Positions 1 through 64,000 of a stretch of DNA of 64,000 nt are shown here, one piece after another; within the stretch, counting starts at the first letter, position 1; every line of letters begins with the position of its first letter. A program made the position numbers and the translations under genes. This DNA is from Ureibacillus manganicus DSM 26584 (GTDB taxonomy: Bacteria > Bacillota > Bacilli > Bacillales_A > Planococcaceae). A model generated the notes under the pieces. The model was not told the DNA's origin. It made no database searches and saw nothing but the letters and a program-made list of their open reading frames with translations. Location of the stretch: positions 1 through 64,000 of the forward strand of contig NZ_JPVN01000006.1 in NCBI RefSeq assembly GCF_000772945.1, written 5' to 3'.

Positions 1-12
1 ACGGTTTGATGA

Positions 13-41
13 GGGGGTGGCCATGAAAATGGTCACCCTAC
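13..41 (-). terminator. Weak hairpin after the Mrr-like gene
   Basis: A 10-bp stem (GGGGTGGCCA with TGGTCACCCT, one wobble) lies just past the stop of the minus-strand nuclease gene. No clear U tract follows on the minus strand, so termination is uncertain. Confidence 0.35.
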
Positions 42-45
42 TCTA

Positions 46-600
46 TTATTTTGTATCTAAAATTAACTCAAGAAGTTCATCGCGATTAATCAAGTATACA
101 TCATTCGATTCTGCTAATCGCTCTGCTTGTTTTGTAAAGTAACTGTTTGTCACAACCCATGCTTGTGTTGCTTCGTACATTTTCAATGCACCGATAACCT
201 CTTGAACAGCTTTGACTCCAACTGTCCCAGAATACCTTTTTGCTTGAACTGCAATTGTATCTTCTGGATCGCTCAATATTAAATCTGCACCGTAATCAGA
301 TGATGCTTTCGTATAAGAAACCTTGAAACCTCTTCTTTCAAATAATTCCCCAAGATACTGCTCGAATTCTTCACCTGTCATTTCATCAATATGATAAATG
401 CCAGCTTTTCTAAATTTAGCGGAAGCGCGAGATTTTCTCCATAGCTTGAAAAAGATATATAGGAGCAGTGCAACGACGATGGCAACTGCTATTCCTTCTA
501 ATGTCTTTGTGTAATACCAACCGGTACCACCTATGAGAATTAAAAGGAATAGAGGGAAGCGTCGAAACCGTTTTTTTCTATTCACTTTTTGTTTTCGCAA
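46..600 (-). CDS. Membrane-anchored Mrr-type restriction endonuclease-like protein
   Basis: About 184 aa. A basic N-terminus is followed by two closely spaced membrane segments (about residues 20-55) and then a cytoplasmic Mrr_cat-type PD-(D/E)xK nuclease domain. The GEEFEQYLGELF helix, the SDYGADL aspartate and the AVQAKRY strand give the usual D...QxK catalytic pattern. The family (PF04471-like) cleaves DNA, often modified DNA; its target here is unknown. A longer reading frame reaches a GTG at 627, but AAAGGGG lies 8 nt before a TTG at 600, so the later start is preferred. It stands alone, back to back with no methylase, so it is not a classical restriction-modification pair. Confidence 0.8.
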   Translation of the reverse strand: MRKQKVNRKKRFRRFPLFLLILIGGTGWYYTKTLEGIAVAIVVALLLYIFFKLWRKSRASAKFRKAGIYHIDEMTGEEFEQYLGELFERRGFKVSYTKASSDYGADLILSDPEDTIAVQAKRYSGTVGVKAVQEVIGALKMYEATQAWVVTNSYFTKQAERLAESNDVYLINRDELLELILDTK

Positions 601-669
601 ATCTATATACCCCTTTATGAAATACACTAAAGCTATTGTAACATAAAAGGGTACATATGTTTGTATATA

Positions 670-1884
670 TTAAATGTAACTGTTTTTTGAACTAATTAGT
701 GCAGATACAAATAATAAAATTGAGACAATAATAAATAAAGTAATTGGTAAAGACCAGCTGTATGTAACATCATGTAGATAGCCAAATAGTACAGGACCAG
801 CTGCTGCTAGTAAATATCCAGTAGATTGAGCGAAGCCCGAAATTTGAGAAGCTTCATATGCTGTCCTTGTACGCAATATAAATAACATCATACATAAACC
901 GAATGATGCCCCGGAAGCAATTCCTAAACTAATCATCCATACTAAAGTTAAATTTGTTATTTTGAAATAAATTCCTATAAAGGCAATAAGATAAAAAATC
1001 GAAAACATCCAAACGATGGAGCGTTGTGACTTTAGCTTTTCAGCAAAAATAGGGATTAGAAAAGTCATTGGAATTTGAGAGTATTGTGAAATGGATGTCA
1101 TCCATCCTGCACTTTCTGCACTAAATCCTTGTGATATTAATATTTCTGGTAACCAAGTTGTTGTACAGTAAAAAAGTAGTGATTGGAATCCCATTGTTAA
1201 AGCAATTGCCCATGCAAGTGGTGATCTCCATAACTTTTTATTATTATCTTTAACACTTGTATTATTGACATTATTTAAGTCTATCTTTTTACCTTTTAGT
1301 TGCGGAAACCAAACAAGTAAAGTGATTATAGTTAATACAGCGGTAGAAGCAAGTGCACCTTGCCAACCAAACGTTGGATTAGAAGCAATTGGTTGACTAA
1401 TCCCTAAACCGATCCCTGCTGTAACGTTCATTGAAACTGTATATATCCCTGTAAACAAGCCAGTCTGATTAGGATATTTTAATTTAAGTAACCCCGGAAT
1501 TAATACATTCCCAAATGCGATAGCTACACCTATTAAGATTGTTCCAATAATAAGATTGGAAGTTGATCCTAAAGAGCGGACTATAATTCCGAATGTAAGC
1601 AATATAACAGAGTAGAATAATGTAAATTCCATACTAAGTTTACGGGCTATTTTAGGAGCAAAGGGTGATATAAGTGCAAAAGCAAGTAGTGGAATTGTTG
1701 TCAAAAATCCAGCCAGGACATTTGAAATGCCAAGACTTTCTCGAATATATGAAATAATTGGTCCAACACCTGTTAATGGCGTTCGTAACGTTGAAGCGAA
1801 AAAGATTATTGCAATAATAAATAATATTGTTGAAAAGGTTATTTGTAGCTTTTTTTGTTGGTTTGTTGATTTATAAGAAGCCAT
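670..1884 (-). CDS. MFS transporter, CynX/NimT (cyanate permease-like) family
   Basis: 404 aa with about 12 hydrophobic helices. The N-terminal segment TPLTGVGPIISYIRESLG is characteristic of the CynX/NimT/YycB branch of the major facilitator superfamily. Members move small anions or nitroimidazole-type compounds; the substrate here cannot be read from sequence. The start is supported by TGGAGGCAAGGA about 8 nt upstream. It is monocistronic and divergent from the amino-acid permease at 2151, sharing a 266-bp intergenic region. Confidence 0.85.
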   Translation of the reverse strand: MASYKSTNQQKKLQITFSTILFIIAIIFFASTLRTPLTGVGPIISYIRESLGISNVLAGFLTTIPLLAFALISPFAPKIARKLSMEFTLFYSVILLTFGIIVRSLGSTSNLIIGTILIGVAIAFGNVLIPGLLKLKYPNQTGLFTGIYTVSMNVTAGIGLGISQPIASNPTFGWQGALASTAVLTIITLLVWFPQLKGKKIDLNNVNNTSVKDNNKKLWRSPLAWAIALTMGFQSLLFYCTTTWLPEILISQGFSAESAGWMTSISQYSQIPMTFLIPIFAEKLKSQRSIVWMFSIFYLIAFIGIYFKITNLTLVWMISLGIASGASFGLCMMLFILRTRTAYEASQISGFAQSTGYLLAAAGPVLFGYLHDVTYSWSLPITLFIIVSILLFVSALISSKNSYI

Positions 1885-2092
1885 TAATTTCCTTGCCTCC
1901 AGAAGAATGATAATAACTATATATTAGAGTACACTTGACCAAATTAATATTACAACCTATTTGTTGATAATGGATAAAATTTATACTAAAACATTTTTCT
2001 AATAGTGAAAACAAGTTATAATATTTGTTTGGAAAAATGATATTAACATCATCCAGATGTCAAAAGCTCAGCACAAAGGTGCAAATGCGCAT

Positions 2093-2121
2093 TTGATTTA
2101 ATGAAAACGTTATACTACTAT
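2093..2121 (+). promoter_or_regulatory. Likely sigma-A promoter with cre-like box before the permease
   Basis: TTGATT (2093-2098) and TACTAT (2116-2121) are 17 nt apart. Between them, TGAAAACGTTATAC (2102-2115) matches most of the CcpA cre consensus, failing at the last two positions. CcpA control is inference only. Confidence 0.4.
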
Positions 2122-2150
2122 ACATAGGTGACATCAAAGGAGATTACAAC

Positions 2151-3608
2151 ATGAGTGAACATGAAATTGGCACAAAAGCCAATCAACCAAAATTAAAAAG
2201 AAACTTAAAAAGTCGTCATATTGCAATGATTTCATTGGGTGGAACTATTGGGACAGGCCTATTTCTTGCAAGTGGTGCTTCTATTGCCCAAGCAGGTCCT
2301 GGTGGTGCTTTAGTAGCGTATGCCGTAATTGGAATCATGGTATATTTTTTAATGACTAGTTTAGGTGAAATGGCAGCTTATATGCCTACATCAGGCTCTT
2401 TTAGCACGTACGCTACGAAATTTGTAGATCCTGCATTTGGTTTTGCAATGGGTTGGAACTATTGGTACAACTGGGCGATAACAATTGCTGCTGAAATAGC
2501 AGCAGTAAACTTAATTATGAAATATTGGTTTCCAGATACTTCATCTGCACTTTGGATTGTTCTTTTTATTGCAGTTGTTTTAACATTTAACTTACTATCT
2601 GTGAAAGCGTATGGGGAAAGTGAATATTGGTTTGCGATGATTAAAGTAATTACAGTTATTGTGTTTATCATCGTTTCATTTTTGATGATTATCGGTATTT
2701 TAGGCGGAAATGACCCTGTTGGATTTGAGAATTTCTTTATAGGAGATGCTCCATTTAACGGAGGATTTCTCGCGATTTTTGGAATCTTTTTAGCTGCAGG
2801 TTTTTCATTCCAAGGAACTGAATTATTAGGAATAACAGCAGGAGAAACAGATGATCCAGGAAAAAATATACCAAAAGCCGTTCGTTCTGTCTTTTGGCGA
2901 ATTTTACTTTTTTACATTTTAGCAATTTTTGCGATTGGTCTATTAATTCCTTATACTGATTCAAGATTATTATCAGAAGATATTGCAGTATCACCATTTA
3001 CTCTTGTTTTCGATAAGCTAGGCATTGCATTTGCTGCATCTGTAATGAATGCCATTATTTTAACAGCAATGCTTTCTGCAGGGAATTCGGGTCTTTACGC
3101 ATCTTCTCGAATGCTTTGGCAGCTTGCTGTGGATGGTAAAGCACCTAAGATTTTTGCAAAGTTAAGTAAAAATGGAGTACCGTACTTTGCATTACTTGCA
3201 ACTTTAGCGATCGGCTGTTTAGCATTTTTATCATCTTTCTTTGGTGATGGGGTAGTATATATGTGGCTATTAAATGCATCCGGCTTATCAGGCTTTATAG
3301 CATGGGTTGGAATTGCCATTAGTCACTATCGTTTCAGAAAGGCCTTTATAAAACAAGGGCGAAAACTAGAAGAACTTCCATATATAGCACGATATTACCC
3401 ATTTGGTCCGCTTTTTGCTTTTATCGTTTGCTTAATAGTCATTGCTGGACAAAATTATACAGCTTTTATTGGCGGTACTATTGATTGGTACGGAATTGCC
3501 GTTTCTTATATTGGAATACCACTATTTTTAATTCTTTGGTTTGGTTATAAAATAAAATACAAAACTAAGGTCGTTCCATTAGAGCAATGCGATCTGAATA
3601 ATGATTAA
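2151..3608 (+). CDS. Amino acid permease of the APC superfamily, LysP-like
   Basis: 485 aa with 12 predicted membrane helices. The N-terminal block LKSRHIAMISLGGTIGTGLF is the hallmark of the amino acid transporter (AAT) family that includes LysP, GabP and RocE. The following GEMAAYMPTSGSFSTYA helix also fits. It imports an amino acid by proton symport; similarity to LysP favours lysine or another cationic amino acid, but specificity is inferred. AAAGGAG sits 8 nt before the ATG. A strong terminator follows directly, so the gene is monocistronic. Confidence 0.87.
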   Translation: MSEHEIGTKANQPKLKRNLKSRHIAMISLGGTIGTGLFLASGASIAQAGPGGALVAYAVIGIMVYFLMTSLGEMAAYMPTSGSFSTYATKFVDPAFGFAMGWNYWYNWAITIAAEIAAVNLIMKYWFPDTSSALWIVLFIAVVLTFNLLSVKAYGESEYWFAMIKVITVIVFIIVSFLMIIGILGGNDPVGFENFFIGDAPFNGGFLAIFGIFLAAGFSFQGTELLGITAGETDDPGKNIPKAVRSVFWRILLFYILAIFAIGLLIPYTDSRLLSEDIAVSPFTLVFDKLGIAFAASVMNAIILTAMLSAGNSGLYASSRMLWQLAVDGKAPKIFAKLSKNGVPYFALLATLAIGCLAFLSSFFGDGVVYMWLLNASGLSGFIAWVGIAISHYRFRKAFIKQGRKLEELPYIARYYPFGPLFAFIVCLIVIAGQNYTAFIGGTIDWYGIAVSYIGIPLFLILWFGYKIKYKTKVVPLEQCDLNND

Positions 3609-3616
3609 TATAATAA

Positions 3617-3658
3617 ATCAACAAAATTCAAATGATTGGATTTTGTTGATTTTTTTTT
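3617..3658 (+). terminator. Intrinsic terminator of the permease gene
   Basis: ATCAACAAAAT pairs with ATTTTGTTGAT (11 bp, plus a T-G and a C-G pair) and is followed by eight T residues. Confidence 0.9.
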
Positions 3659-3828
3659 GGCTATTCTCATAAGTAAGAAATGAAGTACATGTTTAGGGTT
3701 GAACCGCATTTACGTAACATACACTGATGGAGGTACGTAATGTTATAAACAAATGTCACTTGCTATAATATACTTAGGGAAAGTAAGTGTGAATCTTAAG
3801 AATTAGATGAATAAAGGATGTTGAGAAT

Positions 3829-4533
3829 ATGGCTGTGTCAGCGGGATTTTATAAAAAAATTGAACAGTGGGTACTAAATCCACAGTTAGATGAAATATCG
3901 TTCCAACCATTCCAAACAAATGGGAACCCATACAGGTCAAATGTGTTTTTAATCGGTGAAACACCTGAACCATATCTACAAATAGATGCCGATGATTTGG
4001 ATTTATATGCTCAATCATTGGTGGACCGTGAAGTATTTCAAGAACTTTTTTATGAAGAGTTAAAATCAGCTTCTCGTGAATATAGAGGCTGTATTCATTT
4101 TATGGATTGGATGAAGGAAAATTATAATGAAGTTGTTGTTTTCTCTTATTTGAACTGCCTACATGTAGAAGACCCTAACTACTATAAAGAATTAAAAATG
4201 CGACAAGATCCTTTGTATGCTAAAGGTATGGAGATTCTACCTGAATTGTTGGATGAATTCGCTCCGAAAATGGTCATTGTGCAAGGCGCTGCGAATTGGA
4301 AACAGTTCATTGAACGTTTTGAAGAACAGTTAATTGATGTAACAGATATAAAGCAGTCTGTACAACAACTTGAATCAAAAGGGGTTTTAGCTAAGCTACC
4401 TTTAACAAGTGGTGAATCAGTAAGTGTCTTAGCCTGCCGTAGTATGGGTAATTTCGGAAAAACAGGCTCTACTTTTGGAGAATTAAAACAAATAATAAAC
4501 CAATTATTAAATAATGGTTCGAATTCAGAATAG
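3829..4533 (+). CDS. Conserved-looking cytosolic protein of unknown function
   Basis: 234 aa, soluble and acidic, without signal peptide or membrane segment. Near the N-terminus GNPYRSNVFLIGETPEPYL begins an alternating strand pattern, and a later strand MVIVQGAANW precedes a helix. This layout recalls the uracil-DNA-glycosylase-like fold (NPY...GxxP near the start, a later xVxxGxxA strand), but no catalytic signature is clear. I do not recognise it as a named family. It stands alone between a terminator and the xpt riboswitch, with a weak ribosome binding site (GATGTTGAG). Confidence 0.7.
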   Translation: MAVSAGFYKKIEQWVLNPQLDEISFQPFQTNGNPYRSNVFLIGETPEPYLQIDADDLDLYAQSLVDREVFQELFYEELKSASREYRGCIHFMDWMKENYNEVVVFSYLNCLHVEDPNYYKELKMRQDPLYAKGMEILPELLDEFAPKMVIVQGAANWKQFIERFEEQLIDVTDIKQSVQQLESKGVLAKLPLTSGESVSVLACRSMGNFGKTGSTFGELKQIINQLLNNGSNSE

Positions 4534-4616
4534 TTAAAAAGCGAACATTATATAACTACTTTTCACTTATTATTAACAATTTCCGAATGATTAATTAATA
4601 ATTTTTAAAAATAATG

Positions 4617-4646
4617 TTGCATTCGACATAATTCTTATTTTATAAT
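4617..4646 (+). promoter_or_regulatory. Sigma-A promoter of xpt-pbuX
   Basis: TTGCAT (4617-4622) and a perfect TATAAT (4641-4646) are separated by 18 nt. This puts the transcript start near 4652, about 40 nt before the riboswitch aptamer. The remainder of 4534-4616 shows no gene. Confidence 0.65.
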
Positions 4647-4690
4647 GAGTCTCGTTCAGTATAAACTTGTTACAACTAAAATTTAATAAA

Positions 4691-4762
4691 ACACTCATAT
4701 AATGGCGGGGATATGGCTCGCAAGTTTCTACCGACTTACCGTAAATTAGTCGACTATGAGAG
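4691..4762 (+). ncRNA. Purine (guanine/xanthine class) riboswitch aptamer
   Basis: The P1 stem CTCATA (4694-4699) pairs with TATGAG (4755-4760). Inside are the conserved ATAATGGCGGGGATATGG, AGTTTCTACC, CCGTAAAT and GACTATGAG elements of the purine riboswitch family. The discriminating pyrimidine just before the 3' P1 strand is C (4754), which in this family specifies guanine, hypoxanthine or xanthine rather than adenine. It lies directly upstream of xpt-pbuX, the classic target. Ligand binding should favour the downstream terminator. Confidence 0.95.
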
Positions 4763-4770
4763 ACAATATA

Positions 4771-4796
4771 AATAGATAGTAGTTTTACTATCTATT
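4771..4796 (+). promoter_or_regulatory. Accessory hairpin in the riboswitch expression platform
   Basis: AATAGATAGTA (4771-4781) pairs perfectly over 11 bp with TACTATCTATT (4786-4796) around a GTTT loop. It sits between aptamer and terminator and overlaps neither. It may act as a folding spacer or pause element; that role is inferred. Confidence 0.6.
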
Positions 4797-4812
4797 AACT
4801 TTCGTATATTCA

Positions 4813-4859
4813 CCCGAAAGCTTGTTGACTCATAGAGGAAATAAGCTTTCGGGTTTTTT
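4813..4859 (+). terminator. Riboswitch-controlled terminator
   Basis: CCCGAAAGCTT (4813-4823) pairs with AAGCTTTCGGG (4843-4853), followed by six T residues. The loop contains GACTCATAG, which repeats the CTCATA sequence of the 5' P1 strand and could pair with the 3' P1 strand in the alternative fold. Confidence 0.9.
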
Positions 4860-4894
4860 ATATTATTCGGAATTGTTATTAGAAGGGTTGGTAA

Positions 4895-6788
<1,894 letters not shown>

Positions 6789-6799
6789 ATAAAGAAAAC

Positions 6800-7127
6800 A
6801 GGCTGGGAGATAAGTGAAAGGGTACAATCCATCAATTTGGATTGTACCTTTTTGATATAGTGACGTTCGTTTCCGATGCATGCTTCGCTTTCCGCAGGGA
6901 AGCCATGAGCCTCCGTGAGCTAAAGCTCTCCGGGGTCTCATGACTGCTTCTACGTCCTGCAGGACAAGGAATGCTTCCTTGAATAATCAGCGCAACGAGA
7001 AAATGCTTTAGCATTTTCGAGAGAGTCTTCGCATGCCTCTCCAACGAACGACTTTCTAATATAGCGTTAGCAGATTTTTATTATACGTAATACTGACTCT
7101 TGGTTGAAAGCTCTTTTGTCCCAGCCT
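6800..7127. repeat. Composite palindromic intergenic repeat
   Basis: This 345-bp gap holds no gene. Outer arms AGGCTGGGA (6800-6808) and TCCCAGCCT (7119-7127) are exact inverted repeats and sit in similar A/T context (AAAGAAAAC outside the left arm, CTTTCTTTT outside the right). Inner arms ACGTTCGTT and AACGAACG bound a core of about 170 bp (6863-7030) rich in short stems such as GAAAATGCTTTAGCATTTTC. The core wording (GATGCATGCTTCGCTTTCCG, GGGGTCTCATGACTG) resembles a dispersed repeat I know from Bacillaceae/Planococcaceae genomes. The small frames on the minus strand here have no binding sites and are not called. Confidence 0.7.
6821..6853 (+). terminator. Intrinsic terminator of xpt-pbuX
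   Basis: GGTACAATCC pairs perfectly with GGATTGTACC and is followed by five T residues. It lies inside the left outer arm of the palindromic repeat and closely resembles the terminator at 34117. Confidence 0.88.
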
Positions 7128-7134
7128 CTTTCTT

Positions 7135-8526
7135 TTATTCTGCGTTAGGATAAATCATTTTTTTCGGGTCTACATATTCTTTAAATTGTTCTTCTGTTAG
7201 TAGTCCGAGGGCTAGAGCTGCTTCTTTTAAAGTAGTTCCTTCTTTATGAGCCTTCTTAGCAATCTTAGCAGCATTTTCATAGCCGATATATGGATTAAGT
7301 GCTGTTACAAGCATTAATGAGTTTTCTAAATTTCTTTCTAACACTTCCATATTTGGTTCAATACCAACTGCACAGTGATCATTAAATGACTCCATTCCGT
7401 CTGCAAGTAAACGAGCAGATTGTAGGAAGTTATAGATGATTACCGGTTTAAATACGTTTAACTCAAAATTACCTTGGCTAGCTGCAAATGCAATTGTTGC
7501 ATCATTTCCCATTACTTGCGTAACAACCATTGTCAACGCTTCGGATTGAGTAGGATTTACTTTCCCTGGCATAATAGAACTTCCCGGCTCGTTTTCAGGA
7601 ATTGTAATTTCACCAATCCCACTTCGTGGACCGCTCGCTAACCAGCGTACATCGTTAGCAATTTTCATTAAATCCGCGGCCAGGGCTTTTAATGCTCCGT
7701 GTGCAGAAACCATTTCATCATGGCTTGTTAAAGCATGGAATTTGTTTTCGGAAGAAGTGAAAGTTTTACCTGTTAAATTGCTAATTTCTTCAGCAACCAT
7801 ATCTCCAAATTTAGGGTGAGCATTAATACCAGTACCCACAGCAGTACCACCAATTGCTAGTTCCTTTAAGAACTCAGTATTCAACTGAATCATTTTTTCG
7901 GATTTTACAAGCATATGGTGCCAACCACTGATTTCTTGGCCTAATGTTAATGGCGTAGCGTCTTGTAAATGAGTACGTCCAACTTTAATAATATCTTTAA
8001 AACTTTCCGATTTATCTTTTAATGTCTTTTTTAGTACCTGAAGACGAGGTAACAAGTAATCTTCAATTATTTCCACTGCCGCAACGTGTAAAGCAGTTGG
8101 GAAGGTATCATTTGAACTTTGTGATTTATTTACGTCATCATTAGGATGAATGCGTTCAGTAGAGCCTTGTTCTTCAAGTAGTTGATTTGCACGGTATGCA
8201 ATTACCTCGTTCACATTCATATTAGACTGTGTCCCACTACCCGTTTGCCATACAACAAGTGGGAAGTGTTCATCCCATTTACCATAAAGAACTTCATCCG
8301 CAGCTGTTACAATAGCATCTGCTTTTACAGGAGCAAGTTTACCTAAATTCTTGTTTGTAATAGCTGCTGCTTTTTTTAATGTTGCAAATGCGCGGATAAT
8401 TTCAATTGGCATTTTTTCTTGACCGATTTTGAAATTCTCTTTACTTCTTTGTGTTTGAGCACCCCAGATTTTATCCGCTGGTACGCGAACTTCACCTAAT
8501 GTGTCTTTTTCAATACGATAATCCAT
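7135..8526 (-). CDS. fumC: Fumarate hydratase, class II
   Basis: 463 aa, the usual length. Catalyses fumarate to malate in the TCA cycle in the cytosol as a homotetramer. The superfamily signature [11 protein letters not shown] lies at 315-325, the substrate-binding HPNDDVN at 127-133 and the [10 protein letters not shown] catalytic-histidine block at 183-192; SSENK is also present. Starts at an ATG with GGGGAG upstream and is monocistronic. Its stop is close to the right arm of the palindromic repeat, which may serve as its 3' end. Confidence 0.96.
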
Positions 8527-8618
8527 TCGATCAACTCCCCTATATTGTTATATATTTAGTTATACATCAATAATGAACACTATATCTAGTGATTTGACTT
8601 TCGGAGACCTTGTCCATA

Positions 8619-8678
8619 GAAAAAGACAAACACCACTTTATCCATATAAGCAGTAGCCCTACAGGAAGAAGCGGTGTT
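8619..8678 (-). terminator. Terminator-like hairpin of the 8711 gene
   Basis: Read on the minus strand, AACACCGCTT pairs with AAGTGGTGTT (one G-U) across a 30-nt loop, then a T-rich stretch (TTTGTCTTTTT) follows. Confidence 0.55.
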
Positions 8679-8710
8679 CTAATAAGTATTCAATTAATGT
8701 CACCTCATGG

Positions 8711-9022
8711 TTAAATAATCTTTACATAAAAATCTTTACCGTTATTGATCATCGGAACAATGGAGGAGTTTTCATTTTGATAATAAATTGCAATTGTACG
8801 TGCTAATCCAGAATAACCATTCAAGTAAGTTCCCGGCTCAAGTGGCTTTCCGGGATTATGAAAATCAAAATAGAGACGAATTTCTTCGGTCATACAATCC
8901 ATAATTTCTAAGAAATCTTTCATTGGAATATGGACCCCTCGAATATAACGGCATTCCCTTCTATAGGTATCATGCGAAACGTTAATAGGCTTAGATTCTA
9001 GTACGATTTGAACTTTTACCAT
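8711..9022 (-). CDS. Small hypothetical protein
   Basis: 103 aa, soluble, no signal peptide and no membrane helix. The sequence looks like a compact alpha/beta domain with a helix around MKDFLEIMDCMTEEIRLYF and a glycine-rich turn (LEPGTYLNGYSG). I do not recognise the family. AAGGGG lies about 10 nt before the ATG, which supports real translation, and a terminator-like hairpin follows. It sits alone between fumC and ypsA, both on the same strand but separated by gaps over 100 bp. Confidence 0.65.
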   Translation of the reverse strand: MVKVQIVLESKPINVSHDTYRRECRYIRGVHIPMKDFLEIMDCMTEEIRLYFDFHNPGKPLEPGTYLNGYSGLARTIAIYYQNENSSIVPMINNGKDFYVKII

Positions 9023-9147
9023 ATAACCAACCCCTTATACATATGTTGAAAAGTACTTTCGACTATTATATCAAAACTATTAACTTATTGTGGAAATATT
9101 TTGTAAAAATTGTAAAAACAATATAAGGAATGTTAAAGTTATATAAC

Positions 9148-9702
9148 TTACCAGTTCGACTGTTGCATTTCTTCTGCAATGATTTGAAGATCATATGCGT
9201 TTATTGTAATTATTTTATAATTATGATTTTCAACATATTTATCTACTAGCTTTTTTAGATATTTGGGAGAGCCTTCATTTTCCTCATCATAAATTAATAA
9301 TAGTGCATCAGTATTTTGAATGATAAATTTATCCTTTTCGGAAAATTGCCATGGAGCTTCATAGGGTCTTTTCGTAACAGATGTAACAAAATCTGCTTGG
9401 GTTACTATATTAACGTACTTTTGTTGTTTAACTTCATTCCAATTTTTCTCTTGCTCTAAAAATGGTGTAATAACTGAATATTTTAGTTCAGTAAATTCCT
9501 TGCGAAGTTCAATAACTACCTCGGCTGCCCAGGTTTCAACCCCTTGTCCGCCACTAATGACAACCCATTCAAGGCCATCATCAAGCAGTTTCCTTAATTC
9601 GTTTTCAATAGCTTTTTTAATAATTGGAATGCCTGGATGTTTATCATTAAAAATGCCTAGTTCATGTGCACGGTAACCAGATATGTAAAGGGTTTTAATC
9701 AT
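9148..9702 (-). CDS. ypsA: YpsA family (DUF1273) SLOG-fold protein
   Basis: 184 aa. The opening TLYISGYRAHELGIF, the central WVVISGGQGVETWAAEV and the later ADALLLIYDE-type strand (here TDALLLIYDEENEGSPKYL) are diagnostic of YpsA/DUF1273, a SLOG/Rossmann-like nucleotide-binding fold. In Firmicutes YpsA has been linked to cell division and septum placement, but the biochemical activity is unknown. AAGGAGG lies upstream of the ATG. In B. subtilis the usual partner gpsB sits next door; none is seen here. Confidence 0.92.
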   Translation of the reverse strand: MIKTLYISGYRAHELGIFNDKHPGIPIIKKAIENELRKLLDDGLEWVVISGGQGVETWAAEVVIELRKEFTELKYSVITPFLEQEKNWNEVKQQKYVNIVTQADFVTSVTKRPYEAPWQFSEKDKFIIQNTDALLLIYDEENEGSPKYLKKLVDKYVENHNYKIITINAYDLQIIAEEMQQSNW

Positions 9703-9762
9703 AATAAAACCTCCTTAAATATTTTCTTAACTTTACTATAATTGATTTTAGAACGAAATACG

Positions 9763-9802
9763 AAAAAGAGGTGATTTGAAATTTGTTCGAATCACCTCTT
9801 TT
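9763..9802 (-). terminator. Intrinsic terminator of rocD
   Basis: AAAAGAGGTGATT pairs perfectly with AATCACCTCTTTT; on the minus strand the T tract follows. The symmetry could allow use from both strands. Confidence 0.85.
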
Positions 9803-9810
9803 ATATTTAA

Positions 9811-11007
9811 TTATGCAAATACTTTTGTAATTCTCTCAAGCGCCCAGTCTAGTTCTTCTTTAGTGATTACTAAAGGTGGGGCGAAACGAATAACGAAATC
9901 ATGTGTTTCTTTACATAGTATACCTAAATCCTTTAATGCTTCGCAATATTTACGAGCAGGTACAGTTAATTCTACACCTATAAATAAACCTTTCCCACGT
10001 ACGTCTTTGATAACAGGGTTATTTATTGCACGTAATTGTTGTTGGAAGTAGTTTCCTAACTCTAAAGAACGGTCTGTTAAATTTTCTTCTTCAAGAACTT
10101 CTAACGAAGCAATAGATACAGCACAAGCAAGTGGGTTTCCACCAAAAGTTGAACCGTGTGAACCTGGATTTAATACACCTAGGATATCACTGTTTGCACA
10201 AACCGCAGAGATTGGCATTACTCCACCACCTAGTGCTTTACCAAGAACGATAATATCAGGCGTTACATCTTCCCATTGGTGTGCAAACATTTTACCTGTA
10301 CGAGAAAGACCCGTTTGAATCTCGTCAGTGATGAATAATACGTTGTTTTCTTTACAAAGTTGTTCCGCCTGTTTTAAGAATCCTTCTGGTGGAATGACAA
10401 TTCCCGCTTCCCCTTGAATAGGCTCAACTAGGAAAGCTGCTGTATTCGGTGTGATTGCAGCTTTTAGTGCTTCAATATCACCATAGGGGATCAGTTTAAA
10501 ACCTTCAAGCATTGGCCCGAAACCACGTTGATAATCGGCTTCTGATGATAAGGAAACTGCTGCCATCGTACGACCGTGGAAGTTTCCATTACAGCCAATG
10601 ATTTCAGCTTTATTTGCTTCCACACCTTTTACATCATAAGCCCAACGACGGGAAACTTTAATCGCTGATTCGACAGCTTCAGCGCCAGTGTTCATAGGTA
10701 AAATCATGTTTTTCCCAGTTAGTTTAGTTAACTTTTCGTACCATGGACCAAGTTGATCGTTGTGGAAAGCACGGGATGTTAATGTAACGCGGTCTGCTTG
10801 ATCTTTTAGTGCTTGAATAATTTTTGGATGACGATGGCCTTGGTTTACAGCAGAATAAGCAGAAAGCATATCCATATATTTATTGCCTTCAGGGTCTTTT
10901 ACCCAAACCCCTTGGGCTTCTGATACTACGATTGGAAGTGGATGATAATTGTGAGCACCGAACTTTTCAGTTTGCTCGATTAGGTTAGTAGATGTTGTGT
11001 TAGTCAA
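9811..11007 (-). CDS. rocD: Ornithine aminotransferase
   Basis: 398 aa class-III PLP aminotransferase. Converts ornithine plus 2-oxoglutarate to glutamate semialdehyde plus glutamate in arginine catabolism and proline synthesis. [13 protein letters not shown], the [10 protein letters not shown] block, [14 protein letters not shown] and the lysine in [11 protein letters not shown] (PLP Schiff base) are all in place. [14 protein letters not shown] near the start is specific for OAT over acetylornithine transaminase. Starts at TTG with GGGAGG about 9 nt upstream. Monocistronic. Confidence 0.94.
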
Positions 11008-11123
11008 AGTAATTCCTCCCTATAATTAGTAAATGTCTTGTATCTGAAAATGTTTGGACCCCAAATGAGCCAACAACAGACAAAGCATTAAAGTACCCCT
11101 TACTCATTTAGTTCTAAACGGTA

Positions 11124-11154
11124 AATAAAAAACCCTTTAAAATAATTAAAGGTT
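11124..11154 (-). terminator. Terminator of the TetR gene at 11205
   Basis: On the minus strand AACCTTTAA pairs with TTAAAGGGTT (one bulge) and is followed by TTTTATT. Confidence 0.7.
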
Positions 11155-11204
11155 ATGAAATAAATATCATAAATTGAGTTAAACAATTTACGCACATATA
11201 ATTC

Positions 11205-11828
11205 CTATTTAGAATCCAACTGTGGCTTCCTTCCAACAATGTTAGAAATATTACCGATAAAGTTTAATATTTGGTAATGAATTTCCGCTAAATCTTGGAC
11301 AGTTTTCCCCTCATAGTCTTCCAACCATTCTTGAAAAAGTCCTAAAATAGCAGAAGTGAAAAAAGCCGAAAAGTACTTATTGAATTCTTTTTCAGAAAGA
11401 ATTGGTGAATATTCGGCTAAACGTGAAACAAGCGTATTTCTTAAGATATCCTTTACCTTATTTGAAAAGGAAGGATCGCCGTGGTTTCCAAGAATGGCTC
11501 TTATTGTAACGGCATTATCTAGTACAAATTCATAGATTCCCATAAATGGCGTATAAATCTTTTGTTGTTGAATGGAGATAAATATTTCAGATGGAGCTAT
11601 ATTTCTTATTTTTTCTTGTAGCTCATCTAAAAGCTGATTTTGTATTTTTTCCATACAATCAAATTTATCTACATAATGTAAGTAGAAAGTTCCGCGATTT
11701 ATACATGCACGTTCTGCAATTTTTTTCACAGATACATTTTGAAATCCTTCTTTATGTACTAAGTCAATAAAACACCTTTGAATTTCAAGCTTTGTTTTCT
11801 GCGCCATATGTTCATGAACTGTTCCCAT
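11205..11828 (-). CDS. TetR/AcrR family transcriptional regulator
   Basis: About 207 aa from the ATG at 11828, which has GGAG 7 nt upstream; an ATG 24 bp further upstream lacks a binding site. The N-terminal helix-turn-helix (GFQNVSVKKIAERACINRGTFYLHY) is typical TetR, followed by an all-helical ligand and dimer domain. It is divergent from the ABC exporter at 11949, so it most likely represses that operon and responds to an exported compound. The ligand is unknown. Confidence 0.9.
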   Translation of the reverse strand: MGTVHEHMAQKTKLEIQRCFIDLVHKEGFQNVSVKKIAERACINRGTFYLHYVDKFDCMEKIQNQLLDELQEKIRNIAPSEIFISIQQQKIYTPFMGIYEFVLDNAVTIRAILGNHGDPSFSNKVKDILRNTLVSRLAEYSPILSEKEFNKYFSAFFTSAILGLFQEWLEDYEGKTVQDLAEIHYQILNFIGNISNIVGRKPQLDSK

Positions 11829-11948
11829 AATTTCGCTCCATTCACTTAACATTAATTGTAATTATGTTTATTGTATTTGCCAATATGCTACTCTAAAATG
11901 ATTTTATAATCAACACGTTGTTCATTAATTGGTAGAGGATGTGAGAAG

Positions 11949-12668
11949 ATGAATGTAATCAACCTTCAAAACGTTTCAAAAAGCTTTAAAAGGAAACATG
12001 TCATCAAACCTACTACGCTAAAAATCGAAGAAAAGAAAATCTTCGGTCTATTAGGACCTTCAGGTTGTGGGAAAACGACATTGATTAAATTGATTGTTGG
12101 CATGTTAAAGGCAGATTTAGGTGAAATAACAGTATTAGATAGACAAGTACCTAATGCTTCATTGCTAAGAGAAATTGGCTACATGGCACAATCAGATGCA
12201 CTTTATACAGCATTAACAGGTGAACAAAATCTTGAGTTTTTCGCTAAATTATTTGGCTTTTCAAAAAGTGAAAGAAAAGAGCGAATCCAATATGCATCTA
12301 CAATAGTACAACTTACAAAAGATTTAAATGTACCTGTATCGTCTTATTCGGGAGGGATGAAACGCAGGTTATCATTAGCGATTGCGCTTATACAAGATCC
12401 AAAAATTTTAATTTTAGATGAACCTACAGTAGGAATTGATCCATTATTAAAAAAGTCAATATGGACTGAGCTAGAACGATTAAAAGATGAAGAAGGTAAA
12501 ACGATTGTCATAACGACTCATGTTATGGATGAGGCAGAGAAGTGTGATCATCTAGCAATGATGCGTGATGGAGAAATTATTGCGACAGGGAAACCTTTAG
12601 AGATAAAAGCACATTACCAAGTACAAAACTTTGATGATGTGTTTCTGAAAATCGGGGGTGGACTGTAA
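11949..12668 (+). CDS. ABC transporter ATP-binding protein (ABC-2 export type)
   Basis: 239 aa. Walker A GPSGCGKTT (36-44), signature YSGGMKRR (133-140) and Walker B LILDEPT (about 154-160) are complete, with the H-loop in TTHVMDEAEKC. The signature form SGGMKRR and DEA after the H-loop are typical of DrrA/CcmA-like exporters. It should power the permease encoded immediately downstream, whose ATG overlaps its stop (TAATG). Divergent TetR gene upstream suggests drug or lipid export under repression. Confidence 0.93.
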   Translation: MNVINLQNVSKSFKRKHVIKPTTLKIEEKKIFGLLGPSGCGKTTLIKLIVGMLKADLGEITVLDRQVPNASLLREIGYMAQSDALYTALTGEQNLEFFAKLFGFSKSERKERIQYASTIVQLTKDLNVPVSSYSGGMKRRLSLAIALIQDPKILILDEPTVGIDPLLKKSIWTELERLKDEEGKTIVITTHVMDEAEKCDHLAMMRDGEIIATGKPLEIKAHYQVQNFDDVFLKIGGGL

Positions 12669-13687
12669 TGAGAACACTTGCTTTAGTAAACCGCATCATT
12701 CAACAGCTCCGAAAAGATAAGCGAACTTTAGCATTGTTATTTGTTGCGCCTTTATTAGTACTGACACTTATGTATTTTATATTTGACTCAGAAACAAGCG
12801 AATTAAAGTTAGTCGTTACCGATATGAATGAAAGAGTAATCGAAATACTAGAAGAATCTGAGTTTGAAATATTCAAAGAAGACTATTACTCAATAGAGCA
12901 AATGACAAAAGATAAAGTTGATGGTTGGTTACAAAACGATGAGGATGAAATGGTGCTTACCCTATTAAATGATCAACCCTCACGTTCTAGTGCAGTAAAG
13001 ATGTTATTAGCTCAAACCCTTAGTGCTGGGAACATGGCAGCAAATCCAAGCATAGACACTGAGTATATTTACGGAAATGAAGAAACAAAGATTTTCGATA
13101 TTTTTAGCCCAATGTTAGTTGGATTTTTTGTATTTTTCTTCGTATTCTTAATCGCGGGGATTGCTCTACTTAATGAAAGAACAAGTGGAACATTAGAAAG
13201 ATTACTGGCAACACCAATAAAGCGATATGAAATTGTTGCTGGGTATGTAGTAGGTTATGGTTTGTTTGCTTTAGTGCAAACGATCATCGTTGTTCTCTAT
13301 TCCGTACATGTGTTAGATATTGTTTTAGAGGGTTCTATTTGGCTTGTATTACTAATCAATATTTTAGTCGCATTTGTTGCATTGTCACTTGGAACATTAT
13401 TGTCTAGCTTTGCATCTTCTGAATTTCAAATGGTGCAATTTATTCCGTTAGTCATTGTTCCTCAAGTATTCTTTTCGGGTATTTTCCCTATCGATGGAAT
13501 GGCAGAGTGGCTACAACAATTGGGGAAAATCATGCCTTTGTATTATGCCTCTAATGCACTAAATGGTGTCATGTATAAAGGATTTACCTTTAGTGATATA
13601 ACTTTAGAATTATTTGTGTTATTCATATTTGCTATCGTCTTTATATCCTTAAATATAATTAGCTTGAAGAAGTACAGATCAATTTGA
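12668..13687 (+). CDS. ABC-2 type export permease
   Basis: 339 aa. One N-terminal membrane helix, an extracytoplasmic domain of about 120 residues, then a C-terminal cluster of five helices carrying NERTSGTLERLLATPIKRYEI, the conserved coupling region of ABC-2 permeases (YhgE/NatB/DrrB-like). Works with the ATPase gene that it overlaps by one base. Substrate not evident. A terminator follows and converges with the next TetR gene. Confidence 0.92.
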   Translation: MRTLALVNRIIQQLRKDKRTLALLFVAPLLVLTLMYFIFDSETSELKLVVTDMNERVIEILEESEFEIFKEDYYSIEQMTKDKVDGWLQNDEDEMVLTLLNDQPSRSSAVKMLLAQTLSAGNMAANPSIDTEYIYGNEETKIFDIFSPMLVGFFVFFFVFLIAGIALLNERTSGTLERLLATPIKRYEIVAGYVVGYGLFALVQTIIVVLYSVHVLDIVLEGSIWLVLLINILVAFVALSLGTLLSSFASSEFQMVQFIPLVIVPQVFFSGIFPIDGMAEWLQQLGKIMPLYYASNALNGVMYKGFTFSDITLELFVLFIFAIVFISLNIISLKKYRSI

Positions 13688-13694
13688 AGAATAT

Positions 13695-13738
13695 GCTAAA
13701 ACGGCAAAGGTTTCGCCTTATGCTGTTTTAGCTTTTTT
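13695..13738 (+). terminator. Intrinsic terminator of the ABC exporter operon
   Basis: GCTAAAACGGCA pairs with TGCTGTTTTAGC (one G-U) and is followed by six T. It overlaps the last codons of the convergent TetR gene. Confidence 0.9.
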
Positions 13739-14291
13739 CAATTCGTTGTTTTGCTCCTCGGAGTTGGTCCTGAATAAACAAGTCAATCATTTCAATCATT
13801 TTTTCAGGTGTTTCATCCATTTCGCCTAACACCCAACTTTCTACTAAGGAAGCGAGGGAAACTGTGAAAAAGTGGGTTAAAAATGACATATAATCTTTTG
13901 GTGCTTGAAATTTTTCCCCAAATTCATAAACGACGCGACCGATGATGCTAGAAATATCGGAATAAAAAAATCTTTTTAAATGACCCCGCCCAAGCGATTT
14001 CAATGCGCAGATTGAAATTTCTCGATTCTCATCTAAGTAATGAAACAATTGTAATAGCCCTTCCTGCCATACATCTACACTTTCATGGGCAGCTAATAAC
14101 TGCAACGCTTCTTGTTGAAATGTCCACTTCAATAGATCATAAATATCCTCAAAGTGATAATAAAATGTTTGGCGATTAACAGCAGCAGTTTCTGTAATTT
14201 CACGAATTGTTATCTTTTCTAATGCTTTTATTTTCATTAATTCCTTTAATGAAGAAGCTAGGATTTTTTTCGTTTCGATGCTATTTTTCAT
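13728..14291 (-). CDS. TetR family regulator (DhaS-like, TetR_C_8 type)
   Basis: 187 aa. Helix-turn-helix IREITETAAVNRQTFYYHF followed by EDIYDLLKWTF, wording typical of the TetR subfamily that includes DhaS. The C-terminal helical domain runs to the end. GAGGT lies about 8 nt before the ATG. It is divergent from the MMPL pump at 14422 across 130 bp, so control of that pump is the natural inference. Confidence 0.9.
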   Translation of the reverse strand: MKNSIETKKILASSLKELMKIKALEKITIREITETAAVNRQTFYYHFEDIYDLLKWTFQQEALQLLAAHESVDVWQEGLLQLFHYLDENREISICALKSLGRGHLKRFFYSDISSIIGRVVYEFGEKFQAPKDYMSFLTHFFTVSLASLVESWVLGEMDETPEKMIEMIDLFIQDQLRGAKQRIEKS

Positions 14292-14421
14292 TTTTAGAAC
14301 CTCACAATTTTAAACATATCTCATTGATTGTCTATATTTTAATCTTTTTTGTAGTGTTAGGCTATTTATGTTGATTTAAGACATAGCGTTTAAACAGATA
14401 GAAAGGAATAGGTGGTAATCA

Positions 14422-17400
14422 GTGAGAAATTGGCTAAATGTACGTATAGCGTCAATGTTATTTTGGGTAATTGTATCAGTAGTCATGATTGTAACGATGC
14501 CAAATCTTGACCAATTAGTGCGGGAGAAAGGGAAAACAGAAATCCCCTCATACATGCAAAGCCAAGTGGCATCGAAGTTACTGGCGGAAATGGAAGATGA
14601 AGGTACAGAGACATACCAGTTTATAGCTGTCTTCAATAGTGGATCAGATAAAGTATTAGATGAAAACCAGTTAAAGGAAGTTAATACTGCAATTGAAACA
14701 CTTCGAAAAGATAGTGATACTTTGGGTGTTACTAGTATAATCGCTCATACAGATAGTGATGAGACTGCCAAACAGCTAGTCTCTGAGGATGAAACGACCA
14801 TTTTAACACAAATTGCAATTGATGAAAAAATGGGCACAGTTGAAGAAGTTGCAAAAATATTAGAAGAAAGAACAGAATTAAAGTCTGTTGAAACTTATCT
14901 AACAGGTACTGATATTGTCCTCGATGACTTTGCAAAATCATCACAAGAAGGAATACAAAAAACAGAAATCATTGCGATTATTTTTATTTTAATCGTACTT
15001 GTATTAGTTTTCCGTTCTCCTGTTGTACCGGTTATTTCATTAATAACTGTTGGAGTTTCCTATATAGTTTCCCTTGGTATTGTTACACAGTTGGTGGATC
15101 ATTTTAATTTTCCATTTTCAAACTTTACACAAGTGTTTTTAATAGTAATTCTTTTTGGAATTGGTACGGATTATAACATCTTACTGTACACTCGATTTAA
15201 AGAGGAACTTGGTAAGCAAGGCCATATTCTTAAGGCAATTACAGAAACGTATCGCACTGCTGGCCGTACAGTTATTTATAGTGGAATGGCAGTATTTATA
15301 GGTTTTATGGCTTTATATTTAGCAGAATTTAAGTTATATCAAGCTACATCTGCTGTTGCGATTGGTGTAATGGTTCTTTTATTAGTACTTATTACTCTTA
15401 ATCCATTTTTCATGGCTGTATTTGGGATCAAAATGTTTTGGCCAGCAAAAACAATAAATGGTCATAGTGAAAACAAATTATGGCATTTCCTATCGAAGCA
15501 TTCGTTTTTCAGACCAATCGCGGCACTAGCAATAATAGCGATCATTTGTATACCATTTATTTTCGTTTATTCTGGTGAACTTAACTACAATGATTTGGTG
15601 GAAATTAGTGATGAATACGAGTCTAAACAAGGTATTACAGTAATTGAAGATCACTTTTCCGCAGGTTTTTCTTCACCTACAAATCTTGTCATTAAAGCTG
15701 ACGAATCATTAGCAACACAGGATGGTTTGAAAGAAATTGACCAATTAGCAGATACAATTTCGAAAGTAGAAGGTGTATCTGAAGTTTTTTCGGTTACAAG
15801 ACCAACCGGTGAGAAAATTACAGATTTATATATTGACGAACAAGTTTCTTCATTAAATAACGGTTTAGATAGTGCACAAGAAGGTTTAGGGACGATTAAT
15901 GACGGACTTTCTGAAGCAGAAAATGAACTTGGCCAATTTGATGAAAGTAGCTTTGATAGTGTAAATGATTTAATAAGCGGTACAGAAGAAATGGGAACCG
16001 GGGTAAGCCAACTTGTTGATGCACTTAATCTTATTGTTGGTGGTCTTGAAGATGGATCAGAAGGTGCTAAAGAATTATCAACTAATTTAAGTTTATTAGA
16101 AGATAATGTAACGCTTCTAAAAGACTCTGCACTGGAACTTCAATCTGGATATGGCCAGCTTCAAACAGGTTTCAGCTCTTTTACACAACTGTTCACTTCA
16201 GTAAATGAAGCGTTAACGAGTATGAATGAAAGCTATGCTTCAATTGAGCAATCTATGAGATCTTTAATACAATCAAAGCCAGAATTAGAAGGGGACAGAA
16301 ATGTTCAGACTGCCCTTCAAACTGCAGTGGCTGCACAGCAAAATTTAGCGCCACTTATGGAACAATTAGAGACATTAACTCCACAATATAATCTGTCTGT
16401 AGAATCATTTAAAGAGGCAAATGAATCATTATTAGCAGTTACAGCAGGCTTACAACAAATTGAAGATGGCGTATCTAAATTGCAAAATGGTGCAGAAGCC
16501 TTATCCCAAGGGTTAGAAACTGGGGTCAGCGGCGCAGGGCAAATAGCAACGAAATCTGAGGATTTAGAAACTGGATTGAAAGCAGTAAATGATGGCCAAA
16601 AGCAGTTGCAATCAGGATTAACTCAGCTTCAAGAAAAAATATCGCTATTACAGGACGGGTTATCTCAAAGTACGGACGGACTAACAGAAATTAATGACGG
16701 TTTAAATGAAGCGAAGGACTATTTGAACGGATTAGGTGCTTCGAATAAAGTATTTTATATTCCTCAAGAAGTATTGGATGGGAAAGACTTTGAAGAAAGT
16801 TTAGATATGTATATGTCTCTTGATCGTCAGACAACAAGAATGATGATTATTTTAGATGTAAATCCATACTCAAAAGAGGCAATGACTATTATTGAGGAAA
16901 TAGATAAACAAGTTCAATCATTTTCAGCAAATTTAAGCTTTGAAAACGCTGAAATTGCACTTGGAGGAAAGTCTGCTGTTAATGTAGATTTACAACAAAT
17001 GTCGAGTTCAGATTTCACAAGAACAATCACTATTATGTTAATTGGTATTGCAATTGTGCTATTAATAATTACAAGATCCATTTGGCAACCTGTTGTAATT
17101 ATTGCATCTCTTATCGTTGCCTACTTTACAACACTGGGTATTACGGAACTAATCAGCGAATATATTTTGGGTCAAAGTATATTAAGCTGGAATGTACCAT
17201 TCTTTAGCTTTATTATGATCGTTGCCCTTGGTGTAGATTATAGTATTTTCTTAATGATGAGATACCGTGAAGTGGAAGGAAAAGGTGCAGAGGGCATTGT
17301 TGAGGCCGCAAAACATATTGGTGGTGTTGTATTATCAGCAGCACTAATACTAGGCGGAACTTTTGCAGCACTAATTCCATCTGGAATAGTGACATTAATG

Positions 17401-17523
17401 CAAGTAGCTATATTTGTCATTGTAGGTTTAGTTCTATTGAGTATTATGATGTTGCCAATCTTTATGCCAGCTATTATGGGTGGTTCAACAAAGATTAGAA
17501 ATGTATTTAAGAAAGAAAAATAA
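14422..17523 (+). CDS. MMPL/RND family efflux transporter
   Basis: 1033 aa. Two sets of membrane helices, each with the MMPL signature (FGIGTDYNILLYTRFKEEL near 245-263 and VALGVDYSIFLMMRYREVE near 935), separate two extracytoplasmic regions. The second (about residues 450-790) is a long coiled-coil with repeating (x)DGL/LQxG heptads resembling YhgE/Pip domains. The TDYN and VDYS aspartates are the proton-relay residues of the family. Members export lipids, drugs or siderophores; cargo unknown here. GTG start with AGGTGG upstream. Likely repressed by the divergent TetR gene. Confidence 0.92.
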   Translation: MRNWLNVRIASMLFWVIVSVVMIVTMPNLDQLVREKGKTEIPSYMQSQVASKLLAEMEDEGTETYQFIAVFNSGSDKVLDENQLKEVNTAIETLRKDSDTLGVTSIIAHTDSDETAKQLVSEDETTILTQIAIDEKMGTVEEVAKILEERTELKSVETYLTGTDIVLDDFAKSSQEGIQKTEIIAIIFILIVLVLVFRSPVVPVISLITVGVSYIVSLGIVTQLVDHFNFPFSNFTQVFLIVILFGIGTDYNILLYTRFKEELGKQGHILKAITETYRTAGRTVIYSGMAVFIGFMALYLAEFKLYQATSAVAIGVMVLLLVLITLNPFFMAVFGIKMFWPAKTINGHSENKLWHFLSKHSFFRPIAALAIIAIICIPFIFVYSGELNYNDLVEISDEYESKQGITVIEDHFSAGFSSPTNLVIKADESLATQDGLKEIDQLADTISKVEGVSEVFSVTRPTGEKITDLYIDEQVSSLNNGLDSAQEGLGTINDGLSEAENELGQFDESSFDSVNDLISGTEEMGTGVSQLVDALNLIVGGLEDGSEGAKELSTNLSLLEDNVTLLKDSALELQSGYGQLQTGFSSFTQLFTSVNEALTSMNESYASIEQSMRSLIQSKPELEGDRNVQTALQTAVAAQQNLAPLMEQLETLTPQYNLSVESFKEANESLLAVTAGLQQIEDGVSKLQNGAEALSQGLETGVSGAGQIATKSEDLETGLKAVNDGQKQLQSGLTQLQEKISLLQDGLSQSTDGLTEINDGLNEAKDYLNGLGASNKVFYIPQEVLDGKDFEESLDMYMSLDRQTTRMMIILDVNPYSKEAMTIIEEIDKQVQSFSANLSFENAEIALGGKSAVNVDLQQMSSSDFTRTITIMLIGIAIVLLIITRSIWQPVVIIASLIVAYFTTLGITELISEYILGQSILSWNVPFFSFIMIVALGVDYSIFLMMRYREVEGKGAEGIVEAAKHIGGVVLSAALILGGTFAALIPSGIVTLMQVAIFVIVGLVLLSIMMLPIFMPAIMGGSTKIRNVFKKEK

Positions 17524-17529
17524 AAATAC

Positions 17530-17570
17530 AAACGATTCCTATCGGACAAAAAGTCCATAGGAATCGTTTT
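17530..17570 (+). terminator. Intrinsic terminator of the MMPL gene
   Basis: AAACGATTCCTAT pairs with ATAGGAATCGTTT, extended by an inner GGAC/GTCC; T-rich sequence follows. Confidence 0.88.
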
Positions 17571-17588
17571 GTTTTCTAAAATTCTTTT

Positions 17589-17632
17589 AAAAAACGAAGG
17601 ATACCTATTAGCGGAGGTGTTCTAATAGGTAT
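17589..17632 (-). terminator. Terminator-like hairpin for the repeat-protein gene
   Basis: ATACCTATTA pairs exactly with TAATAGGTAT; on the minus strand it is followed by CCTTCGTTTTTT. Confidence 0.6.
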
Positions 17633-17697
17633 CTCCTTTAGAGGTGAATTTTTTTAAATGGTTTATGTGGTAGCAATCAACCTATTTGAAATTCAAA

Positions 17698-18900
17698 CTA
17701 CTTAAACTTTTTATAAGAATCTGCTTTTCTTTTAATCTTCTTTAAAGGAATTCCTTTATAGTAGTATTCCTTTGTATATTCGTATTTATCATTTTTATGA
17801 TTGTAACTTTCTTCCCAATGTTTTCTCCTATTGCAATTGCAAGTTGGTTTGTTTGGGTGATGTTTACTTTTGTTCAATTGATCGAACAAGTTATCAAGAT
17901 TTAATAGATTATGTTTATAAAGTAAAGATAGTACATCTGCTAACCAAATTTTGTCTGGCATTTCTGGTTCGTTTTTATGATTGTAATGTTGTTGCATTTC
18001 TTCCGAAGATGATGAATCTAACTCAAAATGGAAGTTTTTACGTTCATGACTTTTAAAATTTTCGTGTTTATTCATCTCTTTTTTAAAGTGATTGTATTCG
18101 TATTCAAAGCTAGAAGAAAAATCTGATAAAAAGTCTTCGTAGTGTTTAGATACTTTGGAAGAGTCTGGTTCTAATTCGAAATGGCGATATTTTTTTCCAG
18201 GTTCATTCTTCTTGCAATCACACTTATGCTTGGAAGAACTTTCATCATGCTTGTCGCCGTGTTTCCACCAGTCATGATTCTTTTTAGGGTGATTTTTACA
18301 TTTACACTCATGCTTAGAAGAACTTTCATCATGCTTGTCGTCGTGTTTCCACCAGTCATGATCCTTTTTAGGTTTGTTTTTGCATTTGCATTCATGTTTG
18401 GAAGAACTTTCATCATGTTTGTCGTCATGTTTCCACCAATCATGGCCTTTTTTAGGTTCGTTTTTACATTTAAATTCATGTTTGGAAGAACTCTCATCAT
18501 GCTTGTCGTCGTGTTTCCACCAATCATGGCCTTTTTTAGGTTCGTTTTTACATTTACATTCATGTTTGGAAGAACTCTCATCATGCTTGTTGTCGTGCTT
18601 CCACCATTCATATTTATCTTTATCTTTATCTTTATCATGATGATCCTTACACTTGCATTCATGCTGAGGGGCTTTAGGTTCTTTCTTCTCTAATTCAAAT
18701 TTATTAAATAAAGTGATTAAAAATAGGAATAAACTTTTCATAGTTTGTGGGTCAGCCATAAGACTAGAAAAATCAAAGTTATTGAAAATTGTTTTTTCTT
18801 CTGCTGGTTTTGCTACCGGTTTTGGATCAACTTTCTTTCTCTTACCGCATGAAGTGCAAAGTGTATGATCGTGGTGATTTGAGTGATAACTAGAACTCAT
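17698..18900 (-). CDS. His/Lys/Asp/Cys-rich repeat protein, possible spore-envelope or metal-binding protein
   Basis: 400 aa, extremely hydrophilic, no signal peptide. A Cys pair (CTSCGKRKK) lies at 15-23 and a hydrophobic helix at 52-69. Residues 98-238 form five tandem 28-residue repeats with consensus DWWKHDDKHDESSSKHECKC then KNEPKKGH. The rest is Glu/Tyr/Phe-rich with a second Cys pair (CNCNRRK) near 354. A strong AAAAGGAGGTG site precedes the ATG. Low-complexity, His/Lys-rich repeats like these are common in Bacillus spore coat and exosporium proteins, but no named family is recognised. Histidine, aspartate and CxC content suggests metal binding. Function is inference. Confidence 0.8.
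   Translation of the reverse strand: MSSSYHSNHHDHTLCTSCGKRKKVDPKPVAKPAEEKTIFNNFDFSSLMADPQTMKSLFLFLITLFNKFELEKKEPKAPQHECKCKDHHDKDKDKDKYEWWKHDNKHDESSSKHECKCKNEPKKGHDWWKHDDKHDESSSKHEFKCKNEPKKGHDWWKHDDKHDESSSKHECKCKNKPKKDHDWWKHDDKHDESSSKHECKCKNHPKKNHDWWKHGDKHDESSSKHKCDCKKNEPGKKYRHFELEPDSSKVSKHYEDFLSDFSSSFEYEYNHFKKEMNKHENFKSHERKNFHFELDSSSSEEMQQHYNHKNEPEMPDKIWLADVLSLLYKHNLLNLDNLFDQLNKSKHHPNKPTCNCNRRKHWEESYNHKNDKYEYTKEYYYKGIPLKKIKRKADSYKKFK
18187..18609 (-). repeat. Five in-frame 84-bp tandem repeats
   Basis: The units encode residues 98-125, 126-153, 154-181, 182-209 and 210-238 of the repeat protein. Units 2-4 are nearly identical in DNA; units 1 and 5 are more diverged, as expected for unequal exchange in the middle. 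The high identity leaves long open frames on the opposite strand that are not genes. Confidence 0.92.
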
Positions 18901-19083
18901 TTCTTCACCTCCTTTTCGTAATCATCATATTCACTTAATAGAGTGTGTGAATGGACGATAGCCACTGTAATAAAAATGTGCTATTGACTAATTGGGGGTT
19001 TTGAGGAAATAGTCTATTATTTAATTCTAATTAGAAGGAACTTTAAAATTAAAGAGTTTAAGTTAGAGACATTGAAGAAAGAT

Positions 19084-19118
19084 AAAAAAATACAGCTAAC
19101 TAAAAGAGCAGCTGTATT
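19084..19118 (-). terminator. Intrinsic terminator of the YbfB-like gene
   Basis: On the minus strand AATACAGCT pairs with AGCTGTATT and runs into seven T residues. Confidence 0.85.
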
Positions 19119-19124
19119 GGATAA

Positions 19125-20312
19125 TTATTCATTTTGTAATTTTGTAATAGCACTTGCCTGCTTTCGATCACTAAAAACTTTTCCAAAAAGTAAAGTCGCA
19201 AGTGCAAAGATAACGATTATACCCGCAAATGTTAAAGGCGCTTTATAACTTTTAAACATGAATTCGAACCCACTTGCTAAGATCGGACCAACAATTTGTC
19301 CTAGAGCATAAGCGGTTGTTAAAACTGATACAACTGCACCGCTTTGCTTTGGAAAAAGTTGTCTAGCATAAGCTGTAGATAAAGAGACAATTCCAACAAA
19401 AGTAAAGCCAAAAAGTAATGCGGACAGAAGGACACTCCAAGCGGTTTGCGAAAATACAGGAAGTAGGATACCGATTATTTGTAAGATATAAGCAAAAGAT
19501 AGAACTTTTACAGTAGACATTTTAGAGATCATTGCCATCCAAATGGGTGCTGCTGGTGTAGCGGCGATTCCGGCAATGACCCAACTGAAGCTTGCATAGC
19601 TTCTTAAACTTTCAATATTATAAATAATATCAACTAAAAATGTACCAGTAATAATGTAGCCTAACCCTTCTAGTCCATATGCAAGAACAAGCCATGGCAT
19701 GAAACCTTTAAAAATTTTTGTTTCATTAGTTCTTTCAACTTTTTCCCCATCACGTATAGTAACTTTTCTCCACAAAGTCAAAGTAGTCATTAAGAACAAT
19801 GTGGACAAAACTCCAAGCCCAATCCATGTGCCTTCCCAAGAAAACGAAGCTTCAATATAGGGAACGAGTAAGCCCGATATAGCAATCCCAAGCCCAATCC
19901 CTGAAAATAAATAACCTGACCAACGACTAAGAGAATGTTTTGCTAAGTAATCCATAATAATACTAGATGTTAAGACGAAAATATAACCAGCTGTTACTCC
20001 AGCAATAAAGCGTAAAATAATCCATATTAAATAAGAATGTGTGATCCCCATGCTTAAAATTGAAAATACATTTAGTACAACAGTAATAAGTAAAAAATTC
20101 TTTTTATGACGATAAATAAACCCTGCACCAAGTGCTCCGACAAAGTAACCGATATAATTACTAGAAGCTAAATATCCTGCTGCTTCAAATGACAAGCTTT
20201 CATCAATCCGCATAAATGGCAAAATTGGTGTAAATGCAAACCGACTAATCCCCATAGCAACAACTAATAATAGTACGCCCCCAAATATCACCCCAATATG
20301 TTGCCTTGACAT
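19125..20312 (-). CDS. MFS transporter, YbfB/YjiJ family
   Basis: 395 aa, 12 helices. The opening GVLLLVVAMGISRFAFTPILPFM and the EAAGYLASSNYIGYFVGAL segment are typical of the YbfB/YjiJ (MFS_4) branch. Function of the family is not well defined; drug or metabolite export is usually assumed. CAAAGGGG lies about 9 nt before the ATG. It is divergent from the menC-like gene at 20518, so the two may share regulation. Confidence 0.87.
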   Translation of the reverse strand: MSRQHIGVIFGGVLLLVVAMGISRFAFTPILPFMRIDESLSFEAAGYLASSNYIGYFVGALGAGFIYRHKKNFLLITVVLNVFSILSMGITHSYLIWIILRFIAGVTAGYIFVLTSSIIMDYLAKHSLSRWSGYLFSGIGLGIAISGLLVPYIEASFSWEGTWIGLGVLSTLFLMTTLTLWRKVTIRDGEKVERTNETKIFKGFMPWLVLAYGLEGLGYIITGTFLVDIIYNIESLRSYASFSWVIAGIAATPAAPIWMAMISKMSTVKVLSFAYILQIIGILLPVFSQTAWSVLLSALLFGFTFVGIVSLSTAYARQLFPKQSGAVVSVLTTAYALGQIVGPILASGFEFMFKSYKAPLTFAGIIVIFALATLLFGKVFSDRKQASAITKLQNE

Positions 20313-20517
20313 AATACACCCCTTTGTAATAATACCATTCCAATTTTTGAATTATTCTATCATTTTATCACTATATTAAGATGAGGCAAGTTATTTAGAA
20401 AAAAGGAAAAGTACAAAATAGTATTGAGTGTTAATGTACAATGTAAAATGAGAAAAACATACACAATATGTATTTGTGATAAAAGAAAACATATCTATAT
20501 AAAAGGGGCGCAAAGTT

Positions 20518-21624
20518 TTGAAAATAACAGAAATTACAATAAGACATTTAACAATGCACTTAAAAAACCCATTTACCACAAGCTTTGGAACATTTAAAGA
20601 TAAAGAATTTTTATTAATAGAAACAATTGATGAAAAAGGAACAGTTGGCTTTGGAGAATGTGTTGCTTTTGAAACACCTTGGTATACAGAAGAAACAGTA
20701 AAAACGTGTTGGCATATGTTAGAGGATTTTTTAATTCCATTGGTATTAAATAAAGAGATTTCCCACCCAGATGAAGTGAGTGAAATATTTAAAAGTATTC
20801 GTAAAAATAATATGGCCAAGTCAGCAATAGAAGGTGCATTTTGGGATATTTATGCACAGCAAACAAACCAAACATTAGCGCAAGCGCTAGGTGGAAATAA
20901 GAAAAAGATAGAGGTAGGTATTAGTATAGGGATACAAGAAACCGTTGAAAAACAATTAGCAGTAATTGACCAAGCTATTAAGAATGGATATAAGCGAATT
21001 AAAGTAAAAATTAAGCCTGGTTGGGATTTAGAACTAATTCGTATTATAAGAGAACACTTTCCAAAGGTGCAACTAATGGCAGATGCTAATTCCGCTTATA
21101 CATTAAATGACATCGAGTTATTTAAACAATTAGACCAGTACAATTTAATGATGATTGAACAACCATTAGCAACAGATGACATCATCGATCATGCAAAACT
21201 TCAAAAACAAATTACAACACCAATTTGTCTTGATGAGAGTATTACTTCTTTAGAAGATGCACGTAAAGCAATTGAATTAGGGAGTTGTGGTGTCATCAAT
21301 ATAAAAATTGGACGAGTTGGAGGCTTAACAGAAGCGAAGAAAATCCATGATTTATGTGAAACAAATGGTATACCTGTCTGGTGTGGAGGGATGCTTGAAG
21401 CTGGGATTGGTAGAGCACACAATATCGCCCTGACATCTTTATCGAATTTTGTTTTACCTGGTGACACAGCAGGTTCAAATCATTATTGGGAAGAAGATAT
21501 TATTACGCCAGAAGTTGTCGCTCAAGACGGTTACATAGCAGTCCCACAAACTAGTGGAATTGGCTATAAACCAAATCGTGATGCAATCCAAAAATTTACG
21601 ATTTCAACGAGACATTATAAATAA
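20518..21624 (+). CDS. menC: o-Succinylbenzoate synthase / N-succinylamino acid racemase
   Basis: 368 aa enolase-superfamily enzyme. The muconate-lactonizing-enzyme subgroup catalytic set is complete: KxK at 162-164, metal ligands D189, E214 and D239, and K263 in [10 protein letters not shown]. These positions match the well-studied Amycolatopsis racemase almost residue for residue. The family either makes o-succinylbenzoate for menaquinone or racemises N-succinylamino acids. No other men gene is nearby, so racemase activity or promiscuity is as likely as a menaquinone role. TTG start with AAAAGGGG about 11 nt upstream. Confidence 0.88.
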
Positions 21625-21677
21625 AATAACTAGTCCCTTAAATGATTTTGCGAAGATCTATTGAAATGAGGGAATGA

Positions 21678-22721
21678 ATGAAAAACAGCTTTCGAATTGG
21701 ACTAGCTTTTGTTGGTTTAGTAGTTGGAGGTGGGTTTGCATCTGGGCAAGAAATGATGCAATTTTTTACGAGTTTCGGAGTCTACAGTATCTTCGGTACG
21801 ATATTAGCGACGATTGGATTCGCCTTTTTAGGAATGAACATTGCCCAGATTGGTTACCGATTAAACACATCTTCCCATAAAGAAGTTGTCTATTTTCTTT
21901 CAGGACGTACGTTAGGTTCTATTTTAGATATATTTATTACAATTTTTTTATTTTGTGTAACTGTTGCTATGTTTGCCGGAACTGCCTCTGCATTTAGACA
22001 AGTTCTAGGTTTTGACCCAGTCATCGGAAGCGCATTTATGGTGATTTTAACAGTACTTACTTTAATGTTAAATATTAAAAGTATTATTAATGTGATTGCG
22101 TTGGCAATCCCCTATTTACTAGGACTTATGTTAATAATTTCAGTATTTTCTATTCTAACTACCGACTTATCCTTAGCAGAACAAACTGTTTTGGCCGAAC
22201 AACAGCGTTCCGCCGCTCCGAACTGGATAATGGGAGCATTACTTTATGTCTCTTACAATATTGCCTCTGGTGTAGCGATGATGACTGTTATTGGAAGTAC
22301 AGCGTCTAGCAAAAGAGTAGCTGGCTTGGGTGGAATTTTAGGAGGACTTATACTAGGGGTACTGATTTTGTTAGTCAATATAGCTTTATTTGCCAAAATG
22401 GATGTGATCACGGGCAAAGATATGCCGATTGTAGAGATCGCTTTTAACATACACCCAATCATCGGGGTTTTAATGGCTATTGCTTTACTTGCGATGATTT
22501 ATAGTACAGCTGTTGGGATGATGTACTCATTTATCGTGCGATTTATATCTCCAAAGGATAAAGTCTACCGACCAACCGTCGTATTTTTTGGGATTCTAGG
22601 ATTCTTAGCGAGTTTTGTTGGCTTTACGACATTAGTAGGAAGCGTCTATTCACTAATGGGTTATTTAGGTTTTGCAATTATTGCTGCAATTACTCTTACG
22701 TGGCTGACAAAAAGAAATTAA
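21678..22721 (+). CDS. YkvI-like membrane transporter (APC superfamily)
   Basis: 347 aa with about 10 helices. The N-terminal RIGLAFVGLVVGGGFASGQE is typical of the YkvI family, distant relatives of amino-acid/branched-chain transporters with the unwound first helix GGGFASGQE. Substrate unknown. GAGGGA lies 5-10 nt before the ATG. It follows menC by 53 bp on the same strand with no terminator between, so the two may be cotranscribed. Confidence 0.85.
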   Translation: MKNSFRIGLAFVGLVVGGGFASGQEMMQFFTSFGVYSIFGTILATIGFAFLGMNIAQIGYRLNTSSHKEVVYFLSGRTLGSILDIFITIFLFCVTVAMFAGTASAFRQVLGFDPVIGSAFMVILTVLTLMLNIKSIINVIALAIPYLLGLMLIISVFSILTTDLSLAEQTVLAEQQRSAAPNWIMGALLYVSYNIASGVAMMTVIGSTASSKRVAGLGGILGGLILGVLILLVNIALFAKMDVITGKDMPIVEIAFNIHPIIGVLMAIALLAMIYSTAVGMMYSFIVRFISPKDKVYRPTVVFFGILGFLASFVGFTTLVGSVYSLMGYLGFAIIAAITLTWLTKRN

Positions 22722-22750
22722 CTCCGGAAGTAATATACTTCCGGAGTTTT
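22720..22750 (+). terminator. Intrinsic terminator overlapping the ykvI-like stop codon
   Basis: AACTCCGGAAGTA pairs perfectly with TACTTCCGGAGTT and is followed by T-rich sequence. The stem begins inside the TAA stop. Confidence 0.88.
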
Positions 22751-22846
22751 ATTTTTTATACATTCGGCACATTTCTTAGGTCATAATCATTAAATAAAGT
22801 AGGTAATAAATCAGGGGCTAATCTACTAATTAGAAAGGGGAGTACA

Positions 22847-23605
22847 ATGAATAACTATTGGCAACCTAGTGTAATGCCTCCTTTGTATATGCAAATTCCA
22901 ATGGGACAAACAATTGTTACTTATAAATTGGGCGATGTGACAGGTGATGGTTTTCAAGACTTAATATATATAACAGCCGATAAGCAAACAGATAGTCCAA
23001 TTTTTTTAATGAATATTAAGTTATTTGTAAGATACGGTAGAACAAATCGCACTGAAATGTTCCGATTACCCGAAAATGCCGGATACAATCCAACAATTTG
23101 GTTAGGTGATGTAACTGGAGATGGAATAAATGATATTTTGGTAGTCATAGATTCGGGTGGTAGTGGAGCAATTATCTTTGCATATATTTATTCAATGCAG
23201 AATGGTCAATTATCGAATATATTTGATTCAATTAAAATGAATGAACAACATCCATATAAGGTTCTTTATGCAGATTATTATAGGGCTAATGTATTTAGCG
23301 TGAGTCCACCTAAAAAATATACACTTGACCTTCAATATAAAGGTGAAGAGTATTTAAATGAAATTTATAATAGCGATGGAACATTAAAACAACCAATAGA
23401 AGGATGGGTAGATCCTATAAGTAGCCTAAATCCTGTTGATTTAGCGAGGAACGGTAAATATGATTTGCTTGGAATGCAGCAAATTGCAGGTAGATACCAT
23501 GCAGATGGATTAGGGTATGTAGAAAATTTATACCATTGGAATGGAAGAAAGTTTGATATAGTTCGCCAAACAGTTTCCATTTATGGTGAAGAAATCATTA
23601 AATAA
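22847..23605 (+). CDS. FG-GAP/VCBS-repeat protein without signal peptide
   Basis: 252 aa. Two clear calcium-loop FG-GAP motifs, GDVTGDGFQD (29-38) and GDVTGDGIND (87-96), plus a degenerate third near PVDLARNGKYDLLG. Such repeats build beta-propeller blades. No signal peptide or membrane anchor is visible, which is unusual for this normally extracellular domain. Bacillus spore-associated FG-GAP proteins of this size exist, so a spore-surface role is possible but unproven. AAAGGGGAG precedes the ATG; a terminator follows. Confidence 0.8.
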   Translation: MNNYWQPSVMPPLYMQIPMGQTIVTYKLGDVTGDGFQDLIYITADKQTDSPIFLMNIKLFVRYGRTNRTEMFRLPENAGYNPTIWLGDVTGDGINDILVVIDSGGSGAIIFAYIYSMQNGQLSNIFDSIKMNEQHPYKVLYADYYRANVFSVSPPKKYTLDLQYKGEEYLNEIYNSDGTLKQPIEGWVDPISSLNPVDLARNGKYDLLGMQQIAGRYHADGLGYVENLYHWNGRKFDIVRQTVSIYGEEIIK

Positions 23606-23637
23606 TTATTGAAATAGAAAGATGAAAGATAGACGAA

Positions 23638-23669
23638 AAAACCGATTTTTAATAGAATCGGTTTTATTT
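23638..23669 (+). terminator. Intrinsic terminator of the FG-GAP gene
   Basis: AAAACCGATT pairs with AATCGGTTTT, then T-rich sequence. Confidence 0.85.
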
Positions 23670-23728
23670 TCTTTCTATTAAACGTATGATGGTGTAAATC
23701 TAACAATAATTAGAAATGAGGGCACAAT

Positions 23729-24748
23729 ATGACGATCGTTTACCCTGTCCTTACAAGTCAAACTACAATTGGCGTAACAGCCCCGTCATCAGGATTATAC
23801 AAAGAAGAATACACACTCCTTGAAAGAGCCATTGAGAACATGGAATATAAAGGGTTCAAAGTTAAAGTTGGAGATACAAGCTGGATGCAATATAAGGCGA
23901 AATCAGCTCCGGCTAAAACAAGAGCATTTGAGCTAAATAGTATGCTTCAAGACGATTCGATTGGCTTCATTTTTCCTCCATGGGGAGGGGAATTATTAAT
24001 CGAGATTTTGGAACATCTTGATTTTGAAAATGTGAAGCCTAAATGGATTCTGGGTTATTCAGACACTAGTGTACTATTACTAGCAATCACTCTGAAAACA
24101 GGAATTGCAACTGCACATGGAACAAATATAGTAGATTTGCGCGGTAGATTTTCCGACCCTACAACAGCAATGTGGGAAAAGGTGTTAACGACGAAAAAGG
24201 GGGAGGAAGTGGTTCAATATTCTTCAGAAAAGTATCAATTGGAATGGCAACATAATAATGAAAGTGACTATGTGTTTCATCTAACTGAAAATACAAAGTG
24301 GAAAACGATATCTAATAGCCCAATGTATGTGAAAGGTAGATTACTAGGAGGATGTATAGATGTAATTCGACATTTAATAGGTACTCCTTTTGGAAATGTC
24401 AGGGCATTCCAAAAACAGTTCATAAACAATGAACCTATTATTTGGTATTTTGAAAATTGTGAGCTTCATACAACAGATTTAAGACGGACATTAGTTCAAA
24501 TGAAACTAGCTGGTTGGTTCGATCATACAAGTGCTATTCTATTTGGTAGAAGTCCAGTAAATCGGTCGATAGAAGATTATCATGTGATCGACGTGTATAT
24601 GGAATTGGCAGAAGAATTAGAAATCCCAATTGGCTATGATATCGATTGTGGTCATTTGCCTCCGCAAATAACATTTGTTAATGGGGCTTTTGCAGAAGTA
24701 AGGATATATAATAATGCAGGAATGGTTACGCAGAGATTTATAGATTAG
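23729..24748 (+). CDS. S66 family peptidase (LD-carboxypeptidase / MccF-like)
   Basis: 339 aa. The N-terminal TIGVTAPSSG, nucleophile serine in WILGYSDTSVLL (about residue 113), the later LLGGCIDVI segment and the histidine in DCGHLPPQ give the Ser-Glu-His triad of family S66. Members cleave LD-peptide bonds of murein tetrapeptides or inactivate microcin C-type aminoacyl nucleotides (MccF). The length suits the MccF/YocD group. No signal peptide, so it acts in the cytosol. Monocistronic, terminator downstream. Confidence 0.9.
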   Translation: MTIVYPVLTSQTTIGVTAPSSGLYKEEYTLLERAIENMEYKGFKVKVGDTSWMQYKAKSAPAKTRAFELNSMLQDDSIGFIFPPWGGELLIEILEHLDFENVKPKWILGYSDTSVLLLAITLKTGIATAHGTNIVDLRGRFSDPTTAMWEKVLTTKKGEEVVQYSSEKYQLEWQHNNESDYVFHLTENTKWKTISNSPMYVKGRLLGGCIDVIRHLIGTPFGNVRAFQKQFINNEPIIWYFENCELHTTDLRRTLVQMKLAGWFDHTSAILFGRSPVNRSIEDYHVIDVYMELAEELEIPIGYDIDCGHLPPQITFVNGAFAEVRIYNNAGMVTQRFID

Positions 24749-24752
24749 ACAA

Positions 24753-24790
24753 AGATTGTCGGTGAGTTCTGCTTGCCACAGTCTTTTTTT
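24753..24790 (+). terminator. Intrinsic terminator of the S66 peptidase gene
   Basis: AGATTGT pairs with ACAGTCT and GGTGAG with CTTGCC (some G-U), followed by seven T. Confidence 0.75.
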
Positions 24791-24966
24791 ATAAAACTTT
24801 TTATTATGTGTTTCTACTATAGTAAATTAATTGATTTTATATAATGCTTGATGTTATTATTTAGCTATTGTTTTTTTCAAATTATTCAATAATTTTTTTA
24901 GCTTTAAAACCTAGTTTTTACATAGGTATAACTGTTTTTAGTTTAGTAAAGTATGGAGTGTTGAAT

Positions 24967-26070
24967 GTGGCTATACTATTTAAAGAAAGTTTGAAAGAAT
25001 TAAAGTCTTATAAACCTGCAAAAATAATCCAAGACATAAAAGATGCTTATCAAATTAATAATGTAATTAAGTTAGCTGCAAATGAAAATACCTTTGGGGT
25101 TTCACCAAAAGCACTTGCTGCTCTTTCGGAAACGAATAATGATTTGTTTAGTTACCCTGATGGAAAGTCCCGTCTACTCCGTAAAAAATTATCACAATTG
25201 CAAGGTGTACCTGAAGAACGTTATTTCTTTGGAAATGGCTCCTTTGAAATTTTAGGCTTACTATCAAAAATTCTATTAGATGAAGGCGATGAGTCGATTG
25301 TTCAGGAAACAACCTTTGGATGGTATAAATCTGTAACAAAGATATCAGGAGGAAAAAATGTTATTGTTCCTCAAGAGAAATTAGAAAACAATCTACAAGG
25401 GATGCTAGATGCAATAACAGACCGTACAAAAGTGATTTGGATTTGCAATCCGAATAACCCAACCGGTAATTATATTACCCATGATGAATTGGAGGAATTT
25501 TTAAGTAAAGTCCCAAATCATATAGCTGTGGTTATTGATGAAGCATACGCTGAGTTTGCGACTAATGAAGATTTTCCTCGAACAAAGGAATTTATTAATC
25601 TCTACGATAATCTTATAGTATTACGAACTTTCTCTAAATTTTACGGTTTAGCTGGGATTCGTATCGGTTATGCAATTGCTGATCCGGCTGTTATTCATGA
25701 ATTGTTTAAAGTGAAAATGCCGCATAATGTAAATACATTAGCGCAAAGAGCAGCAGTGGCAGCATTAGAAGACGCCCGATTCCAAGAGCAGTGTCTTAGA
25801 AATAATACAGAAGGACGCAAATTTTATGAAGTGGCGTTTAAAGAGCGTGGCCTAGAATTTATCCCTTCATCCGCAAACTTTATTTTAGTAAATATTAATA
25901 ATAGTAGCCAACTTGTTTGTGAGGAATTACTGAAGCGCGGTGTATATATCCGACCTGGAGCAGAATTTGGTCTAGATCATTACGTAAGAATTTCTATTGG
26001 TAAGAAGGAAGACAATATAAAAGTTATTGAAACTCTATTTGCTGTATTAGATGAATTAGAACAACAATAA
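24967..26070 (+). CDS. hisC: Histidinol-phosphate aminotransferase-like enzyme
   Basis: 367 aa class-I/II PLP aminotransferase. KLAANENTFGVSP, NPNNPTGNYI, VIDEAYAEF and the Schiff-base lysine in RTFSKFYGLAGIRIGY are all present, as in HisC. An open frame extends back to 24868, but GGAG lies 8 nt before the GTG at 24967, and this start aligns with B. subtilis HisC. No other his gene is near; it heads the catabolic cluster, 93 bp before the hydroxy-acid oxidase. It may be a paralogue acting on another amino acid rather than in histidine synthesis. Confidence 0.85.
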   Translation: MAILFKESLKELKSYKPAKIIQDIKDAYQINNVIKLAANENTFGVSPKALAALSETNNDLFSYPDGKSRLLRKKLSQLQGVPEERYFFGNGSFEILGLLSKILLDEGDESIVQETTFGWYKSVTKISGGKNVIVPQEKLENNLQGMLDAITDRTKVIWICNPNNPTGNYITHDELEEFLSKVPNHIAVVIDEAYAEFATNEDFPRTKEFINLYDNLIVLRTFSKFYGLAGIRIGYAIADPAVIHELFKVKMPHNVNTLAQRAAVAALEDARFQEQCLRNNTEGRKFYEVAFKERGLEFIPSSANFILVNINNSSQLVCEELLKRGVYIRPGAEFGLDHYVRISIGKKEDNIKVIETLFAVLDELEQQ

Positions 26071-26163
26071 GTAGTCAATTTAGCGTAAGTAGTTTAAAAC
26101 CATTGCAAAAGTAAATAAAAATAAAACTAAGTTAGTTGGTATTATTTAAAGGGAGTCATTAGG

Positions 26164-27282
26164 ATGGTACAAAAATTTGATGAAAAAACTTTTCCATATT
26201 CATTCGAAGAATTGGAAAAAACTGCAGCAGATAATGTTTCTCCTGAAGCTTTTGATTATATACAATCTGGTAGTAGTACAGAACAAACATTACGATCTAA
26301 TGTTCAAGCATTTAGTAAATATGCATTTAAACCAAGAGTTTGTGTGGGTGCGAAAACTAATGACAGTGGGGTTACATTATTTGGTAGAAGTTACCCGTAT
26401 CCCATTCTTTTTGCGCCAATTGGTAACCAAAAAGTTGTCCATCCTGAAGGTGAGTTAGCTTCTGCACGCGCAGCAACTAGACTTCAGGTTCCATACATAG
26501 CAAGTACTGTTTCAAGTCATACAATTGAAGAAATAGCAGATGCAAGTGGCGATGGGGAAAGATGGTTTCAGTTGTATGCTACAAAAGATCAAGAAGTGAC
26601 TTATAGCTTATTAAAACGTGCAGAAAATGCTGGTTATACTGCGATTGTGTTAACAGTTGATATGGCATCAAGCTGGCGCATTAAGGATATGAGTAATCGA
26701 TTTTTACCATTTTCACGTGGGCAAAAACCGTATCCTTCCATCGTAAGTGATCCTGTATTCCAGGAAAAATACGGAGCTGCAGTTACTGAAAAAGGTTTAG
26801 AACCAACGATTCGTAGCATCTTTCCGAATCCTCAATTTTCATGGGAAGACCTTGCAGAGTTAAAAAAAGTAACAAAATTACCTGTAATCGTAAAAGGTAT
26901 ATTAGATGAAGAAGATGCATTAAAAGCAATTGAACATGGGGCTGACGGACTTGTAGTGTCAAACCATGGCGGACGTATGATTGATGGATGTATTCCATCG
27001 ATTGAAGCATTGCCAAGCATCGCAGAAGTAGTTAACAAGTGTATACCGATCTTTTTAGATAGCGGAATTCGTTCTGCAAAGGATATCTTCATCGCCCTAG
27101 CTTTAGGGGCAGATGCTGTATTGTTAGGTAGACCGTTCATCTATGGTTTGGCAGTTGCTGGTGAAGAAGGTGTTTATAAAGTGTTCGCTAATCATTTTGA
27201 GGAATTTAGACGTATGATGGTTCTATGTGGTACGAATACTATTGAAGACATAAAAAAACTAAAAATAGTAGAATTGAACTAA
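26164..27282 (+). CDS. FMN-dependent alpha-hydroxy acid oxidase/dehydrogenase
   Basis: 372 aa TIM-barrel flavoprotein of the lactate oxidase/glycolate oxidase/LldD family. FAPIGNQKVVHPEGE, the FQLYATKDQ strand, LTVDM, PVIVKG (flavin lysine) and the catalytic histidine in VSNHGGR are present, as is LLGRPFIYG. The usual RQLDG after the catalytic histidine reads RMIDG here, and the N-terminal GGA block reads SGSSTE, so substrate choice may differ from lactate. It lies between hisC and the lyase in the same orientation. The oxidised product could be a 2-oxo acid for the neighbouring aminotransferase. Confidence 0.88.
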   Translation: MVQKFDEKTFPYSFEELEKTAADNVSPEAFDYIQSGSSTEQTLRSNVQAFSKYAFKPRVCVGAKTNDSGVTLFGRSYPYPILFAPIGNQKVVHPEGELASARAATRLQVPYIASTVSSHTIEEIADASGDGERWFQLYATKDQEVTYSLLKRAENAGYTAIVLTVDMASSWRIKDMSNRFLPFSRGQKPYPSIVSDPVFQEKYGAAVTEKGLEPTIRSIFPNPQFSWEDLAELKKVTKLPVIVKGILDEEDALKAIEHGADGLVVSNHGGRMIDGCIPSIEALPSIAEVVNKCIPIFLDSGIRSAKDIFIALALGADAVLLGRPFIYGLAVAGEEGVYKVFANHFEEFRRMMVLCGTNTIEDIKKLKIVELN

Positions 27283-27351
27283 AATAAATAAGTTGATGTA
27301 ATTCCTAGTTTTCTGATAAGATAAATATAGAATTTTAAGGAGATTAATATT

Positions 27352-28722
27352 ATGCCATCCCATGTTATAGATATGATCATGTTAAAAAACAACTTTGGTA
27401 CAGAACAAATGCGCCAAGTTTGGTCAGATGAAAATCGTCTACAAAAACATTTTGACGTTGAAATAGCACTTGCAAAGGCTGAAGGCGAGCTAGGATTAAT
27501 TCCTAAAGAAGCAGCTCAGTTAATCGCACAAGCAAAAACAGATGACGTTAGCATAGAAGAACTTGCTGCAAATATGGCAAAAGTAAAGCATTCATTAATG
27601 CCTACTATTACTGCGTTACAGGAACGAAGCGGTGAAGGTGGAGAATTTGTTCACTATGGTGCAACAACACAGGACATCGTAGATACTGGAACAATGTTAC
27701 AGTTAAAGGAAGCGCATCAAATTATTCGTGCTGAATTGATTGATGTTGCGGCTGGATTAGCTAGATTAGCAAAAGAACATCGTTTAACTCCAATTGCAGG
27801 TCGTTCACACGGTATGCAAGGATTACCAACAACATTTGGTTTTAAAATGGCTGTCGTTTTAAGTGAGGTTCTTCGTCATTTAACACGTTTAGACGAAGTA
27901 AGTGGTCGAGTTTTTGTTGGGAATATTAGTGGAGCAGTTGGCACTTATGCATCATTTGGACCAGAGGGAATTGAAGTAGAAAAACGTTCATTAGAACTTT
28001 TAGGTTTAGGTGCTCCAGAAATCGTTTGGCATTCATCACGTGATCGTTTAGCTGAATACGCTAGCGTACTTGGTTTAATCAGCGGAACTCTTGGAAAACT
28101 TGGTAATGAGTTTTATAACTTAATGCGTACTGAGATCGATGAGATTGAAGAACCGTTTACAAAAGGTAAAGTAGGATCATCTACAATGCCACACAAACGT
28201 AATCCAGCGGCATTTGAAGGTATCGCAAGTTTGACTCGTCCAGTGCTACAAAATGTATCATTAATTCAACATTCATTAATTGTTGAACATGAACGAGATG
28301 CAATGTCATGGCGTGCAGAATGGATTGCGATGCCAGAAATATGTATTTACCTATCTTCACAACTAGCAAGTACAAAAGGTGTACTTGATGGGTTAATTGT
28401 TAAAAAGGAAAATATGTTAAGAAACCTAGATTTATTAGGTGGATTGCTACTATCTGAACGTGTAATGTTCGCGATTTCTGACAAGGCAGGAAAACAAACA
28501 GCACATCATATCATTTATGAATTATCTATGGCGTCCTTTGAAGAAAAAGTGCCATTTAAACAAAAATTAGCTGAAAATGAAACAGTGAAAGAATTGTTGT
28601 CTGAAGAAGAATTAAACGAACTATTCAATTACGAAACTTACTTAGGGTTGGCTCCGGAAAAGGTTGATGAAGTGTTAACCAACTATTATAATAGCCCATA
28701 TGCAAAAACAGAGGGGAAATAA
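27352..28722 (+). CDS. Fumarase/aspartase-superfamily lyase, candidate S-(2-succino)lyase
   Basis: 456 aa. The three conserved blocks are FVHYGATTQDIVDTG (C1), PIAGRSHGMQGLPTTFG (catalytic histidine, C2) and VGSSTMPHKRNP (serine loop, C3). The protein resembles adenylosuccinate lyase and carboxymuconate cycloisomerase. Enzymes of this fold release fumarate from N- or S-(1,2-dicarboxyethyl) compounds. No purine gene is nearby. It precedes a yxeL-to-yxeQ-like run in the place of the yxeK monooxygenase, so cleavage of S-(2-succino)cysteine or a similar adduct is the best inference. AAGGAG lies 9 nt before the ATG. Confidence 0.88.
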   Translation: MPSHVIDMIMLKNNFGTEQMRQVWSDENRLQKHFDVEIALAKAEGELGLIPKEAAQLIAQAKTDDVSIEELAANMAKVKHSLMPTITALQERSGEGGEFVHYGATTQDIVDTGTMLQLKEAHQIIRAELIDVAAGLARLAKEHRLTPIAGRSHGMQGLPTTFGFKMAVVLSEVLRHLTRLDEVSGRVFVGNISGAVGTYASFGPEGIEVEKRSLELLGLGAPEIVWHSSRDRLAEYASVLGLISGTLGKLGNEFYNLMRTEIDEIEEPFTKGKVGSSTMPHKRNPAAFEGIASLTRPVLQNVSLIQHSLIVEHERDAMSWRAEWIAMPEICIYLSSQLASTKGVLDGLIVKKENMLRNLDLLGGLLLSERVMFAISDKAGKQTAHHIIYELSMASFEEKVPFKQKLAENETVKELLSEEELNELFNYETYLGLAPEKVDEVLTNYYNSPYAKTEGK

Positions 28723-28723
28723 T

Positions 28724-29221
28724 ATGACATTTCATTTTCGACAAGCTACAGTCAATGACGCAAAAGCTTTACAAGAAATACTAGTGAAAGCTTATGCGGA
28801 AAACGGTAAATTAGGCATTAAGTTTGATGCGGTAAATGCGGATATTGAAATGACAACACGTCATTTGCAAAACAATATGTGTTTCTTTATGGAATATGAA
28901 GGAAATGTAGTCGCTACAATTTCACTACGAATGCCTTGGAGTCCTAACCCTGGACCGGAGAAGGTGCCGCATATTGGTTGGTTTGCAACAGATCCTGATA
29001 GTGGTCAAAAAGGTCTTGGGTCAAAACTTTTAACTTGGTTAGAAGAAGACGTATTGAAAAAGCAACTTAGAACACCTTTCGTAACATTAGGAACAGCAGA
29101 TAAGCACCCTTGGCTAATCCAAATGTATGAAAGAAAAGGATATCAAGTTTTCGGTCAAAAGGACCTAGGAAAAGGTCATATCACAATCTATATGAAAAAA
29201 GAATTTAACTTGGAGGATTAA
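28724..29221 (+). CDS. yxeL: GNAT N-acetyltransferase, YxeL-like
   Basis: 165 aa. The acetyl-CoA loop appears as DPDSGQKGLGSKLLTWLEE, following a strand around HIGWFATDP, as in GNAT enzymes. The ATG at 28724 has GAGGGG upstream and follows the lyase stop by one base; the in-frame extension to 28700 lies inside the lyase gene. In B. subtilis YxeL (SnaB) N-acetylates S-(2-succino)cysteine; position next to the transporter and M20 deacylase matches that operon. Specificity here is inferred. Confidence 0.85.
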   Translation: MTFHFRQATVNDAKALQEILVKAYAENGKLGIKFDAVNADIEMTTRHLQNNMCFFMEYEGNVVATISLRMPWSPNPGPEKVPHIGWFATDPDSGQKGLGSKLLTWLEEDVLKKQLRTPFVTLGTADKHPWLIQMYERKGYQVFGQKDLGKGHITIYMKKEFNLED

Positions 29222-29224
29222 CAA

Positions 29225-30028
29225 ATGAAAAAGATTTCATTTTTACTAATACTAACTTTAGTGGTTGGTATACTAGCGGCTTGCGGTGGCAATGAAGAAG
29301 GTACAACAAACGAAGGTTCAAATCAAACTGAAGAGAAAAAAGTAATCCGTGCTGGAGCAACAGGTGTAAGTTATCCAAATAGCTATAAAGAAAATGATAA
29401 ATTAATCGGTTTTGACGTAGAAGTATTAGAAATTGCAGCAGCAAATTTAGGATATGAAGTTCAATGGGTAAACTCTGATTTCAGTGGTTTACTAGGCCAA
29501 CTTGAAACTGGAAAAATCGATACAATTGCTAATGCTGTAGCAGTAACAGAAGAACGTAAAGGGAAATATGACTTTGCTGATCCATATTCTTATTTAGGTA
29601 TTACAATCGTTACTCATGAAGAAAACGATCAAATCAACTCATTAGAAGACTTAAAAGGTAAAACAGTATCAGGGGTATTAGGTTCAAATAACGTTAAAAA
29701 CTTAGAAGCATATGACAAAAATGGTGAAATTGGTATTCGTACGTACGAAACACGTGACGGTGCGATGAATGACGCTATTAACAAACGTGTTGATGGATAT
29801 GTAAATTCAAAACCAGCATTACTAGCGGAAATTAACAAAGGTAACTTGCCTTTAAAATTTGTTGGCGACCCATTTGTTTATGAAGCAGTTGCCTTCCCAT
29901 TCGTAAAAGGAACTAATGAAGAATTACGTGAAGCTCTTAGCGCAGAAGTGCAAAAATTACACGAAGATGGTACAATTACTGAGCTTTCAATCAAATACTT
30001 CGGTGAAGATGTTTCAAAGAAAGACTAA
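29225..30028 (+). CDS. yxeM: Amino-acid ABC transporter substrate-binding lipoprotein, YxeM-like
   Basis: 267 aa. Lipoprotein signal peptide with lipobox ILAAC (Cys about 20), then an acidic/Asn-rich linker and a family-3 solute-binding domain (IGFDVEVLEIAAANLGYEVQW, the EERKGKYDFADPY block). Binds an amino-acid-like ligand outside the membrane for the permease and ATPase downstream. Begins 3 bp after the GNAT stop. Two hairpins, one a strong terminator, separate it from the permease and should make this subunit more abundant. Confidence 0.92.
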   Translation: MKKISFLLILTLVVGILAACGGNEEGTTNEGSNQTEEKKVIRAGATGVSYPNSYKENDKLIGFDVEVLEIAAANLGYEVQWVNSDFSGLLGQLETGKIDTIANAVAVTEERKGKYDFADPYSYLGITIVTHEENDQINSLEDLKGKTVSGVLGSNNVKNLEAYDKNGEIGIRTYETRDGAMNDAINKRVDGYVNSKPALLAEINKGNLPLKFVGDPFVYEAVAFPFVKGTNEELREALSAEVQKLHEDGTITELSIKYFGEDVSKKD

Positions 30029-30073
30029 GTCAAGATTAGCTGATAGGTATTTATACATTTATCTAGCTGTTTA

Positions 30074-30114
30074 AGAAAAACACTAACTAAAAATGACTAA
30101 AGATGTGTTTTTCT
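30074..30114 (+). promoter_or_regulatory. Hairpin after the binding-protein gene
   Basis: AGAAAAACAC (30074-30083) pairs perfectly with GTGTTTTTCT (30105-30114). It lies between the yxeM-like gene and the terminator at 30127 and could protect the upstream mRNA 3' end. Confidence 0.6.
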
Positions 30115-30126
30115 AATAATATAAAT

Positions 30127-30169
30127 GGCCGTCTTAAAAGTAATAATACTTTTTAAGACGGCCTTTTTT
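30127..30169 (+). terminator. Strong intraoperonic intrinsic terminator
   Basis: GGCCGTCTTAAAA pairs perfectly over 13 bp with TTTTAAGACGGCC, then six T. It stands between the binding-protein gene and its own permease, so transcription of the permease, ATPase, deacylase and PrpD genes must read through or restart. Confidence 0.92.
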
Positions 30170-30200
30170 CACAATATAGAACAAGGAGATGATAATTGCG

Positions 30201-30872
30201 ATGAATTTTGACATAGGTTATATGTTTTCTCTTATTCCTGAAATAATGGAGTATATTCCAATCACATTATTTATGGCTATATTAGCTATGATTTTAACAA
30301 TCATCATTGGTTTATTATTAACTTTCATGCGTAGTAGTAAGCTGAAAGTATTAAATTATATAGCTACCGTATACATTTCATTCTTTCGAGCGATTCCGAT
30401 GCTCGTACAACTATTTTTAATTTACTATGGTTTACCCCAACTGTTCCCGGTGTTTACGAAAATGGACGCAGTTACTGCTGCAGTAATTGGTTTTGGGTTT
30501 AAACAAGCAGCTTTTGCATCAGAAATTTTCCGTGCTGCTTTTCTGTCTGTTGATAAAGGACAAATGGAAGCTTGTTTAGCAGGGGGAATGACAAAAGTTC
30601 AGGCGTATCAACGCGTGATCATTCCTCAAGCATTCCGAAATGCATTACCAGCTACGGGTAATACGTTCATCTCTTTAATTAAAGAAACATCGTTAGCATT
30701 TACATTAGGTGTAGTAGAACTATTTGCAGAAGCAAAAATGCAAGCTTCCAATACATTACGATTTTTTGAGGCATATTTAGCCGTTGCACTTGTATATTGG
30801 GCAATAGTAGTTATCTACTCATTCCTACAAAGTAAACTTGAACGTCTATTAGAGAAACCTTATCGGACATAA
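30201..30872 (+). CDS. yxeN: Amino-acid ABC transporter permease, YxeN-like
   Basis: 223 aa HisM-type permease with about five helices. YISFFRAIPMLVQLFLIYYGLPQ and the EAA loop EACLAGGMTKVQAYQRVIIPQAFRNALP, which docks on the ATPase, are clear. The ATG at 30201 has AAGGAG about 12 nt upstream; an in-frame ATG at 30189 directly abuts that site. Forms the membrane channel of the importer with the lipoprotein before it and the ATPase after it. Confidence 0.92.
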   Translation: MNFDIGYMFSLIPEIMEYIPITLFMAILAMILTIIIGLLLTFMRSSKLKVLNYIATVYISFFRAIPMLVQLFLIYYGLPQLFPVFTKMDAVTAAVIGFGFKQAAFASEIFRAAFLSVDKGQMEACLAGGMTKVQAYQRVIIPQAFRNALPATGNTFISLIKETSLAFTLGVVELFAEAKMQASNTLRFFEAYLAVALVYWAIVVIYSFLQSKLERLLEKPYRT

Positions 30873-30887
30873 GGAGTGTGAAAGAAT

Positions 30888-31628
30888 ATGATTAAAGTAA
30901 ACCAACTTAAAAAATCTTTTAATGATTTAGAAGTGCTAAAGGATATTAATTTTGAAGTAAAACGTGGAGAAGTTCTTTCCATTATCGGTCCATCTGGTTC
31001 TGGAAAATCAACATTATTACGTTGTTTAAACTTTTTGGAAACTCCAAATGCAGGAACAATAACAATTGATGGACTAACTGTTGATGTTGAAAATGTAAAA
31101 AAGCAGGATATTCAGCAACTAAGAAAGAAATCTGCGATGGTATTTCAAAACTACAATTTATTTAAAAATAAAACAGCATTACAAAATGTAACTGAATTAT
31201 TAATCGTTACAAAAAAAATGCCTAAAGCAGAGGCTGAAAAAATAGGAATGGAATATTTGGCACAAGTTGGTCTTGCAGATAAAGCAAACAAATATCCAGT
31301 AACGTTATCTGGAGGTCAACAACAACGTGTAAGTATTGCACGGGCATTAGCATTAAATCCAAGCGTTATATTATTTGACGAGCCAACTTCTTCCCTTGAC
31401 CCAGAGCTAGTATCGGAAGTTTTACAAGTTATAAAACAAATTTCTACGAAAGATACAACAATGATTATAGTTACACACGAAATGGATTTTGCTCGTGAGG
31501 TATCGGATAACGTTATTTTCATGGCAGATGGGTATATTGTCGAAGAAGGTCATCCAAGTCAATTGTTTGGTAATCCACAACAAGCTCGTACAAAATCGTT
31601 TATACAACAATTAAACGAAAAACATTAA
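30888..31628 (+). CDS. yxeO: Amino-acid ABC transporter ATP-binding protein, YxeO-like
   Basis: 246 aa. Walker A GPSGSGKST, Q-loop MVFQNYNLFKNKTALQN, signature LSGGQQQRVSIARALALNP and Walker B VILFDEPTSSLDPEL are all present, as in GlnQ/TcyN polar amino-acid importers. Starts 16 bp after the permease. Energises uptake of the cluster's substrate. Confidence 0.95.
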   Translation: MIKVNQLKKSFNDLEVLKDINFEVKRGEVLSIIGPSGSGKSTLLRCLNFLETPNAGTITIDGLTVDVENVKKQDIQQLRKKSAMVFQNYNLFKNKTALQNVTELLIVTKKMPKAEAEKIGMEYLAQVGLADKANKYPVTLSGGQQQRVSIARALALNPSVILFDEPTSSLDPELVSEVLQVIKQISTKDTTMIIVTHEMDFAREVSDNVIFMADGYIVEEGHPSQLFGNPQQARTKSFIQQLNEKH

Positions 31629-31648
31629 TGAAAGAAGGAAGTTGTACC

Positions 31649-32800
31649 ATGAGTACTACAGAAAACTTACAATCAAAACTTATTGCATATCGTCGTGAAT
31701 TACATGAAAATCCAGAATTAGGGTTTAAAGAAGTTGAAACTACAAAGCGAATTCGTCGCTGGTTAGAGGATGCAGGAATTACAATTCTAGATTATCCATT
31801 AGAAACAGGTCTTGTAGCAGAAGTTAAAGGTGAACTAGAAGGTCCAACAATTGCATTACGTGCAGATATTGATGCATTACCAATTGTCGAACAATCTGGC
31901 GTAGAGTTTTCCTCTAAAGTTGAAGGTGTGATGCATGCTTGTGGTCATGACTTCCATACTTCATCAATGATTGGAGCCGCTATTTTATTACAATCTAGAC
32001 GTTCGGAGCTAAAAGGAACGGTACGTATTATCTTCCAACCTGCCGAAGAAATTGCTCAAGGTGCAGTTTATGTTGCTGAACAAGGTGTATTAGATGGAGT
32101 ATCAGCCATCTTTGGAATGCACAACAAACCTGAACTACCAGTTGGAACAATCGGTGTACGTTCTGGCTCGTTAATGGCAAGTGTAGATCGTTTCGAATTA
32201 GATATTATTGGTGTCGGTGGTCATGCAGGAATTCCAAATGACGCTATAGATCCAATCGTTATTGCGAGTCAAATTGTATCTGCTTTCCAAAGTATCGTCA
32301 GCCGTAATATGGATCCATTCCATAACATTGTTGTTTCGGTAACAAAACTGCAAGCAGGAAATACATGGAATGTCATTCCTGAAAAAGCAGAACTTGAGGG
32401 TACGGTTCGTACGTTCCAAGAAGAAACGCGTGAAGTAATTTCTAATCGTATGCGCGCTATTGCTGAAGCAATTGCAGAAAGTTTTGGTGCACGTGCTGAT
32501 TTCAGATGGTTTTCATATTTGCCAGTAGTTAACAATGACAGTAGATTCACAGAAATCGCAGCTGAAGCAGCAACGAAAGCTGGATACCAAGCAATCGAAG
32601 CTCAACAAGTTCCTGCAGGTGAAGATTTTGCATTTTATCAAACAAAGATACCAGGCTATTTTGTATGGATGGGTGTAGATGGACCGAAAGCTTGGCACCA
32701 TCCTGAATTTACATTAAAAGAGGAAGCATTAGAAGTTGCTGCTAAGTATTTTGCTGAACTATCAATTCAAGCTCTTAATAAGCCGGAGCTACTTAAATGA
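31649..32800 (+). CDS. yxeP: M20 family amidohydrolase/deacylase, YxeP-like
   Basis: 383 aa from the ATG at 31649 (AAGGAAG 7 nt upstream); an in-frame ATG at 31628 overlaps the ATPase stop. Metal-binding motifs ADIDALPI, MHACGHDFHTSSM, QPAEE and the late AWHHPEF histidine match the aminoacylase/hippuricase M20D group. B. subtilis YxeP (SndB) deacetylates the N-acetylated product in succinocysteine disposal; the same role is inferred. Stop overlaps the next start by 4 bp (ATGA). Confidence 0.92.
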   Translation: MSTTENLQSKLIAYRRELHENPELGFKEVETTKRIRRWLEDAGITILDYPLETGLVAEVKGELEGPTIALRADIDALPIVEQSGVEFSSKVEGVMHACGHDFHTSSMIGAAILLQSRRSELKGTVRIIFQPAEEIAQGAVYVAEQGVLDGVSAIFGMHNKPELPVGTIGVRSGSLMASVDRFELDIIGVGGHAGIPNDAIDPIVIASQIVSAFQSIVSRNMDPFHNIVVSVTKLQAGNTWNVIPEKAELEGTVRTFQEETREVISNRMRAIAEAIAESFGARADFRWFSYLPVVNNDSRFTEIAAEAATKAGYQAIEAQQVPAGEDFAFYQTKIPGYFVWMGVDGPKAWHHPEFTLKEEALEVAAKYFAELSIQALNKPELLK

Positions 32801-34113
32801 AACTAACCGAAGAATTTGTCGGTAAAATATACAATGCAATCCCTACTGAAGAAGCAATTGAAAGTGCTAAATTAGGTGTTTTAGATTTCTTAACTTCGAG
32901 TTACGCTGGTAAGGATGATCCCGGAGTACTCAAGCTTCTTCAACTTATAGAACTTGAGGGTGGATTAGAGATAACGCCTCTAATTGGTCAAAGTCGAATG
33001 GCTACACCTCAACAATCTGCTTTAATCAATGGCTTTTTAGCCCATGCATTGGATTTTGATGATGTTCATGTCGAGGTACGTGGACATCCTAGTGCAGTTC
33101 TACTTCCAACTTTAATCGCATTAGCTTCAAACAATGAAGTTTCAGGGAAGCGCTTTTTACAAGCTTATGTGGTTGGAGTAGAAGTAATGGCTAGAATTGC
33201 TCGAGCAATTTCAGATCAGCATTATGAAAAGGGTTGGCACAATACAGGAACAATTGGTGTACTGGCCGGTGCACTAGCAGGGGGCTACATGCTTCAATTT
33301 TCTCGTAAACAACTTGCGCAGGCGCTTGGTTTTGCAACGACTCAATCAAGTGGATTACGTATTCATTTTGGAACAGAAACAAAACCACTTCATGCTGGAT
33401 TGGCTGCTCGAGCAGCAGTTCTAAGTGTTCAGATAACCATGGTTAACTTTTTAAACAATACGAGCAGCTTTGATGATAAAGGAAACTACTTTGATGTTTA
33501 TGGTGTTGGTACAGAAGGAATTTCATCCATTCTATTAGATGGATGGAATGAGGGGTGGAAAATCGATTCACCTGGATTGTGGTATAAAATTTACCCTTTT
33601 TGTTCAGCAGCTTTCTTCGGAGCGGATGCTGCATTACATATAGGAAAATTGAATTTGGATGAAATTAAAGAAGTAGTAATTACATTTTCAAACAATACCG
33701 ATGCTGCGTTAATTCATCGTCATCCTAAAACGGGTGAAGAAGGTCGTTTTAGTATCGAATATATTGTCTCGCTTATATTACAAGGTAAGTCATTAGATTT
33801 TCAACAATTCGATTCAAAACCAATTGATTCAGTATCCGAACAGCTAATATTAAAAACTGCAAGGCAAAACGTTAAAGAGCAACCTAGTATAGCTAGATAT
33901 ACAAAGGTAAAAGTAATATTAAACAATGGTGACATAATTGAAAAGGTTTCTACCACACCAAAAGGTTCACCTCAAAATAAAGTGACAAAACAGGAACTGA
34001 TTGATAAGTGTAAATCTATCGTTAAGAGTTGTGAGTTAGAAGATAAATGGCTAAATACAATATTTTCTTTAGATCAACATAAAAACATGTCGTCATTTTT
34101 ATCATTGCTGTAA
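32797..34113 (+). CDS. yxeQ: MmgE/PrpD family protein, YxeQ-like
   Basis: 438 aa. GFLAHALDFDDVHVEVRGHPSA near residues 74-96 and HNTGTIGVLAGALAGGYML are typical of the MmgE/PrpD family, which includes 2-methylcitrate dehydratase, cis-aconitate decarboxylase and iminodisuccinate epimerase. In this setting, epimerisation of a succinyl group before cleavage is a reasonable idea. Overlaps the deacylase by 4 bp and ends the operon at a terminator. Position matches YxeQ in B. subtilis. Confidence 0.9.
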   Translation: MKLTEEFVGKIYNAIPTEEAIESAKLGVLDFLTSSYAGKDDPGVLKLLQLIELEGGLEITPLIGQSRMATPQQSALINGFLAHALDFDDVHVEVRGHPSAVLLPTLIALASNNEVSGKRFLQAYVVGVEVMARIARAISDQHYEKGWHNTGTIGVLAGALAGGYMLQFSRKQLAQALGFATTQSSGLRIHFGTETKPLHAGLAARAAVLSVQITMVNFLNNTSSFDDKGNYFDVYGVGTEGISSILLDGWNEGWKIDSPGLWYKIYPFCSAAFFGADAALHIGKLNLDEIKEVVITFSNNTDAALIHRHPKTGEEGRFSIEYIVSLILQGKSLDFQQFDSKPIDSVSEQLILKTARQNVKEQPSIARYTKVKVILNNGDIIEKVSTTPKGSPQNKVTKQELIDKCKSIVKSCELEDKWLNTIFSLDQHKNMSSFLSLL

Positions 34114-34116
34114 CTA

Positions 34117-34149
34117 AAAGGGTGCAATCCATTTAGGATTGCACCCTTT
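34117..34149 (+). terminator. Intrinsic terminator closing the yxe-like cluster
   Basis: AAAGGGTGCAATCC pairs perfectly with GGATTGCACCCTTT (14 bp). T-rich on the right and A-rich on the left, so it can serve both this operon and the convergent uspA-like gene. Confidence 0.88.
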
Positions 34150-34152
34150 ATA

Positions 34153-34572
34153 TTATTTTACAATCAATGCTGGACAATTTACTCGTTTCATCACTTTATG
34201 ACTCACACTTCCAAGGATCATTTCCTGTAAACTGTTAAGACCACGACTACCAATGACAACTAAGTCTACTTGGTGTTCGTTTGCGAATTTTACAATTTCA
34301 GGACCAGGGTTGCCTATGAGAATCGATGTTTTATATTTTACATTTGCTTCATTTAGAAATTGTAAAACTTTCGAATTCTTTTTTCGACGTTCAATTTCTA
34401 GAGCGATACTAGAATTAGAATGAAGTACATCAGATTTTGCCTTATCAAAGTCTACAACGTACACAACTTCTATAATAGAATCAGGTGTACAAGAAGCAAT
34501 TTTGACAGCCTCTTTTGCAGCACGAACAGCATTCTCAGAACCGTCAGAAGCAAGTAAAATATGTTTATACAT
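34153..34572 (-). CDS. Universal stress protein (UspA family)
   Basis: 139 aa. HILLASDGSENAVRAAKEAV at the start and GSRGLNSLQEMILGSVSHKV near the end form the ATP-binding motif G-2x-G-9x-GS of nucleotide-binding Usp proteins. TAGGAGGA precedes the ATG. It starts 10 bp after the SulP gene on the same strand, a pairing often seen in Bacillales, suggesting joint regulation or a regulatory role on the transporter. Confidence 0.94.
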   Translation of the reverse strand: MYKHILLASDGSENAVRAAKEAVKIASCTPDSIIEVVYVVDFDKAKSDVLHSNSSIALEIERRKKNSKVLQFLNEANVKYKTSILIGNPGPEIVKFANEHQVDLVVIGSRGLNSLQEMILGSVSHKVMKRVNCPALIVK

Positions 34573-34582
34573 AAAATTCCTC

Positions 34583-36016
34583 CTAATTAGATGAAGACAT
34601 GCCTTGCAGTTTTGAAATGATTTTTTTACTAGATGTATCTAGTTCTAAAACTACAACCGAAATTCCTCTATCTTCAAGCATTTCCTCAACTTTTATAAGT
34701 GAAGCAACACCTGAATCGTCCCAAATTCGACTATTTGAGAAATCAATTTGAATCTGTTTAGCATCTATGTTTTTATTTTTAAAATAGTTGATAAACCCAT
34801 CTGAAGATGCGAAGAATAATTGGCCATGGACGATAAAACGATTGTCTTCTTGAACAATTTTTACTGTAGATATTTTAACAACAAAGAATATAGCACTTAA
34901 AACTACACCTGCAATTACTCCTTTGGATAAATCATGTGTCCAAACTACAATAATCACAGTCACTAACATAACAATTGCATCAGTTCGTGGTGCTTTTACT
35001 ATATACTTAAACGAACTCCAATCAAATGTCCCAATACACACCATAATCATGATTCCTACAAGAACAGGCATTGGAATTTTAACAACTAAATCCCCTAACA
35101 CAAGTATTAAGAACATTAAAAATAAACCTGCAACTAATGTTGAAAGACGGCCTCGTCCACCTGATTTGACATTAATAACGGATTGGCCGATCATTGCACA
35201 TCCTGCCATTCCACCAAAGAAACCATTTACAAAGTTTGCAATCCCTTGTCCTCGTGCTTCTTGGTTTTTATTACTTTCTGTTGCAGTCATATCATCTACA
35301 ATTCTAGAAGTTAATAAAGATTCAACTAGTCCAACAATGGCAAGTGAAAGTGAGAATGGAAAAATAATTTTCAATGTTTCAAATGTAAAAGGGACGTCTG
35401 GGATGATAAAGGAAGGTAAGGTTTGTGTAATATTCCCTAAGTCACCGATTGTTCTCAACTCAATTCCACTAAATATCGCAATTGCAGTAAGTGCGACAAT
35501 CGCAATTAAAGGAGCAGGTATCACTTTTATAAATCTTGGTAATGTATAAACAAGTATTAATGTAATTGCTACAAAGACATAGGTCATGTTTGAAATACCT
35601 AAAAAATGAGGTACTTGGGCCATAAAGATTAATATAGCTAATGAATTTACGAACCCGATCATAACTGCATTCGGAATAAATTTCATGAGCTTTGCAATTT
35701 TTAAAGTACCGAAAATAATCTGAATGATTCCCGTAAGGATTGTTGCGGCAAATAAGTATTCAATTCCATATTCACGTACAAGTGGAACCATTACTAGGGC
35801 CATTGCCCCTGTAGCGGCGGAAATCATACCTGGTCTACCGCCCACAAAGGCGATTAAGACTGCTATAGTAAATGATGCATATAACCCTACCATAGGGTCG
35901 ACGCCTGCAATAATAGAAAAGGCGATTGCTTCTGGAATAAGTGCGAGTGCAACCACAATACCCGATAAAATATCGCCTCGTATGTTGCCAAACCACTGTT
36001 GTTTTAAACTTTGCAT
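34583..36016 (-). CDS. SulP family anion transporter with STAS domain
   Basis: 477 aa. The N-terminal [36 protein letters not shown] is the SulP signature. About 12 helices lead to a C-terminal STAS-like domain (from about 395) with the [16 protein letters not shown] core. Transports sulfate or bicarbonate-type anions. AAGGAG lies about 8 nt before the ATG. Operon with the downstream Usp gene. Confidence 0.92.
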
Positions 36017-36157
36017 GAGTAACTCCTTAAGTATGATATAAACTGTTGGTAGTAGTATGATTAGTATTAGTTAATATATATTGAAAATGCTTTAGTAATC
36101 ATAACATCGTTTTTCCTATAAGGGAACCCTTTTGGGAAGGTGATTAGGAGAGGTACT

Positions 36158-36712
36158 ATGAATTATGGATATTTAAGACCACTATATAATGACGAATATG
36201 GTGAAAAACAATTAGAGAAGTTAAAAGACCGTTGTGAATTTATATATAGTGAGTTACATGGAACGCCTAAGAAAAGAATTGAACTTGAAAATCTTCTTCT
36301 TTATTTAAAAGAGGGAGACACGGTTATAGTTGAAAGAATGTTTGTGTTGGCAGATACTACAAGGCACTTACTTGAACTATTAAAAATTTGTGAGAGAGAT
36401 CAGGTGAATATAAAATTTCTCAATGAAGATTTAGACAGTAGTGAGCTTTTAATGTTAAATCTTCATGAAATGATTGAAAAATTAATAGATTTTCAATCAG
36501 ATATTGTTAAACAATCGACTATGATTGGTTTATCAAATGCAAGGGCACAGGGAAAACCAATCGGTCGACCAAAAAAATCCGATGATAAAATAATTCAGGC
36601 GATTTCGATGTACCATTCAGGAAACTATACTTTAATAGATATTAAGAATGAAACGGGAATTAGTAAATCCACCTTATATCGTTATTTAGAAGATGACGGT
36701 TTGACGAAATAG
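36158..36712 (+). CDS. Serine-recombinase-like protein with degenerate catalytic site
   Basis: 184 aa from the ATG at 36158 (AGGAGAGG upstream). Layout matches a small resolvase: N-terminal domain, long E helix, GRPKK linker and C-terminal helix-turn-helix (LIDIKNETGISKSTLYRYL). Compared with gamma-delta resolvase, Y6 and R8 survive (Y5, R7), but the nucleophile S10 reads L9. The D67-R68-x-x-R71 cluster reads F62-V63 and D66. So strand exchange is not expected. Probably a repurposed DNA-binding protein. No transposon ends or att sites are seen around it. Confidence 0.8.
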   Translation: MNYGYLRPLYNDEYGEKQLEKLKDRCEFIYSELHGTPKKRIELENLLLYLKEGDTVIVERMFVLADTTRHLLELLKICERDQVNIKFLNEDLDSSELLMLNLHEMIEKLIDFQSDIVKQSTMIGLSNARAQGKPIGRPKKSDDKIIQAISMYHSGNYTLIDIKNETGISKSTLYRYLEDDGLTK

Positions 36713-36721
36713 TTAAACGAA

Positions 36722-36748
36722 AGGGCATAGTCACTTAGACTATGCCCT
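36722..36748. terminator. Bidirectional terminator between recombinase-like gene and kinase
   Basis: AGGGCATAGTC pairs perfectly with GACTATGCCCT. On the minus strand the T-rich tail TTTCGTTT follows; the stem overlaps the last codons of the kinase gene. Confidence 0.75.
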
Positions 36749-37513
36749 GATTATAAACGTTGGTATGGATTGTAAGGCTTCTTTGGCACTTGAAAAGGCT
36801 GGACCAATTAGAAGTAATCGCTCTATATAATTTTGTACCTCTTTAGGTAGTTTTAACTCCTCTTGCCAACTGCGTTCTTTGCGACTAGTGGGAGAGTAAT
36901 TTGAATAAATCAAAAATAAAAGAAAATGACCGATGAAATATAAATCACTTCGAGGATCTTCTAACTTTTTTGGATTATTAATCTTTTCAATAAAAGCATT
37001 TTCTGTAATGTAAGAAGCTAAACCGAAATCAATGATATAAATTGTTTCGTTTTTTATTAATATATTAGGAGTTCTTAAATCTCTATGAACAATTTTTTTA
37101 TCGTGAATTTTGATTACGACATCTAACAGTTTCTTTAGAATAGTAAATGATTCTTCTAAAGAAAAGGATTTACCCTCTTGAAATATTTCTTGTTCGAAGG
37201 TATGGCCATCTATAAGATCCATTATATAAAAAGGGATGCCTTCAATTTCGCCTTCAAGAATGACATTTGGGATATTTGGAAAATCTAACAATTTTAACAT
37301 TTCAATTTCTTGTTTGAATTTCAGTATGGATTGTTTCTTCTTCTTAAACTTTGATTTCATCCTTTTAAGTACGTACTGTTCTCCAGTTTCTTTATGAACT
37401 AATACGTACGCAATACCGTACGAGCCCTTCCCAAGAAACTTTTGAAATCGAAAGGATGTTTCTTTCTCAATATAGTTATTTAAAAGACGTTTGATTTTTG
37501 TCTCACTTAACAT
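36740..37513 (-). CDS. Eukaryotic-type Ser/Thr protein kinase (YbdM/YrzF-like)
   Basis: 257 aa, kinase domain only. Glycine loop GKGSYG (28-33), ATP lysine K50, catalytic HRDLRTPN (143-150) and DFG (162-164) are all present. The usual HRDLKPxN lysine is arginine here. No membrane segment and no PASTA domains, unlike PrkC. Its ATG lies 2 bp after the stop of the upstream small gene, and no separate ribosome binding site is evident, so translation is probably coupled. Substrates unknown. Confidence 0.9.
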   Translation of the reverse strand: MLSETKIKRLLNNYIEKETSFRFQKFLGKGSYGIAYVLVHKETGEQYVLKRMKSKFKKKKQSILKFKQEIEMLKLLDFPNIPNVILEGEIEGIPFYIMDLIDGHTFEQEIFQEGKSFSLEESFTILKKLLDVVIKIHDKKIVHRDLRTPNILIKNETIYIIDFGLASYITENAFIEKINNPKKLEDPRSDLYFIGHFLLFLIYSNYSPTSRKERSWQEELKLPKEVQNYIERLLLIGPAFSSAKEALQSIPTFIIRA

Positions 37514-37515
37514 TT

Positions 37516-37698
37516 TTAGCTACTGAAGAAACTGCCACTTCTAGAACCGAAGAATCCGGAACTAAAACTTCTACGTTTTCTTTTGTAGTGTTTGTGGCCA
37601 TAATATTTATCTTTATGGGAATAACCTCTACGACTTGAAGAATAGGAATACGAACGGTGACTTTTTCCAAATAGTGATTTCTTGAATTTATCAAACAT
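37516..37698 (-). CDS. 60-aa Ser/Tyr/Arg/His-rich basic protein, possible kinase substrate
   Basis: Starts MFDKFKKSLFGKSHRSYSYS and continues with repeated Ser, Tyr, Arg, His and Gly to the end SGSFFSS. GGAGGG lies about 11 nt before the ATG; the longer open frame upstream has no such site. Strongly basic, no membrane segment, likely disordered. About a third of the residues are Ser or Tyr. Cotranscribed with and 2 bp from the kinase, which makes it a candidate substrate, anchor or nucleic-acid binding partner. Confidence 0.72.
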   Translation of the reverse strand: MFDKFKKSLFGKSHRSYSYSSSRRGYSHKDKYYGHKHYKRKRRSFSSGFFGSRSGSFFSS

Positions 37699-37905
37699 AA
37701 AAATGGTTTCCCTCCAAAAGAGTTTAATTATAATTGTTATAATATATATACGATAATAAACGTAAGATGTTTCGTTATCTAATAATAATATAAATAATTT
37801 TTTTTCGTATGTACACAACTTTCTGAAGATTATAAATAATTTAGGAATCACTTGGGCAATAAAGGTTTTCGCGAGGAGAATCTACTAATAACATGATGAA
37901 TAATT

Positions 37906-37943
37906 TAAAAACAAGCTTCCGAACTAAGTCGGAAACTTGTTGT
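37906..37943 (-). terminator. Intrinsic terminator of the symporter operon
   Basis: AACAAGCTTCCGA pairs with TCGGAAACTTGTT (one mismatch); the minus strand continues TTTTAAATT. Confidence 0.78.
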
Positions 37944-37953
37944 TATATTCCAA

Positions 37954-39606
37954 TTACTCGTTCATGTGAACTTCGCCATCTTTGTAAGTCATTTGTTCTG
38001 GATAACGTAAGTTCGTTACATAATCTTGAATTTCTTGTTTAGGTGGTTTTGTTGATAATGACACGATGATGTTTGCAGCAAATGCAGCGAGCGCTCCGAA
38101 TACACCTGCACCTGTATCAATAATACCTAAAATTGTAAAGCCACCATATTTAGCTGCGAAGATATAAGATAATGTAACTGCTAAACCAATGACCATACCT
38201 GCAATTGTACCTTTTGCATTGCCACGTCTCCACCATACACCTAATACTAATGCAGGGAAGAATGTACCGGTTGCGATAGCAAATGCCCAAGCAACAATTT
38301 GTGTAATGGCACCAGGTGGGTTAAGAGCAACGATACCAGCAAGAACTGTTGCAACCACTATTGTAATACGTCCCACATTTAAACGTTGCTTATCTGTAGC
38401 AGTTGGTTTTAAGATTCGATAGTAAATATCATGAGCGAATGCAGAGGAAATAGCGATTAATAAACCACCAGCTGTTGATAATGCAGCAGCCATTGCACCA
38501 GCAGCGACTAAACCGATTACAAATACACCTAGGTTAGCGATCTCAGGTGTTGCCATTACGACAATATCATTTTTTATTACCAATTCTACCCATTGAAGTA
38601 TACCATCGCCATTTTGGTCGGCAACACTTAATAATCCTGTATCTACCCAAGTTTTAGTCCAAGCAGGTAGTTCAGCAATTTTACTTCCAGCTACTTGCGT
38701 CATTAATATGAAACGAGAGAACGCAGCATAAGCAGGTGCAGAGAAGTATAATAACGCGATGAATAATAACGCCCAAGCAGCAGACCAACGAGCAGCCTTC
38801 ATTGTTTTAACTGTATAGAATCTTGCAATTACGTGAGGAAGTCCCGCAGTACCACACATTAACGTAAACATAAGTGCAAGGAATTGCCATTTCGTCCCGT
38901 TCTCAAATGGAGCAAAGTACTCGGATAATCCAAGTGCTTGATCAAGCGCTCCTAATTCACTAACAATATGACCGTAAGATAACCACGGAAGTGGATTACC
39001 TGTAATCTGTAAAGACATGAATATAACTGGAACTAGGTAAGCAACTATTAGTACGATGTACTGTGCTACTTGTGTCCATGTGATCCCCTTCATACCACCG
39101 AAGGCTGCATAGATGGCGATTAACACTACCCCAATCATTGTGCCAATTCCAGCATCAATTTGGAACAAGCGACCAATTACTACTCCAGAACCTGATAATT
39201 GTCCAATTGAATATGTGAAGCTGATGATCATTGTACAAATCGCCGCTATAATAAGTGCAGTTTTACTTTGGAAGCGGTCTCCGATAAATTCAGGAACAGT
39301 ATAACTTCCAGACTTTCTTAGTTGTGGTGCGAGTAAAAAGGCTAAGAATAAATATCCTCCTGTCCAACCCATAATATAGGCTAAACCATCGTACCCTAAA
39401 ACCATGATTGTACCAGCCATACCGATGAAAGATGCAGCACTCATCCAGTCGGCAGCAATTGCCATACCATTATATAATGGTGGAACGCCGCGGCTGGCAA
39501 CATAGAAATCCGAAGTTCCCTTCGCGTTATTAAAAACGGCGATCCAAATATACAATGCAAATGTTGCTAAAATAATTGCAAGCGACACTATAAACTGTGT
39601 ATCCAA
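37954..39606 (-). CDS. Solute:sodium symporter, acetate/monocarboxylate (ActP) type
   Basis: 550 aa with about 13 helices, SSS family (PF00474). FYVASRGVPPLYNGMAIAADWMSAASFIG and GGMKGITWTQVAQY are typical of ActP-like cation/acetate symporters. A soluble loop with DQNGDGILQW near residue 330 resembles an EF-hand-like calcium loop. TTG start with AAAGGGGG upstream. Follows the DUF485 gene on the same strand by 32 bp, the classic yjcH-actP arrangement. Confidence 0.92.
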   Translation of the reverse strand: MDTQFIVSLAIILATFALYIWIAVFNNAKGTSDFYVASRGVPPLYNGMAIAADWMSAASFIGMAGTIMVLGYDGLAYIMGWTGGYLFLAFLLAPQLRKSGSYTVPEFIGDRFQSKTALIIAAICTMIISFTYSIGQLSGSGVVIGRLFQIDAGIGTMIGVVLIAIYAAFGGMKGITWTQVAQYIVLIVAYLVPVIFMSLQITGNPLPWLSYGHIVSELGALDQALGLSEYFAPFENGTKWQFLALMFTLMCGTAGLPHVIARFYTVKTMKAARWSAAWALLFIALLYFSAPAYAAFSRFILMTQVAGSKIAELPAWTKTWVDTGLLSVADQNGDGILQWVELVIKNDIVVMATPEIANLGVFVIGLVAAGAMAAALSTAGGLLIAISSAFAHDIYYRILKPTATDKQRLNVGRITIVVATVLAGIVALNPPGAITQIVAWAFAIATGTFFPALVLGVWWRRGNAKGTIAGMVIGLAVTLSYIFAAKYGGFTILGIIDTGAGVFGALAAFAANIIVSLSTKPPKQEIQDYVTNLRYPEQMTYKDGEVHMNE

Positions 39607-39638
39607 AAGCAGTCCCCCTTTTTACACAAAATTTCATA

Positions 39639-39941
39639 TTAATGGTTTTGAGTCGTTTTACTTCCAATTTCCTCATTCTTACTTTCATTAATGCCGTATT
39701 TTTTATCGATCTTATCCCCAACGATGGCATTTACGAAAAGTAAAATAATGAATACAGCCAATGCTCCTTGAGCGCCCATAAAGTAGTGGAATGGGAATCC
39801 GTTAAATGTAAATTGACTTAACGGTTCTACAAAAAGAACAACACCATATGAAACGATTGCCCAGATAATGAAATAGATAATCATATACGTTGTTTTCTCA
39901 CGGAAGTAAGCATCTGCAACACTCTTATCAATTTTCTTCAC
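39639..39941 (-). CDS. DUF485 family membrane protein (YjcH-like)
   Basis: 100 aa with two membrane helices. YFIIWAIVSYGVVLFVEPLS and the following helix fit DUF485, the small partner commonly encoded before ActP-type symporters. Start chosen at GTG 39941, with AGGGGTG 7 nt upstream; the open frame reaches GTG 39950, which overlaps that site. Its role is thought to be accessory to the symporter. Confidence 0.88.
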   Translation of the reverse strand: MKKIDKSVADAYFREKTTYMIIYFIIWAIVSYGVVLFVEPLSQFTFNGFPFHYFMGAQGALAVFIILLFVNAIVGDKIDKKYGINESKNEEIGSKTTQNH

Positions 39942-40076
39942 AAATTTCACCCCTATTTAAAAAATTTCCCCATTATCCATACGAGTTACAGAAGCGATTG
40001 ATTTACCGCTAATTCCTCCTTTCAAACTATCATCTAAGGATGATTACCCAAGTTCTTTAGGTAAGTTTATATTCAC

Positions 40077-40099
40077 TTTGTCCTGTAATGGGACAAAGA
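40077..40099. promoter_or_regulatory. Inverted repeat upstream of the DUF485-symporter operon
   Basis: CTTTGTCC and GGACAAAG flank 7 nt, an exact 8-bp dyad. It lies about 136 bp upstream of the DUF485 start and just past the 58-aa gene's stop; operator or hairpin, not determinable. Confidence 0.4.
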
Positions 40100-40143
40100 A
40101 AATAACTCTTTCCAAACGGCAGATTGCCATAATACTAAAAGGA

Positions 40144-40320
40144 TTATTGTAGGCTAAATATAAACTTGATAGTGTCTATAAAGGGAAGGGGTACTAAAGC
40201 AACTTGAACAATAAAGTAGACGATGAAGGCGATTACAGGAACGGTTAAATAGAGCATTTTTTTTGTTTTAAATGCAATAAATAGACAGAGGCCAGCTAGA
40301 ATAATAAATGCAATAAACAT
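40144..40320 (-). CDS. 58-aa small membrane protein
   Basis: Translates as MFIAFIILAGLCLFIAFKTK, then KMLYLTVPVIAFIVYFIVQ and a short tail ending FIFSLQ. AAAGGAGG lies 7 nt before the ATG. Two hydrophobic helices with a KTKK turn between. Function unknown. It is upstream of the DUF485-symporter operon on the same strand, 200 bp away. The good ribosome binding site and clean two-helix topology argue for a real gene. Confidence 0.68.
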   Translation of the reverse strand: MFIAFIILAGLCLFIAFKTKKMLYLTVPVIAFIVYFIVQVALVPLPFIDTIKFIFSLQ

Positions 40321-40566
40321 TGGATTCCTCCTTTTAATATGTGTTGTGTAGAAATTGTTTTTTAAAATTTATGATAATATGAGGAACTTTATAATCAATT
40401 GAATAGAAAAAATGTCATAAAAATATAAGGAATAATAATGAATTGTTAGTTCTAAAAAAGATTAAAGTTAGTGTAATTAATTCGATTAGTTCTAAAGGGT
40501 GGGTGAAGTAAGTTCAAGATTAATAGAGCATTTGTCCTATCTTTGTTACATATGGAAATAGAAAAG

Positions 40567-40588
40567 CCTCTTCAAAAATAAGAAGAGG
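40567..40588 (-). terminator. Terminator of the 40614 gene
   Basis: CCTCTTC pairs with GAAGAGG; the minus strand continues CTTTTC. Rest of 40321-40566 shows no gene. Confidence 0.75.
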
Positions 40589-40613
40589 ATGAATTGTGTT
40601 TATAACAAAAATG

Positions 40614-41321
40614 CTAATCAAGGAATTTAATAAAATACTCTGCCATTTGTTCCTGCGATATTTTCAACTTTTTAATAATGCCTGTGCAATTTGAAAGAAT
40701 GATGTCAGAGCCTTCTGATTGCACTAGTTGAACATGATAGTTCGACTGAAGCATCTTGGCAAACTCCCACTTTTCTGTGGAAAGACATTTGTCCCCATTA
40801 TGGAATCGACCCATTTCAATATATAAATCTTTAAAAAAGGGTTCGAAAAGTTCACTTTTGTTAAGAAGCCTGCGATAACTAATTGAATTAGTTGGTGCTC
40901 CTTTTACATATATGTCTTTAAATACAATTTGGATGATTTCTTCTGGATCAATAATCTCATAATCTGTTTCTTCAATTTCCAAGATTGGACAAGTAAAAAG
41001 AGAATGAGTATGGAGGGTTTGTTCCTTTTGTATTTCGTTACTAGAGAATTTTTGCAATATTACACCATCATCAGACACATAAAGAACTTCAAATTCACAA
41101 GTTCTATGAATACCTGGTTCATATTCTTCCTCTAAAATGGCATAGCTTTCACCATATAATTGTTCTGTCATCATCATAATAGGTTCATTGTTATTACAGA
41201 GGGGGTGCTTCTTCTCTAAACTTAAATAGCGAATATAAAGATTGAAAATATCCTTTTTTTCAGGATTTACTAAACAAAGACTATAGTTTTTTTTAGGAAT
41301 TACAAATTGAAGGATCTTCAT
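40614..41321 (-). CDS. Hypothetical protein
   Basis: About 235 aa, soluble, acidic, without signal peptide. I recognise no domain. The N-terminal half is rich in beta-strand-like segments (CEFEVLYVSDDGVILQKF); the C-terminal half is helical (SQEQMAEYFIKFL). GAGGAG lies very close to ATG 41321 and overlaps GTG 41324, so the start is uncertain by one codon. Monocistronic with a terminator downstream. Confidence 0.65.
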   Translation of the reverse strand: MKILQFVIPKKNYSLCLVNPEKKDIFNLYIRYLSLEKKHPLCNNNEPIMMMTEQLYGESYAILEEEYEPGIHRTCEFEVLYVSDDGVILQKFSSNEIQKEQTLHTHSLFTCPILEIEETDYEIIDPEEIIQIVFKDIYVKGAPTNSISYRRLLNKSELFEPFFKDLYIEMGRFHNGDKCLSTEKWEFAKMLQSNYHVQLVQSEGSDIILSNCTGIIKKLKISQEQMAEYFIKFLD

Positions 41322-41621
41322 CACTCCTCATGATGTTTTTCGAAAATATGCAAGCAATGGAAGGTGCTCAAAAGTAAATATGAAAAATCACTGACTATAA
41401 ATACATATTCGAGTTTTAGAGCAATATTCGTTATCAATTGAATTTTAATTATTGTAAAACTAGGTTTTATGTATTGATAAAACGAACTCTAATAGTGAGA
41501 TATACATTTTACAAAAGTAACTAAATAATGAAAAATAGGCATTTTCTAAAGGGCATTTACCCTTACTAGGCAATTGTTTTCTACATACATTGTAGGTAGT
41601 TTATAAGGAAAGGGGTTAGAT

Positions 41622-42149
41622 GTGTTGTATCCTTTTGATTACGATGATGATTATTTTTCTCAGTTTAATGATGACAACCAGGGACGAGGTCGTGGCAGAG
41701 GTCGTGGCAGAGATGATGATTCACCTTCATTCCGTGGCGGTTTTCCAGGAGGTTTCCCCGGTGGAGCACCAGGTGGATTCCCGGGAGGTTTTCCAGGCGG
41801 AGCACCAGGTGGATTTCCAGGAGGTTCTCCGGGAGGTTTCCCAGGAGGTGGTGGATTCCCTGGAGGTGGCGATCAGTTAAGACCACCAACTGCACCACCA
41901 CCAAGCTTTACACCACAAACTTTTTCGGCAACACAACAACAAGAGTTTGGTAGACGTGGCGGAGTTGGCGGTATTAGACGTTGTATGTTCCGTAATACAT
42001 TCATTTGGATGAGAAATGGGAACAGCTTTTGGTTCTACCCAATGTTAATTATGGGGAATTCAATCGTTGGTTTCCGTTGGCGAGGCAATAGAGGTTGGGT
42101 ATTCGATTCAATCAACCGCAACAATATTATCTTCTTCCAATGCTACTAA
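41622..42149 (+). CDS. PGG/GFPGG-repeat protein with conserved C-terminal domain
   Basis: 175 aa. Acidic start (DYDDDYFSQFNDD), an RGRGRGRGR tract, about twelve GFPGG/GAPGG units at 38-80, then a Thr/Pro linker and a C-terminal domain of about 65 residues (IRRCMFRNTFIWMRNGNSFW, FYPMLIMGNSIVGFRWRG, ending FFQCY). Repeat-plus-hydrophobic-C-domain proteins of this type occur in Bacillales and are often spore-associated. Pattern is not true collagen (GXY) because the repeat is GGFP. GTG start with AAAGGGG 6 nt upstream; CATACATT at 41584 resembles a sigma-E -10 element. Confidence 0.78.
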   Translation: MLYPFDYDDDYFSQFNDDNQGRGRGRGRGRDDDSPSFRGGFPGGFPGGAPGGFPGGFPGGAPGGFPGGSPGGFPGGGGFPGGGDQLRPPTAPPPSFTPQTFSATQQQEFGRRGGVGGIRRCMFRNTFIWMRNGNSFWFYPMLIMGNSIVGFRWRGNRGWVFDSINRNNIIFFQCY

Positions 42150-42181
42150 TTTTGATAAAAAATATTACTTCGTAAGACTTT

Positions 42182-42208
42182 AGGGCGAGAAAACTTCTCG
42201 CCCTTTTT
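42182..42208 (+). terminator. Intrinsic terminator of the PGG-repeat gene
   Basis: AGGGCGAGAA pairs perfectly with TTCTCGCCCT, followed by four more T. Confidence 0.92.
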
Positions 42209-42279
42209 ACTTGGAAAAAATTCTTTTCTTCTAATATCCTTATCTATAGAATAAAAAATAATATAGAGGGGGTGTCTGT

Positions 42280-42768
42280 TTGGAACATAACTTAAAAGTA
42301 AGGGAAGAATTATTACAAGTAATTGAAGGTCTGACAGATGAACAGATTAATGAGGTTGTTGAAGATGGTAAATGGACAATCGCACAAGTATTAGAACATC
42401 TATATTTAACAGAAAAAATAGTTGTTCGTAGCTTTTCAGGAGCACAGCACATTACTGCAGAAAATCCTGTGAAATTGAGAAAGGTGCATTTGACTCAAGA
42501 TCGATCACAAAAAGTGAATGCACCAAAATTTCTTGTGCCATCTAATGAATACCAGACAGTAGAACAATTGAGTGAGAAATTAAAGAAATCAAGAGAATCG
42601 CTTCAAGCGTTTATGTCAGAAGTAAGTGAAAATGATTTAAACGGAAAATTTCTACCTCACCCATTTTTTGATAAATTAACACTGAATCAATGGGTAGAAT
42701 TCCTTGGATATCACGAAAAAAGACATATTGCACAAATTGAAGAACTTAAGATGGCGCTTGGACGATAG
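42280..42768 (+). CDS. DinB family protein (DinB_2 type)
   Basis: 162 aa four-helix bundle. WTIAQVLEHLYLTEKI near the N-terminus and GYHEKRHIAQIEELK near the end carry the three histidines (H...H-x3-H) that bind a metal in DinB/YfiT-like proteins. Activity is often thiol-dependent transfer (bacillithiol transferase-like), but the exact role is unknown. TTG start with GAGGGGG upstream. Monocistronic. Confidence 0.87.
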   Translation: MEHNLKVREELLQVIEGLTDEQINEVVEDGKWTIAQVLEHLYLTEKIVVRSFSGAQHITAENPVKLRKVHLTQDRSQKVNAPKFLVPSNEYQTVEQLSEKLKKSRESLQAFMSEVSENDLNGKFLPHPFFDKLTLNQWVEFLGYHEKRHIAQIEELKMALGR

Positions 42769-42776
42769 CGATTACT

Positions 42777-42810
42777 AGGAAGGGGTTATATACTCCTTTC
42801 TATTTTTTTT
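42777..42810 (+). terminator. Intrinsic terminator of the dinB-like gene
   Basis: AGGAAGGGGT pairs with ACTCCTTTCT allowing G-U, followed by eight T. Confidence 0.7.
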
Positions 42811-42892
42811 GAATTTGCAAATTACGGGAATATCAATGAAATTAATATATAATGTAACGGATATGTAGTTCTAACATTGGAGGATGGATTCT

Positions 42893-43567
42893 ATGTGTGG
42901 TCGTTATACACTATTTGCTTCGTTTGAAAAAATTTTAGAAGAGTTTGACATTCAACAAGCTATTAAAGAAATATTTTATGAGGCAAGCTACAATATTGCT
43001 CCATCGCAGCATGTATTATCAATCATTAATGATGGACAAAAGAATCGAATGGGGTTTTTGAAGTGGGGTCTAATCCCATCTTGGGCAAAGGATGAAAAGA
43101 TGGCTTCAAAAATGATTAATGCTCGTTCGGAAACGGTAGACGAGAAACCAAGTTTTAAAAAATCCTTTTATCAAAGGCGCTGTTTAATTCCAATGGATTC
43201 CTTTTACGAGTGGAAGAAAGAAGGAAAATCAAAAACCCCAATGAGAATTACAATGAAAGATAATTCTCTTTTTGGTGTAGCAGGTCTTTGGGATACTTGG
43301 AAGACGCCTACAGGTGAAGCTATTCATACGTGTACAATTTTAACGACAGAGCCCAATGAATTAATGAAGGATATACATGATCGAATGCCTGTTATTTTAA
43401 ATAAGAAACAACAATTAACATGGCTTGACCCCAAAAATCGCGATAAAGAACAGTTAAAATCCTTATTGGTTCCATTTGATGCGGAAAAGATGATAGCATA
43501 TCAAGTGAGTGATATGGTCAATTCACCAATAAATAATTCAGAGCAATTAATCATGAGAATTGGTTAG
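42893..43567 (+). CDS. SRAP domain protein (HMCES/YedK family)
   Basis: 224 aa. Binds abasic sites in single-stranded DNA and forms a covalent thiazolidine link through Cys2. Start chosen at 42893 because it leaves MCGRYTLF with Cys at position 2; the upstream ATG (42884) would hide it. N76 in MINARSET, E106 in FYEWK and H162 in DIHDRMPVIL complete the active site as in E. coli YedK. GGAGG precedes. Monocistronic DNA-damage tolerance factor. Confidence 0.94.
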   Translation: MCGRYTLFASFEKILEEFDIQQAIKEIFYEASYNIAPSQHVLSIINDGQKNRMGFLKWGLIPSWAKDEKMASKMINARSETVDEKPSFKKSFYQRRCLIPMDSFYEWKKEGKSKTPMRITMKDNSLFGVAGLWDTWKTPTGEAIHTCTILTTEPNELMKDIHDRMPVILNKKQQLTWLDPKNRDKEQLKSLLVPFDAEKMIAYQVSDMVNSPINNSEQLIMRIG

Positions 43568-43619
43568 GATATTTAATAAAGCAAATAGTAAATAACAACT
43601 TCTAGCGAGGTGTATTCCA

Positions 43620-44150
43620 ATGACTAACATCCTATTAATATTATTGTTGCAGTTAATCTATGTCCCACTATTAACACTTCGGACAATCTTTTTAGTAAAA
43701 AATATCACCTTCTTAGCAGCGTTAATTGGCATAGTAGAGATGTTAATTTACGTATTTGGTCTGTCTCTTGTTTTTGGTGGCGATCAAAGTTTATTAGCAA
43801 TGGTAGTTTATGCAGTCGGCTTTGGACTTGGGATATTCTTAGGAACGAGAATTGAAAATAAGTTAGCCATTGGGTACGTGTACATTACGATTAATACACA
43901 AAGCAAAAACCAAGAATTAATAGAGACCATTCGGTCACATGGTTTTGCCTTAACAACTTATATTGGAGAAGGACGAGACAGTGACCGCTATAAATATGAA
44001 ATTTTGGCAAAACGAAATCGCGAAAAGGAATTGTTCCAGTTAGTGGAGTTTATTGAACCAAAAGCATTTATCATCTCATATGAACCTAAATCATTTAAAG
44101 GTGGATTTATGTTAGATCGAATGAAGAAAAACAAAAAAAATCAACAGTGA
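43620..44150 (+). CDS. UPF0316/DUF2179 membrane protein (YebE-like)
   Basis: 176 aa. Three N-terminal helices (to about residue 80; DUF5698) followed by a cytoplasmic DUF2179 domain (YVYITINTQSKNQELIETIRSHGFALT...GEGRDS), as in B. subtilis YebE. Function unknown; the DUF2179 domain is shared with the YitT protein at 48167. GAGGTG precedes the ATG. Confidence 0.9.
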   Translation: MTNILLILLLQLIYVPLLTLRTIFLVKNITFLAALIGIVEMLIYVFGLSLVFGGDQSLLAMVVYAVGFGLGIFLGTRIENKLAIGYVYITINTQSKNQELIETIRSHGFALTTYIGEGRDSDRYKYEILAKRNREKELFQLVEFIEPKAFIISYEPKSFKGGFMLDRMKKNKKNQQ

Positions 44151-44176
44151 AGATAGTGGATTGAAGTTCAATAAGA

Positions 44177-44220
44177 AAAAAGGGGGTTAATTGAAAGTAT
44201 GCTTTCAATAACTCCCTTTT
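44177..44220. terminator. Bidirectional terminator between the YebE-like and DUF1643 genes
   Basis: AAAAAGGGGGTTAATTGAAAG pairs with CTTTCAATAACTCCCTTTT with one mismatch and a bulge; A/T-rich on both sides. Confidence 0.82.
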
Positions 44221-44225
44221 AACTT

Positions 44226-44852
44226 TTAAACCTTTATACGCTGTTTAAATTTATCATTGTAGGCGCTTACTAATTGCTGTAAACGTACTGCTTTATCAGG
44301 GCCATTCGGACATGGATGAAAATATTCATTTTCCTTTGACAACACACCGAAGTAAGGGACTTCACTATCAATAATGAGCTCCAGCCACTTTTCCTTTTCT
44401 TGCTCAAAGTGAATCCAACTTTTCTTTTTTTCCACTCCCCAACCAATCATAATCCATGGATGTTGCTGCATTTCATAAAGGTTAGGTGGAATGATTGTAG
44501 GGTACTTACCAGAGACTTTCAAATGTTCAAAAAGTTCAATGGCATCTCTACTTTTCGTCTGCTTTACATAAAACAAGTTGTATATATGCAACCTTCCATC
44601 CAATTTTTTGTGGGTTTTTTTCATGAATTGAATGAGCTGTCGCATTGTTTCATCGATTGATGTTTCGTCTGTATGTGATCCGTTCATAAAGAGTTTCTTT
44701 CTTGCTTCTCCCTGTAGCTCGGAAGATCCAGGGTTTAGCATGACAACTGCACCTAGGGACTTTCTTTCTGTACCGAATTGAAGAAACGTGTTTGTTCGGT
44801 AAATTTCATCGCCTACTAACTGAAAAGTTGCGATTGCTTTAACACTACCCAA
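44226..44852 (-). CDS. DUF1643-like protein
   Basis: 208 aa, soluble. LGAVVMLNPGSSEL, ETMRQLIQFM, LHIYNLFYVKQTKS and WIMIGWGVEKKK appear in the order seen in DUF1643 proteins (LNPSTA, NLF, GWG). The function of DUF1643 is unknown; the fold is thought to be related to uracil-DNA glycosylases. TTG start with GGGGG upstream. Alone, converging on the YebE-like gene. Confidence 0.8.
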   Translation of the reverse strand: MGSVKAIATFQLVGDEIYRTNTFLQFGTERKSLGAVVMLNPGSSELQGEARKKLFMNGSHTDETSIDETMRQLIQFMKKTHKKLDGRLHIYNLFYVKQTKSRDAIELFEHLKVSGKYPTIIPPNLYEMQQHPWIMIGWGVEKKKSWIHFEQEKEKWLELIIDSEVPYFGVLSKENEYFHPCPNGPDKAVRLQQLVSAYNDKFKQRIKV

Positions 44853-44958
44853 CCAATTACCCCCAATTTATCTGTGTTGTCGTATATATTTATTCGAGAT
44901 GTTTGGGAAATAGTAGTTAGATGCAGTTTCTTTTTTTTACTATTCCGCGAATAATAAA

Positions 44959-46383
44959 TTAGTCTATAGGAGTAAGGAAATTTTGAGTAAAGTACGAATC
45001 ATAAGAGCCGATTCCAAGATGAGTATAGGACGTTTTTAAGATTGTTTCTCGGTGATGAAGGGAGTTCATCCAAGCCTCCATTACAGTCATTCCATCTGAA
45101 TAACCGAATGCAATGTTTTCACCTGCACTAGAGTATGCAATACCATCAAGTTGAATTCGATCAAATGGGTCGTTGCCTTTTAAGTTTGTGTGGCTGAAAT
45201 ATTTATTTGAAAACATATCTTTACTATGTTTATAGGCTATATTAGCAATTTTATTATTCCATTTCAGTGGGGATTGCCCAAAGATTTTCCGATAACTATT
45301 TGTAATTTCAAAGATGAAAAAGTTGTTTATGTCATTAAGTTCTGTAGTTGTTGTATCAGTTAAATTCCAGCCACTCTGTTTTATTTGAATGGCTCTAACA
45401 TGATTTAAGTTAGTTAATGTATCGAAGTAAAAAGTAAGTGAATATTCATCGGTAGTTACTTCGGTTGCCATGTCTGTTCTCTCTATCTCAAAATAGTCAT
45501 TTACTATTTGTCGATCTTTTAAGGAAATATCATCTTGTCTGACCGTAAAAATTTCTTGGTTGGTATATAGCATGACTGCCTTTTTGTCTTTATCAAATCC
45601 AGCAACTATAAAGTCTTCGTAATCATTATGATAATACGTATGTACCGTAAGGCTATTTACTTTCGATATATTTTTAGGTACACCGTATAACTGTTCAAAC
45701 TTGCTTTGGTGATCACCAAGTTCAAACCCATTGATTGAAACATCGTTCGATGATTGCTCAATAACCTTTAATGACTTATTTTCTAAATTGTGTTGAATGT
45801 TATACAAGAAAACGACAGCATGAGCGCGGTTTAACTTCTCATTTGGATGGAAAGATTCATATGTTCTAGGAGGTATATCATTCCCATCTAGATACCCTAT
45901 ACTTATTTCGTTATCATACATCCACTGTACCGCTTCTTGCTCTGTCAGTTTTTTGCCAGTTAAACCTTGTGCTAATAATTTTGCTATTGTCCCTCGACGA
46001 ATTGGTTGATCTCTTTTCAATATAGTAATGTAGGATAATTCAAAATTATAGTTTTGCGCTAACTGATAATAGGGAGAAGACCAATGTTCGCCTTTCTTCG
46101 AGCCAACTTTTAAATTGGATTGTAATTCATTGATATTTAAAAAGTTTAAAAGCATTACCGTCATTTCAGCTTCTGTAACAAATTCGGAGGGTTTCAGCTT
46201 TTTTTCTTCAGGATATCCACTAATGATGCCTTCGTTAATCGCCCATTTCATGGGTTCTGACCAATTAGTATTACTTTGATAGTCTATAAATTCGATTGCA
46301 GATAGCTTTGAAGCATTTGTTGGGATAGTTAGTACCATGCACAAGATGCCGATGAATAAAAATGAAAATAGTTTTCTCCTCAT
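44959..46383 (-). CDS. Secreted SLH- and CAP-domain protein
   Basis: About 474 aa from ATG 46383 (AAAGGTGGGG upstream). Signal peptide (RRKLFSFLFIGILCMVLTIP). Residues about 30-200 form SLH-type repeats (WAINEGIISGYPEE, RGTIAKLLAQGL, NRAHAVVFLY) that attach to cell-wall polymers. A middle domain (about 205-340) resembles the CAP-associated N domain. The C-terminus is a CAP/SCP domain: SYRKIFGQSPLKWNNKIA, YFSHTN and AGENIAFGY. Common surface protein type in spore-forming Bacillales (compare YkwD); activity of CAP domains remains unclear. Confidence 0.9.
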   Translation of the reverse strand: MRRKLFSFLFIGILCMVLTIPTNASKLSAIEFIDYQSNTNWSEPMKWAINEGIISGYPEEKKLKPSEFVTEAEMTVMLLNFLNINELQSNLKVGSKKGEHWSSPYYQLAQNYNFELSYITILKRDQPIRRGTIAKLLAQGLTGKKLTEQEAVQWMYDNEISIGYLDGNDIPPRTYESFHPNEKLNRAHAVVFLYNIQHNLENKSLKVIEQSSNDVSINGFELGDHQSKFEQLYGVPKNISKVNSLTVHTYYHNDYEDFIVAGFDKDKKAVMLYTNQEIFTVRQDDISLKDRQIVNDYFEIERTDMATEVTTDEYSLTFYFDTLTNLNHVRAIQIKQSGWNLTDTTTTELNDINNFFIFEITNSYRKIFGQSPLKWNNKIANIAYKHSKDMFSNKYFSHTNLKGNDPFDRIQLDGIAYSSAGENIAFGYSDGMTVMEAWMNSLHHRETILKTSYTHLGIGSYDSYFTQNFLTPID

Positions 46384-46644
46384 AGTCCCCACCTTTCATT
46401 ATTGAAAGTCTATGAAATAGAGTAGGTTAAATATTATTAAAAATACTAAAGATCTTCGTTAAATAATGTTCGGAGGCGATGTAATTTCATAATTTTTTAT
46501 GTCGTTTCATTCTAACTTAGAGCATGCATTCCACAGAAAAGAGAAAATAACATTTTTTTGAAAATAGTACATGTGAAGTATATATTAATTGGAAGATATC
46601 TAGTATTATATGGATTTGTGGTCTAGGACTTGAGGAGAAGTGTA

Positions 46645-46722
46645 TTGCAGATTAAACGGTGGATAAGCAACCTAATAATCTTAAAAAGTGCTTATGATTT
46701 GAAAAGTTTAAATAATTATTAA
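46645..46722 (+). CDS. Possible 25-aa leader peptide before the MATE gene
   Basis: TTG start with GGAG 7 nt upstream; reads MQIKRWISNLIILKSAYDLK then SLNNY and stops 14 bp before the MATE start used here. No obvious codon run that would suggest a specific attenuation signal. It could couple translation or sense ribosome stalling; otherwise chance. The rest of the 46384-46736 gap shows no other gene. Confidence 0.35.
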   Translation: MQIKRWISNLIILKSAYDLKSLNNY

Positions 46723-46736
46723 AGATGGAGAATAAG

Positions 46737-48110
46737 ATGCAAAATAATCAGATGTCGTTAACAAAATCAATGATTTTCTTTTTAATACCTGTTGCACTTT
46801 CGAGTGTGTTGCAATCGGCAGGACAAATCATTTCTACGATTGTTGTTGGTCAAACTTTAGGAGAAGACGCGCTAGCAGCAATTGCCGCTTTCTTTCCATT
46901 ATTTTTCCTTTTAGTATCTTTTGCGATTGGGGTAGGGTCAGGAAGTTCGATTTTGATTGGTCAGGCTTTTGGTGCTAAAAATATGGAGAAACTTAAAGAA
47001 ATTGTAGGAGTTACAATCGCTGTAACCTTAGTGATTTCTGTAGTAGTTGCATTAGTTGGCGGCCTTTTTTCAGAGGGTATTTTAAGGTTGATGGGTACTC
47101 CTGAAAACATTTTAGAAGAAAGTGCTAGCTATGCTCAAATTTTATTTGTTACATTGCCTATTATGTTTTTATATATGTGTTATACAACCTTTATCCGTGG
47201 ATCTGGTGATTCCAAAACACCTTTAGTTTTCTTAATCATTAGTATTGTTCTAAATATTGCATTCTTACCGATATTTATGTTCGGTTGGATTGGATTCCCA
47301 GCTTTAGGGTTGAATGGTGCGGCTTATGCAAATGCTGTTTCCTTCTTGATCACATTTATATGGCTACTTCTTTATTTGCATAAAAAAGATCATGTAGTTA
47401 AATTAGATAAAATTACTATAAAAAATATTAAAATCAAAGGGGATTTGGTAAAGAGTTTACTTAAACTTGCCATTCCTTCAAGTATTAGTATGGTTGCCAT
47501 TTCACTTGCGGGGATTGCTGTAATTTTCTTTGTAAATAGTTATGGTTCAAACGCAACTGCATCATACGGTATAGTAAACCAAATTGCAAGTTACGTACAA
47601 ATACCAGGTATGTCTGTAGCTATAGCGACATCAGTATTTGTCGCACAGGCAATAGGCGCTGGCAGACAGGAAGACTTAAAAGTAATTACTGCATTAGGAT
47701 TAAAGTTGAGTTACCTATTTGGTGGAATACTTGTAATCATCGTTTACTTGTTTGCTGAACCAATTCTTAGAGTATTCTTAACAAATCCAGATACGATTTC
47801 TATGGCAAAAGGACTTATGTATATATCGTTTTGGAGTTATTTATTATTAGCACATGTTCAAGCAATCTCTGCAACAATGCGTGCAACAGGAACGGTTTTC
47901 TGGCCAACTGTAATTTTAATTTCCACAATTTGGATTATTGAAGTACCAGCAGCTTATCTTTTATCAAAATATACACCACTTGGTATAAATGGAATATGGC
48001 TTGCATATCCAATCTCGTTTGGAATTAATCTAGGCTTACAATATTGGTACTATCGTTTTGTTTGGAAGAAGAAGACGATAAAAGCATTGGTGCCATCTGC
48101 AAGTGAATAA
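46737..48110 (+). CDS. MATE family efflux transporter
   Basis: 457 aa with 12 helices, MatE repeats in both halves (ISTIVVGQTLGEDALAAIAAFFP; YGIVNQIASYVQIPG). MepA/NorM-like multidrug-sodium/proton antiporter. ATG 46737 has TGGAG 6 nt upstream; an in-frame ATG at 46725 overlaps that site and is less likely. Monocistronic with a terminator. Confidence 0.92.
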   Translation: MQNNQMSLTKSMIFFLIPVALSSVLQSAGQIISTIVVGQTLGEDALAAIAAFFPLFFLLVSFAIGVGSGSSILIGQAFGAKNMEKLKEIVGVTIAVTLVISVVVALVGGLFSEGILRLMGTPENILEESASYAQILFVTLPIMFLYMCYTTFIRGSGDSKTPLVFLIISIVLNIAFLPIFMFGWIGFPALGLNGAAYANAVSFLITFIWLLLYLHKKDHVVKLDKITIKNIKIKGDLVKSLLKLAIPSSISMVAISLAGIAVIFFVNSYGSNATASYGIVNQIASYVQIPGMSVAIATSVFVAQAIGAGRQEDLKVITALGLKLSYLFGGILVIIVYLFAEPILRVFLTNPDTISMAKGLMYISFWSYLLLAHVQAISATMRATGTVFWPTVILISTIWIIEVPAAYLLSKYTPLGINGIWLAYPISFGINLGLQYWYYRFVWKKKTIKALVPSASE

Positions 48111-48117
48111 ATATTAA

Positions 48118-48147
48118 AAAAAGGACTTCTAATGTAGGAGCCCTTTT
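48118..48147. terminator. Bidirectional terminator between MATE and YitT-like genes
   Basis: AAAAGGACTTCT pairs with AGGAGCCCTTTT (one mismatch), flanked by A and T runs on both sides. Confidence 0.8.
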
Positions 48148-48166
48148 TTAGTATTTGTTATTTCAA

Positions 48167-49027
48167 TTACCAGATCTGCTTAAATCGACCAATAACATTT
48201 TGAGTTGAAATGACAGAGATAAACGCATGTTCATCAACACTTTTTATAAGCTTTTTCAATTGTGTCACTTGTCCTTTTACAGCAACACATAGAAGAACAG
48301 TTTTTTCATGATGAGTATAACCGCCAGTTGCTTCCCACATCGTAGTACCCCTGTGTAATTCACTATTAATGGCAGTATTAACGTCTTCACCTATTTCTGT
48401 AACAATTAAAATCGTTACTCTGTTTACGTGATCTAATACCACTTCATATGTTTTCATTGAAGCAAACATTGAGATAATCGTATACAGAGCAATTTCACTC
48501 CCAAATAAAAAGCCAGATGCAATAACAATCATGACGTTTACAGTAAGATTTGCTTTTCCTACAGAAACATTAGAATATTTTGCGATAATTCTCGAAAGAA
48601 TATCGATTCCACCTTGGGACCCGCCGCGACGTAATATGATTCCACAGCCAATTCCATTTAGCACACCGCCAAATATAGCAGCTAATAAGATATTATCAGT
48701 CCACATAAGTTGAACGGGAAAAAAGTATAAAAAACTAGAAACTAATGTAATAGAAATTATAGTATATATACTGAACTTCTTACCAAGGAAAATATAAGCT
48801 GCAATCATTAAAGGGATATTTAAAATAAAAAAGAACACCCCAACACTAATGGGGAAAAAGTGATTGATAAATTGAGCAATTCCTGTTGTTCCACCAGCTA
48901 AAAGTCCAGAAGGAATCGTTAACATATTTAGCGCGACAGCCGATAAGGCCGTTCCAGCAAGAATAGTGAGTAAATCAATGAATATATTGGCCTGTTTCTT
49001 TTCTTTTTCTGTAATATGCATATGCAT
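48167..49027 (-). CDS. YitT family membrane protein (DUF161-DUF2179)
   Basis: 286 aa. Five to six membrane helices (ALNMLTIPSGLLAGGTTGIAQ; IGCGIILRRGGSQGGIDILS) followed by a C-terminal DUF2179 domain (EIGEDVNTAINSELHRGTTMWEATGGY), the YitT/YpjC layout. Function unknown. AGAGGT lies upstream of the ATG. Monocistronic. Confidence 0.92.
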   Translation of the reverse strand: MHMHITEKEKKQANIFIDLLTILAGTALSAVALNMLTIPSGLLAGGTTGIAQFINHFFPISVGVFFFILNIPLMIAAYIFLGKKFSIYTIISITLVSSFLYFFPVQLMWTDNILLAAIFGGVLNGIGCGIILRRGGSQGGIDILSRIIAKYSNVSVGKANLTVNVMIVIASGFLFGSEIALYTIISMFASMKTYEVVLDHVNRVTILIVTEIGEDVNTAINSELHRGTTMWEATGGYTHHEKTVLLCVAVKGQVTQLKKLIKSVDEHAFISVISTQNVIGRFKQIW

Positions 49028-49367
49028 TGTAGTTTACCTCTTTATTATTAATAGATTGAAAACATAAGGCATTATAGTGTAAGGCATAATGAAAAACTTG
49101 ATACAATCTCAGCTCCATTTTGGTCAAAATACCACAAATTCATAAAAAAACTTGAACTAAACAATTCAGTTCACTGATGGTCGATTCATTTTAAACATCT
49201 TAAACGATCATTAGCAATATAATTTCTTTGAAAACTGATATAATTTAATCTTTTACGTCATAAATGTGAAAAAATAAAATTCTTAATCTGTAAAATATTA
49301 CTTGTAAATAATGGTTGTCCTCCTATAGGTTTAATATCATAGAACCTTGGAAGGGGATTCGTTTAAT
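49028..49367. other. Intergenic region without recognisable gene
   Basis: 340 bp of AT-rich sequence between divergent genes (YitT-like and the HExxH lipoprotein). It must hold both promoters, but I see no confident -35/-10 pair, hairpin or small gene. Confidence 0.6.
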
Positions 49368-50408
49368 TTGAAACGATTGCGCTGGTTTTTAATCTTAGTC
49401 ATCTTTATTTTGGCTGCTTGTGGAAATGATTCAGTTGAAAAGCAAACTAATGAGTCGAAAGAAGCTTCGGGTGTTAGTGTAGATGAAACAACAGAAGAAG
49501 TAACAGCAGAAGAAACAACAGAAGAAGTATCAGTTGAAGGTGAAACGTTAGAGGAAATCGAGATACTTGATAATGGTTGTTATAGTGATGAAATTTATAT
49601 AGAACATGAACAAACTTGTATTAAAGAAATTGAATGTACAGATTACGAATCCTGTATTGAGTGGGGAAATCAACTTATAAGTAACTTGGAATATGACTAT
49701 GGGTCGCTTGTTGCTGAAGAATCAGTAGCAACAGATGAAGAAGGGTTAGAAGTATTAGTAACGTATGATATAGATCTAGAAACCGAAGAAATTTCAACGT
49801 TAGCAAATGTCACCGATGAAGAATTGGAGTGGCATGGGGACCTATGGTTTAGTTTTAGTTGGCTAATTCCTGAGGAATACCGAGAAGCATTTAATAAATT
49901 TGATGTATTTGAAAGTGGTAATACACTTGCGTATGTTGTAATAAACGATGATTATGCTGAATATTGGACTTTAGGTATGAACAATCAAAACATTGAACTT
50001 GCTTCGGAAACGTTAGTCACGTATTTACATGAATATGCACATTATTTATCACTTAACGACAAAGAGGTAGACTACTTTACAGATGAAACAGGATGTAATT
50101 CTGTGTATATTGAATCAGGCTGTTTATTTGAAGATGCATATATATTAGATTTTTATATGCAATTTTGGGCAGATGGGAGCTATGATGAAATAGATAGCTA
50201 CTATGTTTCTGGCTATGCTATGACTTCACCAGAAGAAGATTTTTCTGAGTCATTTGCTCATTTTGTACTAACCCAGACACCTGAAGCTAATACCATCGCA
50301 GATGAAAAAATATTATGGTTTTATCAATATGAAGAATTTGTTCAATTACGTACAGAAATATTATCTCGTGTAGCAACATGGATGGTACGTAGCGTTGCAA
50401 TGGAATAA
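49368..50408 (+). CDS. Putative zinc-metalloprotease lipoprotein (HExxH)
   Basis: 346 aa from TTG 49368 (AAGGGGA about 10 nt upstream). Lipoprotein signal with lipobox LAAC (Cys18), then a Glu/Thr-rich linker (about 24-60). Residues 221-225 are HEYAH, a zinc-binding HExxH in a hydrophobic helix (TLVTYLHEYAHYLSL), and E294 in EEDFSESFAHF is a plausible third ligand, as in gluzincins. Cysteines (CYS, CIKEIEC, CIEW, GC..GC) suggest disulfides. I recognise no named family. Extracellular, membrane-anchored; substrate unknown. Confidence 0.78.
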   Translation: MKRLRWFLILVIFILAACGNDSVEKQTNESKEASGVSVDETTEEVTAEETTEEVSVEGETLEEIEILDNGCYSDEIYIEHEQTCIKEIECTDYESCIEWGNQLISNLEYDYGSLVAEESVATDEEGLEVLVTYDIDLETEEISTLANVTDEELEWHGDLWFSFSWLIPEEYREAFNKFDVFESGNTLAYVVINDDYAEYWTLGMNNQNIELASETLVTYLHEYAHYLSLNDKEVDYFTDETGCNSVYIESGCLFEDAYILDFYMQFWADGSYDEIDSYYVSGYAMTSPEEDFSESFAHFVLTQTPEANTIADEKILWFYQYEEFVQLRTEILSRVATWMVRSVAME

Positions 50409-50417
50409 ATAATGGTA

Positions 50418-50446
50418 CCCACCGCAAACTAAATGCGGTGGGTTTT
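50418..50446 (+). terminator. Intrinsic terminator of the metalloprotease gene
   Basis: CCCACCGCA pairs perfectly with TGCGGTGGG, then TTTT. Confidence 0.9.
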
Positions 50447-50457
50447 AATTTGGAATA

Positions 50458-50778
50458 TTATTTAGCTAATCCATCTATAAATGCTTCAATTTCTTCTTGC
50501 GTTTTACGATCCTTACTTACGAAACGACCCACTTCATTTCCATTATTATAGGCAATAAAGCTTGGAATTCCATATACATCTAACTCTCCACATAAATCAA
50601 TAAATTGATCTCTATCTATTTTGACAAATGTATACTCAGGATAGTTTGCTTCAATTGCTGGCAAAGCTGGGTCGATAAAACGGCAGTCACCGCACCAGTC
50701 AGCTGTGAACATAAAAATGACACGTTCTTCATCTGTTTTAAATTTTTCAAATTGTTCTATGGTTTGTAAGTTTTCCAC
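50458..50778 (-). CDS. Thioredoxin-like protein with WCGDC active site
   Basis: 106 aa thioredoxin fold. FTADWCGDCRFIDPALPAIE holds the redox pair in the form CGDC rather than CGPC, and the cis-proline loop GIPSFIAY follows. The CGDC form resembles YtpP-type bacillary thioredoxins. Cytosolic thiol exchange; partner unknown. GTG start with GGAGGA upstream. Confidence 0.9.
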   Translation of the reverse strand: MENLQTIEQFEKFKTDEERVIFMFTADWCGDCRFIDPALPAIEANYPEYTFVKIDRDQFIDLCGELDVYGIPSFIAYNNGNEVGRFVSKDRKTQEEIEAFIDGLAK

Positions 50779-50973
50779 AACAAATCCTCCAATCTATAAA
50801 TCTTCCATTTAATTCTACCATATTGTTCGAAAATTATAAAAAGTGTGAGTTGGTTAATGATTTGAATTTAGACTTCAATAGTAGTTTCGCCCAATTTAAT
50901 CTCAATATGTAGACATTACACATGGTTTATAAAAATCCGGTTATTCTAATTTAGAACGAAAGGAGGTTTATTT

Positions 50974-51972
50974 TTGAATCAAATGTTTATTCCCTTAATA
51001 GGTTTAACATTGTTTTGGAGTACGATTTTTACTTCAGAAGCAGTAGCAAATACACAAGAACCATCTAGGGAAGAAATTATGAATAGTCGGATGGATTACT
51101 ATGCAAAATACAACGATATGTTCGTTACCTGGCATTACTTAGCAGCAATTGACCAGTATGAAAGAAATATTCAAGCAGTAAGAAAGGATATCCCAAAAAG
51201 AGAAGGGGTAATTGCTTTACAATTTTCAAAGGAATACTGGGCTGGAGCTCTCAATCCAAATCAAGATGATACATCCATTGAGTCAATTCAATATTTTGGT
51301 GGTATGGGTCTTGATGGAGATGGCGACGGTAAAGCTGACTTAGCAAATGATGATGATGTTATGTACACAATGAAAACATACTTAAGCCAATACGGACATA
51401 GTGAAGAAGACTTTAAAATTGCCTTATGGGAATATTACAAAAACGAAAAAGTAGTTAATCAAATTATATCCATAGCGAAACTTTATAAACATTTTAATAC
51501 TATAGATTTAGATACCCATGTGTTCCCTGTACCTGTTCGTGGTTTTAATTATAGTTATCGTGGTACTTGGGGGGCTAGCAGGGGTTGGGGCGGAAGACGT
51601 ATCCATGAAGGTACTGATATATTCGCAGGCTATGGCACGCCTGTAGTTTCCACATCCTATGGAGTAGTAGAAATCATGGGCTGGAACGAGTTTGGTGGAT
51701 GGCGTATAGGGATTCGTGACAATCATAATACGTATCATTATTATGCACATCTTGCGTACTTTAACAAAGATCTTAAAGTAGGAGATATTGTAGAACCGGG
51801 TACACTAATTGGCGGTGTAGGAAGTACAGGTTACGGGAAGGAAGGTACTTCTGGTAAATTCCCACCTCATTTACATTATGGAATGTATAAATTCAATGGG
51901 CGAACTGAGTGGGCATTTGACCCATATCCTTCTCTAACACAATGGGAAAAAGAATCAAGAAAGAAAAAGTAA
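50974..51972 (+). CDS. lytH: M23 peptidase, LytH-like L-Ala-D-Glu endopeptidase
   Basis: 332 aa. N-terminal signal/anchor, a helical domain of about 150 residues, then an M23 (LytM) domain: HEGTDIFAGYGTPV with the first His and Asp ligands and HLHYGMY with the last, HYYAHL between. Length and layout match B. subtilis LytH, which trims spore-cortex peptides late in sporulation. A DGDGDGKADL loop near 117-126 resembles a dockerin/EF-hand calcium site. TTG start with AGGAGG. Sporulation role inferred by homology. Confidence 0.87.
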   Translation: MNQMFIPLIGLTLFWSTIFTSEAVANTQEPSREEIMNSRMDYYAKYNDMFVTWHYLAAIDQYERNIQAVRKDIPKREGVIALQFSKEYWAGALNPNQDDTSIESIQYFGGMGLDGDGDGKADLANDDDVMYTMKTYLSQYGHSEEDFKIALWEYYKNEKVVNQIISIAKLYKHFNTIDLDTHVFPVPVRGFNYSYRGTWGASRGWGGRRIHEGTDIFAGYGTPVVSTSYGVVEIMGWNEFGGWRIGIRDNHNTYHYYAHLAYFNKDLKVGDIVEPGTLIGGVGSTGYGKEGTSGKFPPHLHYGMYKFNGRTEWAFDPYPSLTQWEKESRKKK

Positions 51973-51986
51973 GATGATCTTGTTTA

Positions 51987-52017
51987 GGTTGTTCCAAATT
52001 ATTGGAGCAGCCTTTTT
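51987..52017 (+). terminator. Intrinsic terminator of the lytH-like gene
   Basis: GGTTGTTCCA pairs with TGGAGCAGCC (one G-U), then five T. Confidence 0.88.
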
Positions 52018-52079
52018 ATTTTGGAAATAGGGATTTATGTAAATATTAAATTTATTTATGAAAAATTTAAATTCTCCTG

Positions 52080-52127
52080 TTGACACTACATAGTAAAGTA
52101 TGTTAAATTTATCTCGAATTAAAGATA
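52080..52127 (+). promoter_or_regulatory. Promoter plus MhqR-type operator 1, upstream of yceI-like gene
   Basis: TTGACA (52080-52085), 17-nt spacer, TTAAAT (52103-52108), then the dyad TATCTCGAATTAAAGATA at 52110-52127 over the expected start site. The palindrome fits the TATCTCGAATTCGAGATA pattern I recall for B. subtilis MhqR. The 63-residue open frame across 52128-52319 is not called. Confidence 0.7.
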
Positions 52128-52227
52128 ATGTACTTCGAACTAATTGTAAATCGAATGTACAAAATTTGTTTGTGTTTTGTAAATGTTTTGAAAGTAGTAC
52201 TTCTACTTTCAGTATTTTTTTCTTATA

Positions 52228-52245
52228 TATCTCGAATGCGAGATA
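52228..52245 (+). promoter_or_regulatory. MhqR-type operator 2
   Basis: TATCTCGAATGCGAGATA, 8-bp arms perfect apart from the central pair, 35 bp before the yceI-like ATG and 118 bp after operator 1. Confidence 0.75.
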
Positions 52246-52279
52246 AAAAATTAATTAAATTCGATGGGGGAATATTAAA

Positions 52280-52807
52280 ATGGCAAAATTTACAGTGGAT
52301 CAATCACACTCACAAGTAGGATTTGAAGTTAAACACATGATGGTATCAAAAGTAAAAGGTCAATTCGATGCTTATACTGCAGAAGTAGAAGCTGAAAACC
52401 TAGAAGATTTAACAACTGCACAAATCGCTTTCTCTTTTGACGTTGCATCTATTAACACTCGCAGCGAAGACCGCGACAATCACTTAAAATCAGGCGACTT
52501 CTTTGATATCGAAAAATACCCTGCAATTACTTTCAAGTCAACAAACATTGAAAAAGATGGAGATGACTACAAAGTAACTGGTGACTTAACTATTAAAGAT
52601 GTAACAAAACCTGTAACTTTTGAAGTTGAATTTGGTGGTAAAGGTAAAAACCCATGGGGCGTAGAAGTTTATGGATTCGAAGCAGAAGCGAAAATCAACC
52701 GTGAAGAATTCGGATTAACTTGGAACGCTGCTTTAGAAACTGGTGGCGTACTTGTTGGGAAAGACATTAAAATTAAAGTTGAATTAGAAGTAAATCCAGC
52801 AGCTTAA
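52280..52807 (+). CDS. YceI family lipocalin-like protein
   Basis: 175 aa, single YceI domain: WxxxxSHSxVGFEVKHM-like opening (FTVDQSHSQVGFEVKHMMVS), SINTRSEDRDNHLKSGDFFD and EFGLTWNAALETGG near the end. YceI folds as a beta-barrel that binds polyisoprenoids such as quinone tails or amides. No signal peptide, so cytosolic, unlike the E. coli protein. Two MhqR-type operators upstream place it under quinone/electrophile control, which would fit a quinone-binding role. Confidence 0.92.
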   Translation: MAKFTVDQSHSQVGFEVKHMMVSKVKGQFDAYTAEVEAENLEDLTTAQIAFSFDVASINTRSEDRDNHLKSGDFFDIEKYPAITFKSTNIEKDGDDYKVTGDLTIKDVTKPVTFEVEFGGKGKNPWGVEVYGFEAEAKINREEFGLTWNAALETGGVLVGKDIKIKVELEVNPAA

Positions 52808-52824
52808 TTTTATATATTATTGAG

Positions 52825-52863
52825 AAGTCAATTAGTGCAGTTTGCATTGATTGACTTTTTTTA
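52825..52863 (+). terminator. Intrinsic terminator of the yceI-like gene
   Basis: AAGTCAAT pairs with ATTGACTT (allowing a 4-nt offset), followed by seven T. Confidence 0.7.
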
Positions 52864-52873
52864 TTTCAAAGAA

Positions 52874-52920
52874 TTGACAAGTGCTTCTATTGATGATATT
52901 ATTATCTCGAATTAGAGATA
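52874..52920 (+). promoter_or_regulatory. Promoter plus MhqR-type operator 3, upstream of the dioxygenase operon
   Basis: TTGACA (52874-52879), 17-nt spacer, TATTAT (52897-52902), then TATCTCGAATTAGAGATA at 52903-52920. Same promoter-operator geometry as at 52080, which strongly suggests common control. Confidence 0.75.
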
Positions 52921-52998
52921 TCTAATTTCGAATGAATTTTGACTTATTTTAATGAAATACTAAAGATAGTGTGGAACTATCTTTTATTTTTAAAAATA

Positions 52999-53016
52999 TA
53001 TCTCGATTTCGAGATA
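52999..53016 (+). promoter_or_regulatory. MhqR-type operator 4
   Basis: TATCTCGATTTCGAGATA, perfect outside the central pair, 21 bp before the dioxygenase ATG. Confidence 0.75.
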
Positions 53017-53036
53017 ATAATATATGGAGGATTTAA

Positions 53037-54020
53037 ATGAACGAATTAAAAGGATTACATCACATAACAGCAATCACAAGTAGTGCAGAAAAAATTTATG
53101 AGTTTTTCACATATACATTAGGGCTTCGCCTAGCTAAGAAAACAGTCAACCAAGACGATATTCAAACTTACCACCTATATTTCACAGATGATGTTGGTAG
53201 CCCAGGAACAGATATGACATTTTTCGATTTTCCTGGTATCCCTAAAGGAATTCATGGAACAAATGAAATTTCAAGAACGTCATTCCGTGTTCCAAACGAT
53301 GCTGCGTTAGATTACTGGTTAAAACGCTTCAACCGCTTAGGAGTAAAAAACTCAGGGATCAAAGAACATTTCGGTAAAAAGGTGTTACCTTTTGTAGATT
53401 TCGATGACCAACAATATCAACTAATATCAGATGAAAAAAATGTTGGTGTTGCAGCTGGAACACCTTGGGAAAAGGGACCAATTCCAGTAGAGTTCGCTAT
53501 AACAGGCCTAGGTCCAATCTTCGTACGTACATCTTACTTGGATTATTTTAAAGAAGTATTAGAAAAAGTGTTCTTAATGAGAGAAGTTGCAAAGGAAGAT
53601 TCATTCCATTTGTTTGAAATGGGAGAGGGCGGTAACGGTGCACAAGTAATCGTTGAATACAATACAGTTCTTCCACAAGCTAGACAAGGCTTTGGTACTG
53701 TCCACCATGCAGCATTCTGTGTTGAGGACCGACAAGAATTAGACGCATGGCAGGAACGCCTTTCAGGATTTAGATTACCAAACTCAGGATTTGTAGAAAG
53801 ATATTATTTTGGCTCTTTATATTCAAATGTAGCGCCACAAATCTTATTTGAACTTGCTACTGATGGGCCAGGATTTATGGGCGATGAGCCGTACGAAACT
53901 CTTGGGGAGAAACTATCGTTACCACCATTCTTTGAACCAAAACGTGATGAAATTGAAAAATTAGTTAGACATTTTGATACTGTTCGAAGCACAAAGGTAT
54001 TTGAAAAAGAATACGAATAA
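53037..54020 (+). CDS. Ring-cleaving dioxygenase-type VOC protein (Mhq family)
   Basis: 327 aa with two vicinal-oxygen-chelate halves. LKGLHHITAITSSAEKIYEFFTY opens the first and GTVHHAAFCVEDRQEL the second; each starts with a metal histidine, and a glutamate ligand is likely in LFELATDGPGF. Similar to MhqA/MhqE/MhqO proteins proposed to open hydroquinone-type rings. GGAGG upstream of ATG. First gene of a four-gene operon behind operators 3 and 4. Confidence 0.9.
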   Translation: MNELKGLHHITAITSSAEKIYEFFTYTLGLRLAKKTVNQDDIQTYHLYFTDDVGSPGTDMTFFDFPGIPKGIHGTNEISRTSFRVPNDAALDYWLKRFNRLGVKNSGIKEHFGKKVLPFVDFDDQQYQLISDEKNVGVAAGTPWEKGPIPVEFAITGLGPIFVRTSYLDYFKEVLEKVFLMREVAKEDSFHLFEMGEGGNGAQVIVEYNTVLPQARQGFGTVHHAAFCVEDRQELDAWQERLSGFRLPNSGFVERYYFGSLYSNVAPQILFELATDGPGFMGDEPYETLGEKLSLPPFFEPKRDEIEKLVRHFDTVRSTKVFEKEYE

Positions 54021-54081
54021 ATCATAACTATCATTGAAAGTCTGCAAAATCAATAAATATTATAATCTCGGAGGAATTAAC

Positions 54082-55020
54082 ATGGAAAAACATACAACAG
54101 GTATTCACCACATTACTGCAATTGTTGGCCACCCACAAGAAAATGTAGATTTCTATGCCGGTGTTTTAGGATTACGTTTAGTGAAAAAAACGATTAACTT
54201 TGATGACCCGGGAACTTATCATTTATATTTTGGTAATGAGGGCGGCAAACCTGGCTCAATTATTACATTCTTCCCTTGGGCAAATGCATATCAAGGAAGA
54301 ATTGGTGATGGCCAAGTAGGTGTAACAACTTATGCTGTACCCGTTGGAACGCTTGAATTCTGGAAAAAACGCTTAGAGAAATTTGATGTGGAATATGCTG
54401 TAGTGGAGCGATTCGGTGAAACATTATTACAATTTGACGATCCACATGGTTTACATCTTGAACTTGTTGAACGTGAACAAGGGGAGTTAAATCCCTATGT
54501 ATTTGGCGGAGTTACGAAAGAGGTTGCTATTAAAGGTTTTGGTGGAGCGATTCTTTATTCTAGTCGACCAGAAGATACAACAAAGGCTTTAGTAGATGTG
54601 ATGGGTCTGGAAATTGTGGGCACAGAAGGTGATTATACTCGATTTAAAGCTTCAGGTGATATCGGTAATATCATTGATCTTAAAATGACAACTGGGGCAA
54701 GAGGAACAATGGGTGTAGGAACTGTCCACCATATCGCATGGCGTGCAAAAGACAATGCAGATCATCTTGAATGGCAAGAGCATGCTTATAATAATGGAAT
54801 GCATGTAACAGATGTAAAGGATCGTAACTATTTCAATGCAATCTACTTCCGTGAACATGGGGAAATCTTGTTTGAAATTGCCACTGATCCACCAGGATTT
54901 GCCCATGACGAATCTCATGATACTATGGGTCAACAATTAATGTTACCATCACAGTATGAACATTTACGTGATCAGTTAGAAGTGAGATTAATTCCCATTG
55001 AAGTACGCCCACTTGACTAA
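54082..55020 (+). CDS. mhqO: Ring-cleaving dioxygenase-type VOC protein, MhqO/MhqA-like
   Basis: 312 aa from ATG 54082 with GGAGG upstream (an earlier in-frame start at 54034 lacks one). Two VOC halves: TGIHHITAIVGHPQENVDFY and GTVHHIAWRAKDNADHLEW, with metal ligand glutamate in ILFEIATDPPGF. The length and wording match MhqO/MhqA of B. subtilis. A paralogue of the preceding gene. Proposed role: opening of hydroquinone or catechol rings in the cytosol. Exact assignment among MhqA, E and O is uncertain. Confidence 0.88.
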   Translation: MEKHTTGIHHITAIVGHPQENVDFYAGVLGLRLVKKTINFDDPGTYHLYFGNEGGKPGSIITFFPWANAYQGRIGDGQVGVTTYAVPVGTLEFWKKRLEKFDVEYAVVERFGETLLQFDDPHGLHLELVEREQGELNPYVFGGVTKEVAIKGFGGAILYSSRPEDTTKALVDVMGLEIVGTEGDYTRFKASGDIGNIIDLKMTTGARGTMGVGTVHHIAWRAKDNADHLEWQEHAYNNGMHVTDVKDRNYFNAIYFREHGEILFEIATDPPGFAHDESHDTMGQQLMLPSQYEHLRDQLEVRLIPIEVRPLD

Positions 55021-55037
55021 TGAAAGGGTGAATATGT

Positions 55038-55649
55038 TTGATTCCCATTAATCCTAAAGATATAAGTGAACGAGACAGCTATAAGTTAATGATTGGTACC
55101 ATTATTCCTAGACCAATTGCATTTGTAACAACGAAATCTGAAGAAGGTGTCATTAATGGCGCACCATTTAGTTATTTTAATATCGTTTCTGCAAATCCGC
55201 CAATGGTTTCATTAGCTATTCAAAGACCAAATGGCCGATTAAAGGACACAGCTAGAAATATCTATCAGTCAGGTGAATTTGTCGTTCATATTGTGGATGA
55301 AGAAAATGTGAAGAAAATCAATGAGACAGCTGCATCTTTACCACCTAACGAGAGTGAATTAGAGATAGCAAACTTAACTCAAGTAAGTAGTAAAATAGTG
55401 AAAGTACCGGGGATTTCTGAATCTAAAGTGCGATTTGAATGTAAGCTTGTGAAAGCGATCCCGTTAAAAGATGAAAATAATCCAGGTAGTGATTTATTTA
55501 TCGGCGAAGTTGTATTATTTCATATCGATGACTCAATTTATGAAGAAAATGGTCGAATTAATGTTCAAGAACTTAGTGCCGTCAGTCGTCTAGCAGGTTC
55601 TGACTATGCAACTATTGGGGACATATTTTCAATTGAAAGACCAAAGTAA
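55038..55649 (+). CDS. Flavin reductase-like FMN-binding protein
   Basis: 203 aa, split-barrel flavin reductase fold (PF01613). KLMIGTIIPRPIAFVTTKSEEG and APFSYFNIVSANPPMVSLAIQ are the FMN-binding signature. TTG start with GAAAGGG upstream. Lies 17 bp after the second dioxygenase and 20 bp before mhqD, inside the same operon, so it may supply reduced flavin or reduce quinones. No partner monooxygenase is encoded here. Confidence 0.88.
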   Translation: MIPINPKDISERDSYKLMIGTIIPRPIAFVTTKSEEGVINGAPFSYFNIVSANPPMVSLAIQRPNGRLKDTARNIYQSGEFVVHIVDEENVKKINETAASLPPNESELEIANLTQVSSKIVKVPGISESKVRFECKLVKAIPLKDENNPGSDLFIGEVVLFHIDDSIYEENGRINVQELSAVSRLAGSDYATIGDIFSIERPK

Positions 55650-55669
55650 GTACAAGGGGAGTGGAATCC

Positions 55670-56278
55670 ATGCAACATATATTTAAAGCAGGAACAGACA
55701 CAAATAAGCCAGTATTATTATTACTACACGGTACTGGTGGAAATGAAAATGACTTATTACCATTAGCAGATATTGTAGACCCTTCTGCTTCGGTTCTGAG
55801 TGTTAGAGGAAATGTATTAGAAAACGGCATGCCACGTTTTTTCAAACGACTTGCCGAAGGTGTATTTGATATCGAAGATTTAATTTTCCGTACGAATGAA
55901 TTAAATCAATTTTTAGACGATGCAGCAAAAGAATATAAATTTGACCGTAACAATATTGTAGCGATTGGTTATTCAAATGGTGCAAATATCGCAGCAAGTT
56001 TGCTATTCCATTTTGCAGATGCATTGAAAGGTGCAATTCTACACCATCCAATGGTTCCAAGAAGAGGAATTGATTTGCCGAATTTAGATGGTAAAAACGT
56101 ATTTATCGCAGCAGGTGTAAATGATCCAATTTGTCCTCAACATGAATCGGTAGATTTACAAGCGTTGTTAGAAGGTGCAGGGGCAACTGTAGAAATCAAA
56201 TGGGAAAACTTTGGTCATCAGTTAACGATGAGCGAAGTGCAAGCTGCAAAAGCTTGGTATGAAAGTAAATTTAAATAA
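55670..56278 (+). CDS. mhqD: Phospholipase/carboxylesterase family hydrolase, MhqD-like
   Basis: 202 aa alpha/beta-hydrolase. LLHGTGGNENDLLPLA is the oxyanion region, GYSNGAN holds the nucleophile serine, and the acid and histidine come from NDPICP and FGHQLT. ATG 55670 has AAGGGGA upstream; an in-frame GTG at 55661 is less likely. B. subtilis mhqD is part of the MhqR regulon, which supports the reading of the operators upstream. Last gene of the operon. Confidence 0.9.
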   Translation: MQHIFKAGTDTNKPVLLLLHGTGGNENDLLPLADIVDPSASVLSVRGNVLENGMPRFFKRLAEGVFDIEDLIFRTNELNQFLDDAAKEYKFDRNNIVAIGYSNGANIAASLLFHFADALKGAILHHPMVPRRGIDLPNLDGKNVFIAAGVNDPICPQHESVDLQALLEGAGATVEIKWENFGHQLTMSEVQAAKAWYESKFK

Positions 56279-56288
56279 GTTTGAAAGA

Positions 56289-56327
56289 GGGACTACATCC
56301 GTGAATAATAGGGTGTAGCCCTTTTTT
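56289..56327 (+). terminator. Intrinsic terminator of the mhq operon
   Basis: GGGACTACATCC pairs with GGGTGTAGCCC (one bulge, G-U allowed), followed by six T. Confidence 0.85.
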
Positions 56328-56354
56328 AGTTAGCGTAAATTTATTTAGTAAAAA

Positions 56355-56383
56355 TGAAACTATTTTAATAAGGTAACCGTCTA
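56355..56383 (+). promoter_or_regulatory. ECF-type promoter upstream of the sigma gene
   Basis: TGAAAC (56355-56360), 17-nt spacer, CGTCTA (56378-56383). The GAAAC/CGTC pair is the classic ECF sigma promoter form, 28 bp before the sigma factor start, so autoregulation is likely. Confidence 0.7.
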
Positions 56384-56410
56384 TTTAAAAATTTGAAGGA
56401 GGGGTGTTAA

Positions 56411-56920
56411 GTGAGTACAGACATAGAGCAGGAATTGCGCTTGCATTACTTAACCCTTATAAAACTTGCTTTTATATATGTGAAAAATAAAGAAATGGCT
56501 GAAGATATTGTACAAGATGTTTGTGTAAGAGCCATCGAAAACAAAAATCGATTTCGTGGTGATGCTACTTACAAAACGTACTTAATGAAAATGACAATCA
56601 ATCGAAGTTATGACTACTTAAGAAGTTGGACATATCGTCAGGAATCAGTTAAATCCTTTGTTCACCAACTATTTAATGGTGAATCGGTTGAGCATCAACT
56701 ATTAAAAAAGGATGAACGTGCCCAATTAGGTTTTGAAGTGTTTAAGCTAAAGCCGAAGTATAGAGAAGTATTAGTCTTGTATTATTATGAAGATTTTAAA
56801 ATACACGAAATTGCCTCTCTGTTAGACATCTCAGAAAATACGGTGAAAACACGTTTGAAACGTGCGCGGGAGCAGATGAAACAAACACTTGATATGAAAG
56901 GTGTGAATCTTGATGGATAA
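56411..56920 (+). CDS. ECF-type RNA polymerase sigma factor
   Basis: 169 aa. Region 2 (FIYVKNKEMAEDIVQDVCVRAIENKNRFRGDATYKTYLMKMTINRSYDYLR) and region 4 (LKPKYREVLVLYYYEDFKIHEIASLLDISENTVKTRLKRAREQMK, with helix-turn-helix) with no region 3, so group 4. GTG start with GGAGGGG. Overlaps the next gene, a likely anti-sigma factor, and carries an ECF promoter in front. Inducing signal unknown. Confidence 0.93.
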   Translation: MSTDIEQELRLHYLTLIKLAFIYVKNKEMAEDIVQDVCVRAIENKNRFRGDATYKTYLMKMTINRSYDYLRSWTYRQESVKSFVHQLFNGESVEHQLLKKDERAQLGFEVFKLKPKYREVLVLYYYEDFKIHEIASLLDISENTVKTRLKRAREQMKQTLDMKGVNLDG

Positions 56921-57566
56921 AGAACTCAAGGATAGTTTAAATTACATTTTCGAAAAGGAAAAATTACATGGAAGTCAAATTTCATTTAACGGCAGAAGAA
57001 AGCCAGATAGAAATAAAAAGTGGATTCCTACATTTGCATCAATAGGTATAGTAGTTATCGCTATGTTATTATTCTTTCCCTTTGAAATGGATAGCCCTTC
57101 GAATGTGAATCATGGAAGTGATGTGCCTGGGACTAAGGTGGAAGAATCGGAAATATTTAAATTGAAAGGTGCGTATATTGGAGATGCTTCATCAGTTGGA
57201 CAAATAAGTAAGTATGGTTTAGGGGATCAATCGACTTATGGTAATGGGATACAATTATATACCTCAAATGAACCTTACGGAATGCGCATTTTCCTGTTAA
57301 AGAAAATGGATCCTACAACAGATGTCGAAACCATTTTTACTACAGCATCATATCTTTTCACACTTATCCGTAATATTGAATTTGTTGAGTTTGAGTATGA
57401 AGACCAAGTTTATTCGATTTATAAATCTGATTTAGAAATGACGTTTGGCCTGAACTATTATTCATATGAAGATGAGGAATTATTGCGATCTTTCATTTCT
57501 GATATACTTTCGAATGAACAGACAAAAAATGCAATCTACCAATTAATAAAAACAACTCCTTCCTGA
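56913..57566 (+). CDS. Probable membrane-bound anti-sigma factor
   Basis: 217 aa. Short cytoplasmic N-terminus (about 35 residues), one membrane helix (WIPTFASIGIVVIAMLLFFPF), and an extracytoplasmic domain of about 160 residues. It overlaps the sigma gene by 8 bp, the usual arrangement for a cognate anti-sigma factor. The N-terminal part lacks a zinc-binding ZAS motif (no HxxxCxxC). The outer domain is not a family I recognise. Confidence 0.75.
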   Translation: MDKELKDSLNYIFEKEKLHGSQISFNGRRKPDRNKKWIPTFASIGIVVIAMLLFFPFEMDSPSNVNHGSDVPGTKVEESEIFKLKGAYIGDASSVGQISKYGLGDQSTYGNGIQLYTSNEPYGMRIFLLKKMDPTTDVETIFTTASYLFTLIRNIEFVEFEYEDQVYSIYKSDLEMTFGLNYYSYEDEELLRSFISDILSNEQTKNAIYQLIKTTPS

Positions 57567-57573
57567 ATGATTG

Positions 57574-57601
57574 AAACCGTACCTATTGCAAGGTACGGTT
57601 T
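57574..57601 (+). terminator. Intrinsic terminator of the sigma/anti-sigma operon
   Basis: AAACCGTACCT pairs perfectly with AGGTACGGTTT; the tail is only weakly T-rich. Confidence 0.8.
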
Positions 57602-57741
57602 CTAATTATCTCCATTTGGATAATTTTCTTTAACAAATAATTGAAAGCTTTTATTAAATAAATCAAACTGGTCTTAAGCTCATAAATGGATTGTGATTAT
57701 AATAATTTATGAAAAAGGTAGAAAAAATTGGGGTGGATAAT

Positions 57742-58443
57742 TTGTTATTTGAAACGTTGTTTTCAAAGGTGTTCTTCATTTTGTCAATCCAGTTAATGGT
57801 GACGACCATTGCTTGTGTTGGATTAATCCAGTACATTCGCTATTTGTATAATGTGAAAAAAGTTGATTGGATTGGTGCTACGTACATCGGCAAGGGAAAA
57901 GTAGATTTACATATTGACTTTAGATACATTTCAAAGTACTTTTGGGCACTGCTTATAGTAAATTTTTTAGTGTTTATAATTCTATTATTCAATCAGCACA
58001 ATTTTGGCTTGGCAATGATCTTATTTACAATTTGGTCAATATTAACAGGGGTTGAAGTGGCACTTGCATTAATTGCTGTGGATGAAAATTTAGGAACAAA
58101 AGTCCTTGCCATCACAGCTTCTATCACATTTTTGACTGCACTCATTGGATTGTATTCAGGCATTGATTTTTCATTTATGGGTAAATTTCTACTCATTGGT
58201 TTAATCATTTTAGTAGTTATTAACATTCTACGAATCTTTATAAAAATAAGTGGAACAAAACGAAAAATTATTGCATTTTTCGGGGTAGCTTTATTTACTT
58301 TATATTTAATATTTGATTTTAACCGAATTACAAGATCCGAGAATAACTGGTATGAGGCGATGAATATTGCCATAAACATATACTTGGATATTATTAATCT
58401 TTTCTTATATTTACTAGATTTGCTTTCGGCTTTTAGTAAATAA
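57742..58443 (+). CDS. Polytopic membrane protein of unknown function
   Basis: About 233 aa with six to seven hydrophobic helices and no recognised domain. TTG 57742 has GGGGTGG 5 nt upstream; an in-frame ATG at 57709 has no binding site but would add 11 residues. After the helices there is a short polar tail. Follows the sigma operon by 175 bp behind a terminator, so it is separately transcribed. Confidence 0.68.
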   Translation: MLFETLFSKVFFILSIQLMVTTIACVGLIQYIRYLYNVKKVDWIGATYIGKGKVDLHIDFRYISKYFWALLIVNFLVFIILLFNQHNFGLAMILFTIWSILTGVEVALALIAVDENLGTKVLAITASITFLTALIGLYSGIDFSFMGKFLLIGLIILVVINILRIFIKISGTKRKIIAFFGVALFTLYLIFDFNRITRSENNWYEAMNIAINIYLDIINLFLYLLDLLSAFSK

Positions 58444-58456
58444 CTTGTGATACTAG

Positions 58457-58491
58457 TGGGGCTATTCTTCCAAAGAAGAATAGTTCTTTTT
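58457..58491 (+). terminator. Intrinsic terminator of the membrane-protein gene
   Basis: GCTATTCTTC pairs with GAAGAATAGT (one G-U) around CAAA, followed by T-rich sequence. Confidence 0.85.
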
Positions 58492-58575
58492 ATTAGCTAA
58501 AAATTAATTCTTTTTATTGTACACTTTTATGTGGAAAGAGACTCTTTATTTATGAAGACTTTGAAAGGGGGAGCG

Positions 58576-58704
58576 ATGAATTCAAAAATTTTAATGGAAA
58601 TATACAATAAACAAGTACTTTTTAGATATAAGAGCTTTTTAGAGTTATTGCAAATGAGTATTTCCTCTGATCATCAAAATACTTTCAACAAGATAAGGAT
58701 ATAA
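58576..58704 (+). CDS. 42-aa small open frame with strong ribosome binding site
   Basis: MNSKILMEIYNKQVLFRYKS then FLELLQMSISSDHQNTFNKI and RI. GAAAGGGGGAG lies 4-5 nt before the ATG, stronger than most sites here. Not recognisably homologous to anything known to me. It ends 27 bp before the tandem repeat block. Confidence 0.45.
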   Translation: MNSKILMEIYNKQVLFRYKSFLELLQMSISSDHQNTFNKIRI

Positions 58705-58730
58705 AGATAGGAAGAATTCTGTGTTATGGA

Positions 58731-59146
58731 ACCTTTTACGAAAGAAATCAAGCCACAAGTGGTCATCATGGGTGTTAAAGACCTTTTTCAAAGGAAATCA
58801 AGCCACAATTGGTCATCATGGGTGTTAAAGACCTTTTTCAAAGGAAATCCAGCCTCAAAAGGTCATCATGGGTGTTATGAAGACCTTTTTCAAAGGAAAT
58901 CCAGCCTCAAAAGGTCATCATGAGTGTTATGAAGACCTTTTACGAAAGAAATCCAGCCTCAAAAGGTCATCATGGGTGTTATGAAGACCTTTTTCAAAGG
59001 AAATCAAGCCTCAAAAGGTCATCATGGATGTTATGAAGACCTTTTTCAAAGGAAATCCAGCCTCAAAAGGTCATCATGGGTGTTATGAAGACCTTTTACG
59101 AAAGAAATCAGCCTCAAAAGGTCATCGTGGGTGTTATATTACGGTC
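58731..59146. repeat. Eight tandem 49-52-bp units (minisatellite)
   Basis: Units start with GACCTTTTTCAAAGGAAATC, continue CAGCCTCAAAAGGTCATCAT and end GGGTGTTATGAA. Boundaries about 58732, 58782, 58832, 58884, 58936, 58988, 59040 and 59092. Units 1-2 are 50 bp and carry CCACAA for CCTCAA; units 3-7 are 52 bp; the last has lost one C. Within each, GACCTTTT and AAAAGGTC can pair. Some units read TTTTACGAAAGAA for TTTTTCAAAGGAA. No unique spacers, no conserved protein frame, so neither CRISPR nor coding. Confidence 0.9.
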
Positions 59147-59568
59147 AACTGACCAAGCTATAAGGGAATAACAAACAAAAAACACCCTCACTTCAAAAAG
59201 TGAGGGTGCTTTAAAGCCTTGCTATACAATATGTATGGCAAAGCCGCCTTGCCGTAGTTATTAATAAAAAGTTTTAAACCACCACTCCTCAAAGTGGGTG
59301 TTCGCAGAAGCTATCCTGTATATCGTCATTCACCGCAGTGTGACGCTCGCCATTCCAACTTCGATTAAAACTCCCTATTACAGCTCAAAGGTTAAAACTT
59401 AATATTTGTACGAACAACGCAGCTTTAATGTTATATTAAACGATTCTTTTTATATGTGCAAGTAAGTACCTCCAAAGAAAAAAGTCAAATATTTAATATT
59501 GGTAAGTAATATAAAACGAAAAAATTTTTAAATAAAAAAGCCTTCCTGAATCGGAAAACTTTCTCGGT
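59147..59568. other. Non-coding tract between the repeat block and the HD gene
   Basis: 422 bp. Contains the perfect hairpin CACCCTCACTT/AAGTGAGGGTG (59183-59209, terminator-like), then GCCTTGCTATACAATATGTA and ACCACCACTCCTCAAAGTGGGTGTTCGCAG (59278-59307), whose CCACTC...GTGGG hairpin resembles the right end of IS200/IS605-type elements. No transposase or TnpB frame is present. Interpretation as an element remnant is weak. Confidence 0.4.
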
Positions 59569-60210
59569 TTAAGTGGTTTTATTCAACACTTCATTTGTTA
59601 AATCAACAATATTTATTTGTGTATCTTCTTGCATAACATCATTTAGAATTTCGGTGCGGAAGTACTGTACACTCACTGGTAAAGGCATAGCTAAAAGCTT
59701 TGTTAAGGCTTGTTGATACATAATGACAAATTCCTTATCAGTATTCCCTCGTTTTAGTTCTGCAAAAGACTCATAAAACTGATCAAGTTTGTCAGAGAAT
59801 TCTAGAAGACGTCCTTCGATTGTGGAATCCTTTCCTTCCTTCATCCGCTCTAGGAAAATTTCCTGGAAGTCTGTTGGTATTTCTTCCATAATGAACTTCT
59901 CCATCATTTTTTCCTCTACATGGGCAATCATTTGCTTTAGCTCAACACTTGCATGCTTTACTGGCGTTTTAATATCGCCTATAAAGACTTCTGCAAAATC
60001 ATGATTGATTGTTTTTTCATATAGTGACTTCCAATTAATCGTAGCACCATTCATTTCTTCAATTGTACCAAAAAACATTGCATACTGAGATACCTTCCAT
60101 GAATGGGCGGCAACGTTATGTTCTTCGAATTTAAAGCGTCCTGGTGCTCGAAAAATTCGTTCCAAATCATTTAAACTTGTAAAAAACTTATGGATTCCGA
60201 TGGTGATCAC
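59569..60210 (-). CDS. YfbR-like HD-domain phosphohydrolase
   Basis: 213 aa. RAPGRFKFEEHNVAAHSWKV (H31, H36), INHDFAE (H70-D71) and LLEFSDKLDQF supply the HD metal ligands. Similar to the YfbR family of 5'-deoxynucleotidases and to related HD proteins in Bacilli. Start is awkward: the GTG at 60210 overlaps AAAAGGAG, and no ATG is available; an ATC three codons on (60201) has ideal spacing. Monocistronic. Confidence 0.87.
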   Translation of the reverse strand: MITIGIHKFFTSLNDLERIFRAPGRFKFEEHNVAAHSWKVSQYAMFFGTIEEMNGATINWKSLYEKTINHDFAEVFIGDIKTPVKHASVELKQMIAHVEEKMMEKFIMEEIPTDFQEIFLERMKEGKDSTIEGRLLEFSDKLDQFYESFAELKRGNTDKEFVIMYQQALTKLLAMPLPVSVQYFRTEILNDVMQEDTQINIVDLTNEVLNKTT

Positions 60211-60433
60211 TCCTTTTATACAAATCGAAGCAAAATGCCTCTAACTGCATAATAATCTTTTTCGTTTTCTTATTGTATGCATTATACCGCTTTTAACAAT
60301 TACTTAATACCTATTTAATAAAAATTTAAAAGACACTTATAGATACTGGACTAATTTCAACAAATTAGAAAAAATGTCATTGTATTATCAAAATTAAGCG
60401 CTTTCGTAATGATATAATTAATTAACATGAGTT

Positions 60434-60885
60434 ATGAGGGATGTGTACGTATTGCTGTTAACGATTTTTATATATATTCATGTCGTAAGTGCAGTAGTAT
60501 CGGTTGGTCCGCTTGTAGCATTATTACCAATCCTTAATAAAATGGAAAAACAGATGAAAGTCAACTTAGTGGTTTTGTACAAGCTTTTCAAATATCGATT
60601 ACTGTTGTCAAACATGCAGGGCATGTATTAGTACTTTCTGGGGTAATTTTGATTGGGATAAGTGCATGGACTTGGACTACTTCTTGGATTGTCATGACGA
60701 TTGCTCTAATGGTGGGCTCAATCGTCTTTTTAGCAAGAGCATTTAAGCCAACTTTAAAAACTTTTGGGACAACAGAATTTAATAAAGGTACGTTTATTGC
60801 CAAACTACGTAAATCTACAATTATTTATATTTTCTTGTTATTAATTATGCTTTGGTTAATGGTAGCAAAACCAATACTATGGTAA
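60434..60885 (+). pseudogene. Membrane protein gene split by a one-base frameshift
   Basis: The first 40 codons (MRDVYVLLLTIFIYIHVVSA, VVSVGPLVALLPILNKMEK) run into the run of five A at 60546-60550, after which coding continues in another frame: TDESQLSGFVQAFQISITVV, KHAGHVLVLSGVILIGISAW and on to MLWLMVAKPILW. Inserting one A restores a single protein of about 150 aa with four helices, similar in style to small DUF2269-like proteins. Could be a true mutation, a sequencing error in the A run, or slippage. Terminator follows. Confidence 0.75.
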
Positions 60886-60890
60886 AGAAA

Positions 60891-60922
60891 AAGGGCTTTG
60901 ACAAATTGGTCAAAGCTCTTTT
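60891..60922. terminator. Bidirectional terminator
   Basis: AAGGGCTTTGAC pairs with GTCAAAGCTCTT (one G-U) between the split membrane gene and the convergent yjfB-like gene, flanked by A and T runs. Confidence 0.85.
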
Positions 60923-60926
60923 CTCA

Positions 60927-61109
60927 TCACACAGATACGTCAATTACCGTACCCTTATGTGGATGTGTGGCAGCTGGTTGCGTTGGCATGCTTTTAAGCA
61001 ATTCAACAGTTCCTTGTGTGCCTAGATTTAGGGTTTTGTCAAGAATGCTCATTTGCAAAGTTTGTTGAAGTGATGCAACTTGAGCTGACATAAATGAACT
61101 TAATTCCAT
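60927..61109 (-). CDS. yjfB: YjfB family small protein (putative motility protein)
   Basis: 60 aa. MELSSFMSAQVASLQQTLQM with a helical middle and the tail HPHKGTVIDVSV match YjfB (PF14070-like), found in flagellated Bacillales. GGAGGG lies 6-9 nt before the ATG. Function unknown; named from coregulation with motility in B. subtilis. Confidence 0.85.
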   Translation of the reverse strand: MELSSFMSAQVASLQQTLQMSILDKTLNLGTQGTVELLKSMPTQPAATHPHKGTVIDVSV

Positions 61110-61159
61110 AGGAAACCCTCCTTTATATGTATATCGACATTTGAAGTGAAATGATTAAT

Positions 61160-61177
61160 TTACCTAATATTAGGTAA
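61160..61177. promoter_or_regulatory. Perfect 18-bp palindrome between yjfB and sodC
   Basis: TTACCTAATATTAGGTAA, 9-bp arms with no mismatch, in the middle of the 144-bp divergent region. Looks like a dimeric repressor operator (Rrf2, MarR or metal-sensor type); regulator not identifiable. Confidence 0.6.
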
Positions 61178-61253
61178 TGCTACAATTTTCGACAAATTAT
61201 TGAATACTCTTTAGTTGGATAGGAGATACTTTCCTTGAAAAGGAGGGGTAATA

Positions 61254-61817
61254 ATGAAAAGGAATATATTGTTATTAGGTCTTAGTATCGTTTTCTTAAG
61301 TGGATGCAATTTGTTTGGAGTTGGACAACAAGAAGCTACTATACCTGTAGTTGCACAAGAGGCTTTACACGCTGAAGCAAAAATGATGGACACTGAAGGA
61401 AATGAAGTGGGTGAAGTTAAATTTGCTGAGAGTGAGGATGGCGTACTCATTTCACTTAATCTAAAAAATGTGCCAGAAGGTCAGCATGGTATTCATATTC
61501 ACACAGTAGGTAAATGTGAACAACCGACATTTGAATCTGCAGGTGCACATTTTAATCCTACGAACAAGAAACACGGAATTGATAACCCAGCAGGTCCACA
61601 TGCAGGAGATTTACCAAATGTAAGTTCAGAAAATGGAGAAGTTGTTTCTGAATTTGTTGCAAAAAACATTACGTTGGAAAAAGGAATGGCAAATTCCTTA
61701 TTTGACGAGGATGGAAGTTCAATCGTTTTACATGAAAAAGCAGATGACTATGTAACAGATCCTGCAGGTAATTCAGGTGCACGTATTGCGTGTGGTGTTA
61801 TTACTATAGCTGAATAA
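61254..61817 (+). CDS. sodC: Cu/Zn superoxide dismutase-like lipoprotein
   Basis: 187 aa. Lipobox LSGC (Cys18). All metal ligands of Cu/Zn SOD can be placed: H81, H83, H99 and H160 for copper, H99, H107, H116 and D119 for zinc, and the disulfide pair C88-C180 in [12 protein letters not shown]. The active-site arginine is R177. So an active enzyme is expected, unlike B. subtilis YojM, which as I recall lacks some copper ligands. AAAGGAGGGG precedes the ATG. Extracytoplasmic superoxide defence. Confidence 0.92.
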
Positions 61818-61821
61818 GAAT

Positions 61822-61874
61822 AAAAAAGTAATTCACATTGGCCAATAACAATGGGCGTATTGAATTACTTTTTT
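61822..61874 (+). terminator. Intrinsic terminator of sodC
   Basis: AAAAAAGTAATTCA pairs with TGAATTACTTTTTT around an inner CATTG/CAATG. The rest of 61875-62128 shows no gene. Confidence 0.88.
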
Positions 61875-62128
61875 ATTTTTATAATATAATGTTATATAAC
61901 AATACCATCCATCCGATGGATTATTCTAATATAGTTTTTGGACATAATGGTATTTTTATACTCAAAGTGTTGAAAACAAAAGGTTGACGTGGAAACGGTA
62001 GTGATATTGAAAAGGTTTATTAATATATTGAAAATTTTAAATATTTCAGTATAACATAACAATACTTTTTTGAGTTGTATTTATGCTTAAAAATACACTT
62101 TTAATCTATTGACTGAAATATAAAAAGA

Positions 62129-62157
62129 TTGACACAGTTCTATTTTAATAGTTAAAT
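62129..62157 (+). promoter_or_regulatory. Sigma-A promoter of the TAXI-TRAP operon
   Basis: TTGACA (62129-62134), 17-nt spacer, TTAAAT (62152-62157), about 40 bp before the GTG start. Confidence 0.65.
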
Positions 62158-62197
62158 ATATACTGTACTGTAACAAATTTCGCTAGGAGGGGTTTAT

Positions 62198-63217
62198 GTG
62201 AAAAACAAGAAATATTGGTTACTTACAGTATTGAGCGTAATGCTAATCATGGTATTGGCTGCGTGTGGTGGGGAATCTGCTACTAAAGAAAATACTGAAA
62301 AAGAAAACACAAATGGTGAATCGACTTCAACAGATAATGGTTCAAAGTCATCTGATATTGAATTCCTAAGTTTAGCTACAGGTGGAACACAAGGAACTTA
62401 TTATGCACTTGGTGGTACATTTGCTGATTTAATTACAGATGAAACTGGAATTAAAACAACTGCAGAAGTTTCTCAAGCATCTGCTGCCAATGTAAACGCT
62501 TTAAAAGCTGGGGATGCTGAAATTGTATTTATCCAAACGGATATTGCTTACTATGCAAAAAACGGTGAGTTAATGTTCGAAGGCGATGCAATGGAAAACC
62601 TTGTTGCAATCGGTGGTTTATATCCAGAAACAGTTCAATTAGTAACAACTGCAAACTCTGGAATCAAATCTTTTGAAGACCTTAAAGGTAAAAAAGTATC
62701 TGTAGGTGCTCCTGGTTCTGGTACTTACGCTAACGCTGAGCAATTACTAGAAATTCACGGATTATCAATTAAAGACGATATCCAAGCACAAAATTTAGAC
62801 TTCGGTGAGTCTACTGATGGTTTACAAACTGGTCAAATCGATGCTGCATTCATCACGGCTGGATATCCAACAGCTGCTGTTGAGGCTTTAGGCGCTACTG
62901 CAGATGTGGTAATTGTTCCTGTAGCTGCTGATAAAGCAGAAGCATTAATTGCTAAATATCCATATTATGCTAAGGATACAATTCCAGCAGGTACGTATGG
63001 TTTAGAGTCTGATGTACCAGCAGTTTCAGTATTAGCTATGATTGCAACTACATCTGATCTTCCAGAAGATGTTGCTTATGGTATTACAAAAGCGATTTAT
63101 GCTAATGCAGAAAAGATTAGCCATGCTAAAGGTGCGTTTATTAAAACAGAAACTGCTTTAGATGGTATTGGAATTCCTGTTCACCCAGGTGCACAAAAAT
63201 TCTTTGATGAACAATAA
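62198..63217 (+). CDS. TAXI family TRAP transporter solute-binding lipoprotein
   Basis: 339 aa. Lipobox LAAC (Cys23), Ser/Thr/Asn-rich linker, then the TAXI domain (LATGGTQGTYYALGGTFADL, KKVSVGAPGSGTYANAEQLL, QIDAAFITAGYPTAAV). Binds small organic acids or amino acids for a fused TRAP permease. GTG start with AGGAGGGG. A strong terminator lies between it and the DUF1850 gene, so the binding protein should outnumber the permease. Confidence 0.94.
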   Translation: MKNKKYWLLTVLSVMLIMVLAACGGESATKENTEKENTNGESTSTDNGSKSSDIEFLSLATGGTQGTYYALGGTFADLITDETGIKTTAEVSQASAANVNALKAGDAEIVFIQTDIAYYAKNGELMFEGDAMENLVAIGGLYPETVQLVTTANSGIKSFEDLKGKKVSVGAPGSGTYANAEQLLEIHGLSIKDDIQAQNLDFGESTDGLQTGQIDAAFITAGYPTAAVEALGATADVVIVPVAADKAEALIAKYPYYAKDTIPAGTYGLESDVPAVSVLAMIATTSDLPEDVAYGITKAIYANAEKISHAKGAFIKTETALDGIGIPVHPGAQKFFDEQ

Positions 63218-63230
63218 TTAATGAGATGAA

Positions 63231-63268
63231 GGGCTTGAAGACACAACTGCTTCTTCAAGCCCCTTTTT
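63231..63268 (+). terminator. Intraoperonic terminator after the TAXI gene
   Basis: GGGCTTGAAG pairs perfectly with CTTCAAGCCC, then CTTTTT. Same position relative to its transporter as the hairpin at 30127. Confidence 0.9.
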
Positions 63269-63364
63269 AATAATAACTTAATCCATCATAGGTACGTATT
63301 TACAACTTAGACTGTTCATCCAAGAACCTTGACAGTCGCTTAATATTAAAATTGAGGCGATGAA

Positions 63365-63889
63365 ATGAAACGTGTATCCCTCCTTATTTCTACTATATTA
63401 GTTATTGGAATCGTTATCATTTTTTTATTTATTCCAATCTTTAAAGTTTTTTCATTTACTGAAACAAGAACGAATAATCCACAGTTATATTACATAAATG
63501 TTTCAAATGAGACCTCGTTTCAATTCCGTTTTACACACTCTATTCATAGAACAGATGTGTTAGAGAATTACAAAATTACCAATTCAAATAAACTGAAACT
63601 TGTCTCAATGGAATATGAGGATGTATCGATAGGGATGCCTGCTTATGCAGAAGAAGGCCAATCCATAACCTATGAAAATGGTAAATATAAACTATATTTT
63701 GAAGAAAAAATCATAGATAACTTCACACTTTATGTGGGAGATGTTGACTATGATTTATTTATTCTTTATGACGGTAAAGAATACAATCTTAAACAGTCTT
63801 TAAAACGAGGTAATTCTTACCTATTTGAAGTAACGACAGTTTCTTTATATGACAAGCTGAAAGGAGTGCTATTAGGATATGAAAGATAA
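63365..63889 (+). CDS. DUF1850 protein
   Basis: 174 aa. One N-terminal membrane helix (LISTILVIGIVIIFLFIPIF) and an outer domain with FRFTHSIHRTDVLENYKI, MEYEDVSIGMP and the late LYDKLKG block, as in DUF1850. The gene usually stands between TAXI and the fused TRAP permease genes, as here. Function unknown. Overlaps the permease start by 11 bp. Confidence 0.87.
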   Translation: MKRVSLLISTILVIGIVIIFLFIPIFKVFSFTETRTNNPQLYYINVSNETSFQFRFTHSIHRTDVLENYKITNSNKLKLVSMEYEDVSIGMPAYAEEGQSITYENGKYKLYFEEKIIDNFTLYVGDVDYDLFILYDGKEYNLKQSLKRGNSYLFEVTTVSLYDKLKGVLLGYER

Positions 63890-64000
63890 GGAAAACCAGC
63901 TTGGAACGGATAATATTGAGACGTTAACAGAAGAACAACAACAGGCACTATTAGAAAAGTTTGATGCTGAATCAAACGTACGCCGAATAACTGGGGTAAT
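63879..64000 (+). CDS. TRAP transporter fused permease, 5' part
   Basis: The first 40 codons are in the window: MKDKENQLGTDNIETLTEEQ, QQALLEKFDAESNVRRITGV. The LTEEQQQALLEKFDAESN(V/F)R wording is the usual cytoplasmic start of the fused DctQM-type permease that partners TAXI proteins. AAAGGAG lies upstream and the ATG overlaps the DUF1850 stop. The gene runs off the right edge. Confidence 0.8.
   Translation, partial: MKDKENQLGTDNIETLTEEQQQALLEKFDAESNVRRITGV

Follow-up and report, generated by a model that had tools for sequence, protein, structure and literature searches.

Layout of the locus

The window analysed here comprises 64,000 nt and carries, between positions 24967 and 34113, nine open reading frames, all on the plus strand and all uninterrupted, whose gene identities agree with the Pfam domains. 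The core block (27352-34113) encodes a lyase, a GNAT acetyltransferase, a binding protein, a permease, an ATPase, an M20 deacylase and a protein of the MmgE/PrpD family. From the GNAT gene onwards this is the complete set of YxeL, YxeMNO, YxeP and YxeQ counterparts, and the order matches that of the yxe operon, as the earlier note had stated. The order was read from the loci of Bacillus spizizenii (L071) and B. mojavensis (L067), not from B. subtilis 168, and in both of them YxeK lies ahead of the set. In this respect the locus resembles the B. subtilis yxeK-yxeQ (scm) operon, which relies on the O2-dependent flavin monooxygenase YxeK, whereas the window has a lyase.

The lyase gene (27352-28722), a predicted S-(2-succino) lyase (2SL) with the domains Lyase_1 and ADSL_C, occupies the slot of yxeK. 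It is followed by the YxeL/ScmL-like acetyltransferase (28724-29221), which shares 53-58% identity with the GNAT proteins at the yxeL position of nine Bacillus loci. Its listed start at 28700 would overlap the lyase gene, but position 28724, 1 nt past the lyase stop codon, offers an ATG with GAGGGG in front of it. The YxeM-like substrate-binding lipoprotein (29225-30028) has an SBP_bac_3 domain and its best NCBIfam match, below the cut-off, is a cystine-binding model. Domain models and locus position identify a YxeN-like permease (30189-30872) and a YxeO-like ATPase (30888-31628). The YxeP/ScmP-like M20 deacylase (31628-32800; 60-66% identity in the nine Bacillus loci) is predicted to deacetylate N-acetylcysteine, an activity taken from ScmP (PMC12757645), and the block closes with yxeQ (32797-34113) and a terminator-like hairpin of 14 pairs (34117-34149, plus strand) on its 3' side. 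Overlaps of a few bases, as described earlier for the whole row of genes, are confined to two junctions, ATPase/M20 with 1 nt and M20/MmgE with 4 nt; the lipoprotein and permease genes are separated by 160 nt.

Two further genes and a leader element precede the core block. A HisC-like aminotransferase gene (24967-26070, GTG start) lies upstream of the leader element (26118-26152, plus strand), and a gene for an FMN-dependent 2-hydroxy-acid oxidase (26164-27282), recognised by Pfam, sits between this element and the lyase gene. The open reading frame of the hisC-like gene also has an alternative TTG start further upstream, at 24868. Two relatives have a conserved copy of the leader element ahead of 2SL, with 97% identity over 35 nt (L035) and 85% over 33 nt (L034). 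A genome scan with its 19-nt core returned one exact site and four sites with three mismatches, thus five hits against five for the reversed-pattern control, and the idea that the element marks a regulon was dropped for this lack of excess.

The earlier note had treated hisC and the FMN oxidase as an attached module, and it is conceivable that they are working parts of an extended pathway acting on the released amino or hydroxy acid. We found no terminator-like site between the oxidase and 2SL genes, and the oxidase gene lies downstream of the element that precedes 2SL in relatives; co-transcription of oxidase and lyase is therefore likely. Against such a role stands the comparison of loci, in which the pair occurs in none of the 36 other YxeQ loci (1/37, the window alone) and is missing at the corresponding site in three relatives of the same genus that carry the cluster. 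Among 260 other genomes of the family, no homologue of the oxidase exceeded 50% identity and none of hisC was found at E<=1e-110. Besides, the products cysteine and fumarate require neither enzyme. Membership of these lineage-specific genes in the pathway, unsupported by the loci, the homologue searches and the leader comparison, is unlikely; they are probably a local insertion outside the conserved block.

Identity of the lyase

The replacement of yxeK by a lyase of the fumarase superfamily is a known arrangement. 2SL was discovered through such replacements; it is present in 27 out of 102 yxe loci and in most of these stands in for yxeK, it prefers the N-acetylated substrate, and two such enzymes were assayed (Hillmann et al. 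2022, PMC9706529). The present locus agrees with the 2SL-type yxe/scm loci of Enterococcus italicus and Dickeya dadantii in the lyase that stands for yxeK within the yxe set and in the logic of acetylation, cleavage and deacetylation. By published description rather than gene by gene, we saw no difference from these two within the conserved block; the window has the hisC and FMN oxidase genes in addition, upstream of this block. The earlier reading of an oxygen-independent cleavage that keeps the acetylation and deacylation steps is supported, and, in line with the note's statement that no monooxygenase is present, a YxeK homologue is absent from the genome at E<=1e-80. The proposed novelty of a “hybrid” route falls away: the lyase operon is not new but is the published 2SL pathway, which is hereby extended to Ureibacillus-type bacteria. 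Nor is there evidence that points to N-(dicarboxyethyl) amino acids being the substrate.

Could the lyase instead be a second adenylosuccinate lyase (PurB), in a cluster with only a superficial likeness to yxe? It scores 386.6 bits with the purB model TIGR00928, exceeding the cut-off of 326.2, and the Pantoea copies carry a purB annotation. However, the genome has a separate purB elsewhere that reaches 599 bits with this model, and the MIERY start and the stretch RHDVVAF of its own PurB are replaced by KNNFG and KHSLMPT in the window lyase. The fumarase-superfamily tree that the earlier note had proposed as a check (30 hand-picked rows) groups the lyase with 12 others, every one from a yxe locus, in a clade with 98/98 support and away from the genome's own PurB, which sits on a long branch and is unsure in its placement. 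Together with the yxe gene context, this makes the PurB identity extremely improbable, and we ruled it out; TIGR00928 evidently also accepts the 2SL sister group. XcbD, 3c8t and TAD1 fall outside the 2SL clade as well. XcbD, a 3-sulfopropionylcysteine synthase, is like 2SL a member of the lyase superfamily and, going by the name of its model, acts in cysteine thioether chemistry; the model NF052536 gives the second-best NCBIfam score for the window lyase (449 bits, below its cut-off of 600), and the only XcbD in the tree, that of Nocardioides JS614, was labelled from its neighbours. Assignment of the window lyase as 2SL was judged by clade and context, the assayed enzymes E6LDH5 and E0SKP1 being outside the comparison.

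Close homologues of the lyase (>=73% identity) occur in 6 of 261 genomes of the family, all six of which also have YxeQ. A seventh genome (G244) has YxeQ at >=46% identity and has lost 2SL and GNAT. In a class-level survey at E<=1e-120, a single genome out of 398 Bacilli was found to carry 2SL, namely that of the window itself. YxeK-family homologues with 49-52% identity, possibly including paralogues, lie elsewhere in four genomes that have or had 2SL (G244, G248, G038 and G060).

YxeQ as a candidate epimerase

YxeQ has been published as an MmgE/PrpD protein of unknown function. The survey of gene order in relatives, also suggested in the earlier note, showed that the core block recurs while the accessory genes do not. 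We collected 37 distinct YxeQ loci in genomes (>=37% identity: the window, three from the genome search and, out of 219 loci, 33 that ranked among the 80 best). Of these, 23 have 2SL, 12 have YxeK, two have neither and none has both, and on a thinned YxeQ tree the swap between 2SL and YxeK requires at least two changes. As YxeQ is kept across this swap although the C4 products of the two enzymes differ (fumarate and oxaloacetate, respectively), it should act on the shared substrate.

On plasmids, eight YxeQ loci were examined among 10 matches listed of 44 records (H28 and H32 not included). Six of them have the Arg/Glu pair described below and each of these six a YxeK-like gene; the two without the pair have neither YxeK nor 2SL. 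The plasmid survey of 2SL matched 74 records, of which nine among the 25 matches listed were examined. Not every 2SL locus includes YxeQ: of the five plasmid loci with at least 58% identity, the three examined (Niallia and two from Pantoea) have no YxeQ within 9 kb, although on the P. agglomerans plasmid a YxeQ-like gene lies in a different locus from 2SL. No YxeQ relative was found in viral contigs. In the Thermobacillus genome, a search without positive control detected no YxeK at E<=1e-20, and 2SL was searched for in the YxeQ locus. M20 homologues, none of them assignable, lie away from the Gilliamella clusters in all five genomes searched, with best identities of 41-47% per genome.

The earlier suggestion that the MmgE/PrpD protein might catalyse an epimerisation gains plausibility from its residues. 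His97 and Tyr143 are present in all 38 YxeQ rows, which represent 37 distinct genes (L037 and L095 are the same gene), and correspond to H99 and Y145, the two catalytic bases of iminodisuccinate (IDS) epimerase (PDB 2HP0/2HP3). These two residues are not specific to YxeQ, as His97 occurs in 49 of 49 and Tyr143 in 47 of 49 other family members, the latter count being inflated because part of this set was retrieved with the Tyr143-containing pattern HYEKGWH. Arg95 and Glu321, in contrast, are found in 38/38 YxeQ rows and in IDS epimerase, while among the other members (25-35% identity) Arg95 occurs in 0/49 and Glu321 in 2/49. From these alignments, we propose the Arg95/Glu321 pair as a candidate diagnostic feature of two-base isomerases of the IDS-epimerase type. 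IDS epimerase shares the MmgE/PrpD fold, both bases and this pair with YxeQ, but has 28% identity, uses an N-linked adduct and lies just outside the YxeQ clade, although a forced grouping was not rejected (p-AU 0.255; thinned trees of 58 and 48 rows with randomly chosen outer rows). A second relevant family member is (S)-(R)-methylsuccinate isomerase (PMC12290011), which, as proposed for YxeQ, uses a His/Tyr pair as two bases to invert a succinate substituted at C2; it differs in acting on free methylsuccinate and in its itaconate cluster context. A catalytic Tyr is the mark of the family's two known two-base isomerases (PMC12290011).

The modelled YxeQ fold (pLDDT 92) ranks B. subtilis “IRG1” (PDB 7BRA) first, followed by IDS epimerase and then cis-aconitate decarboxylases (CAD). 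7BRA was deposited and published as a cis-aconitate decarboxylase, shares 43% identity with the window YxeQ over the structural alignment and lies inside the YxeQ clade as sister of the B. spizizenii and B. inaquosorum proteins. This label and the family membership would fit a function of YxeQ as CAD (IRG1) or 2-methylcitrate dehydratase. We found no activity assay in the text of the structure paper, where the word “assay” is absent, and that paper itself notes a lack of conservation at two positions that matter in human IRG1. A phylogenetic study places the B. subtilis protein outside the decarboxylases and says that evidence for its activity was lacking (PMC12290011). Moreover, YxeQ does not have a CAD-type site lacking the second base: mouse CAD has Ile at the position of Tyr143 and neither Arg95 nor Glu321 in the alignment. 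The sequence match of YxeQ is E=2e-54 to IDS epimerase versus 5e-24 to CAD, and the gene context is one of S-(2-succino)cysteine (2SC) salvage. A decarboxylase or dehydratase is thus improbable. Alternatively, YxeQ may work at the succino C2 in another way, on a related thioether adduct or by a different enolate reaction. All characterised MmgE/PrpD members use a 1,4-dicarboxylate and transfer a proton at C2 (PMC12290011), which is in favour of such a reaction. Unsaturated diacids other than fumarate can alkylate thiols. Nothing specific speaks against it, but the Arg/Glu pair in common with IDS epimerase favours epimerisation, and we regard this alternative as possible but rather unlikely.

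Pathway and significance

Based on our data, the locus very probably serves the oxygen-independent salvage of 2SC through 2SL. The ABC importer would take up 2SC, the GNAT enzyme would acetylate it to N-acetyl-S-(2-succino)cysteine (2SNAC), 2SL would split 2SNAC into fumarate and N-acetylcysteine, and the M20 enzyme would release cysteine. The enzyme steps were demonstrated for the homologues YxeL, 2SL (PMC9706529) and ScmP (PMC12757645) from other organisms. To this, YxeQ would add a two-base epimerisation (His97/Tyr143) of the succino carbon in 2SC or 2SNAC, whereby both diastereomers of non-enzymatic succination could reach a stereospecific cleaving enzyme. Judged from residues, fold, trees and gene context, we lean modestly towards this function, and a lyase-type yxe (scm) operon for 2SC salvage with YxeQ as epimerase is, taken as a whole, a well-favoured best explanation.

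If 2SL and YxeK accept both diastereomers, no epimerase is needed. Neither PMC9706529 nor PMC12757645 mentions stereoselectivity of 2SL or YxeK; the former does not state the stereochemistry of its substrates, which were partly made with 2SL itself, and this would hide a stereochemical preference of 2SL. The further-reaching proposal, for which we see about an even chance, is that YxeQ is the first 2SC/2SNAC epimerase: the cleaving enzymes would take one diastereomer and the Arg95/Glu321 clade of MmgE/PrpD proteins, misfiled as bacterial IRG1, would rescue the other, partnered by a lyase or a flavin monooxygenase and possibly, as a third kind, by a SolA-like flavoprotein.

If YxeQ is an epimerase, the repair of succinated cysteine gains a stereochemical step, which we found discussed nowhere in the examined literature, the deposited structure 7BRA acquires a function, and succino-adduct epimerases become separable from the many unassigned MmgE/PrpD proteins. 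Most likely, the operon recovers fumarate-damaged cysteine without oxygen; the proposed flip of handedness by YxeQ would let all of the damaged molecule be repaired.

Lyase-type yxe operon

The window very probably carries a lyase-type operon for the salvage of S-(2-succino)cysteine (2SC), a kind known since 2022, with two lineage-specific genes ahead of it. ORF calls and domain searches define a seven-gene block on one strand (27352-34113, +), encoding in turn a class I lyase, a GNAT acetyltransferase, a substrate-binding lipoprotein, a permease, an ATPase, an M20 deacylase and an MmgE/PrpD protein (YxeQ), and a terminator scan placed a terminator-like hairpin after the last gene (34117-34149, +). 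The yxe gene order recognized in the earlier note is also found in the loci of B. spizizenii and B. mojavensis, headed there by the O2-dependent flavin monooxygenase YxeK. The lack of a monooxygenase could be confirmed as well, as no YxeK homologue was detected at E<=1e-80 in the genome (4.05 Mb, 81 contigs). The "hybrid" route suggested in the same note does exist, but it has already been published as the S-(2-succino) lyase (2SL) pathway: a survey of ~2000 genomes found 102 yxe loci (67 yxeK, 27 lyase, 3 both, 11 neither), named the lyase 2SL and placed it mostly, as in the window block, in the position of yxeK (Hillmann et al., 2022; PMC9706529). For fumarate release, two purified 2SLs strongly favoured the N-acetyl form (2SNAC) over 2SC, and a yxeK mutant was complemented by two 2SL genes (PMC9706529). 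ScmP (YxeP), the counterpart of the M20 deacylase, was shown in 2025 to deacetylate N-acetylcysteine and not 2SNAC (PMC12757645).

Indirect tests agree in predicting that the window lyase is a 2SL. In a tree built from 30 lyases chosen by hand, all 13 from yxe loci (Ureibacillus-type, Lysinibacillus-type, Niallia, Pantoea and Gilliamella) form one clade with 98/98 support, leaving outside the genome's own PurB, a Nocardioides XcbD-like lyase, the structural-genomics fumarate lyase 3c8t and trans-aconitate decarboxylase. Besides, the own purB, located elsewhere in the genome, reaches 599 bits in the profile search versus 386 for the window lyase, and the start motif and RHDVVAF stretch of PurB are replaced in the aligned window protein. 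Since the window 2SL gene (27352-28722, +) exceeds the cut-off of the purB model and the Pantoea 2SLs (L158, L170) are annotated as purB, there is a risk of misannotation.

Upstream genes, distribution and other features

The earlier note had also considered hisC (24967-26070, +) and the FMN oxidase gene (26164-27282, +) as pathway parts. This is unlikely: neither occurs within <=9 kb in the 36 other YxeQ loci, and no tie between the oxidase and 2SC was found. Both are lineage-specific; the 260 other family genomes contain no FMN oxidase homologue above 50% identity and no hisC homologue at E<=1e-110, and a second hisC-type gene of the same genome scores higher (366 vs 323 bits). In three same-genus relatives the S66 peptidase gene, which precedes hisC in the window, lies upstream of the block; a single membrane-protein gene separates the two in two of these relatives. 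DNA comparison revealed a 35-nt leader element upstream of 2SL in relative G248 (97% identity; G255 matches at 85% over 33 nt), whose window copy (26118-26152, +) stands directly before the oxidase gene. As similarity to the relatives returns at 27279, just 5' of 2SL, the former leader now encloses the oxidase gene and leaves hisC outside. The oxidase gene is probably co-transcribed with the block.

Within the family, the lyase was found at >=73% identity in 6 of 261 genomes, all of which also encode YxeQ at >=46% identity. The seventh genome with YxeQ belongs to Ureibacillus massiliensis (G244; loci L065/L033), the closest named relative carrying the cluster and a member of the window's genus. 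YxeQ, M20, ATPase and permease are retained there, lyase and GNAT are gone, and the binding protein is reduced to its C-terminal part, which represents a natural loss of 2SL and GNAT from the cluster.

Elsewhere in the window, RNA scans identified a purine riboswitch (4675-4776), behind which xpt- and pbuX-like genes were named by eye (4901-6788), and a 6S RNA gene (59237-59428, -). The window also encodes a low-complexity protein built on repeats of the KHDDKHDESSSKHECKCKN type (17698-18900, -) and has a class II fumarase-like gene, named by eye (7135-8526, -), which is probably an ordinary housekeeping gene.

Conservation of YxeQ

YxeQ was entered as "unknown function" in PMC9706529, and we found no published proposal for its role in a scope that left out the 2018 and 2021 yxe papers. 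A B. subtilis protein of this type, which falls inside the YxeQ clade of our tree, was crystallised under the name "IRG1" (7BRA; PMC7347537). That paper describes the active site as a complete match to iminodisuccinate (IDS) epimerase and notes the loss of two residues that matter in human IRG1; neither "assay" nor "measured" appears in its text. A 2025 study (PMC12290011), from which yxe is absent, states by phylogeny that this protein is no cis-aconitate decarboxylase and leaves its function undetermined; it shows that another MmgE/PrpD protein is a methylsuccinate isomerase, with a His/Tyr base pair of the same kind as in IDS epimerase, and locates the action of MmgE/PrpD enzymes at C2 of 1,4-dicarboxylates.

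Our comparison covers 37 distinct YxeQ genome loci (>=37% identity): the window, three from a genome search and 33 from the best 80 of 219. 2SL accompanies YxeQ in 23 loci, YxeK in 12, both in none and neither in two, and this label changes at least twice on the thinned YxeQ tree. Since YxeK yields oxaloacetate and 2SL fumarate, and YxeQ is kept through the swap, it should act on the substrate that both share. For an MmgE/PrpD enzyme of this pathway, the matching 1,4-dicarboxylate is the succino moiety carried by 2SC or by 2SNAC.

H97, Y143, H148, K196 and K264 (window numbering) are present in 38/38 aligned YxeQ rows, one gene being counted twice. The His/Tyr pair alone cannot discriminate YxeQ, because nearly all of an outer group of 49 other family members (25-35% identical to window YxeQ) has it, the Tyr count being partly raised by a search pattern containing that Tyr. 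R95 and E321 likewise occur in 38/38 rows and have equivalents in IDS epimerase, which also shares the His/Tyr pair; in the outer group R95 is found in 0/49 and E321 in 2/49. A follow-up test on 8 of 10 plasmid matches listed detected the R/E pair in six loci (Staphylococcus, Roseomonas, Azospirillum, Neorhizobium, Pantoea, Erwinia), all of which also contain a YxeK-like gene (48-56% identity); the two loci without the pair (four proteins) have neither YxeK nor 2SL. The Staphylococcus protein is near that of locus L094 and hence not an independent case, the Pantoea and Erwinia proteins (31-33% identity to window YxeQ) are as distant as the outer group, and the Neorhizobium gene is recorded in two separate pieces, one carrying R and the other E. 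In a second, thinned tree, with the Neorhizobium locus left out, the 23 R/E rows form one clade (100/100) with IDS epimerase just outside, and grouping this enzyme with the clade is not rejected (p-AU 0.255). The AlphaFold model of window YxeQ (pLDDT 92) ranks 7E9D/7BRA first, followed by IDS epimerase (E ~1e-26) and cis-aconitate decarboxylases (~1e-23).

Variant loci and a proposed role of YxeQ

The yxe-type locus of a Thermobacillus MAG (L074) has neither YxeK nor 2SL, and a search without positive control found no YxeK in that genome. An N-methyltryptophan-oxidase/SolA-like FAD enzyme (L074:11436-12587, -) adjoins its GNAT and M20 genes; it may be a third type of enzyme that cleaves 2SNAC, and is a candidate for this step in the 11/102 unexplained loci of PMC9706529. 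The Roseomonas, Azospirillum, Neorhizobium, Pantoea and Erwinia plasmids (L184, L185, L186, L188, L189) combine YxeQ-like and YxeK-like genes with an amino-acid ABC transporter, and no YxeL- (GNAT) or YxeP-like gene was detected within 5-6 kb; in L189 a gene annotated as GNAT is truncated at the locus edge. Perhaps they represent a reduced proteobacterial version without N-acetylation. Pantoea agglomerans plasmid p33.1_1 carries a YxeQ-less 2SL operon (L158) and, separately, the YxeK-like/YxeQ-like locus L188, and a Niallia taxi megaplasmid (L157) has 2SL and YxeK together and YxeQ absent within 9 kb. Alphaproteobacterial loci (L105, L108, L116, L190 and others) show three MmgE/PrpD genes adjoining an amino-acid ABC ATPase.

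The addition of thiols to fumarate lacks stereocontrol and gives two 2SC diastereomers, stereospecificity is a trait of this lyase superfamily, and in IDS breakdown an epimerase supplies a stereoselective lyase. YxeQ would have an analogous role here, inverting the configuration at the succino carbon of 2SC or 2SNAC, and R95 may grip the thiol-side carboxylate, of a type that IDS and 2SC possess and methylsuccinate does not. The published 2SL work examined contains no report on 2SL stereospecificity. None of the three 2SL loci examined on plasmids has YxeQ within 9 kb. The protein is therefore dispensable, which counts against the epimerase proposal; one of these three plasmids has a YxeQ-like gene elsewhere. 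The interest of the operon is that it puts the role of YxeQ within direct experimental reach.
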